Source: Ignavibacteriales bacterium
Lineage (GTDB): Bacteria; Bacteroidota; Ignavibacteria; Ignavibacteriales; Ignavibacteriaceae
DNA length: 48,077 nucleotides
Assembly (NCBI GenBank): GCA_020061465.1
Contig: JAGUYG010000073.1
Span: 1-48,077, forward strand
Direction: 5' to 3'
This document shows positions 1 through 48,077 of this stretch, one piece after another. The first letter of the stretch is position 1. Each line of letters opens with the position of its first letter. The translations under genes were made by a program, and so were the position numbers. Below the pieces are notes generated by a model. The model was not told where the DNA came from and searched no databases. It saw only the letters and a program-made list of their open reading frames with translations.

Positions 1-1
1 G

Positions 2-286
2 AGTGATTATAAGCTGATCGGTCGTTCGCTTCAGGATGTTATTATTGAGCCTATTCGTTCTATTTTAATTCCTGGTTACGACGAAGTAAAAAATTCGGCA
101 ATACAAGCCGGTGCATTGGGCTGCAGTATTTCGGGTTCGGGTCCTTCAATTTTTGCTTTCAGTAATAGCCGTAATATCGCACAAAATGTTAGTGAAGCTA
201 TGAGCGATGCGCTAAACAGAATCGATATTTCAAGTGATATATATATTTCACAGATCAACAAAACCGGTCCTAAAGTAATCGAATAA
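2..286 (+). CDS. thrB: Homoserine kinase, C-terminal part (cut by the window edge)
   Basis: The frame is open from the first bases and ends at a TAA, giving about 94 residues. It carries GALGCSISGSGPSIFAF, the third conserved GHMP-kinase motif (the glycine-rich loop near the C-terminus), followed by an alpha/beta tail as in homoserine kinases. Homoserine kinase phosphorylates homoserine to O-phosphohomoserine in the cytosol, which is the substrate of threonine synthase. The gene ends 5 bases before thrC, so the two are almost certainly cotranscribed. The N-terminus and ATP-binding loop lie outside the window. Another GHMP kinase is possible from the fragment alone, but the position directly before thrC makes thrB the best call. 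Confidence 0.9.
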   Translation, partial: SDYKLIGRSLQDVIIEPIRSILIPGYDEVKNSAIQAGALGCSISGSGPSIFAFSNSRNIAQNVSEAMSDALNRIDISSDIYISQINKTGPKVIE

Positions 287-291
287 TTAAG

Positions 292-1596
292 ATGAAATAC
301 TTCAGCACAAATAATAAAGCTATTCGAGTATCTTTTCGTGAAGCAACATTAAAGGGACTTGCGGAAGACGGCGGACTTTTTATGCCTGTCGAAATTCACT
401 CGTTACTATCGGACTTTTGGAAGAATATCAGCAGCAAATCATTCAAAGAGATTTCATTTGAATCAGCTAAGTTATTCATCGAGGAAGAAATACCCGAAAA
501 CAATTTGGAAAAGATTATAGATACTACTATTAATTTTCCGGCTCCTTTAGTAGAACTTAATGCAAACAAATTTGTGCTTGAACTTTTTCACGGTCCAACT
601 CTTGCATTTAAGGATTTCGGTGCAAGGTTTATGGCACAAACTATGGCTTATTTCAATAAAGATGAACAAAAAGAATTAACTATTTTGGTTGCAACATCCG
701 GCGATACCGGCAGCGCAGTAGCTTACGGATTTCATAACGTGGAAGGAATAAAAGTTATACTTCTCTACCCATCGGATAAGGTCAGTCAAATTCAGGAAAA
801 ACAGTTAACTACAATTGGTGGTAACATTACAGCTCTCGAAATATTAGGTAATTTCGACGACTGCCAAACACTTGTGAAGCAAGCATTCACAAATCCGGAG
901 CTAAATAAAAAACTAAGGCTCACTTCTGCAAATTCAATTAATATTGCAAGATTGATCCCGCAGTCGTTTTATTATCTCAATGCCTTTGCTCTGTTAAAAG
1001 AAAAAGATAAACCGCTTTATATAGCGGTGCCCAGCGGCAACTTTGGAAATTTAACTGCAGGTTTATTCGCTTTCAAGCTTGGCTTACCGGTCGAAAAATT
1101 TATTGCGGCGTTAAACGTTAACAAAGTCTTTCTCGACTATTTAAAATCGGGAAAATTTGCACCTCGACCATCAGTAAAAACTCTTTCGAACGCAATGGAT
1201 GTTGGTAATCCGAGCAACTTTAACCGGATAATAGATTTATTTAATAATGATCATAAAAGAATTTCAAACTTAATTTACAGTGCAAGCTTTACCGATTTAC
1301 AAACCGAAGAAGCGGTTAAATCATTCTATAATAAATATGAATATATTTTCGATCCGCACGGTGCGGTGGGACAGCTTGCTATGGATGAATTTCTATTAAC
1401 TCAAAATCATAATGACTTTAACGCAATTGTACTTGAAACGGCTCATCCGGCTAAATTCTTAGATTCAATAGATGAAAATTTATCTCAGATGATTGATATG
1501 CCTGAAAGATTGAAAAAATGTTTGAAGAAGAAGAAACATTCCATCAAACTCTCATCTGATTTTGCCGATTTAAAAGATTTTTTATTATCAATTTAA
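292..1596 (+). CDS. thrC: Threonine synthase
   Basis: PLP enzyme converting O-phosphohomoserine to threonine. At 434 residues it fits the longer threonine synthase class. FHGPTLAFKDFGARF holds the PLP-binding lysine (Lys107), and ATSGDTGSAVA (about 134-144) is the loop that cradles the cofactor phosphate. The N-terminal segment (VSFREATLKGLAEDGGLF) is typical of this family. It follows thrB with a 5-base gap and precedes proC by 18 bases, so thrB-thrC-proC is probably one operon. No Shine-Dalgarno is obvious before the ATG, consistent with translational coupling to thrB. No unusual residues were noticed. Confidence 0.96.
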   Translation: MKYFSTNNKAIRVSFREATLKGLAEDGGLFMPVEIHSLLSDFWKNISSKSFKEISFESAKLFIEEEIPENNLEKIIDTTINFPAPLVELNANKFVLELFHGPTLAFKDFGARFMAQTMAYFNKDEQKELTILVATSGDTGSAVAYGFHNVEGIKVILLYPSDKVSQIQEKQLTTIGGNITALEILGNFDDCQTLVKQAFTNPELNKKLRLTSANSINIARLIPQSFYYLNAFALLKEKDKPLYIAVPSGNFGNLTAGLFAFKLGLPVEKFIAALNVNKVFLDYLKSGKFAPRPSVKTLSNAMDVGNPSNFNRIIDLFNNDHKRISNLIYSASFTDLQTEEAVKSFYNKYEYIFDPHGAVGQLAMDEFLLTQNHNDFNAIVLETAHPAKFLDSIDENLSQMIDMPERLKKCLKKKKHSIKLSSDFADLKDFLLSI

Positions 1597-1614
1597 CTTA
1601 CGAGGAATATTATT

Positions 1615-2430
1615 ATGGAAAGCAAATACATCGCAATTCTTGGCGGCGGAAATATCGGATTAGCAATAGCAAAAGGTTTGTCGAGTTCTAATCTTTGTCC
1701 ACCTGATCATATCCATATTACACGGAAACGCAACGAGCCGATACGCGGCTTTAGCGGCAATGGTTTCATTACATCTAACGATAATAAGGCAGCGGTAAAA
1801 AACAGCCAGGTTATAATTATCGCCGTGCAGCCCCAACAGTTAGATGAGCTTTTAGCAGAAATAAAAGATGAAATTATTCCTGATAAACATATTATTATCT
1901 CGGTAGTTTCAGGGGCAAGCATCAATGCAATAAAAGGACAAACTGGAAAAAATGCAGCTATTGTACGCGCAATGCCAAATACCGCTATTGCTATACAGGA
2001 ATCGATGACATGTCTATCCTCCGATACAAAAACAAACAGTGCATTAAGTGTAGCACAAAGAATTTTTGATTCGGTTGGCAGAACTTTAATTATCGAAGAA
2101 GAATTAATGGTTCCTGCTACAGCGTTATGTGCGTGCGGTATTGCATTTTTTCTTAGAGCAGTGAGAGCCGCTTCGCAAGGAGGGATTGAAATTGGTTTTC
2201 ATTCAGAGGATTCGCTGCTGATGGCTGCACAAACTGCAAAAGGTGCTGCAGCATTGCTGCTTAGCATGGAAAACCATCCCGAAAGAGAAGTCGATAAAGT
2301 AACAACTCCACGAGGCTGCACAATATCAGGCTTAAATCAGATGGAACATAACGGCTTTAGTTCAGCAATGATTAAAGGAATTGTAACTTCTGCAGAAAAA
2401 GCTGCAAAGTTATACAAGATTGAGGATTGA
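1615..2430 (+). CDS. proC: Pyrroline-5-carboxylate reductase
   Basis: Last step of proline synthesis: NAD(P)H reduction of 1-pyrroline-5-carboxylate. The 271-residue length is normal. An N-terminal Rossmann motif GGGNIGLA (residues 10-17) binds the nucleotide, RAMPNTA sits mid-protein, and the C-terminal dimerisation and active-site signature GCTISGLNQMEHNGF is intact. A GAGG ribosome-binding site lies 9 bases before the ATG. It is the last gene before the long regulatory gap, and is presumably cotranscribed with thrBC although it belongs to a different amino-acid pathway. Confidence 0.95.
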   Translation: MESKYIAILGGGNIGLAIAKGLSSSNLCPPDHIHITRKRNEPIRGFSGNGFITSNDNKAAVKNSQVIIIAVQPQQLDELLAEIKDEIIPDKHIIISVVSGASINAIKGQTGKNAAIVRAMPNTAIAIQESMTCLSSDTKTNSALSVAQRIFDSVGRTLIIEEELMVPATALCACGIAFFLRAVRAASQGGIEIGFHSEDSLLMAAQTAKGAAALLLSMENHPEREVDKVTTPRGCTISGLNQMEHNGFSSAMIKGIVTSAEKAAKLYKIED

Positions 2431-2475
2431 TTGTGTAATCAAAATCAAAATTATTGTGAGCTAAGTGAATATAGC

Positions 2476-2506
2476 TTGACAACACGCAATCATTAACTTA
2501 TCTTTG
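2476..2506 (+). promoter_or_regulatory. Bacteroidota-type promoter of the metY leader
   Basis: TTG at 2476-2478 is followed after 20 bases by TATCTTTG at 2499-2506. This matches the -33 (TTTG/TTG) and -7 (TAnnTTTG) elements known for the Bacteroidota housekeeping sigma factor. Transcription would start near 2510-2513, leaving about 50 bases before the leader ORF at 2561. The same TTGACA could also serve as an ordinary -35 box. Confidence 0.7.
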
Positions 2507-2560
2507 CCCAAGTTTTTTATGAAATCTATAAACAAAAATATTAACACCGAATTAAAGAAC

Positions 2561-2620
2561 ATGGCTATGTGTATCTGCTGTATGATGATGAAAACATCGT
2601 CGCGGAAGGACACAGCCTAA
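2561..2620 (+). CDS. Met/Cys-rich leader peptide (attenuator uORF)
   Basis: A 19-codon ORF whose product starts MAMCICCMMMK and ends RKDTA. Codons 3-10 hold four Met and three Cys, an extreme bias for the two sulfur amino acids directly upstream of metY. The ORF lies between a good promoter and an intrinsic terminator. The Met triplet codons (2584-2590) pair with 2595-2601, and 2595-2609 can instead pair with the 5' arm of the terminator. That is the classic layout of ribosome-mediated attenuation. Its function as a leader peptide is inferred; no such peptide family is recalled. There is only a weak A-rich ribosome-binding stretch before the ATG, as is common in this phylum. Confidence 0.7.
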   Translation: MAMCICCMMMKTSSRKDTA

Positions 2621-2643
2621 AATCATTGAAATAATTTTAACTG

Positions 2644-2683
2644 AAACCCTTCCCGATGACTTAATCGAGAAGGGTTTTTTATT
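2644..2683 (+). terminator. Leader terminator 1 (attenuator)
   Basis: The 5' arm (2644-2657) and 3' arm (2664-2677) form a 14-bp stem with one C-A mismatch and a 6-base loop, followed by a T-rich run to 2683. The 5' arm segment 2648-2658 is also complementary to 2595-2599 plus 2604-2609 inside the leader ORF, so termination and antitermination would be mutually exclusive. Confidence 0.85.
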
Positions 2684-2715
2684 TTATGCCTTAACAGATT
2701 AAATATTAAAAAATA

Positions 2716-2835
2716 CTCTTATCGAGAAAGGTCGAGGGATCAGGCCCGTTGACACCTTAGCAACCGTCCCGCTTTATTGCGGGAGTCATGGTGCTAACTC
2801 CTGCCCCATTCTTTGGAATGCGGGAAAGATGAGAG
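2716..2835 (+). ncRNA. SAM-I (S-box) riboswitch aptamer
   Basis: The P1 arms CTCTTATC (2716-2723) and GATGAGAG (2828-2835) enclose the conserved S-box core: AGAAAGGTCGAGGGAT, CAGGCCC, ACACCTTAGCAACC, GGTGCTAA and the closing GGGAAAGATGAGAG. The P3-like helix is variable, with a CCCGC/GCGGG stem. SAM-I riboswitches bind S-adenosylmethionine and switch off methionine genes, usually by termination. Here the aptamer sits 107 bases before metY with a terminator immediately downstream. It is the second of two control elements in the same leader. Confidence 0.97.
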
Positions 2836-2846
2836 AAGAAGTTTTA

Positions 2847-2885
2847 AACCTCTTCGCGGATTCTTTCCCGAAGAGGTTTTTTTTT
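2847..2885 (+). terminator. SAM riboswitch expression-platform terminator
   Basis: A perfect 10-bp stem, AACCTCTTCG with CGAAGAGGTT, a 13-base loop, and a run of nine T. It starts 12 bases after the aptamer P1 helix, the usual place for the SAM-I expression platform. High SAM would favour this hairpin and stop transcription before metY. Confidence 0.92.
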
Positions 2886-2912
2886 GAATTAGATTTTTGA
2901 CTCAATTAATAA

Positions 2913-4280
<1,368 letters not shown>

Positions 4281-4294
4281 ATAAAATACAATCG

Positions 4295-4325
4295 GGAGCG
4301 GATAATGATTCGCTCCTAGTTTTTC
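4295..4325 (+). terminator. Weak terminator/processing hairpin between metY and osmC
   Basis: GGAGCG (4295-4300) and CGCTCC (4311-4316) form a 6-bp stem with a 10-base loop, followed by TAGTTTTT. It could partly terminate transcription or protect the metY 3' end, giving lower osmC-metX expression. The stem is short, so read-through is likely. Confidence 0.55.
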
Positions 4326-4348
4326 AAACAATAATTGAAGGATAATTT

Positions 4349-4873
4349 ATGTCGAACAACCAATTGCGTTCCACTCTCTTGAATACAATTGCACAAATAA
4401 CCGCCAACCCAAAAAATTCGAAAGTGGTCTTCAAAGCTGAAACAAAGCTGGAGCAAGGAGTTAAATGTTCCGCTAATATTAGAAATTTTTCACTCTACAT
4501 TGATGAACCGAAATCTCTTGGCGGATTGGATACTGCACCAAATCCTGTCGAACTTGTGTTGGCTGCACTTGGTGCATGCCAGGAAATTGTTTACAGCGCA
4601 TTTGCATCAATTCATAATATTCCCCTGGAAGAAGTGAAAGTTGATGTTGAAGGTTCTTTAGATTTGAAGGGAATATTTGCTCTTGATCAAAATACTCAGG
4701 CGGGCTTTAACGATATAAAATACAAAACAACAATTAAGAGTTCAGCTAATAAAGAACAGCTTGAAAAATTAATTGCCGCAGTCGAATCTCATTGCCCCTT
4801 ACTCGATACTTTAAAAAGACCGATTTCAGTAAAAGGCGAAGTACAAATATTACCGCTGACGGTTAATGTATAA
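4349..4873 (+). CDS. OsmC family protein
   Basis: A 174-residue OsmC/Ohr-fold protein. The family has two redox cysteines, one on the central helix and one near the C-terminus; here they are Cys77 (ALGACQEIVY) and Cys149 (ESHCPLLDT). Family members reduce organic or sulfur-based hydroperoxides in the cytosol. It sits between metY and metX with its own GAAGGA ribosome-binding site, so it probably belongs to the sulfur-assimilation operon, perhaps protecting it from peroxide or handling reactive sulfur species. The exact substrate cannot be read from the sequence. Confidence 0.9.
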   Translation: MSNNQLRSTLLNTIAQITANPKNSKVVFKAETKLEQGVKCSANIRNFSLYIDEPKSLGGLDTAPNPVELVLAALGACQEIVYSAFASIHNIPLEEVKVDVEGSLDLKGIFALDQNTQAGFNDIKYKTTIKSSANKEQLEKLIAAVESHCPLLDTLKRPISVKGEVQILPLTVNV

Positions 4874-4895
4874 ATAAATTAAAGAAGGAATTCGT

Positions 4896-6056
4896 ATGGA
4901 ATTGAGCATAAAGGAAAGTACAGCGATTATTGCAAAAACCGAATTTATATCTTTATTTAATGATGAAAATATTTTTAATACAGAGCTGGGCGAAATTTTA
5001 AATCGAATTGATGTTGCTTACCAGACATACGGTAAATTAAACGATGAAGGAACTAATGCCATATTAATTTGCCATGCACTAACGGGAAATGCACATGCTG
5101 CCGGTATAATAACCGAGGAAGAAATTAATGAAACTCAGTCCTACGAATTCCTTCATAGATACAATAAAATGTATTTCAATCAAACCGGCTGGTGGGATCA
5201 ACTGATAGGTCCCGGCAAAGCACTCGACACCGAAAAATACTTTGTAGTCTGCTCAAACTTTTTAGGAAGCTGTTATGGAACGACGGGCCCGACAAGTTTA
5301 AATTCAGCTACGGGTGAAAAGAATAGATTGAATTTCCCATTGGTTACCGTAAGGGATATGGTGCGGGTTCAAAAAAGACTAATAGACAAGCTTGGAATCA
5401 ATAAGCTTAAAACTATTACGGGTGGCTCATTAGGAGGTATGCAAGTACTAGAATGGGCTGTTATGTATCCCGACTTCGTTGAATCAATAATTCCTATAGC
5501 TACTGCGGCAAGACATTCAGCATGGGGAATTGCACTTAATCAAGCTGCAAGAAATGCGATTGTTAATGATCCTAACTGGCAATCGGGTAATTATCTTTTG
5601 CAGCCTGAAAAAGGATTAAGTCTTGCACGTAAGATCGCAATGATAAGTTACCGCAGCAAAGAATCTTTCGATATCAAATTTACACGTCAAAAGATACAAG
5701 AAGAAAACGGAAAAGCGCCTGCTAACTTTCAAGTTGAAAGCTACTTAGATTATCAGGGCAATAAGCTGGTGAGCAGATTTGATGCGAATACATATTTATA
5801 TATAACCTATGCAATGGACTCACATGATGTTGCATTAAACAGAGGCACACTTAAAGAAGTTTTAGGAAGCATTAAAGCTCATTCATTAAATATCGGGATA
5901 TCTTCAGATATTCTTTATCCCCCTTCAGAACAAATAGAAATTGCATCTTTAATTCCGGATTCGATTTATGCGGAGATAAATTCCGTTTACGGACATGATG
6001 CATTCTTAATTGAATTCAACCAATTAGAAAGAATGATAAAGGATTTCTTAGTATAA
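4896..6056 (+). CDS. metX: Homoserine O-acetyltransferase
   Basis: Alpha/beta-hydrolase-fold enzyme that acetylates homoserine with acetyl-CoA, giving the substrate of MetY. It has 386 residues. GGSLGGMQ holds the nucleophile (Ser178), the acid is in SSDILYPP, and the histidine is His367 in GHDAF. These form the expected triad. [20 protein letters not shown] is a MetX signature region. An AGAAGGA ribosome-binding site precedes the ATG. The gene ends at the edge of a hairpin that works best as a terminator for the opposite strand. Some family members prefer succinyl-CoA; acceptor choice is inferred from the acetyl-type neighbour metY. Confidence 0.93.
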
Positions 6057-6106
6057 AAAAGAGAGGCACAGCGTTCGGGCGCAAGGCTAATGCTTCACTG
6101 TGCCTC
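6055..6106 (-). terminator. Intrinsic terminator reading leftward into the metX end
   Basis: On the minus strand AGAGGCACAG pairs with CTGTGCCTCT (10 bp), followed by CTTTTTT. On the plus strand the stem is followed by GGTGGG with no T-run, so it is a much better terminator for a minus-strand transcript than for metX. It still could form at the 3' end of the metX message. Confidence 0.75.
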
Positions 6107-6350
6107 TGGTGGGTCTATTGAAGTGGACGTATTGCACGTCGTGGAAGTTATGTTTAAGCCAAGAGCTTAAACATGCCTCATTTCAATTGAATCTCCCCTT
6201 CACGTTTCTTATATCAATCATATTCTTCCCGCTTCAGGTTTACCGTATTTCTAGTTATTAAAGATAATAACTCATAAAAAAGGATTTAATTACCCTCTTT
6301 TGCCCGTAAACCTGAATATGGCTGGGGGACGTTGGTTGCTCTTCATTAAC
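6055..6350 (-). ncRNA. Candidate structured RNA, minus strand, family unknown
   Basis: No ORF fits this gap, but the minus strand folds well by eye. From 5' to 3' on the minus strand: an 11-bp stem pairing 6306-6316 with 6234-6244, enclosing a GTTATT/AATAAC hairpin (6252-6270); a branched domain closed by ATTGAA (6116-6121) with TTCAAT (6182-6187) that contains a 10-bp hairpin with a 5-base loop (6150-6174) and a GACGT/ACGTC hairpin (6126-6140); then a 10-bp terminator stem with TTTTTT. I could not match it to tmRNA, RNase P, SRP or 6S consensus motifs. The 5' end and promoter are not identified, so the upper boundary is approximate. It could instead be the 3' untranslated end of metX or a mobile-element remnant. 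Confidence 0.45.
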
Positions 6351-6462
6351 GGAAAGAACTTAGATTGTAATTGGAAATCGCCTTCAGATTGAAACTCGAC
6401 ATTTAAAATATTAACAATCTTCATTCCAAATTTTTTCTATCTAATCTCCTCGTTTTTTTTAG

Positions 6463-6470
6463 TATATTTG
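6463..6470 (+). promoter_or_regulatory. Possible -7 element upstream of the histidine kinase
   Basis: TATATTTG fits the Bacteroidota -7 pattern TAnnTTTG. No clear TTG lies about 20 bases upstream, only a T-rich stretch, so the assignment is weak. A start near 6477 would leave a leader of about 175 bases before the kinase gene. Confidence 0.3.
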
Positions 6471-6653
6471 CACTAAATGCTGAGTGAAATTTTTTTTATT
6501 TCTCAAAAAAGGCAAGGATGTAAATTTGACTTCTCACAATTGAGAAGATAAATAATTTGTATTAAATTTTTTTTACGATATTTAGATTTAAACAGCATCA
6601 ATTTCGATTTTAATTAACAATTAGAATAATTTTGCTTTTAACAACTAATATTT

Positions 6654-8147
6654 ATGTCCGATAAACATACTTCGATAAATTCACAAAATTTTGCCTACAC
6701 AGCTAATCAGGTTGAGTCGAATCCGTCATTCGGTTTTGACTTCTTTGATAATTTTAAGGAATTATGCTTTATCATTTCTGGTGATGGAGAGATTACTCAT
6801 TTCAATTCAGTCGTAATTGATAAATTTGGAGCGGAAAGAATTAGCCGTGGAGATAACTTTTTTAATTTTATAGATTCAGCTTTAAGGCAGCCGATTAGAT
6901 TAGCAGTTGCTAACTGCATAAGTTCACGTAAACCCGAAAATGTTTTTACTAAATTTGTATTGGATGAAAATACAATAGACGTTAACCTTACAATTTCGCT
7001 TCTTAATTCATCGAATAATTTAACTTCAGTTCCGGCATGTTTTATTTTTGCCCGCGACATAACCAAGGAAAGAAAACAGGAACTTGAACTGCTCAGATTT
7101 TATTACGTAGCACAGAATACAGTCAATCCGCTTCAAATTACTGATATTCGCGGCAAGATGGTTTACGTAAATCCGGCATTTGTTGCTGCAAGCGGTTATA
7201 GTGAAGAGGAATTAATCGGAAAAAATCCCAGCGTTTTCAGCAGCGGCAAACACTCGAGAAAGTTTTGGAGCAGAATGTGGACTACTATAAACAGCGGTAA
7301 AGTATGGGTGGGTGAAGTTGAAAACAGAAGAAAGAACGGCGAACCTTTTTACACACAGCTTCTTATTTCGCCGATATTAGACAGCGAAGGAAAAGTAACC
7401 GGTTTTTTCGGAATTCACCGGGATTTAAGCGAGAAAAAGACCCTCGAAAAACAATTGATACATACTCAAAAAATGGAGAGCATCGGTACACTTACCGCAG
7501 GAATAGCCCACGAAGTCGGCAATCCGTTAGCTTCAATTTCGGCGCTGGTACAGGTAATTCAACGAACCACAGAAGATGACTTCGCTAAGGAAAAATTGGA
7601 GCTTGTAAAAAGTCAGGTTACCCGCATCTCAAAAATTATTAGAGATTTGGTCGATTTCTCCCGCCCTTCAAACTACGAGCTTCAACTGACCGATATTAAT
7701 AAAAACATAGAAGAAGCGGTAGAGATAATTAAAGTTGGAGCTAAAGCAAAAACTATATACTTCAATATTGAACTCAGCGATCAAATACCGCATCTTCCGT
7801 TGATAGCCGATCAAATTCAACAAGTGTTTGTAAACATTATACTCAATGCAGTTGACGCGATTACCGAAACATCAGAACCCGGCTCGGAGAACTATATCAA
7901 TGTAAAATCCGATAGGGATGATGATAACGTTTATATTACTTTTACCGATACAGGCGGAGGAATTCCGGATGAAAATTTATCAAAAATATTTGAACCCTTT
8001 TTTACAACAAAGAAAGAAGGTAAAGGAACCGGATTGGGCTTATGGGTAAGCTATGGAATTATTAAAAGTTTTCAGGGGGATATTAAAGTTAACAGCACTC
8101 CGGGTATCGGGACTACTTTTATCATTAACCTTCCCATTAATCCGTAA
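6654..8147 (+). CDS. Soluble PAS-domain sensor histidine kinase (NtrB-like)
   Basis: A 497-residue two-component kinase without membrane segments. A degenerate PAS-like region lies at about 30-140, and a clear PAS domain with PAC tail at about 145-262 ([15 protein letters not shown] to [12 protein letters not shown]). HisKA follows with [14 protein letters not shown], phosphoacceptor His286, and then HATPase_c with N box ([10 protein letters not shown]), G1 ([11 protein letters not shown]), F box (FEPFFTTK) and G2 (GKGTGLGL). The HEVGNPLA form is typical of NtrB/ZraS-like kinases that pair with sigma-54 regulators. The partner gene starts 15 bases downstream. The signal is unknown; a cytosolic redox, energy or small-ligand cue would fit the PAS domains. 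Confidence 0.93.
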
Positions 8148-8162
8148 AATATAGGCTCACAA

Positions 8163-9518
8163 ATGGACGAAAGAATCTTAGTTGTTGATGATGAACAAAT
8201 AATACGCGAATCACTTTCCTTCATACTTCGAAAGGAAGGATACTTTGTTGAAGAAGCCGAAAACGGCAAAGTTGCATTTAAAATTCTATCGGACGAATCT
8301 TTTGATCTGGTTATCACAGACCTTGAAATGCCGGGCTTAAAGGGCATCGAACTTCTTGAAGAGATAAAAAAAATAAGCATACAGACATCGGTTATTATTA
8401 TTACTGCTTTTGGTTCGCTTAATACTGCAATTACTGCCTTAAGACACGGCGCAAGCGATTACATATTGAAACCTATTGAGTTTGAAGAGCTGCTGATTAA
8501 AATCAAGAGGCTATTCGAAGTAAGGGACCTTCTTCTCGAAAACAGAATCCTCCGAAAAGAAATTCAACGCAGCTATGATTTTGAAAATATAGTCGGTAAG
8601 AGTACCGCCATTCGAAATATCTTCGACATGATTCAAACCGTTGCTGAAACCGACAGCACTGTATTAATTACCGGCAAAAGCGGAACCGGTAAAGAGCTTG
8701 TAGCGAGGGCGCTTCATTACAAAAGCCGGAGAAAAAACAAACCCTTCATAGCAATGAACTGCGGTGCTATTTCCGAAAATTTGATCGAAAGCGAATTGTT
8801 CGGACACAAAAAAGGGGCATTTACCGGAGCCGTTGCAGATAAAGAAGGTTATATGAAGGCAGCGGAAGGAGGTACGTTATTCCTCGACGAGATAAGCGAA
8901 CTTCCACAGCAAACTCAAGTGAAATTCTTGCGCGCGCTACAGGAAAAAGAATATACTCCCGTTGGAACTACCACTTCACTTTCTGTGAATATAAGATTTA
9001 TCGCTTCTACCAACCGCAACCTGCCTGAAGAAATTGCCGCAGGTCGCTTTAGGGAAGACTTATATTACAGATTGAACGTGATTGACATCCATCTCCCTTC
9101 TCTGAAAGAAAGAGAAGAGGATGTTCCCTTGCTTGCGGACCACTTTTTAGATAAGTACAGAAAAGATTTAAAGAAGAACGTTAAAGGAATCGACAGCGAT
9201 GCCATGCGTGCGTTGATGAGTTATGAATGGAAAGGTGAAATACGGGAATTGGAGAATGTTATTGAAAGAGCAGTAATTTTTTGCAAGAGCGATTTTATTA
9301 CATTAAAAGATTTACCTCATTCTTTCAAACCGAATAGTGAAGTTATTAATTATTATGAACCGGGCTCGTTAGAGGAATCGGTTCGTAAATTTGAAAGAGA
9401 GTTCATTATGAAAGCTCTTGAAGGAAATGAATTTAATAAAGAAAAAACAGCCGAACAATTGCAGGTAGGGCTTTCAACCCTTTATCGTAAACTCAAGGAG
9501 CTGGATATTAAGATCTAA
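8163..9518 (+). CDS. Sigma-54-dependent response regulator (NtrC family)
   Basis: 451 residues. The receiver domain has the acidic pair Asp9-Asp10 and phosphoacceptor Asp53 (VITDLEMPG). The AAA+ domain has Walker A GKSGTGKE, the sigma-54 contact loop ESELFGHKKGAFTGA (intact GAFTGA), Walker B GTLFLDEI and the arginine-finger region. A C-terminal Fis-type helix-turn-helix (NKEKTAEQLQVGLSTLYRKL) binds DNA. It is cotranscribed with the upstream kinase. A near-consensus sigma-54 promoter lies 171 bases after its stop, before the next gene, which makes the receiver-uspA pair the most likely target. Confidence 0.96.
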   Translation: MDERILVVDDEQIIRESLSFILRKEGYFVEEAENGKVAFKILSDESFDLVITDLEMPGLKGIELLEEIKKISIQTSVIIITAFGSLNTAITALRHGASDYILKPIEFEELLIKIKRLFEVRDLLLENRILRKEIQRSYDFENIVGKSTAIRNIFDMIQTVAETDSTVLITGKSGTGKELVARALHYKSRRKNKPFIAMNCGAISENLIESELFGHKKGAFTGAVADKEGYMKAAEGGTLFLDEISELPQQTQVKFLRALQEKEYTPVGTTTSLSVNIRFIASTNRNLPEEIAAGRFREDLYYRLNVIDIHLPSLKEREEDVPLLADHFLDKYRKDLKKNVKGIDSDAMRALMSYEWKGEIRELENVIERAVIFCKSDFITLKDLPHSFKPNSEVINYYEPGSLEESVRKFEREFIMKALEGNEFNKEKTAEQLQVGLSTLYRKLKELDIKI

Positions 9519-9655
9519 CTCAATCATTGATAAGTTTTTCTCAATTTTTATAATTGATTTCCTCACTTTTACCACTTACGAGAACAGAGGGGATGAAAAT
9601 GTTTAATTATTCTACTTTAAAACCTGCTTTAACGGCTTAATTTTCAAATATATAG

Positions 9656-9676
9656 TTCCCTCGTCCTCTCAGGGAA
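9656..9676. promoter_or_regulatory. Short dyad just upstream of the sigma-54 promoter
   Basis: TTCCCT (9656-9661) and AGGGAA (9671-9676) form a perfect 6-bp inverted repeat with a 9-base spacer. It ends 13 bases before the -24 element. It could be an activator site, though NtrC-type sites usually lie farther upstream, or simply the end-hairpin of the regulator transcript. Confidence 0.25.
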
Positions 9677-9688
9677 GAAATTTATATC

Positions 9689-9705
9689 CTGGCACGTAAA
9701 TCGCA
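9689..9705 (+). promoter_or_regulatory. Sigma-54 (-24/-12) promoter
   Basis: CTGGCACGTAAATCGCA matches the YTGGCACGNNNNTTGCW consensus except for one base (TCGC for TTGC). The invariant GG and GC are exactly 10 bases apart, as sigma-54 requires. Transcription would start near 9716, about 45 bases before the receiver gene. A sigma-54 activator is encoded immediately upstream. Confidence 0.8.
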
Positions 9706-9761
9706 TTCCTTTTTAATTGGCATTCACCAGTATTCCCTTAGAATGATATAGAATTTCAGCA

Positions 9762-10118
9762 ATGAAAAATATTTTATTTTATAGCCCAGACTTTAATATG
9801 TGCTATAGCTTATTGATGTACCTTCAAAACAGCTATAGAATAACAGCTACAACGGATATAAATGTACTTGAGCCTGTCTTCGCAGCCTCCGATTTTGATG
9901 TGATAATTATGGATGCCGAGCCGACTGAGAAGATTGCTGACTTATGCAAAAAACTGAAAATGTCGAACAATAATACTCCTGTAATTCTTACCTATGTTTA
10001 CCGAAACCAAATAAAAGAATTGGAAAGCGGAATAAAGCAATACGTAAACTCAATTTTTTATAAACCATTTGACCTAAACGAAGTCTCCTCAAAATTGTCT
10101 GCTTTAATGGTTAATTGA
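9762..10118 (+). CDS. Single-domain response-regulator receiver-like protein
   Basis: 118 residues with a CheY-like alpha/beta pattern. The expected phosphoacceptor is Asp51 (VIIMDAEP), the conserved Thr is in VILTYVY, and the Lys-Pro is in FYKPFDLNEV. The acidic pair at the first strand is reduced (FYSPD, Asp10 only), so metal binding and phosphorylation may be weakened. There is no output domain. It lies downstream of a sigma-54 promoter and next to uspA. It might modulate the kinase or act as a phosphate sink, but this is inference; it could also be a pseudo-receiver. Confidence 0.8.
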   Translation: MKNILFYSPDFNMCYSLLMYLQNSYRITATTDINVLEPVFAASDFDVIIMDAEPTEKIADLCKKLKMSNNNTPVILTYVYRNQIKELESGIKQYVNSIFYKPFDLNEVSSKLSALMVN

Positions 10119-10169
10119 AAGTAACATAAATGAAAAGAATCAGCCGCAGAAAACAAAAGGAAGGAAGTT

Positions 10170-10673
10170 ATGAGAGACTTAAAAAACATTTTAATCCCCA
10201 CGGATTTTTCTGAAAATTCTATTCAGGCTTTGGAGATAGCCCAATGCCTTGCAAATAAGCATCAATCCATTATACACCTGCTTCATACCATCGAACCAAT
10301 TCTTGCCTCTAAACAAACAATGTATAATTCTTTAAGCGAAAGATTTGTTAAGATAAGGATTGAAGAGGCAAACTCGTCCTTCAATTCAGTTATAGATAAG
10401 GTTTTTACCGGCGGTCTCGATATTATTAAAGTGATACGAATCGGCGAGCCTTCGGAAGAAATTTTGAAATACGCAAAAGACCAGAAGATCGATATGATAA
10501 TAATTGCGTCTCACGGCAGGACCGGACTTACAAACCGCACAACCGGAGGTGTAGCAGATCGATTGTTAAAGAATTCGGAAATCCCCATCATTTGCGTGAA
10601 ATCGGCAGGGATTATTAGGCAGGATATAAATTTCAAAAAGCGTATTACTTTTGCAGAAAATTGGGTTGGATAA
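10170..10673 (+). CDS. Universal stress protein (UspA family)
   Basis: 167 residues with the UspA fold. It opens ILIPTDFSENSIQALEIA, and the ATP-binding signature near the C-terminus reads SHGRTGLTNRTTGGVADRLL, followed by IPIICVKSA. This matches the ATP-binding class of the family (Gly-x2-Gly, nine or so residues, Gly). A strong AAGGAAGGA ribosome-binding site precedes the ATG. It follows the receiver gene by 51 bases, probably in one sigma-54-driven unit, which suggests a starvation or energy-stress response. The specific role of Usp proteins is generally not deducible from sequence. Confidence 0.92.
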   Translation: MRDLKNILIPTDFSENSIQALEIAQCLANKHQSIIHLLHTIEPILASKQTMYNSLSERFVKIRIEEANSSFNSVIDKVFTGGLDIIKVIRIGEPSEEILKYAKDQKIDMIIIASHGRTGLTNRTTGGVADRLLKNSEIPIICVKSAGIIRQDINFKKRITFAENWVG

Positions 10674-10754
10674 TTTTAAAATTGTGGTTATCTACAGTAT
10701 GTTTATGATAGTCGTTTGAGAATAAGACTACACCGGTTTATTGCACTATTTCGG

Positions 10755-10914
10755 TTACTAACTCACGTTACGCAGAGACTTATAAAACCTTGTCATAAAG
10801 ATCCTTGGAAAGGTCACTGGTTTCAGTCCCGAGTCGTCTCGGGATGCCTAATCATGCTACCTTCAAGGTCTAAGACAGTGACCTTGAAGGATAATGCGTA
10901 AGGTGAGTTACTAA
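10755..10914. mobile_element. Palindromic MITE-like element, about 160 bp
   Basis: The ends are 20-bp inverted repeats: TTACTAACTCACGTTACGCA (10755-10774) against the complement of 10895-10914, with two mismatches. Inside are further nested repeats: CCTTGGAAAGGTCACTG against the complementary CAGTGACCTTGAAGG, CCTTCAAGGTC against GACCTTGAAGG, and CCCGAG/CTCGGG. The whole unit can fold into one long hairpin. There is no transposase, so it would be non-autonomous. No clear target duplication is visible. Confidence 0.65.
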
Positions 10915-11325
10915 GACTTTTCCACTCGAATCAAGTTATACTTTAAACATTAATTTTAGCTTACAATTGCAGCGTGCATAACAGAAAATAACATCTGTCC
11001 GCTGGATAAAAAAATTAGTAATTCAAGTATGTATCGCAACAAATTTGAAGTTGATTCCATATCATAACTATTTTGCCGACAAATGAAAATTGCCGAAAAT
11101 TACCGTCGGTCTTAAGCGACGGATCTTAAAATTTATATTTTTGGCTTTAGCCGCCTAAAAAAATCCTCAAACTCTTCATTATTATTTTTATGATTATTTT
11201 AAGAACAGTCTTTAAAATTTTTATGCAATCTGAAAAGTTTGATCTACTTCTCCAATGAAATCAAAATTGAATATTTCTTTAAGAATCGATTTATGTAATT
11301 TCTGTTCACTCAGCTATTAATTGTT
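10915..11325. other. Intergenic stretch without recognisable gene
   Basis: AT-rich sequence between the MITE-like element and the DUF2279 gene. The only structure noticed is a hairpin of ACCGTCG and CGACGG at about 11102-11124, without a T-run. No promoter matching the Bacteroidota pattern was found for the downstream gene. Confidence 0.5.
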
Positions 11326-12201
11326 ATGCTAAGGTCTTCAGCAATATTCACAACCGCTATAATGATTGTAGTCGTCCTTTACATTTCATCTCCTTATTTA
11401 TTCTGCCAGGACGCACCGGATTCATCAATTACGAATCCCGATCCTCTAAAGCTTAGCATCATTGGCGGCGTTACTACAGGTGGTTTTATATATGGGCATA
11501 TTCTTTCCTCTGAACTTTGGTGGAAAGGCGAAAAAAGTAATTTCCACTTTGAGTGGAATTATGATTGGTCATACGCTTTAGGTTCCGATAAGTTCGGGCA
11601 TTTTTATTTCCCTTACCTTGCCGTTAATCTTTATACTCAAGCTTTTGAATGGGCTGGACTCAACCGAAAACAGAGCATGTGGTACTCCGCATCGATTGCT
11701 TTGCTCTATCAAACCTATGTTGAAATTAAAGACGGGTTTTCCGCACAGTGGGGATTTAGCTGGGGAGATTTTGCGGCAAATACTGCGGGTGCTCTTTATC
11801 CGCTATTGCAAGAAAATTCTGAACTGCTTCGCAATATTAATTTTAAGATGAGCTACTATCCTTCCGAAAGATTCAGAAATAACTCACATAAAGCAATAAT
11901 AGACGACTATGAGAGCAGCTATAACTGGATAACTTTCGACGTAAAAAATTTTCTTCCTGACAATCTTAAAAGTTATTGGCCTGCATTTATTAATTTAACT
12001 ATCGGACACAGCGTAAAAAGATTGGACATTTCAAATGAAAGTTATCATGAATTGTTTGTAGGATTGGATTGGAATCTTGAAGGGCTGCCGGGCGATCATT
12101 GGCTGCTTAAGCTGCTAAAGAAGAATTTAAATTTCTACCATCTTCCTGCACCAACGATAAGGATTCTGCCCGGTATTATTTGGTATGGATTAAAATTTTA
12201 A
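11326..12201 (+). CDS. DUF2279 (YfiM-like) family protein, exported
   Basis: 291 residues. A hydrophobic N-terminus (about 8-30, ending near SSPYLFCQ) looks like a signal peptide. The body contains GSDKFGHFYFPYLAVNLY and SAQWGFSWGDFAANTAGA, the Asp-Lys-x-Gly-His and Gly-Asp segments seen in DUF2279 proteins. The second half has alternating aromatic segments, possibly envelope-associated, but no beta-barrel can be claimed. The function of the family is not established. The gene is convergent with the deacetylase; the two stop codons abut. No operon partner. Confidence 0.65.
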   Translation: MLRSSAIFTTAIMIVVVLYISSPYLFCQDAPDSSITNPDPLKLSIIGGVTTGGFIYGHILSSELWWKGEKSNFHFEWNYDWSYALGSDKFGHFYFPYLAVNLYTQAFEWAGLNRKQSMWYSASIALLYQTYVEIKDGFSAQWGFSWGDFAANTAGALYPLLQENSELLRNINFKMSYYPSERFRNNSHKAIIDDYESSYNWITFDVKNFLPDNLKSYWPAFINLTIGHSVKRLDISNESYHELFVGLDWNLEGLPGDHWLLKLLKKNLNFYHLPAPTIRILPGIIWYGLKF

Positions 12202-13053
12202 TTAAATATTATCAAGTCTCCGAAAAGTATAACCTCTCTTCTTCAATTCGGTTATTAGCTCATCTAAGCGATTGTAAAACTTCTCTTCTCTTCTCGGATC
12301 GGTACCAAAATGGATTAGGAGTATAAATCCGTTTAACCCGCAAGAGCTGCTTTCTTCATAACTTAAAATTTTATTATAAATAAAATCGTTACTGAAATAT
12401 CTTTCACCCATTTCGGGTATCGTCCAATCCTGATTTGAATAAGTACCTGGAGTAAAATTTATTATTGTTAATCCAATTTCCCTGCACCATTCGCTTATTT
12501 CCGAATTATACCACTCATAGGGCGGAAGGAAATAAGAAGCATCGGTTTTTTGAATACCGAATTTTCCCATCTCAGTATAATTATCTAAAACATCTTTTCT
12601 GAATTCTTCTTTTGTAATTATAGTCGAATCCCTGTTTTCCCACGAAGCATATAACAAATGTTTATCCGAGTGTGCACCTAAATAATGTCCATAATCTTTT
12701 AGATTAAAAATCATATCCTCAAAATCTTTATTCCGATAAAAATCACCCGTGAAGAAAAACGAAGCTTTTACATCGTTCCCATTTAATGTTTTTGTTATTG
12801 TTTCAAAACCATCGGCAAATTCGTGGGCAGTAAATACAAGATTTATTTCTTTCTTTGTCGTATCTGTCCTAATTATCCCGCCGTGTGAATAGATATTTTT
12901 ACTTTCATCTAATTCTTTCCTCTGCAGTTCATTTTTTTTATTTGCTTCACAAATATCGCTACTTGAAGCATAAGCCGGTTGTGCTATTATCTGAAAGCAG
13001 ACAAAAAACAAGAGAATAAGATAAATCTTCCCGAATGTTATCACGTTAATCAA
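12202..13053 (-). CDS. Polysaccharide deacetylase-like (NodB-fold) exported protein
   Basis: 283 residues. The N-terminal hydrophobic segment (about 4-27, ending AQPAYA) is a probable Sec signal. NodB-homology features: the metal-binding motif GAHSDKH (His128, His132), a PPYEW segment where the RxPxG motif usually lies, and LLIHFG near the end for the LxH motif. Motif 1 is unusual: FTAHEFADG replaces TFDD, so the usual base/metal Asp pair is not present in canonical form. I recall similar motif-1 variants in Bacteroidota proteins of this fold, so it may be a subfamily trait. The start codon is TTG at 13053 or GTG at 13044. The substrate is unknown. Confidence 0.75.
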   Translation of the reverse strand: MINVITFGKIYLILLFFVCFQIIAQPAYASSSDICEANKKNELQRKELDESKNIYSHGGIIRTDTTKKEINLVFTAHEFADGFETITKTLNGNDVKASFFFTGDFYRNKDFEDMIFNLKDYGHYLGAHSDKHLLYASWENRDSTIITKEEFRKDVLDNYTEMGKFGIQKTDASYFLPPYEWYNSEISEWCREIGLTIINFTPGTYSNQDWTIPEMGERYFSNDFIYNKILSYEESSSCGLNGFILLIHFGTDPRREEKFYNRLDELITELKKRGYTFRRLDNI

Positions 13054-13060
13054 ACCAATT

Positions 13061-13084
13061 TTAATTTACTCAAGTTAACCGCTT
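13061..13084. repeat. Left terminal inverted repeat of the IS
   Basis: It pairs with the complement of 14423-14446 with four mismatches. It lies 64 bases before the transposase start. Confidence 0.75.
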
Positions 13085-13147
13085 GAGATAAAAATGTTAG
13101 AAATTATTTAATTTTGAAATAAAAATAACAAATTCTAAGGTAATAAA

Positions 13148-13822
13148 ATGTTTAAGCTTCAAAGAGTTCCTTTGCAAGTTGAGACTTTATTATATGAACT
13201 CCAGATATTTTTTAACGATCATCAATGGCTGCATTTCCAGAGTATTTTATTAGCACTTTTAGTAACACTATATAAAGCTACATTAATAGGTATGGTAAAA
13301 GTTCTTAGTATTGGTAGACACATAAGTAAACATAATGAGTTCTTAAATGATTGCTCTGTAATTTTAAGTAAGGTTCTAAAATTCCAGGCAATGCTAATAC
13401 TGAATTTACTTAAGAAATCCGGCAAAGCAATTTATTTTATTATTGACGATACTTCTAATAAAAAGCGTGGCAAACATATATTAGCAGCGTTTAAGTTTTT
13501 TAATCATACATGCAAACAATATATATGGGGACAGCAATTAGTTTGCGCAATATTAGAATATCGTGGCATAGTAATTCCATATGCAATAGAAGTATATATT
13601 CCGAAAGATACAGCAAAAGCGAACGGGTATGAATTTAAGAAAAAGACACAAATAGCTTCAGAAATTCTGAATACATTTGAAGCAGATGAAAAACAGCAAG
13701 ACTTTGTAGTTGCAGATACCTATTATGCTTCACCGGCAATAATGAAAATATGTCGAAGCAACAAATACAGCTTTGTTTCAATGCTCAAGACAAATAGGAT
13801 ATTAAAAATATCAAAGAAATAA
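13148..13822 (+). pseudogene. IS4-family transposase, N-terminal part
   Basis: 224 residues up to a premature stop. It contains the first catalytic Asp in YFIIDDTSNKKRGKH and the second in VVADTYYASP, the pattern of the IS4-type DDE transposases (IS4/IS701/ISH3-like relatives). The reading frame then ends at KISKK. The preceding plus-one alternative frame is closed at 13795 and open after it, so continuity with the C-terminal part needs a frame change between about 13798 and 13822. The rest of the enzyme continues at 13876. Confidence 0.85.
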
Positions 13823-13875
13823 ATAAATGTTCAAGTTATACAAAACGATTCTTTCCTAAGAAAAAAAGTAAAAGA

Positions 13876-14424
13876 ATGATAAAAATAGGTTCTGGGAATC
13901 CTCCAAAGGAGTCCATTCGGACATCCCTTCGGGAAAATAAATATCAAACCCATAGTCAAAAAGTAAGCTTGAAAACCGGAGGAGCAGTTAAGATAGTCTG
14001 TACAAGAAGTCTATCACATCGCACTGTGAAGACAATGTTTACAACTAACACCTCTCTTGCGATTGAATCAATCTTAACTGCCTATAATAAGCGATGGTCA
14101 ATAGAAGTATTTTTCAAAATGAGCAAACAATATTTAGGTTTAAAAGCATATCAAAATAGAAACCTTAAGGCTGTTGAATCTGCCGTGAGGTTATCTTTGA
14201 TATCATATAACCTCCTGACCCACGCCTTCATTGAAAAAGTGCGTGCACAAGGTAAAAGACTAACAGACAAAAGGCTTGCTCAATTTTCTGTATTAGATAC
14301 AAGAGATCATCTAAGAAGAATAGCTATGATTGATTCAATCGATTATTGTCTTGAACAAAATGTCAATAAACCAAGGAACATTATAATAAAAGAAATTAAA
14401 AATTGTCGTTGGCTGCTTAGTTAA
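13876..14424 (+). pseudogene. IS4-family transposase, C-terminal part
   Basis: 182 residues from the first Met; the frame is open from 13798. It carries YNKRWSIEVFFKMSKQYLG, the Y-(2)-R-(3)-E-(6)-K signature of IS4-type transposases with the catalytic Glu. The part before it has a compact GC-rich stretch (about 13904-13937, with CCTCCAAAGGAG and CCCTTCGGG) unlike the AT-rich rest, perhaps a small insertion. It ends at the inner edge of the right terminal repeat. Confidence 0.85.
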
Positions 14425-14446
14425 GAGGTCAATTTGAGTTAATTAA
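14423..14446. repeat. Right terminal inverted repeat of the IS
   Basis: The complement matches 13061-13084 at 20 of 24 positions. It overlaps the last two bases of the transposase stop codon. Confidence 0.75.
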
Positions 14447-14567
14447 TCTTTTTACTTTCTCCCTCGCGAGAGTTGGGTAAAGGGGAGTTATTTTAATCAG
14501 CTATGGTTTGTACGTTTTCGATGAAGCGAACTGATAAAACTAGATCAACATAAATCTAAGATTTTTT

Positions 14568-14786
14568 TTATTTTGCTATTAAAAATTCGTCAACTGTAAT
14601 TCCAGATTTTCTTATAAGACCTCTCAATAATCCTGGGGCTAGTTCTTTATGATTTGGTACTGATAAGGTAGGTTTTGATTTGTGATACAAAATTAGATGG
14701 CTTCCCGTTTGATGATGCAGGATATATTAAAATTTTTCAAATATTTGTACGACCTGTATACCTGAAAAATTAGATAGTAAACCCAC
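14568..14786 (-). pseudogene. hicA: HicA-like toxin with an in-frame stop codon
   Basis: Starting from the GTG at 14786, the frame reads VGLLSNFSGIQVVQIFEKF, then TAA (14727-14729), then YILHHQTGSHLILYHK and on to GLLRGLIRKSGITVDEFLI and a final stop. This is a full-length HicA (about 72 residues) with the catalytic His in QTGSH. The conserved Gly after EKF is replaced by the stop. HicA is a small double-stranded-RNA-binding-fold mRNA interferase. The start overlaps the hicB stop (TAGTG). Either the toxin is dead or the stop is a sequencing error. Confidence 0.75.
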
Positions 14787-15013
14787 TATACCAATACCTC
14801 TCCTAAAAATATTTCGCTATCTTCATCATGCTTTGCAGGATTGAATCTGCCAAGTTCAATTTCAACTTCTAACCATCCTTTAATTGCATCCTTAGCGTTG
14901 TTTAGGGTTTCATCAATTGTTTTGCCCTGACTCATGCAGCCAACAAGTTCAGGAACATCAACTACATAACCTTCATATTCTTTATCATAACTTATAATTA
15001 CTTTGAATTTCAT
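14786..15013 (-). CDS. hicB: HicB-like antitoxin
   Basis: 75 residues with the HicB fold: MKFKVIISYDKEYEGYVVDVPELVGCMSQGKTIDETLNNAKDAI is split here as the typical strand pattern YVVDVPELVGC, then SQGKTIDETLNNAKDAIKGW. No C-terminal DNA-binding domain is present. It normally neutralises HicA by direct binding. Gene order is antitoxin first, toxin second, joined by a one-base stop-start overlap, so the toxin would be translationally coupled. The partner toxin is broken, leaving this an orphan antitoxin in effect. Confidence 0.85.
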   Translation of the reverse strand: MKFKVIISYDKEYEGYVVDVPELVGCMSQGKTIDETLNNAKDAIKGWLEVEIELGRFNPAKHDEDSEIFLGEVLV

Positions 15014-15486
15014 TTTAATTTACTCCTCAAAATGATAGTAAAGTTTTCAATTTTCGTGACTATTAAAAACAGGTAAGAAATTCAACCATCTTCCTATTTT
15101 CCTCGTTTGTATCATTCCGACCGACGGTACGCTTGCGAACACATTGCGAAAGCTTTCTCTAAAAAAGTTTTTCCTAAATGCAATCATTATCACCCTCACA
15201 GAACTCTATTTACCCCGTCGAATTCACTCCATCTGACTGGCGAGGTAAGGCAAATTTCTTTTTTACTTTTATTTTTTTCCTTCCTGCCCGGCTACCAGCC
15301 CGATCCACTCGAACAACATGGTTGGGCGGGCAATTTCGTTCTGGCGGGACTTGGTCAGGCGGGTTTCCTTTTTCTATTCACTCTTCACATACCACCTTTT
15401 TTCGAAAAAGTTTTTCTGCTTCAGAGGTTTTCTTATTGAAAAGTATTTCGTGCTAATGCGTATCATCATCTAAATGAAATAGGCTA
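15014..15486. other. Gene-free stretch with degenerate GC-rich repeats
   Basis: No convincing ORF; the two overlapping plus-strand frames here have no recognisable features. Between 15288 and 15368 there are several GC-rich blocks (CTGCCCGG, AGCCCGAT, GGGCGGGC, GGCGGG) that resemble decayed copies of the palindromes at 16441 and 17191. The motif AAAAAGTTTTTC occurs twice (near 15163 and 15404). Confidence 0.5.
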
Positions 15487-15942
15487 TTACGACCGTAAAG
15501 GTTTGTAAGCGGACATGCAATATGAATTTATTAATTGGGTATCGTCGAGCAAAAGAGGAGTTAATTTTAAGGTTCGGATGTATACTGATTTTATAACATC
15601 AGGTATGTATTCATGCACAATTGAATTCCTGAGTTCACGCATTTCAATCATTACTTGTGCACTTTTGATCAGATTTTTTTTCTCTGCTAAATTAATTGAA
15701 TCTCTTACTGTGGTTATTTCATCAAGGTCAATCGAGTGAATTGTTTTTATTACTCTTTGTATTATTATATCGTTTAACCTGGCAAAACGGGACGTAAGGT
15801 TTTCAAATGCATCCAGTTCTTTTAGTGTATATTCCTTTTTTGATTTGATTCTAATACATTTTTTATAACTGTATTTTAAAATTGAAGCGGCATCATTCAT
15901 CAATTTCAATTCACTTTGAAGCAGCGCGATTTTCTTATTCAT
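15487..15942 (-). CDS. hepT: HepT-like ribonuclease toxin (HEPN domain)
   Basis: 151 residues, mainly helical. The HEPN signature RX4HXY is intact as RNSIVHEY (Arg105, His110, Tyr112). In characterised MntA-HepT systems HepT is an RNase toxin whose Tyr in this motif is AMPylated by MntA. The MntA-like gene lies 16 bases upstream on the same strand, supporting the pairing. HepT proteins of this length are normal. The sequence from about 113 to the end is less conserved. Confidence 0.8.
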   Translation of the reverse strand: MNKKIALLQSELKLMNDAASILKYSYKKCIRIKSKKEYTLKELDAFENLTSRFARLNDIIIQRVIKTIHSIDLDEITTVRDSINLAEKKNLIKSAQVMIEMRELRNSIVHEYIPDVIKSVYIRTLKLTPLLLDDTQLINSYCMSAYKPLRS

Positions 15943-15958
15943 TTTACTTTATTAGTTC

Positions 15959-16243
15959 TTAGGTTATTCTGACGGACTCGTCGTATACTAAATCAACAAA
16001 TGGATTTGATCTGTCCTTAGTAATTATTATGTCTATCTTTTGATCGCCAAGTAATTCTTTTAGCTCTGATTTTATTTTTAACTTTTTATCAAAATTTAAC
16101 TTATCTGAAAAGACGAGCAAATCTATATCCCCTCCTTTTTTATGGTCATAAATCCTCGAACCAAACAAATAAACCTCTGCATGATTATCATATTTGGCAA
16201 TAACCGATTTAATAGCCTTTATTTCATTATTTGCCAGACGCAT
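15959..16243 (-). CDS. mntA: MntA-like nucleotidyltransferase antitoxin
   Basis: 94 residues with a minimal nucleotidyltransferase domain. The motif GSRIYDHKKGGDIDLLVF gives Gly28-Ser29 and the catalytic Asp39 and Asp41, followed by KIDIIITK with the third acidic position. MntA transfers AMP groups to the HepT toxin, silencing it. It is encoded first, followed after 16 bases by hepT. It belongs to the accessory region between a broken HicBA and IS debris. All catalytic residues seem present, so unlike its neighbours this module may be active. Confidence 0.85.
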   Translation of the reverse strand: MRLANNEIKAIKSVIAKYDNHAEVYLFGSRIYDHKKGGDIDLLVFSDKLNFDKKLKIKSELKELLGDQKIDIIITKDRSNPFVDLVYDESVRIT

Positions 16244-16638
16244 AATTCCTTAATTCCATTTTTTCATTGCATAATATATTCTATAGCTAACATCTAAGCA
16301 AATAGAAGCGAAAATATGTAACAATACGAAAATCAAAATCACCGCTGTCCTAAATAAAAATTAAATTTAGATTTTCATGCTAATAAATAAAATATTTAAA
16401 GGTTTTTTTCAACCACATCGAACTCATCCCAACCCTTTTCCCTGCCTGCCAAAGAACTTGTTCGGCGGGCAGGTTATATAAAGAAGGGCTTATTGACAAA
16501 ATTAACTTTACATTTAACATCCTGACCGAACTATAAACTATAAATGTAAAGACATAATAGCTAATAAGTCTCTCTCTTTGTAAGCTGACACTTAGACACA
16601 CTTAACACCGAGGGTATTGTTCCTTATATTTTGGGGGT
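16244..16638. other. Gene-free stretch with one palindrome
   Basis: AT-rich, no ORF of note. The single structured segment is CCTGCCTGCC/GGCGGGCAGG at 16441-16473, a 10-bp inverted repeat with one mismatch and a 13-base spacer, clearly GC-richer than its surroundings and related to the repeat at 17191-17211. Confidence 0.5.
16441..16473. repeat. GC-rich REP-like palindrome
   Basis: CCTGCCTGCC and GGCGGGCAGG flank 13 bases. The same CCTGCCTGC core appears at 17191 inside the MITE-like element, and decayed forms lie at 15288-15368, so this is probably a dispersed repeat family. Confidence 0.6.
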
Positions 16639-17163
16639 ATGCAGATTTGTGGAAGAGAATTTACTTCCGGACTGATTGAAAGAATTCAAAGAACAATTCA
16701 GATGAGCTCGGATAGATCCAGAAGTAATCTATCGCGAGAGGTTTACCAATGGATGGATTGGCGCTCAGCCAATGGAAAACTGCAAGAGGTTAGTTGTAGA
16801 AAGACATTATTAGAGTTGCATCGTAGGAAAGTTATCGAACTGCCGGTCTGTGATAAAGAATATAGTTTTCAAAAACCTTCTTCAAAAGAAAAAATAATAC
16901 TTCCTGAATTCGTTAAGACTAATTGTAAGCTTGAAGAATTAGGAAAAATAGAAGTCTTTCCGGTTAGCAGCAGATATAGTAAAGATTCTAAGATATGGAA
17001 TGCCATGATGGATAAATATCATTATCTTGGAAAGGGTCCATTATGTGGAGCTCAGATACGTTACCTGGTAAGCTCGGAGAAATATGGAGTGGTTGGGGAA
17101 TTAAGTTTCAGTACCTCTAGTAAGGTTTTTATTTCTTGTTGTATGTCCCAGACTTTTAGAGAT
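16639..17163 (+). pseudogene. DUF4338 protein, 3' truncated
   Basis: The recognisable part runs to about residue 160: WNAMMDKYHYLGKGPLCGAQ, then IRYLVSSEKYGVVGELSFS is the start of the DUF4338 domain found in IS-associated proteins and in DruA of the Druantia defence system. Full proteins are usually over 300 residues; here the domain stops after SFSTSS and the frame runs into the repeat element at 17164. Whether the ancestor was a transposon protein or a defence gene cannot be decided from the fragment. No other Druantia gene is nearby. Confidence 0.7.
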
Positions 17164-17338
17164 TGTGTGAAAATTCAAAACTGTCATTTCGCCTGCCTGC
17201 TGCAGGCAGGAAGGAGCGGGACGACTGAGAAATCTAAACCAAATCTCCGTAGGATCCCTTGGAAAAGATTTCTCTCCCGACCATAGGTTCCTTTGGAAAA
17301 ACATTCGGGATCGAAATGACAATAGCACTTTTCACACA
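17164..17338. mobile_element. MITE-like repeat with terminal inverted repeats, 175 bp
   Basis: The ends are TGTGTGAAAA (17164-17173) and TTTTCACACA (17329-17338), a perfect 10-bp inverted repeat. Just inside are TGTCATTTCG (17182-17191) and CGAAATGACA (17312-17321), a second perfect 10-bp pair. The core contains CCTGCCTGC/GCAGGCAGG. TGTCATTTCG with AGAAATCT blocks is a pattern I recall as a common dispersed repeat in Bacteroidota-type genomes. It sits exactly at the break point between two gene fragments on opposite strands. Confidence 0.75.
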
Positions 17339-17720
17339 GCCTCTTTAGTGTTGCTCTGCCTGGTTTTGTTAGTGTGTATTCTATTGTGGTGTGTGGATTG
17401 AATGGGTTTGGGTAGTTTTGCTCTAGAGTGAATTGAGTTGGAATGGTTTCTCCTTCGTTTTTTACGCCTGTTATTATGTTTTCAATTGTGAAGTATCCGT
17501 TTCTTATCGTATCAGTTGCTACTGTGCTGTATCCATTCATCACGCTTGCTAGTTGGTTATTCCATGGCTGGTTGTTCTCATTGACTACGTATCCGGTCAC
17601 TGTTTTTCCTTCAAGGGTTGTTTGTTTTGTTATTGTTTGCTCTGTTTTTAGCTTCTCTCCTGTCGTTGCTGCTGTGATGTTTGTCATTGCTTTTCCCATT
17701 CCTATTGATGCTATCATCAT
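17339..17720 (-). pseudogene. T9SS sorting-domain protein fragment, truncated by the repeat
   Basis: The frame encodes a CarboxypepD_reg-like strand segment (TVTGYVVNENNQPW to GYFTIENIITGVK), then FTLEQNYPNPFNPHTTIEYT and LTKPGRATLK, the first half of a type IX secretion C-terminal sorting domain. The second half (the usual GVYFYRL and KMILLR end) is missing: after TLK the frame enters the 17164-17338 element. T9SS substrates are normally large secreted proteins; this one has no signal peptide or long body, so it is a remnant. Its ATG overlaps the stop of a 32-codon ORF upstream. Confidence 0.7.
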
Positions 17721-17815
17721 TCCTGTGTGAAGTTTCTGATTCCAACGTTCATCTTGAGTATTTCGTACTCTAGATTGGTGCGTTCTTTTATCCTTGTTAA
17801 GATATTTTGTTTCAT
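17717..17815 (-). CDS. Small ORF overlapping the sorting-domain fragment (32 aa)
   Basis: The product begins MKQNILTRIKERTNLEYEIL and is mostly charged. Its TGA overlaps the ATG of the next frame (ATGA), which would allow translational coupling. I recognise no family. It may be the 5' part of the same broken gene, separated by a frameshift. Confidence 0.35.
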   Translation of the reverse strand: MKQNILTRIKERTNLEYEILKMNVGIRNFTQE

Positions 17816-17940
17816 TTTTAGTTAATGTTTAGTTTTTATTATTATATAAAACTTTCGGTTTTATTGTCACTGGAGATGGGTTTAGTGGTTCTTTCAGAAA
17901 CAAAGTTCTCATCACCACCGAACAAAAGTTTTCACTAGCA

Positions 17941-18216
17941 ATGAAAAGATTTAAATATTGGCTGGTTTATTATGTTGTTATTATAACTAAGGAATTGTTA
18001 ACCAACATAATTACGTCTCAAAAAGAAGATGCCGCTGATAAAGGCACAGGCTTAAAGAGGGAAAAGCTTGCTCAGATAAACATGAACACAAGTCACGCGA
18101 TAATAATTTCAGGAATAAGGAGGTGCGGGAAATCTATGTTAATGAAGCAGGTGATTAATAAGACGAAAATTTTTGTAGTTCAATTAAGCTCTCAAAATTA
18201 TATTAGATTTCGCTAA
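17941..18216 (+). pseudogene. DUF4143-type AAA ATPase, N-terminal fragment
   Basis: 91 residues. NTSHAIIISGIRRCGKSMLM contains the P-loop form GIRRCGKS characteristic of the large ATPase family with AAA_14 and DUF4143 domains, usually about 380-450 residues. The upstream part (VVIITKELLTNIITSQKED) also matches the family's N-terminus. It ends shortly after the P-loop, so Walker B and the DUF4143 domain are absent. No continuation was seen in the following 150 bases. A decayed gene in the accessory region. Confidence 0.7.
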
Positions 18217-18367
18217 GGTTTGAAAATCTTAGTTATTATTTTCCTCCGTACGCTTACTCTTAATCTTATTCTTAGTCTTTATAATGTTTAATCCCTTGTA
18301 TACAAACAAAGTCTTAAATTCTTAGCGCCTTTAAAAATCTATTAAAGGTGAAGAATAAGAAGAAATA

Positions 18368-19729
18368 TTATGCTTTGATTACTTTCCAGTTCATTACACC
18401 GTTTGATTTAAAAGCATTCCGCGTATCGACTATCAATCGCGAATGTTTCATGATAAATTCATAGTCATAAGAATTATGATCTGTACTTAGCAAAACAAGA
18501 TCATATTCGGCAAGCTTATCTTCACTTAATTTAATAGATTCAAGTTCATATTGATATTTCCGTGTTTTGGGTAATTTAGGAATATAAGGATCGTGGTAAT
18601 CCACAACAGCTCCTCGCTCTCTGAATATTTCAATTAACTTAAGCGAGGGGGACTCCCGTAAATCGTCGATATCTTTTTTATAGGCTGCACCTAAGATTAA
18701 AATTTTAGCGCCGTTCAATGAAACATCGTTTTTATTGAGGGCATCAACAGCTTTTTCAACTACATAGTACGGCTGATTAGTATTTATTTCACCGGCAAGC
18801 TCGATGAACTTAGTATGAATGTCATATTCCCGAGCCTTCCAGGTAAGGTAGAATGGGTCGATGGGGATGCAGTGCCCTCCAAGTCCGGGTCCTGGATAAA
18901 ACGGCTGAAAACCGAATGGCTTCGTTTTAGCTGCTTCTATAACTTCCCAGATATCAATGCCCATCCTGTTGAACACAATCTTCAATTCATTTACTAAAGC
19001 AATGTTTACTGCACGATATATATTTTCTAACAACTTTGTAGCCTCAGCCGTTTTAGTGCATGATACAGGCACAGTTTCCACAACTATCTGATCGTATAAA
19101 GTTTTTGCTGCATTTAAGCAGTTTGGCGTTACTCCGCCTACTACTTTTGGAATGGTAGAGGTAGAGTATTCTGCATTATTAGGGTCTTCACGTTCAGGAC
19201 TGAAGGCTAAGAAAAAATCCTCGCCTGCTTTCAATAATTTATTCTTGTACTTTTGGTCGGGAGCATTTTGAATTAATTGTGCCTGTTCGAAGAACGGAAG
19301 TAGTATTTCTTCGGTAGTGCCCGGATATGTTGTGGATTCGAGAACAATTAGCTGACCTCTTTTAAAATATTTTTGCACTTCTTTAGAAGTTTCAATTATA
19401 TATGTCATATCCGGTTCACGATGTTCATTCAATGGAGTGGGAACACAAATTATGACTACATCAACTCTTGAGAGAAGAGAAAAATCTGTTGTTGGAAAAA
19501 ACTTGCCTGAATTAATTACTGCTCTAATTCTATCTGAGTGAATGTGCTTTATGTAGCTTAAGCCTTCTTTAAGCACCGGAATTTTTTTCTCGTCAACATC
19601 GAATCCGGTTACGGGGAACCCCTTATTAGCAAATTCAAGCGCCAGTGGAAGCCCTACATAACCCAATCCGATAATTCCAATTCCGGCAGAGTGATTTTTA
19701 ATTTTTTCTATTAGATTCTCGATTAGCAT
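18368..19729 (-). CDS. Nucleotide-sugar dehydrogenase (WbpA/UDP-GlcNAc 6-dehydrogenase type)
   Basis: About 453 residues from the chosen ATG. GIIGLGYVGLPLALEFANKG is the N-terminal NAD-binding motif, CVPTPLN and LESTTYPGTTEE follow, the catalytic Cys lies in GGHCIPIDPFYLTW, and a C-terminal UDPGDH domain has GAAYKKDIDDLRESPSL. The enzyme oxidises C6 of a UDP- or GDP-sugar to the uronic acid for capsule or O-antigen. The longer frame to 19816 adds 29 residues without homology; the ATG at 19729 has GGGAAAG upstream. No other polysaccharide genes are nearby, which is odd for this enzyme. Confidence 0.9.
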   Translation of the reverse strand: MLIENLIEKIKNHSAGIGIIGLGYVGLPLALEFANKGFPVTGFDVDEKKIPVLKEGLSYIKHIHSDRIRAVINSGKFFPTTDFSLLSRVDVVIICVPTPLNEHREPDMTYIIETSKEVQKYFKRGQLIVLESTTYPGTTEEILLPFFEQAQLIQNAPDQKYKNKLLKAGEDFFLAFSPEREDPNNAEYSTSTIPKVVGGVTPNCLNAAKTLYDQIVVETVPVSCTKTAEATKLLENIYRAVNIALVNELKIVFNRMGIDIWEVIEAAKTKPFGFQPFYPGPGLGGHCIPIDPFYLTWKAREYDIHTKFIELAGEINTNQPYYVVEKAVDALNKNDVSLNGAKILILGAAYKKDIDDLRESPSLKLIEIFRERGAVVDYHDPYIPKLPKTRKYQYELESIKLSEDKLAEYDLVLLSTDHNSYDYEFIMKHSRLIVDTRNAFKSNGVMNWKVIKA

Positions 19730-19816
19730 AAATTCTTTCCCATAATTTTTTTTGGTTAGAACTCCATTATTTAATTTTGGCATAGCTTCGCTACGTGAGT
19801 CACATTGTGGCTTCAT

Positions 19817-20506
19817 CTAATATATATATATAGCGTAAAAATTGTCCTACTCGGAAAATTAAGTATAAAAAAATGCGAAAAAGTACTTTTTAATTTTACT
19901 GTTTCGCATCATAAGTTAATAAAATCAGCTTACCCCCAATACTTAAAAATTAATCTTTAAATATAAATTCAAATGCTTCTGAATATAAGAGTATACTCCA
20001 ACGTTAAAATCTTTTGGAATCAATAATCATACTTAAACGGCTATAGAAGAATCGCCAACGCTTAGTGCAAAATATATAAAATTTTCCTAAAAAACAGCAA
20101 AGAGCAAGTAAATTTGAAATCTGCCGGATTATCCACGTGAAAAATTATAATTGATACTCTCTTCGGTCAAACTGATTGTTAATTACCATCTATTAAGCTA
20201 TATCCTTACAGATGTGCCTTTCTCCCGAATTTTTCGCAAAAAATTTATTAGTCCACTTTGAAAAGAAATTTATAATCTGAAAGATTGTTAATTCTACCAC
20301 TCTTAATCTTAATGAATTTAAATATAACGCTCAAATTGTAGTTGGTTCATTTGATCAAAATTTGTTTTTAATGGTACTAACTATAAGATTTACATTATCC
20401 ATCATAGTTGAATAAAATTGAATGTGTATAATTTCAACGATTTGATTTGTAAATTAATTTTGTGAGGAATTTAATTGATAGAAATCATAGATAATGATTA
20501 GGCTTC
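19817..20506. other. Long AT-rich gene-free block
   Basis: About 690 bases with no ORF of note on either strand and very low G+C. The only clear structure is the minus-strand terminator at 19866-19909. No repeat, tRNA or riboswitch was recognised. It separates the accessory region and dehydrogenase from the Mla operon. Confidence 0.6.
19866..19909 (-). terminator. Minus-strand terminator in the gene-free block
   Basis: On the minus strand ATGCGAAA pairs with TTTCGCAT (8 bp, 21-base loop) followed by a run of T. The loop holds AAAAAGTACTTTTT, itself palindromic. It implies a minus-strand transcript crossing 19910-20700, either mlaD read-through or an unrecognised RNA. Confidence 0.6.
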
Positions 20507-20537
20507 TTGCTAAATAGAAATGATTGTTATATTTTTG
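20507..20537 (+). promoter_or_regulatory. Bacteroidota-type promoter of a small RNA
   Basis: TTG at 20507-20509, 20 bases, then TATTTTTG at 20530-20537, matching the -33/-7 pattern with ideal spacing. Transcription would start near 20543. Confidence 0.65.
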
Positions 20538-20542
20538 CGTCG

Positions 20543-20621
20543 ACTCGTTCAAGAGGTCCTCCCCTGCCTTTTGATGGTAAAGAGTTAAAGCCCTAGGCAA
20601 CCCCTGCCTTCGGGCTTTTTT
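20543..20621 (+). ncRNA. Putative small RNA, about 79 nt
   Basis: It lies between a good promoter and a strong intrinsic terminator and has no ORF except a four-codon one. The 5' part has a GACTC/GAGGTC hairpin with a bulge, and CCCCTGCCTT occurs twice (at about 20571 and 20601). It faces the mlaD gene tail-to-tail. No known family was recognised. The start is inferred from the promoter. Confidence 0.5.
20587..20621 (+). terminator. Terminator of the small RNA
   Basis: AAAGCCC plus AGGCA (20587-20599) pairs with TGCCT plus GGGCTTT, leaving a small internal loop and an ACCCC loop, followed by TTTTTT-rich sequence. A very stable hairpin. Confidence 0.85.
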
Positions 20622-20628
20622 ATTTTAA

Positions 20629-20697
20629 ATCCCCTTACACCCTGAACGATATGAATTTCGAGACGGTCGATAGGAATCGAAGGGGATTTAATTTTTA
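20629..20697. terminator. Second hairpin between the small RNA and mlaD
   Basis: AAATCCCCTT and AAGGGGATTT form a 10-bp stem around a roughly 45-base loop, followed on the plus strand by AATTTTTATTT. It can act as a backup plus-strand terminator and, more weakly, as a stop for mlaD on the minus strand. Confidence 0.5.
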
Positions 20698-20721
20698 TTT
20701 CGAAGCAGTGGGTTAGAGAAA

Positions 20722-21744
20722 TTATTGTTCCAAGGATTTCAGAGTTGTAATTCTATCATCGAGCAGCTTAATTTTATTATCAAGTTCTTGGATTTTAGCA
20801 TCGAGGAAATCTTCAAATTCGGCTTTATCCCAGTACCCACGGTTTTCAAAATAGCTTTTGAACAACCAGTTGTGTTTAAGCGCTTCCATATTTTCTGCAA
20901 GCTTAGATGCAGCAAGACGGCTGTCTTCGGCAGTTTTCTGAATATGCTTAAGTGTTGAGGTAATAGTAGTATCAATCGCGGTCCCTTCAACAAGTAGTGA
21001 ACCGACAATGCCTTTGCCGTCTTTAACTCCGGAAAATATTGTATCGATATCTACAACAACTTTATTAATATTACTTACTACAGATTCAACTCCCAAACCA
21101 AGCTTGCTGAAAAGATCGGTGACTTTGTTCAATTCGTCGGTAATTGATCGGAGGCTTTCATCGGCTCGTCTAGTTAAGTGTGTGGCATCATCATAAAGTT
21201 GTTCGTCAGTTAACAGCTTACCAATCGAACCCTCTCCTTTATTTACTCTTGCAATTATCTCAGCGAGGTCTTTCGTCATTTCTTTAGTGTATTCCATAAT
21301 ACCTTTAGTTTCCTCAATTATGGCCGCAAAACCGAGGGGTTCTTTTGATTGTATTACTCCGCCGTCTTCCACTTGATCAGCTAAACTGCTGCCGATTCTC
21401 AGGACCACAACTTTGTTTCCTACCAAACCTTCCGTTTCAATTGACGCTTCAGTATCGGTTCTTATAAAACGTTTTATATCAGTATGAAGATTCATATAGA
21501 CTGCTACGCGCGCGGTAGTATCTGAAGTAATTTCAACTTTATTAACGCTGCCAACATCTATTCCACTTAAACGCACAGTAGCTCCGCTGCGAAGTCCTTG
21601 AATATCGTTAAAGTAAGCTCGGACGGAAAATGTTGAACGGAACAATGCATCTTTGTCGCCAATTAAAAAGATCGCGACAACGAGCAGCGCTATACCGAGA
21701 AATATAAACACCCCCAGTTTCAAAGCAGATTGATTCTTTTGCAT
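20722..21744 (-). CDS. mlaD: MlaD/MCE-domain lipid-transport protein
   Basis: 340 residues. A single N-terminal transmembrane helix (about 8-27, LGVFIFLGIALLVVAIFLIG) anchors it in the inner membrane. The MCE domain follows (about 38-115, YFNDIQGLRSGATVRLSGIDVGSV to VVLRIGS), then a long helical, probably coiled-coil tail to the C-terminus. MCE rings carry phospholipids across the periplasm. The permease and ATPase genes lie directly upstream on the same strand. The 340-residue tail is longer than the E. coli MlaD (about 180), as is usual in this phylum. Confidence 0.92.
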   Translation of the reverse strand: MQKNQSALKLGVFIFLGIALLVVAIFLIGDKDALFRSTFSVRAYFNDIQGLRSGATVRLSGIDVGSVNKVEITSDTTARVAVYMNLHTDIKRFIRTDTEASIETEGLVGNKVVVLRIGSSLADQVEDGGVIQSKEPLGFAAIIEETKGIMEYTKEMTKDLAEIIARVNKGEGSIGKLLTDEQLYDDATHLTRRADESLRSITDELNKVTDLFSKLGLGVESVVSNINKVVVDIDTIFSGVKDGKGIVGSLLVEGTAIDTTITSTLKHIQKTAEDSRLAASKLAENMEALKHNWLFKSYFENRGYWDKAEFEDFLDAKIQELDNKIKLLDDRITTLKSLEQ

Positions 21745-21855
21745 CTAAACTCCAAATAAAAATCTCATAAAAATAAGCTATAAAGTTTCATTTAATCCAG
21801 CAATAATTAATGCTTTCACATTATAAATTATCCATTGTTATCTGTGCATCGTTTA

Positions 21856-22575
21856 TCAAACCGTAAAGAAATCTTTTAAGAATTCATCTTCCATTTTTAT
21901 TATTTCATCCATCCTGCCTTCATACATAACTTTTGCATCTTTAAGAACGATAGCTCTATCGGCAATTATTTTAGCGCAAATAAGATCGTGTGTAACCACG
22001 ATTGAAGTAACTTTAAGGTCCTTCTGAAGTTCGATAATTAATTCACTTATTTCTTTCGATGTAATTGGATCCAACCCGGTTGTAGGTTCGTCATAAAGAA
22101 TTAATTTTGGTTCTGTAATTATTGTTCTGGCAAGTCCAATCCGCTTTTTCATCCCGCCGGATAATTCAGCAGGCATTTTATCAATGGCGCCTTCAAGCGA
22201 AACTTTCTCGAGCACTCCTTTCACTTTTGTTTCTCTTTCGGATTCGGTAAAATTAAAATTTCTTATCAACGGAAATTCAAGATTTTCACGAACGGTCATC
22301 GAATCATACAGAGCAGCACCCTGGAATAAAAATCCGATTTGTTTTCGTAATTCATTAAGGTCTTTAAGTTTCATATTAGTAACTTTTTTCCCATCGATGA
22401 ATACTTCACCCGAATCCGGCTTAAGCAGACGTACTATACACTTTAATAACACACTTTTTCCGCTTCCGCTTCTGCCGAAAACCACAACATTCTCTCCCTC
22501 TTCGATTTTAAGGGAAATATCCTCCAGCACGGATAGATCGCCAAATGATTTATTCAGTTTAACAACTTCGACCAT
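21856..22575 (-). CDS. mlaF: Mla-type ABC transporter ATP-binding protein
   Basis: About 239 residues. Walker A GRSGSGKS, Q-loop FLFQGAALYDSMTV, signature LSGGMKKRIGLARTI and Walker B LILYDEPTTGLDP are intact. LFQGAALYDS is typical of the MlaF/MKL group that drives MCE lipid transporters. The ATG at 22575 overlaps the mlaE stop (TGATG), so I prefer it to the GTG at 22584 three codons upstream. It works with MlaE in the inner membrane. Confidence 0.93.
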   Translation of the reverse strand: MVEVVKLNKSFGDLSVLEDISLKIEEGENVVVFGRSGSGKSVLLKCIVRLLKPDSGEVFIDGKKVTNMKLKDLNELRKQIGFLFQGAALYDSMTVRENLEFPLIRNFNFTESERETKVKGVLEKVSLEGAIDKMPAELSGGMKKRIGLARTIITEPKLILYDEPTTGLDPITSKEISELIIELQKDLKVTSIVVTHDLICAKIIADRAIVLKDAKVMYEGRMDEIIKMEDEFLKDFFTV

Positions 22576-23375
22576 CACTTCCACAACAACACCGTTACTT
22601 TTACTAATACAGTGTCTACCAGGAGAATTAATAATGAAGAAAGTACAACTGCGCTTGTAGAAGCTCTACCGACACCTACGGTGCCATTCTCTGCATAAAA
22701 ACCCTTGAATGATCCAACTGCACCAACAATGAAACCGAATATTAATGTTTTCGCAACTCCGGGAAACAAATCGGAGAATTGTAATGAATTTACAACCGAA
22801 TTTATATACAGCTCGAAATTCATATTCATCGATAGCATTACGGCTAAATAGCTGCCCATTATTGCAAGGAAATTTACATACATAGTTAGTATTGGCATAA
22901 TTAACGTGCACGCTATAATCCTAGTAACTACAAGATACTTATATGGATTTATGGCAGATACTTCCATTGCATCAATTTGCTCCGTAACGCGCATCGATCC
23001 TAATTCAGCCCCGATTCCAGAACTCACCCGTCCGGCAAATAATAATGCAGTTAATACCGGACCCAATTCTCTTACTACAGACAATGCAACCATGCTGGGC
23101 AAAAATGATTCGGCACCAAAGCGAAGCAGCACAGGTTGACTCTGCATCGCAAGCACAAGCCCGATAATAAATCCCGCAACACTTACAATTGGGAAAGTTT
23201 TTACTCCGAGCTCAACCATGTGCTTTCGCACCTCACCTAATTCGTAAGGCGGCAGAAAAGCCTCTTTAAAAAACCGGATCGAAAAGACAGAGAGGTCGGC
23301 AATCGTCTCAAAAAAATTAATAAGGCTTTTACCAATATTCGTTCGAAGGATTTCTTCGCGGGTAATTATTTTCAC
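22575..23375 (-). CDS. mlaE: MlaE-family ABC transporter permease
   Basis: 266 residues, multi-pass (five or so hydrophobic segments). The MlaE signature region reads RELGPVLTALLFAGRVSSGI, followed by GAELGSMRVTEQIDAMEV, which contacts the ATPase. It begins with GTG; no ATG lies near. First gene of the mlaE-mlaF-mlaD operon. Together they move phospholipids between the inner and outer membranes to keep outer-membrane lipid asymmetry; the direction of transport is not decided by sequence. Confidence 0.93.
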   Translation of the reverse strand: MKIITREEILRTNIGKSLINFFETIADLSVFSIRFFKEAFLPPYELGEVRKHMVELGVKTFPIVSVAGFIIGLVLAMQSQPVLLRFGAESFLPSMVALSVVRELGPVLTALLFAGRVSSGIGAELGSMRVTEQIDAMEVSAINPYKYLVVTRIIACTLIMPILTMYVNFLAIMGSYLAVMLSMNMNFELYINSVVNSLQFSDLFPGVAKTLIFGFIVGAVGSFKGFYAENGTVGVGRASTSAVVLSSLLILLVDTVLVKVTVLLWK

Positions 23376-23644
23376 GTTAGTCTTAATTTTTATTATTTAA
23401 AGATGAAGTACCTATCATTATTACAATATTCCAACAACATTCTACTCCCTTATTTGTGAAAATAGTAAAAAAAACAGAGCAATAAAAGAATGTATTTTTA
23501 CGAATAAGTTTTTGTAATACGACAAACTGAAAAACTTATTTTGTGTCTTTGTATAAAAATTTTCAACCGTGATGCAATCTTTGGATATATTTTATAATTT
23601 ATAGCAAAGTTCTTCAAAATATTTTATTTAAGGAAGGAATATTA

Positions 23645-24745
23645 ATGAAAAAAATTATTCGCCGCGATTTTATCAAAGCAGCCGCTTTAACTACCGCCGC
23701 AGCGGGTGCATGGGTTTTCCCTTCATGCACCAATCCCAAAAACGAATCGCCTGCTGTAGTCAGTTCTAAGACTTATGAATGGAAAATGGTTACAACCTGG
23801 CCACCTCACTTTCCTATACTCGGAGAATATGCCGATAGATTAGCAGAATGGATTAATAAAATGTCATCCGGCAGAATGCAAATTCAAGTTTACGGCGGAG
23901 GTGAGTTAGTTCCTGCGCTTGAAGTATTTGATGCGGTATCGCAAGGTGTTGCCGAGATGGGACACGGTGCAGCTTATTATTGGGCTGGAAAAATTCCTGC
24001 AGCACAAATTTTTACAAGCGTTCCATTCGGAATGAATGCCCAGCAAACTAATGCATGGCTGTATGATGGCGGCGGACTCGATTTATGGAGAGACCTTTAT
24101 TCAAGGTTTAATCTTATCCCCTTTCCTTGCGGAAATACGGGAGGACAAATGGGCGGCTGGTTCAACAAAGAAATAAATTCCTTTTCAGACTTCAGAGGAT
24201 TAAAAATAAGAATGCCCGGTTTGGGAGGTAAAGTAATTTCAGCCGCAGGAGCATCTACTATACTTTCACCAGGCGGTGAGCTGTACACTAACCTTGAACG
24301 CGGCGTTATCGATGCACTTGAATGGGTTGGACCTTATCATGACCACTTGATGGGTTTCCACAAAATAGCCAAGTATTATTATTACCCCGGTTGGCAGGAA
24401 CCTTCTGCTGTGCTGGAACTAATCGTAAATAAAAATGCCTTTAACAGTTTACCAGCAGACTTGCAGGAAATAATAAAGGTTGCTGCTCACTCCGTTAATG
24501 TTATGATGCTTTCAGAGTTTGAAGCAAAAAACAGCGAATATTATTTGCTAATGAAGAATAAAGAAAAGGTGCAATTCAAAAAATTTCCTGACGAGGTGTT
24601 TGATAGACTGATGAAAACAACGACGGATGTATTAAATCAACTTGCAGCTTCGGATGCTGCCAGCAAATTAGTTTACGACTCATACAAAAACTTCAAGACG
24701 AGAATAGCACCCTGGACTGATATAATTGAAAGCAATTATATGTAG
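23645..24745 (+). CDS. TRAP transporter substrate-binding protein (DctP family, TakP-like)
   Basis: 366 residues. The N-terminus (KKIIRRDFIKAAALTTAAAG) is a Tat signal with the twin arginine RRDFIK, and a Cys follows at SCTN, so it may also be lipidated. The DctP fold is recognisable from TWPPHFPILGEYADRLAEWI through FKGLKIR-like FRGLKIRMPG (the conserved ligand Arg region) to DALEWVGPYHD. The closest group I recognise is TakP-type proteins that bind 2-oxo or aromatic acids. A GAAGGAAT ribosome-binding site is present. It lies convergent to dctM rather than in its operon. Confidence 0.88.
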   Translation: MKKIIRRDFIKAAALTTAAAGAWVFPSCTNPKNESPAVVSSKTYEWKMVTTWPPHFPILGEYADRLAEWINKMSSGRMQIQVYGGGELVPALEVFDAVSQGVAEMGHGAAYYWAGKIPAAQIFTSVPFGMNAQQTNAWLYDGGGLDLWRDLYSRFNLIPFPCGNTGGQMGGWFNKEINSFSDFRGLKIRMPGLGGKVISAAGASTILSPGGELYTNLERGVIDALEWVGPYHDHLMGFHKIAKYYYYPGWQEPSAVLELIVNKNAFNSLPADLQEIIKVAAHSVNVMMLSEFEAKNSEYYLLMKNKEKVQFKKFPDEVFDRLMKTTTDVLNQLAASDAASKLVYDSYKNFKTRIAPWTDIIESNYM

Positions 24746-24862
24746 TTCTTAAATAACAATTCAGCAGATTTAAGAATTAAATTTTAATACTCTTAACCCG
24801 AACAAACTTGAATTGAAAGGATTTAAATTGGATTCGAAAAAATTAAAATATCTCTTTTAGCA

Positions 24863-24904
24863 GCATAGATTATAGCGTACCGTTTTGCGGGTCGGAATCT
24901 ATGC
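24863..24904. terminator. Hairpin between the convergent TRAP genes
   Basis: GCATAGATT and AATCTATGC form a 9-bp perfect stem with an inner ACCG/CGGGT-like helix. There is no T-run, so it may be a bidirectional processing or pausing structure rather than a classic terminator. Confidence 0.4.
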
Positions 24905-24961
24905 CTGTTAATTATAATTGTTAAAATCATTTTCGCTCCTAACTTCTCCTCACAACTTGAT

Positions 24962-26278
24962 TTAATAACTCAATACTTTTGGCAGCCACAAAACCAAATC
25001 GGGGAAAAGAATGATTAGTAACAGTGCTAATAATTGAATTGCAACGTAAGGAACTATCCCTTTGTAAAGTTGTTCGGTTGTTAAACCCGGTGGCGCTACT
25101 CCTTTGAGATAGAATATCGAAAAGCCGAACGGCGGAGTAAGAAATGAAGTTTGCAGGTTCATAGCGATTAATATTCCTATCCAAAGCAAATCAATATTTA
25201 AGTGGATAAAAATGGGAGCAACAACAGGCACTATAATAAACGTAATCTCAATGAAGTCAATAAAAAACCCGCAGATAAAAATTATTATCATAACGATTAT
25301 TAAAAAATGATTCGGCTGCATGTCCGAGCTTAGGATTAGTTCGGCTAAGTATCTGTCTCCATGCAGCCCTCTGAACACCAAACCGAATGCAGTAGCGCCT
25401 ACTAAAATCATGAAAGCCATACTTGTAAGCGATGTGGTTTTGATCATCACAGCTTTTAATGTTGTTAGGTTGAATTGCCTTCTCATTAAAGTTAAAATTG
25501 TTGCGCCTAAGGCTCCTACACCGGCAGCTTCGGTTGGAGACGCAATTCCGGCAAAAATAGAACCAAGCACAGCCATCACAAGAATAAAGGGTAAAAGAAA
25601 CGCATTAATAATCTTTTTTAGCTTTTCTATTCCTTTGAATTTTTCTAATTCCTCCAAAGGCATTGCAGGAACTGACTGAGGTTTGAAAATAGCAATCAGC
25701 ACAATCCAAATAAAAAATAGAAATACAAGAATGAATCCCGGAATTACCGCTGCGATGAATAAGTCTCCTACCGGTACATTTAATACGGTCCCTAAGAGCA
25801 CAAGTATTATGCTCGGCGGAATAATTTGACCTAATGTGCCGGAAGCCATGATTATACCCGAAGCAGTTTTGGGATTATAACCTCTCTTAAGCATAACGGG
25901 TAAACTAAGAACACCCATAGTTACAACGGTTGCCCCTACAATTCCCGTGGATGCCCCTAACATTGCACCGACTGCAAGTACAGATATTGCTAATCCTCCT
26001 CTCAGCTTTCCGAATAAAAGTGCCATAGTTTCTAGCAGTTCTTCTGCAAGCCCGGATTTTTCAAGCATGACACCCATAAAAATAAAAAGAGGAACTGCAA
26101 TAAGTACGTAGTTAGACATTACCCCCCAAATACGAAGCGGCAGCAAATTGAAGAAATCCAATCCAAACACGAAGAAACCAAATATTACGGATACCCCTCC
26201 AAGCGTAAAAGCAACCGGAAAACCGAGCAGCAAAAGAAGCAGAACACAAATAAAAAACAGTAAAGGAAGCGCTTCCAT
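24962..26278 (-). CDS. dctM: TRAP transporter large permease (DctM)
   Basis: 438 residues with about 12 hydrophobic segments and the DctM features VPLFIFMGVMLEKSGLAEELLE, GASTGIVGATVVTMGVLSLPVML and SGTLGQIIPPSIILVLLG. It forms the Na+-coupled transport subunit of a tripartite acid transporter in the inner membrane. Its ATG overlaps the dctQ stop by one base. The binding protein is probably the convergent gene at 23645-24745. Confidence 0.94.
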   Translation of the reverse strand: MEALPLLFFICVLLLLLLGFPVAFTLGGVSVIFGFFVFGLDFFNLLPLRIWGVMSNYVLIAVPLFIFMGVMLEKSGLAEELLETMALLFGKLRGGLAISVLAVGAMLGASTGIVGATVVTMGVLSLPVMLKRGYNPKTASGIIMASGTLGQIIPPSIILVLLGTVLNVPVGDLFIAAVIPGFILVFLFFIWIVLIAIFKPQSVPAMPLEELEKFKGIEKLKKIINAFLLPFILVMAVLGSIFAGIASPTEAAGVGALGATILTLMRRQFNLTTLKAVMIKTTSLTSMAFMILVGATAFGLVFRGLHGDRYLAELILSSDMQPNHFLIIVMIIIFICGFFIDFIEITFIIVPVVAPIFIHLNIDLLWIGILIAMNLQTSFLTPPFGFSIFYLKGVAPPGLTTEQLYKGIVPYVAIQLLALLLIILFPDLVLWLPKVLSY

Positions 26279-26811
26279 TAATTGATTTCTGATTTAATAT
26301 ATGGTTTGGGTTCTTTTATTATTATGTAAGACTTAAACGCCAAAGCAATTCCTTCCAATAACAAAAAAAAGAAAGATAAGGGTATGAATGCTTTTAAAAT
26401 ATAACGTGCAGGTAATCCGCCGGCATCGGGCGAGGTTTCTTTCACTATAAATGAGAACTTAACAAAATCGAATGATGAATAAATAACGAGCAAACAAAAA
26501 GGGATTAAAAATAAAAGGCTGCCGGCAAGGTCAATAGCGGCTTTTTTTCTTTTTGTTAATCTTGTATAAAAGAGATCAACTCTTACATGTGCATCAAGCT
26601 GAAGCGTAACAGCAGCCCCCGCCATAAACAGCAAAGCAAATAAATGCCATTCTAATTCCTGTAATGCTACACTGCTTTCCCTCACTACGTATCTTACAAT
26701 AACATCGTAACAAACAACCAACACGAGAATAAGTGAAAGCCAGGATACAGCGTTTCCGATTTTCTTATTAATTGCAGTAACGATATTTATATACGCTGTA
26801 ATAATTTTCAT
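26278..26811 (-). CDS. dctQ: TRAP transporter small permease (DctQ)
   Basis: 177 residues with four hydrophobic segments, the DctQ topology. The conserved ALQELEWHLFALLFMAGAAV and HVRVDLFYTRLTKRKKA segments are clear. It couples tightly to dctM (one-base overlap) and follows yraN by one base, so the TRAP permease is at the end of a housekeeping operon. Confidence 0.92.
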   Translation of the reverse strand: MKIITAYINIVTAINKKIGNAVSWLSLILVLVVCYDVIVRYVVRESSVALQELEWHLFALLFMAGAAVTLQLDAHVRVDLFYTRLTKRKKAAIDLAGSLLFLIPFCLLVIYSSFDFVKFSFIVKETSPDAGGLPARYILKAFIPLSFFFLLLEGIALAFKSYIIIKEPKPYIKSEIN

Positions 26812-26812
26812 T

Positions 26813-27181
26813 TTACATGAAGGCGTTTATATAATGATTTACAAGCGGTTTTTCTTTGCCTCTGAAAAGTACAGTAACCACATCGAAGCGGCACTCCAGC
26901 TCGCTTAAGTCTTTATCGAACTGATATGCTGATGCCATTCTTCTGATTTGACTCATTTTGTTTTTAGTTATTCCATATTCCGGTTCGCCGTATTCAAGAT
27001 TTTTTCTCGATTTAACTTCCACAAATACAATACAATTTGTTGCTGGATCCCTTGCTACTATATCAATCTCGCCCTTTTTGTATCGATAATTTCTTTCTAA
27101 AATTTCGAAGCCTTTTTCAATTAAAAGCTTTGCGGCGATTTCCTCTCCTTCATCACCGGTTTTTTTTGTACCAATGCTCAT
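26813..27181 (-). CDS. yraN: YraN family (UPF0102) protein
   Basis: 122 residues with the restriction-endonuclease-like fold: GEEIAAKLLIEKGFEILERNYRYKKGEIDIV, then IVFVEVKSRKN, giving the Glu-Asp-(Glu-x-Lys) set (GEIDIV and VEVKSR). The family is predicted to be a nuclease of unknown role, and in many bacteria lies beside rnhB, as here (19 bases downstream of it). Confidence 0.92.
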   Translation of the reverse strand: MSIGTKKTGDEGEEIAAKLLIEKGFEILERNYRYKKGEIDIVARDPATNCIVFVEVKSRKNLEYGEPEYGITKNKMSQIRRMASAYQFDKDLSELECRFDVVTVLFRGKEKPLVNHYINAFM

Positions 27182-27200
27182 TTAATTCATGTTGATGTAG

Positions 27201-27836
27201 TTAATGGGTTTGAAGATCGTATTCAAGTATTGGCGGATATTTTTCACTTACAATCTTTCTTAAAAAAGTTTTTCTGTGTAACGGCGAAATACCTTGCACC
27301 TTAATTGCCTGAATGTGCTGCCGTGTTGCATAACCTTTATTCTTCTCCCATAAGTAACAAGGATACTGTCTGCTTAATTTTCTCATTATTCCATCCCGCG
27401 TTACCTTTGCAATTATCGATGCAGCAGCAATAGCGAATGATTTCGAATCACCCTTCACAATAGTTATTATCCCTGAACTTTTAGAATAGGATTTATTTCC
27501 GTCAATTAAAATAAGATCGGGATTTATTGTTAATTTATTGACTGCAGATTTCATGGCGCGCAAGGTTGCCTGGAGTACATTTATTTCATCAATTACTCTG
27601 TGTGAAATTACAGAAACACCAACCGATAATGCATGCTTAAAAATTAGTTCGTAAAGTCTCTCTCTTTCTTTTTCGGGAATTTTTTTTGAATCGTTTATTC
27701 CTTCAATTTCAACTTCAGGGGGAAAGACAACTGCCGCCGCAACAACAGGACCGGCAAGCGGACCTCTTCCGGCTTCATCAACACCTGCAATGTAATTTAC
27801 TCTTTCCGAAAGGAATGCATTATCAAAATTTTTCAT
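27201..27836 (-). CDS. rnhB: Ribonuclease HII
   Basis: 211 residues. The motif GVDEAGRGPLAGPVVAAAV carries the first catalytic pair Asp20-Glu21; LILIDGNKS supplies the third Asp and AASIIAKVTRD the fourth. It removes RNA from RNA-DNA hybrids and misincorporated ribonucleotides. The ATG overlaps the ubiA stop (ATGA, four bases). Confidence 0.96.
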   Translation of the reverse strand: MKNFDNAFLSERVNYIAGVDEAGRGPLAGPVVAAAVVFPPEVEIEGINDSKKIPEKERERLYELIFKHALSVGVSVISHRVIDEINVLQATLRAMKSAVNKLTINPDLILIDGNKSYSKSSGIITIVKGDSKSFAIAAASIIAKVTRDGIMRKLSRQYPCYLWEKNKGYATRQHIQAIKVQGISPLHRKTFLRKIVSEKYPPILEYDLQTH

Positions 27837-28681
27837 TTTCCCAAATAAAGAGATAATAACCCAAACCCCATATTTAATTTTAAAAGAAAACTTAACCTAT
27901 TCAAGTTTATTAATTCTTTTGGCTTATATAGCTTCTTTGAGATATACACCATTAATGGATTTACGATTATCATTACTATAATAAAGTATTCAACAGCATA
28001 AATGCCGGCGGCAAACGGATAAACCGTAAATAAAATTAATAACGCCGTAAGAAATGTAATTAAAAGTCTGCTTTTTTCAATTCCGTATTTCGCCGGAAAT
28101 GTAATTACTCCTGTAAGCTTATCCCCTTTTAAATCTTCAATATCTTTTATTATTTCTCTTATTAAATTAATCATGAATGCGAATACCGCCGGAATCACTC
28201 CGCCTTTAATGTTTTCAACCGCTGCAGCGCCATAGATAAATACTAAACCGGTTAAAATGGCTACGATTATATTTCCAAGAAGTATCACTCTTTTCCCCTT
28301 AAAAGAATAATACAATAACATAACGTTAGCTGATAGAACTATGAGAAACGATAAGCGATTAATGTGCTGAGATAAAAACAGAGCGAAAACCAAAAGAATT
28401 GTATAGCTTATCCATGCTTCTCTTACTGTTAAAATTCTTGATGGTAAAGGTCTAGCCGGTTTATTTATAGAGTCTGATTTAAAGTCATAAATATCGTTAA
28501 CCACATTACCGGCGGCGGCAGTTAATGCCGCTGAAATTGATGCTAATAAAACGTTTGTAAGGTTGATCTGATTCTCATACGCTAAATAAGCGGCAACTAT
28601 TATTGATGCAAAGGTAATCAAACAGTTGATTGGACGTGTAAGAGTATAAATCGCAATAATCTTCGTAACAATATTCATCAT
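27833..28681 (-). CDS. UbiA-family prenyltransferase (geranylgeranylglycerol-phosphate type)
   Basis: About 282 residues, eight to nine hydrophobic segments. The first Asp-rich motif is NDIYDFKSDSINKPARPLPS (N-x3-D-x3-D) and the second is DIEDLKGD. The overall pattern resembles the UbiA branch annotated as geranylgeranylglycerol-phosphate geranylgeranyltransferase, but quinone or chlorophyll-type substrates cannot be excluded. It is an integral inner-membrane enzyme. The start is ATG at 28681 or 28678; a GTG lies six bases upstream. It sits between Omp85 and rnhB in one operon. Confidence 0.85.
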   Translation of the reverse strand: MMNIVTKIIAIYTLTRPINCLITFASIIVAAYLAYENQINLTNVLLASISAALTAAAGNVVNDIYDFKSDSINKPARPLPSRILTVREAWISYTILLVFALFLSQHINRLSFLIVLSANVMLLYYSFKGKRVILLGNIIVAILTGLVFIYGAAAVENIKGGVIPAVFAFMINLIREIIKDIEDLKGDKLTGVITFPAKYGIEKSRLLITFLTALLILFTVYPFAAGIYAVEYFIIVMIIVNPLMVYISKKLYKPKELINLNRLSFLLKLNMGFGLLSLYLGK

Positions 28682-28743
28682 AATCACGCTTATTTGTAAA
28701 TTGATAAATGAATTGATCGATTGATTGGCTTTTTAATTTATTT

Positions 28744-30513
28744 CTAAAATTCATTTATTAAACCGAAATGTATTTTACCCTCGGAAAATGAATCGCCTTT
28801 TCCAAGAGCAAAACTTACACCGATAACTCCTATATCAGTTTCGATGTTCAATCCTAAGCCGTAGCCGTAATTAAACGCTTCAAGTTTGGGAATATTTCTT
28901 GTAACTTCAGCGTTGCGTAGATAATAGCCGGTATCAAAAAATAAAAATGTGTAAGATCTTTTAGTTAATAAAAGTCTATACTCCAGGTTTGTCCACATTA
29001 TTCTCGAACCTAAAAATTGATCTTCCCTGTATCCTCTTAAAGTGTTTGTGCCTCCTAACTTAAAAAGATCGCTTTGGTCTATAAGAGATGCACGGAGTTC
29101 TTTTCCGTTTAAGCTAAGTGCTAAAACATTCCTGAGAAAAATCTCATAAAACAAATTCAAATGCAATGCGATGCGCTGCAGATTAATTTTTGTTTTAGTT
29201 TCTGAAGTTATAAACTCAGCCGGTCCGCTGATTTTTTTTTGACTGAAGTTGTATGAAGTAAGAAAATAAATTCCCTCCGTTGGTGCATACGGATCGTCAC
29301 GGGTATCAATCTTTAAACCTATACCGGTAGTAAATAAGTTAGACTTGAATACCGTAAAAACGGGTACGGTCAAAACTGAAGGAATTACCTCTTCCGATGC
29401 CAGCATAAGAGAAGCAGAGATATCCTCTGTTGCCAAATAATCTAAGGCGCCCTCTACTTTCCGCTGTACGTAACTTGTATCCTGTTTGCGCTGAAATAGT
29501 GCTAAATTAATATTAAAGGGAAATCCGAAAAGCCATGGCTCGAGGTATTTCAGTTCTAATTGCTGGGAGTTTCTATCTAACTGCTGCCAGCTTAATGCCG
29601 CTGCTCTGCCTGTTCCAAAAAGATTTCTTAGGGTTATGTTTACCATTCCGGTAAAATATCCCTTACCGCCTGCTGAGGCTGCCGGAATGTAACCTAAAAT
29701 ACCGTCGAAATTGTTTGTTTGTTTTTCTCTTACTTGAATTTTCAATACTCCTTCACCGGCAGAGTTTAAGTAAAACTCCGGTTCAACAACTGGTTCAAAA
29801 AACCGCAGCCGGTTTAACCGTTTTGGAAATTCATTAATTCTTTTTTGCGAATAATGTTCTCCTCTTTGCAGTCTTAATTCTCTTATTATAACATAATCTT
29901 TTGTTTTGCTGTTACCGGCTGTTTCTATAAGTTTTATTTTTTGCTTTCCTCCCGATTTAACTTTCAAATTTATTTCAACAAGTATTAAATCATCGTCTTC
30001 CTCTTTCATATTAATTGAAGCGATAAATATTCTTCCGAATGGGTAGCCGTAGTCTTCTAAAAATGTTAAAGCGGAAAATATGCTTGCTTCAATTTGCTGC
30101 TTGCTAAATCTTTTACCCTGAAGCTTTTCAAAATATTTATCTAGAAGTAATTTCTCTTCAAAATTTTCATAGAATAAATTAAACGATTCGATTACCGCTT
30201 CCGGTCCTTCCTTAACATTAATATTTATAGATGCTTTCTGTGAGTCGGGTCTTGCGATAAAATCGACTATTCTTACTTCTGATTTAAAGAAGCCTTCGTT
30301 CGAAAGATTTGTTTTGATTCTACTTTCAATTGTATCGGTAATACCGCTAAAAACTTGCGAGCCCGCAGGTAATTGAATCCACCTTAAAAAAGTTTCATTA
30401 CTGAAAGTTTCGTTTCCGGTAATCTCAATTGAACCGATGGTTTGAGGTAATGTTTGCGCCGATAAAAAACCGATAAGAAATAAAAGCAGACAATTTTTAT
30501 GATGGCGTATCAT
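28744..30513 (-). CDS. Omp85-family outer-membrane protein (BamA/TamA-like)
   Basis: 589 residues. A signal peptide (about 1-24, ending SAQTLPQT) is followed by POTRA-like domains (IGSIEITGNETFSNETFLRW; VEINLKVKSGGKQKIKLIETAGNSKTKDYVIIRELRLQRG) and a C-terminal 16-strand barrel domain with GGTNTLRGYREDQFLGSR, the conserved VRGY-type lid-lock motif, and TDIGVIGVSFALGKGD near the end. It inserts or translocates proteins or lipids at the outer membrane. It is shorter than BamA (fewer POTRA), so a TamA-like role is more likely. Its start overlaps the kinase gene by 17 bases. Confidence 0.88.
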   Translation of the reverse strand: MIRHHKNCLLLFLIGFLSAQTLPQTIGSIEITGNETFSNETFLRWIQLPAGSQVFSGITDTIESRIKTNLSNEGFFKSEVRIVDFIARPDSQKASININVKEGPEAVIESFNLFYENFEEKLLLDKYFEKLQGKRFSKQQIEASIFSALTFLEDYGYPFGRIFIASINMKEEDDDLILVEINLKVKSGGKQKIKLIETAGNSKTKDYVIIRELRLQRGEHYSQKRINEFPKRLNRLRFFEPVVEPEFYLNSAGEGVLKIQVREKQTNNFDGILGYIPAASAGGKGYFTGMVNITLRNLFGTGRAAALSWQQLDRNSQQLELKYLEPWLFGFPFNINLALFQRKQDTSYVQRKVEGALDYLATEDISASLMLASEEVIPSVLTVPVFTVFKSNLFTTGIGLKIDTRDDPYAPTEGIYFLTSYNFSQKKISGPAEFITSETKTKINLQRIALHLNLFYEIFLRNVLALSLNGKELRASLIDQSDLFKLGGTNTLRGYREDQFLGSRIMWTNLEYRLLLTKRSYTFLFFDTGYYLRNAEVTRNIPKLEAFNYGYGLGLNIETDIGVIGVSFALGKGDSFSEGKIHFGLINEF

Positions 30514-31462
30514 TAAGTGTTTTCATTTTTTTACCGATAGACTCAATTTTAATTTCTGATTTTAGCTCATTTATTTCGTCGAGTTTCACATCGCATACAT
30601 TCAAGCGAAGCGCATTTGCAGCGCCGAGCGATGAAGCGATTTTAATCGTTTCTTCAAAAGTTAATCCGTTATGCAGACCGTAAATTAGTCCTGCCACATA
30701 ACTATCTCCGCTGCCTGTTGAATCAATAGTTTCAATACTTGAATTGATAATCTTGTAATGGAAGTCAAAATTAGAAACGTAACTGTCATTTTCACCGTCG
30801 GTAATATGCACTTGTTTTATATCTCTTGAGTAAAGGTAACTTAGCAGCTCTGAAATCTCCCGTTGTGTACTCAACGATTGATTTAAGGATAATCGCAGCT
30901 CATCCAAATTGTTATGCAAAATTGTGGGGGAGGCATCAATACAATTCATCAAAGATGAACCATAGGTATCGCATATCGATATCTTATCAAATTTATTCGC
31001 TGTGTCGATTCCGAAGGGTATTATTGAAGCGGCATCTTCCGTGGGTGCGCTTCCAGAAAATACGACCATCTCACAGTTCTGAATCATCTTTTCGAGCCTA
31101 ACTTTGAATTCTTCTACTTCATTTGTTGAAATAGCAGGATCGGAACTAAAGTAAGTCGATAATGTTGAATCTTCCTCGTTAATGATTACTGCAGCCCACC
31201 GCGTTTCATCATTTATCCTAACCGAAGTAAACTTTATTCCTTCACGGATTAAACATTCTTTCAGCAGCTTGCCGTTATTCCCGCCTATAAAAGTGAAGGC
31301 TAAATTGTCGATACCGAGGAGATTTAATTGTCTGCTTACATTTATTCCTTTACCTCCTGCCAATAGTCTTTCCCGACCGCCGCGATGAATTTCGTTTTGT
31401 TTTAATTTTTCAAAGTGGAGTCTTCTTTCTAATAGCGGATTTAATGTAACGGTTAAGATCAT
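30497..31462 (-). CDS. PfkB-family sugar kinase (1-phosphofructokinase type)
   Basis: 321 residues. N-terminal LTVTLNPLLERRLHFEKLKQ, GGKGINVSRQLNLLG and the C-terminal PfkB signature DSTGSGDSYVAGLIYGL with the catalytic Asp. The opening resembles FruK/LacC/PfkB hexose-phosphate kinases; the exact sugar is not determinable. No transport or PTS genes are nearby. It is the first gene of the long operon reaching dctM and overlaps the next gene by 17 bases. Confidence 0.88.
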   Translation of the reverse strand: MILTVTLNPLLERRLHFEKLKQNEIHRGGRERLLAGGKGINVSRQLNLLGIDNLAFTFIGGNNGKLLKECLIREGIKFTSVRINDETRWAAVIINEEDSTLSTYFSSDPAISTNEVEEFKVRLEKMIQNCEMVVFSGSAPTEDAASIIPFGIDTANKFDKISICDTYGSSLMNCIDASPTILHNNLDELRLSLNQSLSTQREISELLSYLYSRDIKQVHITDGENDSYVSNFDFHYKIINSSIETIDSTGSGDSYVAGLIYGLHNGLTFEETIKIASSLGAANALRLNVCDVKLDEINELKSEIKIESIGKKMKTLNDTPS

Positions 31463-31564
31463 CTTCAGCTCAACAAAGAAAAAAAATAGAAATGATAATA
31501 TCCCATAGAAGTATAAACATTAATATGAGTTTTGTTAGCTAAGAAGTTTCAAAGCGGTGCAAAA

Positions 31565-31741
31565 TTATACTTTGGATAAACTTTTTTTCTTTTTTATTAA
31601 TTTTTTTTGTTCTTCCTTTAACCGTTGAGTGCTTTCTTGCCAATATTTTAATTCTGCTTCTAAACTTAAACCGGTTAATTTTTTCCGCAACATTTCGGCA
31701 CCCTTTCTTTTCATCTCAACGCAATCAAATGTTTTGTCCAT
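31565..31741 (-). CDS. Small partner of the PIN toxin (probable antitoxin), 58 aa
   Basis: A 58-residue ORF, mostly helical and strongly basic at the end (KKLIKKKKSLSKV). The first part, MDKTFDCVEMKRKGAEMLRK, then LTGLSLEAELKYWQ, resembles short proteins often found next to PIN-domain genes in this phylum (Asp-Cys-Val, then Met-Lys-Arg, then a Glu-rich helix and a Trp). It begins 17 bases inside the PIN gene's 3' end, so translation is probably coupled. The order is toxin first. The antitoxin role is inferred from position. Confidence 0.65.
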   Translation of the reverse strand: MDKTFDCVEMKRKGAEMLRKKLTGLSLEAELKYWQESTQRLKEEQKKLIKKKKSLSKV

Positions 31742-32192
31742 AACTTATAACCTCCAGTGGAGAATGAATTGCTATTTGTTGGTAACCCTCTAAAATATTA
31801 ATTGAATTATAAAGAGCTATTTTTTCATAATGAACTATATGCTTGAAATTCCAACTTAATAAAATTGGACAATTGTTAACTGTTGCAAGTGCTACGTGCA
31901 AGGCATCATTTGAGCTTTTCTTTGATACTATATTTGCTTTAAGATACGCTTCCCTAAGTTTTAAAGCTGCTTCAGACACTTCAACAATTGTTGCGTTTGG
32001 TAAAAGCTCATCTAAAAACTTTCTAACCTGATTAGGGGCTGCGACTAATTCTTCTCGGACTAAAGCAGAAATAATTGGATGGAATCTGTTGTGTTTTACC
32101 TGGTTAAAAAATTTGAGACTTGCCTTTTCAAATTCAGGATCAAATTTACCACCAACTATTGATGTATCGATATAAACACGCATTACTTTCAT
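31725..32192 (-). CDS. PIN-domain ribonuclease (VapC-like toxin)
   Basis: 155 residues. The PIN fold has acidic residues in the expected places: VYIDTS (Asp9), LVREEL (Glu47/48), SSNDALHVALA (Asp96) and LLSWNFKH near the end for the fourth position. PIN toxins cut tRNA or other RNA. It overlaps the small partner ORF by 17 bases. A shorter start three codons in (MRVYID) is also possible. It is isolated between the housekeeping operon ending at the kinase and the GWxTD operon. Confidence 0.85.
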   Translation of the reverse strand: MKVMRVYIDTSIVGGKFDPEFEKASLKFFNQVKHNRFHPIISALVREELVAAPNQVRKFLDELLPNATIVEVSEAALKLREAYLKANIVSKKSSNDALHVALATVNNCPILLSWNFKHIVHYEKIALYNSINILEGYQQIAIHSPLEVISYGQNI

Positions 32193-32366
32193 CTGATTTT
32201 TCTACATAAACACGCACAAGAACTTGTATTTTTCGTAAATTGCAAAAACCTAACCCAATATAATAAACATGTAGTCTTATGAACCCTGATTGTTAGGTTA
32301 TGGGTTGAATTTTTGAGTAATTTTTAGTGATTTCACCCGTTATTATTTGTTATAGATTCATAAAAA

Positions 32367-33650
32367 TTAATTTCTGAACCTGTAATAATCTCCATAAAGC
32401 GGAGTAACAAGTCGGTAATCTCCAAAGCCGGTTTCATCTACAAAAACAAAGCTGCGGTTTAGTTCGTAATATTCCCATATTTCATATGGTTTTGAATCAT
32501 AATCGAACGGATGACGATCTACATTGCTCGGCGTTCCAAGAATTATGAATACCATACCTCTATCGGTTCTCCAGCCTTCCTGGTAGTGTGAGAAATTATC
32601 GTTTGCGTATGCAACTCTTCTATAGTATTCGTTAAATATTTCATTCTCTTCGGTATTTGGAGTAGGATCTTTCGATTTCCAAAAATCAAGATAGCGTTTA
32701 ATTTTTTCTTCATTATCTTGAGCGGCTTCAATGTGGCGAATCTCTTTATCGGATGCTATGTAAACTATTTGTGCAATAGCTTTATCAAGGTCAACAATAG
32801 TCTGCGGAATTCCTACCCATCTCGACGTAAAAGTTTTTGATGATAAAGAAAGAAGATTATTATTATCATCACGAAGAGAAACATTTATTGTGAAATTGCC
32901 GAGACTAAGACTTAAACTGTCGATTGTGTAGAAAACTTGTGTTTTGCCTGAATCAATTGTTCTGATCTCTGCCTTTTGAAACATAACTTTTTGATCCTTA
33001 TCTGTAATTTTGTATTCGAGATAAACCGGACCGGATTGCTTTGAATAAATTTCAAAAAACATTGGTATGCCGTCGCGATGCGAAATTATATTACGCGCTA
33101 CATTAGGTAAAATTTTGCTTGTACCGTCAATAACGTTGCGTTTAGCAATTAGCATAATATCGCTAAGCGAAGCTTCTCCTGAAAAATCTTTAACAAGAAA
33201 TTGATTTTCCGAAGAATAAGTTTTTCTCGAATCCAGATCTTCAATAGCCGTTCTTACATGATAATTTCCCGGCGCAAGCGTAAAGGACCTCATACTTAAG
33301 TTAAAATTACTCTTTGAAATTGTTTGGTCAAATTCTTGAGCAAAAAGTTTTTCGGTCCAGAGTTTTTCAACAATCAGTCTTTCTTTTTTACCGTCGAATA
33401 TCGTTACCGTTACTGTGTAATTTGCTTCAAAACCGGAAGATGATTTTACAAATTGAACTTCTGCATAAGGTACTTGCACGAAAATATCCAGACGGGTTTG
33501 ATTTGATTCCTCCGATGAGAAATTCAAAAAGTCCTGGTAATAATTAAAACGCGGCTGAGAAAATTTGGTAGAGTTCTCGACCTGCCCGAAACTATATCCG
33601 GCAAAAGAGTATGCTAATAAAGCTGCGATTATTTTTATTTTCTTTTTCAT
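32367..33650 (-). CDS. GWxTD-domain protein, exported
   Basis: About 427 residues. A signal peptide (MKKKIKIIAALLAYSFAGYSFG) precedes two beta-rich halves and a C-terminal GWxTD domain: EGWRTDRGMVFIILGTPSNVD with the diagnostic Gly-Trp-x-Thr-Asp. GWxTD proteins are found mostly in Bacteroidota-Chlorobiota and Acidobacteriota-type bacteria; their function is unknown. The ATG at 33650 has GGTGAT upstream; the GTG three codons earlier is less likely. It follows rimO by 17 bases. Confidence 0.85.
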   Translation of the reverse strand: MKKKIKIIAALLAYSFAGYSFGQVENSTKFSQPRFNYYQDFLNFSSEESNQTRLDIFVQVPYAEVQFVKSSSGFEANYTVTVTIFDGKKERLIVEKLWTEKLFAQEFDQTISKSNFNLSMRSFTLAPGNYHVRTAIEDLDSRKTYSSENQFLVKDFSGEASLSDIMLIAKRNVIDGTSKILPNVARNIISHRDGIPMFFEIYSKQSGPVYLEYKITDKDQKVMFQKAEIRTIDSGKTQVFYTIDSLSLSLGNFTINVSLRDDNNNLLSLSSKTFTSRWVGIPQTIVDLDKAIAQIVYIASDKEIRHIEAAQDNEEKIKRYLDFWKSKDPTPNTEENEIFNEYYRRVAYANDNFSHYQEGWRTDRGMVFIILGTPSNVDRHPFDYDSKPYEIWEYYELNRSFVFVDETGFGDYRLVTPLYGDYYRFRN

Positions 33651-33667
33651 TTTAATCACCGTGTAAT

Positions 33668-34957
33668 CTATTTTGCAAATATATCATACTCGTTAAAATC
33701 ATTAACTTCAACAGAATAAATATTCCCTATTTGAAGCTGCTTTCCGTTCAGTTGAATTAAAACTTCTCCGTCTACTTCCGGTGCATCTCTGTATGATCTG
33801 CCAATGTAAAAATCGCCTTCTATCGAATCGATTATCACTTCTAATTTTTTACCCAAGAGATTACTATTTTTCCGCAGGGATATTTCGCTTTGAATATTCA
33901 TCAAAATATTTCTTCGCTCTTCTTTTACTTTTTGCGGAACCGGATCGCCTAAAATATAGCTTGAGGTATTTTCCTCAACCGAATAGGTAAACACCCCAAA
34001 TCGGTCAAATTCTGTTTCGCGCACAAAATCGCAAAGCATTTCGAAGTCTTTTTCTAATTCATTTGGATAACCGACTATAAATGTTGTTCTTATTACAAGT
34101 CCGGGAATGTTATTGCGAAGATCATGAATTAATTCCCGTGTACGCTTTGCCGTTACTCCGCGCCTCATTGATCGCAAAACATCATCCGAAATATGCTGAA
34201 GAGGAATATCGACGTATTTACATATTTTAGAATTACCGGCAATAGTTTCAATTACATCCTCAGGGAAGTGAGAAGGATAGGCATACATTAATCTAATCCA
34301 CTCAATGCCTTCAATTTTGCTAAGTCGATTCATTAAATCAGCAAGCGAACGTTTACCGTATAAATCTTTACCATAATCCGTAGTGTCCTGAGCAATCAAA
34401 ATTAATTCTTTTGTTCCTTGCCTGCTTAAAAATCCAGCTTCGCTAATTAATTCGTTCATCGGCTTGGATTTATGAAGCCCGCGCATTAATGGTATTGCAC
34501 AGAATGAGCATGGATGATCGCAGCCTTCAGATATTTTCAAGTACGCAGTATGCGACGGTGAAGTTAAATACCGTTCACCTAACAAATTATATTTTAATTC
34601 GCCCCCAAGGTTTTTAATTATTCCTTCATAATTCTCTGTACCAAAGAAGGCATCAACCTCCGGAATTTCCTTCAGAAGTTCTTCCTTGTATCTTTCAGAC
34701 AAACATCCTGCAACAATTATTTTTTTGATTTTCCCTTGCTGCTTTAACGCAACCGCATTGAGTATTGTGTCAATAGATTCTTGCTTAGCCGCATCTATAA
34801 ATCCGCATGTATTAATTATAACCGTATCACTGCCAAGCGGTTCGTTAATTAAATTAAAACCGTTTAGTTTTATTTGATTCATTAATCGCTCGGAATCGAC
34901 TGTATTTTTTGAGCAGCCTAAAGTAATCACGCTTATATCATTTCTTCCTTTTTTCAT
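33668..34957 (-). CDS. rimO: Ribosomal protein S12 methylthiotransferase
   Basis: 429 residues. Radical-SAM methylthiotransferase: N-terminal UPF0004 domain with Cys15, Cys51 and Cys85 for the auxiliary cluster, radical-SAM motif SEGCDHPCSFC (Cys146, Cys150, Cys153), and C-terminal TRAM domain. GCSKNTVDSE and CAIPLMRG are RimO-type rather than MiaB-type. It methylthiolates Asp of ribosomal protein S12. A miaB copy is also present at 45823. Confidence 0.95.
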   Translation of the reverse strand: MKKGRNDISVITLGCSKNTVDSERLMNQIKLNGFNLINEPLGSDTVIINTCGFIDAAKQESIDTILNAVALKQQGKIKKIIVAGCLSERYKEELLKEIPEVDAFFGTENYEGIIKNLGGELKYNLLGERYLTSPSHTAYLKISEGCDHPCSFCAIPLMRGLHKSKPMNELISEAGFLSRQGTKELILIAQDTTDYGKDLYGKRSLADLMNRLSKIEGIEWIRLMYAYPSHFPEDVIETIAGNSKICKYVDIPLQHISDDVLRSMRRGVTAKRTRELIHDLRNNIPGLVIRTTFIVGYPNELEKDFEMLCDFVRETEFDRFGVFTYSVEENTSSYILGDPVPQKVKEERRNILMNIQSEISLRKNSNLLGKKLEVIIDSIEGDFYIGRSYRDAPEVDGEVLIQLNGKQLQIGNIYSVEVNDFNEYDIFAK

Positions 34958-34963
34958 AGTTAA

Positions 34964-35788
34964 TCAGGTTCCAAAATATTTTAGATATAAATAAACAAAC
35001 GGCGCCGAATATAACAAAGAATCAAAACGGTCGAATATACCGCCATGCCCGGGAATATAATTAGAGGAATCTTTTACCCCGGCATCACGTTTAATTAAAG
35101 ATTCGATTAAATCACCGATTTGCCCGAATAAGCCGACAATAATTCCGAAGGAGATGATTGTCTGCCAGCTTAAAAAATCGAGTATGATGAGCTTAGCGCA
35201 AATCATGGTGATAATAGCAAAAATAAAACCGAACACTGCCCCTTCCCAACTTTTACTTGGACTTACACGCGGATACAATTTATGTTTTCCGAAACTTGTG
35301 CCGCCCCAATAAGCAGCGGAATCACAAACCCAAATAGAGGCAAATATTGAAATTATAATCAAACCGCCTCTTATGTAAAGCCCATCAACCGGAGGATAAA
35401 ATTCTCTAACTAAAATCAGTGAGCCTGCAAAAAATCCTATGTAGAAGATACCTAAAAACGTAGTTCCTAAATTCGTAATTGCAGAACCTTTATTTCTAAA
35501 TAATTCAACGGCAGTTAAAATAACGGTAAATAATAAAACGAGAGAATAGTCGTCTGCAAAAGGATGGAGCTTATTTATTAGTATAATGCAAACCGCTGCC
35601 AAACCGAGTATTAAATTAGTGAATATCCGTTTCTTCAGCGCAATTTGATGCAGTTCAAAAAATGAGAGCAGTGCAATTCCGAGAACAAAAATAAAGAAAA
35701 AATAACCGCCTAAATAGCTAACGAGCAGTATCAGAGGAATTGTGAGAACCGCAACTAGTATCCTTATGGAATTATTGGAGAGCGCCAT
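34964..35788 (-). CDS. cdsA: Phosphatidate cytidylyltransferase
   Basis: 274 residues, about eight transmembrane segments. The CDS signature near the end reads SPSKSWEG, then GDLIESLIKRDAGVKDSSNYIPGHGGIFDRFDS. It makes CDP-diacylglycerol for phospholipid synthesis. Its ATG overlaps the stop of the zinc-ribbon gene (TAATG). Confidence 0.95.
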   Translation of the reverse strand: MALSNNSIRILVAVLTIPLILLVSYLGGYFFFIFVLGIALLSFFELHQIALKKRIFTNLILGLAAVCIILINKLHPFADDYSLVLLFTVILTAVELFRNKGSAITNLGTTFLGIFYIGFFAGSLILVREFYPPVDGLYIRGGLIIISIFASIWVCDSAAYWGGTSFGKHKLYPRVSPSKSWEGAVFGFIFAIITMICAKLIILDFLSWQTIISFGIIVGLFGQIGDLIESLIKRDAGVKDSSNYIPGHGGIFDRFDSLLYSAPFVYLYLKYFGT

Positions 35789-36138
35789 TATTCTTCGTCT
35801 TCTTCAGGATTTTTCTTCATTGTTTCTTGAATAAAAGTTAACGCTGCTGGAACATCTTCATTTTTTACCATCAGCTTAATGATTGAAAAATCCCCCGGTG
35901 CGGGAAAATTTCTATCCTTTTGGGATAATATCATTGCTGCTATTCCGGCGCTTTCAAGATTGTCCTTCAGCATTTCTATTTCATAATCTTCACTTGAAGT
36001 AAATACTATCTGCCAATCTTTTTCGCTCCATTCCTCAGGCTGTTCGAGCATAGATTCATCTACAAGTTTTTGATTACAGTCCGGACAAAATGTAATCCCC
36101 TCGATATATTCATAGCCGCAGTTAGGACAAACCGGCAT
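35788..36138 (-). CDS. Zinc-ribbon plus DUF2007-like protein
   Basis: 116 residues. N-terminal CPNCGYEYIEGITFCPDCNQ is a two-Cys-pair zinc ribbon (Cys4, Cys7, Cys18, Cys21). The second half (WQIVFTSSEDYEIEMLKDNLESAGIAAMIL) matches the DUF2007 type domain often annotated as a signal-transducing fold. The function is unknown. It overlaps the CPBP gene by 17 bases and cdsA by one, so the three are translated in series. Confidence 0.8.
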   Translation of the reverse strand: MPVCPNCGYEYIEGITFCPDCNQKLVDESMLEQPEEWSEKDWQIVFTSSEDYEIEMLKDNLESAGIAAMILSQKDRNFPAPGDFSIIKLMVKNEDVPAALTFIQETMKKNPEEDEE

Positions 36139-37123
36139 AACTTCTCCTTTCTTCTTGACGATAAAATTTTTTGATTAGGAAGATAAATGCAATAAACAAA
36201 ATTGTTAGAAGTAAAAATAAAATAAGCGCTTGACCTAAATTGATATCCTTACCCGGAGCAGATTTTATCAATTCGTCGCTGCCTAGTACAAAATAAAGCA
36301 AAACTGCCGTAAAGTTATTGAGAAAATGAAGAATCATCGGAATAAAAATCGATTGGCTCATATAAGCTGCAAACCCGAAATAAAATCCAAGCGCTATCAA
36401 AGGAAGAATGCCGTAGGGATTGAAATGATAAAGACCGAAAAAGACTGCGGTTACAAATGCAGCCATAACCGGTCTTATTTTAAGTTCAAAGCTGCGCTGA
36501 ATATAACCTCTGAACATAACTTCTTCGCAGATTGCCGGTACAAAAGCAATAACTATTACAACAAAAATTCCTTCGAAAACATTATCGGCACGGAGTAAAT
36601 TGCCGTAAGTTTTTTCAACAAGTTCGTTCAGCTTATCAAAAAATGATTTTAGTGTGTTGATAACTTCGGAGTTTTCAGCCCAGGTGGTAATAAAATAGTT
36701 CTGAATATAAAGATAGTTTTGGAGCAGAGGTGTTAAAATTATTATTCCTACCACGAACAGAGCAATTTCTTTTAATGACGGAATTTTCAGCCTTATAATT
36801 TCGGATACATCTTCATAAATCAGCTTCGTAAAAAGTAACGCAGGCAGCAGGATAAACAAAATTTGTCCTGCCGTAGTCATCAATCGAACACTGGTTACGT
36901 TAGCATTTTCAATATCGAATCCAAGGATGATTAAGGTTAATAATCCTCCAACAATTTGATATAAGAAAAAACCTCCTACCAGTCCTAAAAAGGCTGCCGA
37001 AATAGGGGAAATTTTTGCTGTAATTACTTTTGTTTCACTTGAGATAGTCGACTGATCTACAAAATGATTCTCATCATTTTTAGGTGGCTCATTGCTATCC
37101 GGTATATTATTAAATTCATTCAT
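36122..37123 (-). CDS. CPBP-family intramembrane metalloprotease
   Basis: 333 residues, multi-pass. The motifs are ICEEVMFRGYIQ (EExxxR), FGLYHFNP (FxxxH) and HFLNNFTAV (HxxxN/B), the conserved metal-binding set of CPBP/Abi proteases. The N-terminal 40 residues are hydrophilic. The substrate is unknown. First gene of the operon reaching to the GWxTD gene. Confidence 0.9.
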   Translation of the reverse strand: MNEFNNIPDSNEPPKNDENHFVDQSTISSETKVITAKISPISAAFLGLVGGFFLYQIVGGLLTLIILGFDIENANVTSVRLMTTAGQILFILLPALLFTKLIYEDVSEIIRLKIPSLKEIALFVVGIIILTPLLQNYLYIQNYFITTWAENSEVINTLKSFFDKLNELVEKTYGNLLRADNVFEGIFVVIVIAFVPAICEEVMFRGYIQRSFELKIRPVMAAFVTAVFFGLYHFNPYGILPLIALGFYFGFAAYMSQSIFIPMILHFLNNFTAVLLYFVLGSDELIKSAPGKDINLGQALILFLLLTILFIAFIFLIKKFYRQEERRSYAGLS

Positions 37124-37399
37124 AGCTGAATGGAAAATAAAAAAAAGGTGAGATTTTTCCTATTTGATGATAAGTCTAATATCTATATTCATTTTACTCC
37201 ACCATAAATGGTGAGGTTGATCGAAGAAAGGCTGATAAATCAGCCTATACCTTTCAATGTAAAACCGACAATTCGATTGTACCCGACAAATCTTAAATCT
37301 AAAATCAATTAGAATTTGAAATTTAGTTATTGATATTTATTTGGGTTTTGGAATTTGTATTTTGGAATTTATCACAGCGTATCCTATCGAAGTAAAAAA

Positions 37400-38197
37400 T
37401 TACTTTTTCGCAGTCAGCTTCCCCGCAAGCCCTTCATATTTTGTTAGATGAGCGTCAATTGAACCAATTATCACTTTTGTTTTAACTTTCACAGGAATTT
37501 TTAAATCATCATCGGTCAGCCAAACTAAAATGCTGCCTTCGCTTTTAAACAAACCACCCTCCTGTACAAGAGGCTCAACAATTATACAATCAAAAGTACC
37601 GGCTGTAACCTCAATACGTTCTTTGCCGTGATACTTTACATCAAGATCGTACACTTTATCCTTATAAAAATTCTGCAGATGAATTTTATCACCCACCATC
37701 ATCTCAGAGTAGTCGAATGTTCTTGCAAGATAAAAAGCAGAGACAATGTCGTTAACATATTTAGGAATCTCGTACTCGCCCTCGCTTGTCTTAGCTTTTC
37801 CCCTTCGTTGATCGAAGAATGCCGAAAAATCTCTGCTGTATCCGCCTTCGCGAATGTGCTGCTCAAAGCGCCAGGGAAACAGTCCTTCAACATCTAGATA
37901 AGATTCATATCTGTCTCTAACCTTATAAATCCAATCGAAACTTGGAACGGAGCTTACTTCGAACAAAACATGGTATGCGTTTCTGCCGGATATTCTTTTT
38001 ATAGAAGGAATTTGCATCGTAGCAACACCTGCAGTAACAAATCCGTATTTAACATCAAACGTAAGTTTTTCACCTTGCTTAAATGCTTTGTTCTCTAATT
38101 TTCGGAATTCACTTTTTGCTGATTGAGAAAAATCGTTCGATGATAAAATGATCAGCAAAGTAAAAAATAAGATAGAGGGAAAGAATTTACTCGTCAT
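37400..38197 (-). CDS. DUF3108-domain protein, exported
   Basis: 265 residues. A signal peptide (about 1-26, ending NDFSQSAK) is followed by the DUF3108 pattern: KQGEKLTFDVKYGFVTAGVATM to EGSILVWLTDDDLKIPVKVKTKVIIGSI. These are envelope beta-rich proteins of unknown function. It overlaps the GT9 gene by 11 bases. Confidence 0.85.
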   Translation of the reverse strand: MTSKFFPSILFFTLLIILSSNDFSQSAKSEFRKLENKAFKQGEKLTFDVKYGFVTAGVATMQIPSIKRISGRNAYHVLFEVSSVPSFDWIYKVRDRYESYLDVEGLFPWRFEQHIREGGYSRDFSAFFDQRRGKAKTSEGEYEIPKYVNDIVSAFYLARTFDYSEMMVGDKIHLQNFYKDKVYDLDVKYHGKERIEVTAGTFDCIIVEPLVQEGGLFKSEGSILVWLTDDDLKIPVKVKTKVIIGSIDAHLTKYEGLAGKLTAKK

Positions 38198-39248
38198 TCA
38201 AGACTCCATTCCTAATCAATGTTTTTAATTTATTATCAATCACTTTAAACACTTCATTTAAGTTTATGGAACTCATACAATCAAGCCGGATACACTGTTC
38301 CCTGCTGCAATCTTTGCAATCGATTTCGGGTTTGAAAACCGCACTATTTGTTGAATATGGTCCCCATCGTTCAGCCGAGCATGCAAGAATTTTAGGAAAG
38401 AAACCAATAGTAAATTTATTAAGCGCTGCGGCAATGTGCAGCGGTCCGGTAGAATTGGAAACAAAGATAAAGCAATTATCGATTAATGCAATCAACTCTT
38501 TAAGTGAGATCTTACCTGCAAGATTAATTATATCAGATGACACTTTTAACCGTTCGCACATATCCCATTCATTATCATTTCCTGTTAGAATGATTTTAAC
38601 ATCATGATTAATTGTTAACCACCGGATAATTTCTTCAAATTTTATTAGCGGTAAATCAACGGAACTGCCGCCGCTGCCGGGATGAATAATTACAATCGGC
38701 TTACCGTCATCGTCTTCGGAAGCATAAATTTTTTTTAAAACTTCTTTTCGGCTTACGGTATTAACCTGCAAATTAAATTCAATTTGAGCCGGAGAATATT
38801 TTTCCTCAATCCCAAAGACTCTTAGTAAACCTAAGTTGAATTCAAGTTCGTGTTTTTCGGCATACTTACGATGTTCGAATATTTTGCGATTAAATAAAAA
38901 GGAATACCACCTGTAACCCGTTGATATTCTATTTGGAATCCGGCTGAGGAAAATAATTAACGAAGTGATGAATGTAGGATAGACAATCAAACACGAATCG
39001 AAATTAAATTGCTTAATCTTACGGATATTTTTAAGCAGAGAGACTTTTTTATTTTTATCTTCCTCAAGAACAATAATCTCATCAAAGTAGGGATGATTTT
39101 GAACCAATGGAATGGTATATTCACGCAGCATGAAAGCAACGTAGCAATCCGGAAAATTTTTCTTAATCTGCTCACCTATCGGTAATGAAAGAATAACATC
39201 ACCGATTCGATCGGTTCTCAAAACTAATAATCTTTTAGGAATAATCAT
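38187..39248 (-). CDS. Glycosyltransferase family 9 (heptosyltransferase-like)
   Basis: 353 residues. RTDRIGDVILSLPIGEQIKKN at the start and HPGSGGSS with VSNSTGPLHIAAALN in the C-terminal domain are GT9 hallmarks. Such enzymes add heptose or similar sugars to lipopolysaccharide core. It overlaps mpg by four bases (ATGA). There are four Cys near the end (DCKDCSREQCIRLDC), unusual for the family and possibly metal binding. Confidence 0.9.
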   Translation of the reverse strand: MIIPKRLLVLRTDRIGDVILSLPIGEQIKKNFPDCYVAFMLREYTIPLVQNHPYFDEIIVLEEDKNKKVSLLKNIRKIKQFNFDSCLIVYPTFITSLIIFLSRIPNRISTGYRWYSFLFNRKIFEHRKYAEKHELEFNLGLLRVFGIEEKYSPAQIEFNLQVNTVSRKEVLKKIYASEDDDGKPIVIIHPGSGGSSVDLPLIKFEEIIRWLTINHDVKIILTGNDNEWDMCERLKVSSDIINLAGKISLKELIALIDNCFIFVSNSTGPLHIAAALNKFTIGFFPKILACSAERWGPYSTNSAVFKPEIDCKDCSREQCIRLDCMSSINLNEVFKVIDNKLKTLIRNGVLNDE

Positions 39249-39859
39249 TTTCTCGATACGTAAGGATTTCCTTTAATAAAGAAACGCCACTCAAGTTCAA
39301 TGGATTTTTTTATTCCAATTCTTTTCGAAATACCGATCATCGAGTCCTCTATTTTTTGATTAAGTGCAATGAATACTCTATCTCCAAGCAGGTCAGTTCC
39401 ATTATCGGCTTTGGTTACAGCAAAAGCACTGCAAACTTTGCCGGGTCCATTGGTTAAGTTAATTTTTTCTTTGTCGGATAACAATACTCTTCCATAACGA
39501 TTAATGCTCATGTATTTAACGCCTTCGACCGGTTCGACTGCTCTTATTAAGACAGCCATTCCCTCGTCCTTCTCTCCTGTTACAACATTGCAGCAATAAT
39601 GTGCACCGTACGTGAAGTAAACATAAAAATGTCCTCCCTCATAAAACATTACTTTATTTCTCTCCGTCTTTCCTCTGAATGAGTGTGCCGCTTGATCGAT
39701 AAAACCGTCGTAAGCTTCAACCTCAACGATACGTCCGGCTAAATAAAAATCCTTTTCAATCCTAACTAATAATTTTCCCAGGAGTTCTTTTGCAACGAGC
39801 CTGACGTCTCTCTTGTAAAAACTTCGCTTCAGCTTCCGGTTTTCAATTTGTTGTATCAT
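39245..39859 (-). CDS. mpg: DNA-3-methyladenine glycosylase
   Basis: 204 residues, AAG/MPG fold. ELLGKLLVRIEKDFYLAGRIVEVEAYDGFIDQAAHSFRGKT contains the catalytic Glu (VEVEAY), and GHFYVYFTYGAHYCCNVVTG the substrate-pocket tyrosines. It removes alkylated purines. It shares a four-base overlap with the GT9 gene, an incidental operon pairing. Confidence 0.94.
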   Translation of the reverse strand: MIQQIENRKLKRSFYKRDVRLVAKELLGKLLVRIEKDFYLAGRIVEVEAYDGFIDQAAHSFRGKTERNKVMFYEGGHFYVYFTYGAHYCCNVVTGEKDEGMAVLIRAVEPVEGVKYMSINRYGRVLLSDKEKINLTNGPGKVCSAFAVTKADNGTDLLGDRVFIALNQKIEDSMIGISKRIGIKKSIELEWRFFIKGNPYVSRK

Positions 39860-39958
39860 TACTTATGAAGAGAGGTTTATTAAGAAATATTTAAACCCGG
39901 CGAAAGGGAAAAAATTGCTAATATTCTAACTGCAATATTTATGAGGAATTATAAACTG

Positions 39959-40669
39959 TTATTGAATCTCTTCGCTAAGCTCTTTGATTCGCGATTTGTA
40001 ATAGTCAGCATTGTTCGGAAATTTTTTAATTAATTTTTTATAAACACCGATAGCTTCAGCGTATTCGCCCTGTGCAATATAAATTTTTGCTAAGGTTTCG
40101 GAGACGATTAAATTTTCGTCATCGAATTGATCTAAAGAGATTTCGTCATCGCCCATCGAAGAATTTGACTCCGGTATTTTTGCTTTTGACAATTCGGAAG
40201 CTAATTCATCTAATCTTTCATCAAGAGGAGTTTCATATTTTTTAGCGAGTGCCGGGGACTTTTCTTCGAACAAATCGGGTCGTTCACCGTGATCGGGAAT
40301 TAACTCAGGTGAAAAGAATGCCTGCCCCCGCGTTGTTTCAAACAGCGATCTCTGTTTACGAATGTTTTCAATCTCTCTAACATAAAATTCATACGTGTGT
40401 TTCGAATGAATTAAATCGCTTCCTGTTTTTGCCGCTTGAATTGCTTTTTGATATTCGCCCGCCAAAGTAAAAGCTTTTGCAAGTACGAGATAAGCTGCCG
40501 CATAATTGGGATAAATTTTTAATCCCTCATTCAGAATTTCAATCGCTCTATCTACATTATTTTTTTCAATCTCGGTATTCGCCATTCGAACAAACAAGGG
40601 AGAGTGTCTGTCATATTCGTAAATAAGCCTTACTTTATCATTAAATATTTCTGAGGCGCTTTTAACCAA
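39959..40669 (-). CDS. TPR-repeat protein
   Basis: 236 residues, helical. Two or three TPR units at the N-terminus (about 20-105, VRMANTEIEKNNVDRAIEILNEGL; AAYLVLAKAFTLAGEYQKAI) and one at the end (AKIYIAQGEYAEAIGVYKKLIKKFP), joined by an acidic linker. It begins with TTG; no nearby ATG. It lies eight bases after the GT2 gene. A scaffold role is likely, not further assignable. Confidence 0.75.
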   Translation of the reverse strand: MVKSASEIFNDKVRLIYEYDRHSPLFVRMANTEIEKNNVDRAIEILNEGLKIYPNYAAAYLVLAKAFTLAGEYQKAIQAAKTGSDLIHSKHTYEFYVREIENIRKQRSLFETTRGQAFFSPELIPDHGERPDLFEEKSPALAKKYETPLDERLDELASELSKAKIPESNSSMGDDEISLDQFDDENLIVSETLAKIYIAQGEYAEAIGVYKKLIKKFPNNADYYKSRIKELSEEIQ

Positions 40670-40677
40670 TTAAAAAC

Positions 40678-42129
40678 CTATGATTTTGAATAAGCATGCT
40701 TAATTGAAGTAAGCGAAACAAATGAGAAGCCCAGGAAAAACATAAATTGAAACGGCAGAGCGGCTATTTCAAGAAAATAAATTGATGAACCGATCCCGAT
40801 TAAACAGTAAACCGCTAATACTAATTCTACCATTACGGAGAGACCAATCTTCCTGTTTGTATATTTTTTCCCAATCCATGAATCATTTTGAGTTTCAAGT
40901 TTATATTTCGGAGTGCGAACAAATTCACTCTTTCTGTTCAGCAGCCCTTCCATAACAGCTCTTGAATTATTAACAGCAAAGCCCATGCTTCCTGCCATGA
41001 ACAGCGGAAATAAGACAATCTTCTTTCGCCAATCCGTGCGAATGTCCTTTTGTGAATAAAGATAAAACAAAAAAGAACTGATAAAAGCAAGAATAAATAT
41101 CGACATAACGGCAAAATACAATTGATGAGAACCGCTGTTCTTGATAAAAATTAAAGGAACGTTAAGTATGGCAGCCATCAAAATGAACGGGAAAACAAGA
41201 TTATTTGTTAGATGAAAAGTAGCCTGGAGCTTTATACGAAGCGGTACCGCAGATTTCCAAACAAGCGGGAGAATTTTTTTAGCCGTCTCTATCGCTCCTT
41301 TAGTCCATCTAAACTGCTGTGCTTTTAAGGCATTAATTTCGGAAGGCAATTCAGCCGGCGAAATAATATCTTTTAAAAATACAAACCTCCAGCCGTTTAA
41401 CTGAGCACGGTAGCTCAAGTCTAAGTCTTCGGTTAACGTATCGTCATGCCAATTACCGGCATCTTCAATGCAGCTTTTTTTCCAGATGCCGCCTGTGCCG
41501 TTAAAGTTAATAAAGAATCCAGCTTTATTTCTGACAGACTGCTCAATAACGAAGTGACCATCGAGAGCTAACGCTTGTACTTTTGTTATCAGTGAGTAGT
41601 CGCCGTTTAAATGTTCCCAGCGCGTTTGAACCATGCCCACTTTTTCATCGCTAAAGAATGGCAGCGTTTTATTTAAGAATTCTTTTTGAGGTATAAAGTC
41701 GGCATCGAATATTGCTATATATTCACCTTTTGCCGATTTAAGTCCCTCTTTAAGTGCACCAGCTTTAAATCCTTTGCGATTTTCGCGGTGTATGTGTATT
41801 ATATCGAAACCTTCGCGCTGCTTTTGTTCAACTGCGCGGGCTACAATCTCCACTGTTTCGTCGGTTGAATCGTCAAGCACTTGAATTTCAAGCTTATCCT
41901 TAGGATAATCAATTTCACATACAGCTTGAATTAATCTTTCCACAACATACTGCTCGTTATAAAGCGGAAGCTGAATAGTAACAACGGCATCTGCCTTAAA
42001 ATCATCTTTTACCTTGTGTTTTACGCTCTTATATTTTCGATGATAATAAATCATTATGAAACCGTGTGAGCCGAAAATGAAGAGGATAGAGAGAGATATG
42101 AAATACGAAATCAGTACTACATCATCCAT
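40678..42129 (-). CDS. Family 2 glycosyltransferase, cellulose-synthase-like
   Basis: 483 residues. One N-terminal membrane helix, a cytosolic GT-A domain with VLDDSTDET, DADF, TLTEDLDLS and QQFRW (D, DxD, TED, QxxRW), and about four C-terminal helices. The processive-type motif set suggests a membrane polysaccharide or glycolipid synthase. No other polymer genes are adjacent, apart from lptE upstream. Confidence 0.9.
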   Translation of the reverse strand: MDDVVLISYFISLSILFIFGSHGFIMIYYHRKYKSVKHKVKDDFKADAVVTIQLPLYNEQYVVERLIQAVCEIDYPKDKLEIQVLDDSTDETVEIVARAVEQKQREGFDIIHIHRENRKGFKAGALKEGLKSAKGEYIAIFDADFIPQKEFLNKTLPFFSDEKVGMVQTRWEHLNGDYSLITKVQALALDGHFVIEQSVRNKAGFFINFNGTGGIWKKSCIEDAGNWHDDTLTEDLDLSYRAQLNGWRFVFLKDIISPAELPSEINALKAQQFRWTKGAIETAKKILPLVWKSAVPLRIKLQATFHLTNNLVFPFILMAAILNVPLIFIKNSGSHQLYFAVMSIFILAFISSFLFYLYSQKDIRTDWRKKIVLFPLFMAGSMGFAVNNSRAVMEGLLNRKSEFVRTPKYKLETQNDSWIGKKYTNRKIGLSVMVELVLAVYCLIGIGSSIYFLEIAALPFQFMFFLGFSFVSLTSIKHAYSKS

Positions 42130-42160
42130 TTTATTTAATCCTTATGAAAATTTTATTTTT

Positions 42161-42673
42161 TTACCAGCCGGATACGGTATCAAGCAAAATATCTTCGGTA
42201 ATTTTCTCAAGTGCAGCCTTTATTGCCTCTTTTCTAATCTCTATGCTGCCGCCTGAGGGATAGTCTCCGACGTTTGAATAATTTTTCTCGAAAATAGTTT
42301 TTCTTTTTACAAGGTCTCTATAAATAACTTGAACCGAGACAGAAATTCTTCGAGATGTTACAGTCTCGCCCGCTGAAACGATGGCAGGCGCATCCGATAA
42401 TGAAACAATTGAACATTCAAGCACTGCATCGGCATTAACTCTTTCGGCAACTTGCAACGTGTTATCGTCAATAAATTTTTGCGTAACCATTTCTGTAAGC
42501 AGCTCGCGCAAGCCGGGTTCACCGGCACCGCTTCTATCATCGGCAATAGGCACAGCAATTACTTTTAGATGCTCAGGTACTGACGCCCCCGTAAATGAAT
42601 ATACACAGCACCCGGTAAAATTAGCCACTGCCAATAACAGATACAAGAAATAAGTAAGATAATTGCGCTGCAT
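42161..42673 (-). CDS. lptE: LPS-assembly lipoprotein LptE
   Basis: About 170 residues from the ATG at 42673. The N-terminus MQRNYLTYFLYLLLAVANFTGCC is a lipoprotein signal (lipobox FTGC). It continues YSFTGASVPEHLKVIAVP, the opening typical of LptE in this phylum. LptE plugs the LptD barrel at the outer membrane. The longer frame to 42778 runs into the preceding gene and lacks a signal peptide, so I reject it. Confidence 0.85.
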   Translation of the reverse strand: MQRNYLTYFLYLLLAVANFTGCCVYSFTGASVPEHLKVIAVPIADDRSGAGEPGLRELLTEMVTQKFIDDNTLQVAERVNADAVLECSIVSLSDAPAIVSAGETVTSRRISVSVQVIYRDLVKRKTIFEKNYSNVGDYPSGGSIEIRKEAIKAALEKITEDILLDTVSGW

Positions 42674-42731
42674 TGTTTTTTTGAAGCTGATTGAAATGAA
42701 ATTAATCGAAAATTCTTCGCAATGAAAAAAT

Positions 42732-43826
42732 TTATTTAAGGTCATATTGTTTAATTTTTCGGTATAATGTTCGTTCACTGATGTTTAATAATCTTGCCGC
42801 GTTCCGCTTGTTTCCCCGCGCTTTATTCAAAGCATTTTTTATTGTCTCTTTTTCTATTTCATCTAAAGCAAAAATTTCATTTTCCGGATTAGTTGCCGCT
42901 TCATCATTTTTTCTGTAAATCAAATCCTTCAATTCTATTAGATCTTTTTTTATTTCGAATAAAGCTCTATACAACAACTCTCTGTCAACATCTTCAGGTG
43001 ATCTTTTTAAAAAAATCGGCAAGTTTCTGGCTGGGCTTTCTTCCTCCGGCATAATGATGAGCGAAGCGAATGCCGAGGCGTCTAATTTACCGTTTCTATT
43101 AAGAGTAATAGCCGTTTCAACCGTATTCTTTAGTTCCCTTACATTTCCGGGCCAGGGATATTCTCTTAATAGCTCTATTGCATCCATGGTCAGTTCGGGG
43201 GGAGTAATCTTATTAGCTTCGGAATATTTTGAGATAAAATATTCTGCAAGTTCCGGAATATCTCCCTTTCTTTTGCGAAGCGGAGGAACGCTCAGGGTAA
43301 CCGCTTTCAGTCTGAAGAAAAGGTCCTCTCTAAATTTTTTTGCATTGACTTCTTTTTGAAGGTCTTTGTTTGTAGCCGCAATAATTCTTATATCAACTTT
43401 GGTTACGGTTTCGGCTCCGAGGCGCATAAACTCTTTTGTTTCGATAGCGCGGAGAAGCTTAACTTGAGTGGTTAACGGCATCTCGGCAATTTCATCAAGG
43501 AATAATGTTCCGCCGTCGGCAATTTCGAAATAGCCCTTCCGGCTGCCAACTGCACCGGTGAAAGAACCTTTGCGATGACCGAACAACTCACTTTCAAGAA
43601 TGCCCTCCGGGATTGCACCGCAATTTACACTTACCAGCGGTTTATTTGCACGGCTGCTGTAACCGTGAATTGCTCTTGCAAAAATTTCTTTTCCCACCCC
43701 GCTTTCACCGTAAATTAAAATAGAGATGTCGGATTTAGCAACCTGCATTGTGATGTCTACTAAATCGCGAATCTCTTTCGATTTACCTATAATCTCAAAT
43801 TCTTTTTTAAACTGCTCAATTGTCAT
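42732..43826 (-). CDS. Sigma-54-dependent transcriptional activator without receiver domain
   Basis: 364 residues. It begins directly with the AAA+ domain: Walker A GESGVGKE (40-47), then LESELFGHRKGSFTGAVGSR, where the sigma-54 contact loop reads GSFTGA (87-92) instead of GAFTGA, then Walker B GTLFLDEI. A C-terminal Fis-type HTH follows (NKARGNKRNAARLLNISERTLYRKI). The lack of any N-terminal sensory domain suggests control by binding another protein or by its own level, as for PspF. The next gene is lptE, so it may watch envelope stress. The Ser in the loop is tolerated in some activators. Confidence 0.9.
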   Translation of the reverse strand: MTIEQFKKEFEIIGKSKEIRDLVDITMQVAKSDISILIYGESGVGKEIFARAIHGYSSRANKPLVSVNCGAIPEGILESELFGHRKGSFTGAVGSRKGYFEIADGGTLFLDEIAEMPLTTQVKLLRAIETKEFMRLGAETVTKVDIRIIAATNKDLQKEVNAKKFREDLFFRLKAVTLSVPPLRKRKGDIPELAEYFISKYSEANKITPPELTMDAIELLREYPWPGNVRELKNTVETAITLNRNGKLDASAFASLIIMPEEESPARNLPIFLKRSPEDVDRELLYRALFEIKKDLIELKDLIYRKNDEAATNPENEIFALDEIEKETIKNALNKARGNKRNAARLLNISERTLYRKIKQYDLK

Positions 43827-44088
43827 ACAAATATTTTTTAATCAACGTGTTATCAGATTCGAAATTAATAAAACAGATTCACTTTAGCTCAAATAAGTGT
43901 TTTTGATGGCTTATGATATCCAACTAATTCAATATTCTAAATGTAAAATCCTTTTAACTTCCTAAGAATCAATAAGTTAGAGTTTCACTGCTTAAATCTT
44001 AAAAGCAGGTTTATACTTAAAAGACAAGTAGAACACATGTAAATATATTATTTATTGTAACTTAATTAAAGGATTAAATGCGGTGTTT

Positions 44089-44865
44089 TTATTGAATGTT
44101 GTATGTCATTCCGTCGTAAGCGAGCATTATATCGATTGGACTCCCTGCAGATAACTCTGAAAGTGTCCGGCTAAGACTTTTTTCAAGCTCGTCGGGTATA
44201 TGTGTTAAAAGAATTTTATTTATCCCTTTCTTAAGCGCAAAATCAATTATGTATTTAAGGTCTACGTGCGTTACCTCAGCAATGATAATATCGATAGGAT
44301 AATCTTGAAATAAATTCAAATCATTCTTACCGCCGATATCGCCTGTATAAAAAATGTTCTTTCCATCAAATTGGAAAAGAAGACTAATGCATGAAGAAGA
44401 TAATCTTTCCTTATCAAATTCTTCCTCGTAATGAATTAGATGAGTGTTTTTTCTTGCAATAAAAGATAAGCCAGGTGAAACCACCACATTGAAATTAGAT
44501 TGAACCCGGTTTATTTTTAGTTCGAAGTCAAGCTTTTCACTGTCCACATAAGATATTTTAAGATATGTTTTTAAGTTTTCCGAAATATCTTCACTGCAAA
44601 ATAAATCAAGCTGTTTCGTTCTTCTACTCATCTTCATTTGGATTATTAATGATGCCAATCCGCTGAAATGATCCGGATGAAGATGTGTTATAACTATTCC
44701 GTCAATCTCATCGTGATGAACATTTTGAGCAAGCAATGCTTTTGAAATACCGTCACCTGCATCTACAAGCATACGGTAATTATTGGTTGATACGATAAAA
44801 GCGGAGTGAAATCTTTTTAGCGAGGTCTTCCCCGAACTTGTTCCTATAAATTTAATCTCCGGCAT
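44089..44865 (-). CDS. MBL-fold metallo-hydrolase (RNase Z-like)
   Basis: 258 residues. GIVITHLHPDHFSGLASL gives the HxHxDH metal motif (His61, His63, Asp65, His66). Other ligands are in YTGDIGG and AEVTHVDL and ILLTHIP. The family includes nucleases, lactonases and phosphodiesterases; the sequence does not decide. A single gene, not in an operon. Confidence 0.85.
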   Translation of the reverse strand: MPEIKFIGTSSGKTSLKRFHSAFIVSTNNYRMLVDAGDGISKALLAQNVHHDEIDGIVITHLHPDHFSGLASLIIQMKMSRRTKQLDLFCSEDISENLKTYLKISYVDSEKLDFELKINRVQSNFNVVVSPGLSFIARKNTHLIHYEEEFDKERLSSSCISLLFQFDGKNIFYTGDIGGKNDLNLFQDYPIDIIIAEVTHVDLKYIIDFALKKGINKILLTHIPDELEKSLSRTLSELSAGSPIDIMLAYDGMTYNIQ

Positions 44866-45056
44866 CTTATTCTAACTGCTGATAAACCATATCTTAATTA
44901 CAAAATTATCCAAAGGATTCTTCGAACAAGATTTCAAAATTATAAGATTGTTCATTGAATACTTTGTTGAAATGGATTGGATGTTTGAGGTTCATTCATC
45001 ATGTAATCATCAAATCATTCACTCATCCACCCCTGCACTTGCCTAATCATTAGTGC

Positions 45057-45803
45057 TTAATTGAGCGGAATTACTCTTCCCTCTAATTTGAATTCGGAAT
45101 TAATTTTCATTAAAAAATTCTTTGCCTCTTCTTCGGTTTCGAATCTTCCGACATACACTACATGAAATGTTGTTCCGGCTACTAATTTATCTCTCAACTC
45201 TGTGTAAAATCCTGAGTCTTCAAATTCTTTCTTCAAATTTATTGCATTAGCCTCAATGCTGAATGCGCCCGCTTGAATTGTAAATTTGTAAACCGGCTGA
45301 CGAATTTCTTTTTCAGATTCTTCCCTTTCTGGCTTAACGGCAGGTTTTTCTCTTGTTACAACGGGATCATTTTTACCGGGAATATTTCGAGCGGCAATTT
45401 TTATGTACGGCGAGGCGGGATACTCCAATTTTAATCTGTTCAGATAAAGCTGTGCACTTTCATAAAAGCCAAGTGCATAATGGTAAGAATAAATTCTGTA
45501 AAGTGAGGCATCGGCATATTTGCTTGCGGGATACTTATCCAATATATCCTGATAAATAGCAAGTGCATCCTGAGCGTTCTCCGTAAGAACTGCTCCGAGA
45601 AACATCACCGAAGGATCATTTGGGTGGGACTTTTTGAGTATAGAGTATTCATTCAATACTTTCTCTTTATTCCCTGCTTCAACTTCTTTAAGATGATTTA
45701 CGATATCTACTTCTTGCGGATAAGATGAAGAAAAAAGTAGAAATGATAATATTAAAGCGAAGAGTCGGCTAATTCTTTTTTTTGATGGTTTCAAATGCTT
45801 CAC
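45057..45803 (-). CDS. SPOR-domain protein with TPR-like region, exported
   Basis: 248 residues. It starts with GTG and a signal-like segment (LFALILSFLLFSSSYP). Residues about 33-140 are helical TPR-like (ILDKYPASKYADASLYRIYSYHY), then a linker, and a C-terminal SPOR domain (FTIQAGAFSIEANAINLKKEFEDSGF to VVYVGRFETEEEAKNFLMKI) that binds denuded peptidoglycan at division sites. It follows miaB by 19 bases. Confidence 0.88.
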   Translation of the reverse strand: MKHLKPSKKRISRLFALILSFLLFSSSYPQEVDIVNHLKEVEAGNKEKVLNEYSILKKSHPNDPSVMFLGAVLTENAQDALAIYQDILDKYPASKYADASLYRIYSYHYALGFYESAQLYLNRLKLEYPASPYIKIAARNIPGKNDPVVTREKPAVKPEREESEKEIRQPVYKFTIQAGAFSIEANAINLKKEFEDSGFYTELRDKLVAGTTFHVVYVGRFETEEEAKNFLMKINSEFKLEGRVIPLN

Positions 45804-45822
45804 GTTATGATGCGGCTTTGTT

Positions 45823-47172
45823 TTATGCAGTTAAGGCTAAATTAAGCGTTACCGGATCACCCAATTCAATAAATTCTCCGAACAATGTTGCATGCGTAAC
45901 ACGGTTTATTTCGACCTTAGCGTAACTGCCTTCTTTTATTTTTTCATCGAAAGGAATGATTACAACTTTGTTTGAATCTGTTCTTCCGGAAAGAAAGTCA
46001 TTCGACTTCCGGCTGAATCCTTCTACTAAAATTATCTCTTCATTATTCAGCAGCGTTTGGTTTATCTCAAATGAAATCTGCTGCTGTAGACTTATAATTT
46101 CCTGCAGCCTTCTCGATTTTACCTCGTCAGGAACATCGTCGCCCATCTTAAAAGCTTTAGTTCCTTCCCGGGCTGAATATTTGAACATATAAGCGCCATC
46201 GTATCGAACTAATTTCATCAACTCCAATGTCATTTGATGATCTTCTTCTGTCTCGGTAGGAAATCCGGCAATTATATCGGTTGAAAAGCTAACGCCGGGA
46301 ATTATCTTACGAGCTTTTTCAATTGAAATTAAATAATGCTCTACCGTATAAGTTCTATTCATCGCCTCAAGAATTCTGTTCGACCCGGATTGAACAGGTA
46401 GATGAATGTGGCTGCAAATGTTGGGATGTTCGGCTATTGTGTATATAAGCTTGTCTGAAAAATCTTGCGGATGCGAAGTAGTAAAACGAATTCTTATTCT
46501 TCGATCAACCACAGCACATGCAGCTAACAAATTGGCAAAATCGTTTTGCTCATCCTGATAAGAATTAACGTTTTGCCCAAGCAAAGTTACCTCACGAAAA
46601 CCTCGCCGGGATAATTGCTCAATTTCTAATACAATTGATTGTAAAGGTCTACTTCTTTCCCTTCCGCGTGTAAAGGGAACTACACAGAACGTGCAGAATT
46701 TATCGCATCCGCGCATAATTGCAATCCACGCCTGCAATCCGTCTTCTCTGTAAGGAATGATGTCGTCATAGGTTTCAGTTCTTGATAATCTTACACCTAT
46801 ACCTTTGCCGCCATTAAACGCAACATCGATGAATTCCGGAATTCTTCTGTATTCATCCGGACCGACGACGATATCCACAATCTTTTTTTCTTCAATTAAT
46901 TCTTTTCGTAAGCGTTCAGCCATACAGCCTAAAACGCCTATAATCATGTCGGGTTTTGAACTTTTAATTGCTTTTAGATTTCCCAAGCGTCCGTAAATTC
47001 TCTGCTCGGCGTGATCTCTAATGCTGCATGTATTCAAGAAGACGACATTTGCATCTTCCATTTGCTGTGTTATGCTATAACCGGAATTTTGCAGAATTCC
47101 CATAATTATTTCCGAATCTGCAAGATTCATCTGGCAGCCGTAAGTCTCGATATATATTTTGTTTTTTTGCAT
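45823..47172 (-). CDS. miaB: tRNA-2-methylthio-N6-dimethylallyladenosine synthase
   Basis: About 449 residues. ETYGCQMNLADSE and Cys16, Cys52, Cys86 form the auxiliary cluster, MRGCDKFCTFCVVPFTRG is the radical-SAM motif (Cys159, Cys163, Cys166, numbered from the upstream TTG), and a TRAM domain ends the protein. It adds a methylthio group to i6A37 of tRNAs. I prefer the ATG at 47172 over the TTG at 47181. Confidence 0.95.
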   Translation of the reverse strand: MQKNKIYIETYGCQMNLADSEIIMGILQNSGYSITQQMEDANVVFLNTCSIRDHAEQRIYGRLGNLKAIKSSKPDMIIGVLGCMAERLRKELIEEKKIVDIVVGPDEYRRIPEFIDVAFNGGKGIGVRLSRTETYDDIIPYREDGLQAWIAIMRGCDKFCTFCVVPFTRGRERSRPLQSIVLEIEQLSRRGFREVTLLGQNVNSYQDEQNDFANLLAACAVVDRRIRIRFTTSHPQDFSDKLIYTIAEHPNICSHIHLPVQSGSNRILEAMNRTYTVEHYLISIEKARKIIPGVSFSTDIIAGFPTETEEDHQMTLELMKLVRYDGAYMFKYSAREGTKAFKMGDDVPDEVKSRRLQEIISLQQQISFEINQTLLNNEEIILVEGFSRKSNDFLSGRTDSNKVVIIPFDEKIKEGSYAKVEINRVTHATLFGEFIELGDPVTLNLALTA

Positions 47173-47281
47173 CAGCCGCAAAATTTTTGTGCGAAATATA
47201 AGGCTTAATTAAACGCTATTCAATGTTGGAAGGAGAGGCTGAGAATGGTGTTAAACCGCATTGTTTTAACTGCTGAATAAA

Positions 47282-47794
47282 TCATCTGAGCAGAGTCATC
47301 TTCCGGGTTAACATACCTTTGTTTGTATGAAGCCGATAAAAGTACACACCGCTGTTAAGTCCGGATGCATTAAAATTAAATTTATGCGAACCCGAATCGA
47401 TGTATCCGTTAAAAATTCTATTTACTCTCTCACCTAATGAGTTGAATACGTCGAGAGATATATAGCCTGACTCGGGTAATTGAATTTCAATTGTGGTGTT
47501 GGGATTGAATGGATTAGGATAATTTTGCTTTAGCTCGAATGCCATCGCTTTGTTAAAATCAACTTCGATTATGTTTGAATATTCGAACTTGCCGTCAACA
47601 TCTATTTGTTTTAGACGGTAAAAATACTTCCCGCTTTTAACGTCTTCATCAATGAAAGAATATTCCTTTTTTTGTTCATAATCATATATTTTTGAAAATT
47701 CCGATGATGTTACTAAAAAATTGTTTTTAAAATGAAAGTCTCGTCCCCTCTTCAGAGGGTCGAGGGGTGTGTCCGAATTTATATACCATTGTAT
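47282..47794 (-). pseudogene. T9SS sorting-domain protein, C-terminal end, 5' side disrupted
   Basis: The frame is open for 171 codons from just after a TGA at 47795-47797. It encodes an Ig/FN3-like strand (SFIDEDVKSGKYFYRLKQID, then VDGKFEYSNII) and a complete type IX C-terminal sorting domain (FELKQNYPNPFNPNTTIEI to GVYFYRLHTNKGMLTRKMTLLR). T9SS substrates need an N-terminal signal and a long body, which are missing. The break coincides with the GC-rich repeat at 47741-47773, which is read through as NSDTPLDPLKRGRD. No start codon lies in frame before 47545. It is a remnant or a gene broken by repeat insertion. Confidence 0.75.
47741..47773. repeat. REP-like palindrome, copy A
   Basis: TCGTCCCCTCTTCAGAGGGT followed by CGAGGGGTGTGTCC. 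It has a CCCTC/GAGGG palindrome and a downstream GAGGGGTGTGT tail, the same layout as copy C at 47975. Confidence 0.7.
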
Positions 47795-47840
47795 TCAAGA
47801 GAAACCTCCATTTCTAAAATTTTGCTCTACAACTCGACGG

Positions 47841-47888
47841 TTTAAACACATCCCTTCATCCCTTCTCAAGAAGGAAACGATGTGCTTT
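47841..47888. repeat. REP-like palindrome, copy B (opposite orientation)
   Basis: It reads AAACACATCCCTTCATCCC, then TTCTCAAGAAGGAAACGATG and TGTG, a diverged copy of the family reversed relative to copies A and C. Confidence 0.55.
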
Positions 47889-47974
47889 GTTTTGTTAAAA
47901 TTTACTTCTATTTCAAAAAGATGAAATCGCATAGGAGCGAATTATCGCAGTAAAATCATTTTCAAAAAATAGCG

Positions 47975-48013
47975 TGTCGTCCCCTCTCGAGAGGGGCGAG
48001 GGGTGTGTTTAAC
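47975..48013. repeat. REP-like palindrome, copy C
   Basis: GTCGTCCCCTCTCGAGAGGG, then GCGAGGGGTGTGTTTAAC. The CCCCTCTCGAGAGGGG palindrome is perfect over 16 bases. The sequence to its right, up to about 48074, is also related to 47775-47843, so copies A and C belong to longer direct repeats of about 100 bases. Confidence 0.7.
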
Positions 48014-48077
48014 TCTTTGGTGTTTCAGACGAATCCGACTTTTATAATTTTTACTTTATAACTCAAAGGTTTTAACA

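Follow-up and report, generated by a model that had tools for sequence, protein, structure and literature searches.

Leader-peptide attenuators of the trp, his and thr type combine a short ORF rich in codons for the end product with an antiterminator and a terminator that are mutually exclusive. The spread of such systems was considered in 2010 by authors whom we take to be Naville and Gautheret. To those authors' knowledge, as worded in passages of the paper, leader-peptide systems had been demonstrated only in Proteobacteria and Actinobacteria, to which a case from bacilli was added (PMC2965389). Among sulfur genes, passages of two papers describe uORFC-8-2, an ORF with Cys codons and an intrinsic terminator before cysS in Rhodobacterales (PMC8632094), and ORFs with Cys runs before cys operons in Actinobacteria (PMC1262725). 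Tandem attenuators based on two short ORFs in one leader are described for mgtCBR of Salmonella (excerpts of PMC3641672), and the SAM-I riboswitch of Xanthomonas is described as also binding uncharged initiator tRNA (excerpts of PMC7270179). Tandems of a T-box(Met) and a SAM-I riboswitch with 'A AND NOT B' logic are given in two cases, and in the reverse order in seven (Sherlock et al. 2022, excerpts of PMC9481103).

Here we analysed a contig of an Ignavibacteriales bacterium (GCA_020061465.1, JAGUYG010000073.1), of which the whole stretch of 48,077 nt is termed the window. The leader of metY in this window very probably comprises two transcription attenuators arranged in series on one transcript, while the exact tRNA inputs of its leader peptide are less certain. 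The elements listed next lie on the forward strand. The promoter (2476–2506) consists of TTGACA at 2476–2481, a 17-nt spacer and a –10 box at 2499–2506, TATCTTTG, or TATCTT(TG), which we take to match the TAnnTTTG form of the Bacteroidota box; transcription is expected to start at about 2511–2513. The leader ORF (2519–2620; peptide MKSINKNINTELKNMAMCICCMMMKTSSRKDTA) has 33 codons and a stop codon at 2618–2620, and carries near its end the sulfur codon run ATG TGT ATC TGC TGT ATG ATG ATG (2567–2590), the proposed ribosome stall site. Segment 2, the putative antiterminator segment (CGTCGCGGAAGG, 2598–2609), has a sequence that complements the 5′ arm of terminator 1 (2643–2684, comprising segments 3:4 and a U-tract), whose hairpin starts 22 nt past the leader stop codon. 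Downstream lie a full-length SAM-I (S-box) aptamer (Rfam RF00162, 2716–2835) and terminator 2, the SAM-I expression platform (AAACCTCTTCGCGG...CCCGAAGAGGTTT plus a U-tract, 2846–2885). These precede metY (2943–4280), which encodes a Cys/Met-metabolism PLP enzyme (Pfam PF01053 Cys_Met_Meta_PP, 461.8 bits) that we take to be O-acetylhomoserine sulfhydrylase. An OsmC-like protein gene (4349–4873, Pfam PF02566) and a probable homoserine O-acetyltransferase gene (4896–6056, Pfam Abhydrolase_1), presumably metX, are probably in the same operon.

The hairpin of terminator 1 (2643–2678) has a predicted energy of –18.5 kcal/mol and is followed by TTATTTTAT, and that of terminator 2 (2846–2879) has –19.8 kcal/mol and runs into its U-tract. 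A simple terminator scan missed both forward-strand terminators, and both were recovered by folding together with our own scan. The leader region folds with a z score of –5.05, equal stability being reached in 0 of 200 shuffles, and the SAM-I region with a z score of –5.61 against shuffles. A sequence-only reading of this DNA had listed one good promoter, a terminator, a complete SAM-I aptamer, a second terminator and metY, with two well-formed terminator stems; each of these elements was located in the window.

From these parts we infer translation of the ORF, ribosome stalling, the identity of the tRNAs, termination and the response to the ligand as follows. RNA polymerase would start at about 2511, and a ribosome would load nearly at the 5′ end of the transcript, at ATG 2519. 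When charged Met- or Cys-tRNA is scarce, the ribosome would stall within 2567–2590, leaving segment 2 free to pair with the emerging 5′ arm of terminator 1, which would result in readthrough. When both tRNAs are plentiful, a ribosome at the stop codon would mask segment 2, and terminator 1 would fold and end the transcript at about 2683. Polymerases that pass terminator 1 would then encounter the SAM-I riboswitch: the SAM-bound aptamer would permit terminator 2 to form, with an end at about 2885, and without SAM the 3′ end of the aptamer would pair into terminator 2, so that metY-osmC-metX would be transcribed. The logic of the gate, 'charging low AND SAM low', would most likely be that of an AND gate that opens when sulfur amino acids are scarce and SAM is low, as the sequence-only reading had proposed. 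The checks described below, which might have overturned this tandem model, left it standing.

Leader ORFs were scored by the maximal number of Met and Cys codons within ten codons, with a threshold of at least 5. In the window run, 8 of 10 codons are sulfur codons, a value attained in 0 of 2000 dinucleotide shuffles, and the Met/Cys run of the leader is kept in relatives. The proposed 19-codon Met/Cys-rich ORF was right in its composition and probably not in its length. Its start, ATG 2561, is an internal one and was rejected in favour of ATG 2519, which is better placed, 12 nt past the –10 box, and gives an ORF of probably 33 codons. The distance from the end of the –10 box to the leader ATG is 9–14 nt in 19 of the 30 leader loci with a strong promoter; hence translation would begin near the 5′ end in these loci, and this spacing indicates that the window ORF most likely starts at ATG 2519. 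Differences at codon positions 1, 2 and 3 number 692, 616 and 932 in 16 aligned leaders, and single-base codon differences comprise 332 synonymous and 300 nonsynonymous changes, both counts being taken without a null model. These differences, with their third-position excess, resemble a coding signature, and the ORF may be translated. In-frame gaps were discounted as coding evidence because the codon alignment was built from peptides, and conservation of Met is invisible to synonymous change because Met has a single codon. The leader peptide matched no family in NCBIfam or Pfam. A search of the window's own genome with R1, a covariance model of the leader, returned as a second copy a single weak match (L313, 30 bits, E 0.24) with no leader ORF at the threshold used; one convincing copy of the leader was found in the genome.

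Across leader loci, a strong hairpin with a U-tract follows 37 of 42 leader ORFs, 15–43 nt past the stop codon, mostly with the sequence (A)GCCCTTC...GAAGGGC(T). No credible terminator was recognized in the other five (L108, which has no U-tract, L114, L216, L233 and L234), and these were omitted from the pairing, covariation and folding tests of the antiterminator, which therefore cover 37 loci. L108 / L013 retains the leader and the terminator stem but not the U-tract (GGGC is followed by AAAATATT), suggesting that the first attenuator may have decayed there. The stem of terminator 1, for which the sequence-only reading had suggested a covariation test, shows compensatory changes: changes on both sides occur in 4 of 8 stem pairs, a level reached in 0 of 500 shuffles. 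This result was obtained with a MAFFT alignment (A1) of 36 leaders, from which L066, a near-copy of L065, was omitted, and slid versions of the stem score below the true register in it.

Pairing of segment 2 with the 5′ arm of terminator 1 has an energy of –16.6 kcal/mol in the window versus –7.1 kcal/mol in shuffles. Over the 37 loci, the mean is –13.7 kcal/mol versus –8.0 kcal/mol for shuffled sequences, and a control stretch ahead of the sulfur run pairs with the same arm at a mean of –4.2 kcal/mol. The pairing is individually significant (p<0.05) in 26 of 37 loci. Segment 2 lies within the ORF in 33 of them and across the stop codon in 4. Since alignment A1 fails to register segment 2 across families, covariation of the antiterminator was assessed by permutation. 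Each segment 2 pairs better with its own terminator arm than with swapped arms (0 of 20,000 permutations over the 37 loci), and the same result was obtained with one locus per arm type (n=16; again 0 of 20,000); the combined p values for pairing and covariation ignore the relatedness of the loci. The own arm is sometimes outscored by others, the mean rank fraction being 0.24. In L214, L226 and L271, for example, a CCCTCC 5′ arm goes together with a GGAGGG antiterminator and a GAGGG closing arm.

The position of segment 2 is suited to a device controlled by a ribosome. Its start lies at a median of 36 nt past the first sulfur codon and 10 nt past the last, and its end precedes the last base of the stop codon by a median of 7 nt; with such a short distance from the last sulfur codon, a ribosome stalled there could mask segment 2. 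Folding was performed on the RNA exposed before the closing arm (arm 4) exists. When a stalled ribosome is placed on the first sulfur codon or in the middle of the run, at least 5 pairs between segments 2 and 3 form in 37 of 37 leaders, and with a ribosome at the stop codon the antiterminator forms in 0 of 37, a result that is largely built in by the assumed ribosome footprint. With no ribosome, it still forms in 27 of 37 leaders. The window leader folds a 1:2 protector hairpin, which would cause termination when the ORF is untranslated, but such a hairpin is significant (p<0.05) in just 9 of 37 leaders and is weak as a shared feature. The last two observations speak against the model in its simplest form.

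These observations also bear on whether the leader might act through translation coupling, Rho or arrest by the nascent peptide, rather than through tRNA charging at an intrinsic terminator. Some features would suit such a mechanism, namely the lack of a recognized terminator in L108, L216, L233 and L234, the MK...NI start seen by eye in many leader peptides and an SSRKDTA-like C-terminal end shared by the leaders of close relatives. An intrinsic terminator with a covarying antiterminator is nevertheless present in 37 of 42 leaders, the peptides outside the sulfur run differ between families (by eye), and codon content tracks the target gene, and we therefore judge this mechanism quite improbable.

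Placement of the promoter determines whether the two devices share a transcript. Promoters were scored as TTGACA-N16-19-TAnnTTTG-like motifs with at least 10 of 12 matches in 41 leader loci (L114 excluded), 6 of which lack SAM-I. Ahead of the leader, such a promoter occurs in 30 of 41 loci, compared with 64 of 820 shuffles. From the leader stop codon to the next element, a promoter was found in a single locus of 41, which does not exceed the shuffled rate (17 of 820). The tandem model predicts this placement, and a start of transcription after terminator 1 had been named as a refutation by the sequence-only reading. At this score no promoter was found ahead of the leader in 11 of the 41 loci, including L092 and L102 of Balneolota. 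In the window, no comparably strong promoter occurs from the leader stop codon to SAM-I. By motif, then, leader and SAM-I are both placed downstream of one promoter. By comparison, among the matches listed, 90 of 126 SAM-I loci of the class that carry no leader have a promoter no more than 110 nt ahead of the aptamer (35 of 630 in shuffles), with a median promoter-to-aptamer distance of 29 nt.

Terminator 1 might alternatively be the end of an upstream transcript, presumably thrC-proC, with the short ORF incidental and SAM-I the sole regulator of metY. A proC-like ORF, which we take to be proC, does end at 2430, about 210 nt ahead of terminator 1. However, the strong promoter lies between this gene and the leader, the terminator arm covaries with the segment at the leader stop codon, and the promoter of SAM-only relatives mostly sits directly before SAM-I. 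Furthermore, in L007, a SAM-only locus, proC ends just upstream and there is no such terminator. Arm covariation and promoter positions led us to reject an upstream operon end, a reading we consider highly improbable.

The second device is a SAM-I (S-box) aptamer by its match to RF00162 (77.1 bits with a gathering score of 44.4; E 1.6e-16; model positions 1–108 of 108), and SAM binding is predicted. It is the only RF00162 match found in the genome; cmscan at gathering scores gave RF00162 alone and no T-box in the whole window. Competition between the 3′ end of the aptamer and the terminator is the usual design of a SAM-I off-switch. In the window, TCTTTCCC of terminator 2 can pair with GGGAAAGA at the 3′ end of the aptamer; the pairing energy is –16.8 versus –11.1 in shuffles (p = 0.025). 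A terminator-like hairpin follows SAM-I in 32 of 32 tandem loci tested, weakly in L081, a count made with no shuffle control. In these loci, GGGAAAGAUGAGAG at the 3′ end of the aptamer can pair with CUCUUC...AUCUUUCCC of the terminator; this antiterminator pairing has a mean of –12.2 versus –9.5 and is significant (p<0.05) in only 9 of 32. L216, L233 and L234 carry SAM-I and were omitted from the tests of the SAM-I terminator and antiterminator. Separately, among the matches listed, 77 of 151 loci of the class (for instance L008, L011 and L018) have an RTTCTT motif no more than 40 nt ahead of the P1 stem of SAM-I, versus 74 of 1510 mononucleotide shuffles. It mostly starts 13–22 nt from P1, occurs in loci with and without a leader, and could pair with AAGAAC in the aptamer.

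To follow the tandem across relatives, we used SAM-I loci of related genomes (23 of 59 genomes), 80 named metY loci, which were scanned with Rfam for SAM-I, and SAM-I loci from the class and the phylum. A leader was found in 20 of 41 named loci with metY and SAM-I, and in 24 of 49 after eight relatives' loci were added by hand (5 with a leader by eye and 3 without). As controls over the 49 loci, dinucleotide shuffles gave a leader in 0 of 980 cases and reverse strands in 0 of 49. A leader is also present in 5 of 39 named metY loci without SAM-I upstream, and in 0 of 4 named loci with metH and SAM-I. L293, a 10-base placeholder, was dropped. In the class sample, which took in 100 listed places besides the loci returned by searches, 24 of 151 SAM-I loci among the matches listed carry a leader. 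By gene, again among the matches listed, these are 19 of 115 for metY, 0 of 18 for metH, 0 of 3 for metX and 5 of 15 for others. In the rest of the phylum, the leader was found in 0 of 49 loci, 30 of which were the best-scoring ones and largely one family.

The order promoter, leader, terminator, SAM-I, terminator, metY, which the sequence-only reading had suggested looking for in related leaders, recurs, but roughly half of the named loci with metY and SAM-I have no leader. Since it is missing there and in 96 of 115 metY loci with SAM-I in the class (among the matches listed), metY can be controlled without the leader. We also discarded the idea that this ORF is a constant part of SAM-I leaders, given its absence from the 18 metH loci (among the matches listed) and from the 49 loci sampled elsewhere in the phylum. 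The leader element was found in Ignavibacteria and Balneolota; its named carriers are metagenome-assembled genomes of Ignavibacteria-like bacteria and the three Balneolota collection strains Fodinibius roseus, F. sediminis and Gracilimonas mengyeensis. In L092, L094 and L102 of Balneolota, a protein of about 165 residues, presumably CoA-binding-like, is encoded between the leader/SAM-I element and metY.

R1 gave matches in 43 of 116 related genomes. A leader ORF at threshold is present in 28 of 43 inspected R1 loci, so R1 is not fully specific; among the 15 others, L322 is the known L015 locus, with a score of 4. This search revealed two leaders in series before metY, with Met-rich ORFs, in L326, L329–L332, L335, L336 and L338. 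No SAM-I was found by Rfam in these eight loci. Seven of them were examined: a promoter was found solely ahead of the first leader's sulfur run, and 6 of the 7 have both terminators. In one genome, G018, where no SAM-I was detected, R1 has seven matches (L328 and L343–L347 among the loci); leader ORFs stand before two putative secreted proteins and before one metY, and three inspected loci have no leader ORF at threshold.

Leaders also precede other sulfur genes. They occur before cysK-like genes in L333, L342 and L349, and together with SAM-I before cysH-like genes in L150 and L357. In addition, L348 has a leader before a gene that we take to be sulfite reductase. Pfam gave PAPS_reduct for L150 and, for the 45-residue piece of L333, PALP just below the cut-off; the 45-residue piece downstream in L348 had no Pfam match, and the remaining cysK- and cysH-like names rest on likeness by eye. 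At the cysH-like loci L327, L352, L358 and L360, a second ORF ends in a Cys run directly before its stop codon, and L358 and L360 have no first leader ORF at threshold. This Cys-ending ORF lies about 300 nt upstream of the cysH-like gene, after the first leader or R1 match and its terminator, and no credible intrinsic terminator was recognized after it in L327, L352 and L358. L323 has two Cys-ending ORFs, with no downstream gene identified. Furthermore, Cys-rich leaders with SAM-I stand before DsrE/DsrF-like genes in L216, L226, L233 and L234, an assignment made by Pfam (DrsE_2) for L234 alone, which the other three look like. On the L226 contig, metY follows about 1.4 kb after SAM-I, which suggests one operon.

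The codon content of the leader follows the target gene. Runs of 36 metY leaders contain 142 Met and 109 Cys codons, those of double-leader metY loci 72 Met and 14 Cys (seven loci), and Cys exceeds Met in 10 of 12 leaders of cysK-, cysH- and sulfite-reductase-like genes (52 Cys and 24 Met overall). This composition bears on which tRNA is read. If the leader sensed essentially cysteinyl-tRNA, with the Met codons minor, the gate would be 'Cys low AND SAM low'. Such a sensor would add independent information where SAM-I already covers the Met branch, and it would fit the Cys codons in 35 of 36 metY leader runs, the L227 run without Met and the dominance of Cys before cys genes. The excess of Met over Cys in metY leaders, the L076 run without Cys and the strong Met bias of the double-leader loci without SAM-I point the other way, and we regard the Cys-only sensor as unlikely. 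A leader read by both Met- and Cys-tRNA is the reading that we retain.

Taking these loci together, we lean towards the view that the sulfur regulon of Ignavibacteria and Balneolota is built from interchangeable serial attenuators. A Met/Cys leader read by the ribosome would be followed by SAM-I (metY, cysH-like and DsrE-like genes) or, at metY loci lacking SAM-I, by another Met-rich leader, or would stand alone (metY and cysK-like genes), with its codon mix tuned to the branch. In an unrooted metY tree of 64 rows obtained by a short search (L090 was classed manually as double-leader because it matches L338; L332 was omitted), well-supported branches force at least 5 changes of the tandem state; being unrooted, the tree does not tell gain from loss. 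Seven double-leader and two single-leader rows cluster together as nine (support 97), and their neighbours include rows that carry SAM-I and others that have neither device. If this view is correct, the regulon would follow a general 'charging AND metabolite' logic and would offer a natural series of loci where a riboswitch and a leader peptide take each other's place. Since some relatives have just the leader, some just SAM-I, some both and some two leaders, sensor interchangeability is testable. Such natural variants also allow one to ask what is gained from a second sensor if SAM and Met levels are coupled, and the culture-collection carriers (Fodinibius and Gracilimonas) make experiments feasible.

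The arrangement is conserved and coherent as a mechanism, and its individual parts are of known kinds. What appears new is that they are combined in series, how widely this occurs, and the alternative of two successive leaders. No serial pairing of a leader peptide and SAM-I was found among the matches listed in full-text literature with incomplete coverage of subscription journals, which is weak evidence of absence, nor in passages of PMC2965389, PMC9413887, PMC1262725, PMC2258182, PMC9481103, PMC12452182 and PMC8632094. No description of leader-peptide attenuation in the phyla concerned was found in literature of likewise incomplete coverage. The arrangement would place two textbook RNA controls of amino-acid genes, attenuation mediated by a ribosome and a riboswitch for a metabolite, on a single transcript that serves one pathway.

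With the trp, his and thr attenuators, the metY leader shares a codon-rich leader ORF and a competing antiterminator and terminator. It differs from them in being directed to sulfur amino acids, in a start codon near the 5′ end, in a 1:2 protector that is weak in many members, and in the riboswitch or second leader that follows. As described in passages of their papers, uORFC-8-2 and the Actinobacteria ORFs have in common with the window a short ORF with Cys codons before sulfur genes, but they belong to other phyla and are single devices with no SAM-I partner described there. Like mgtCBR, as given in excerpts of PMC3641672, the locus would have leader ORF control over transcription of the coding region; the signals and genes of mgtCBR are different, and no SAM riboswitch is part of it there. 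As in the model proposed here, a single leader of the Xanthomonas system senses SAM as well as the charging of Met-tRNA in the control of methionine synthesis; according to the abstract, which includes no leader ORF, it is one riboswitch that binds the tRNA directly and acts mainly on translation (PMC7270179). Functionally, the T-box(Met)/SAM-I tandems are the nearest described design: as excerpts of PMC9481103 show, they are also serial attenuators in which Met-tRNA charging is read first and SAM second, and no word beginning with 'peptide' or 'attenuat' appears in the main text of that paper. By comparison, the metY leader would sense charging through a ribosome that translates its ORF rather than through direct binding of tRNA to a T-box, and would respond to Cys-tRNA too.
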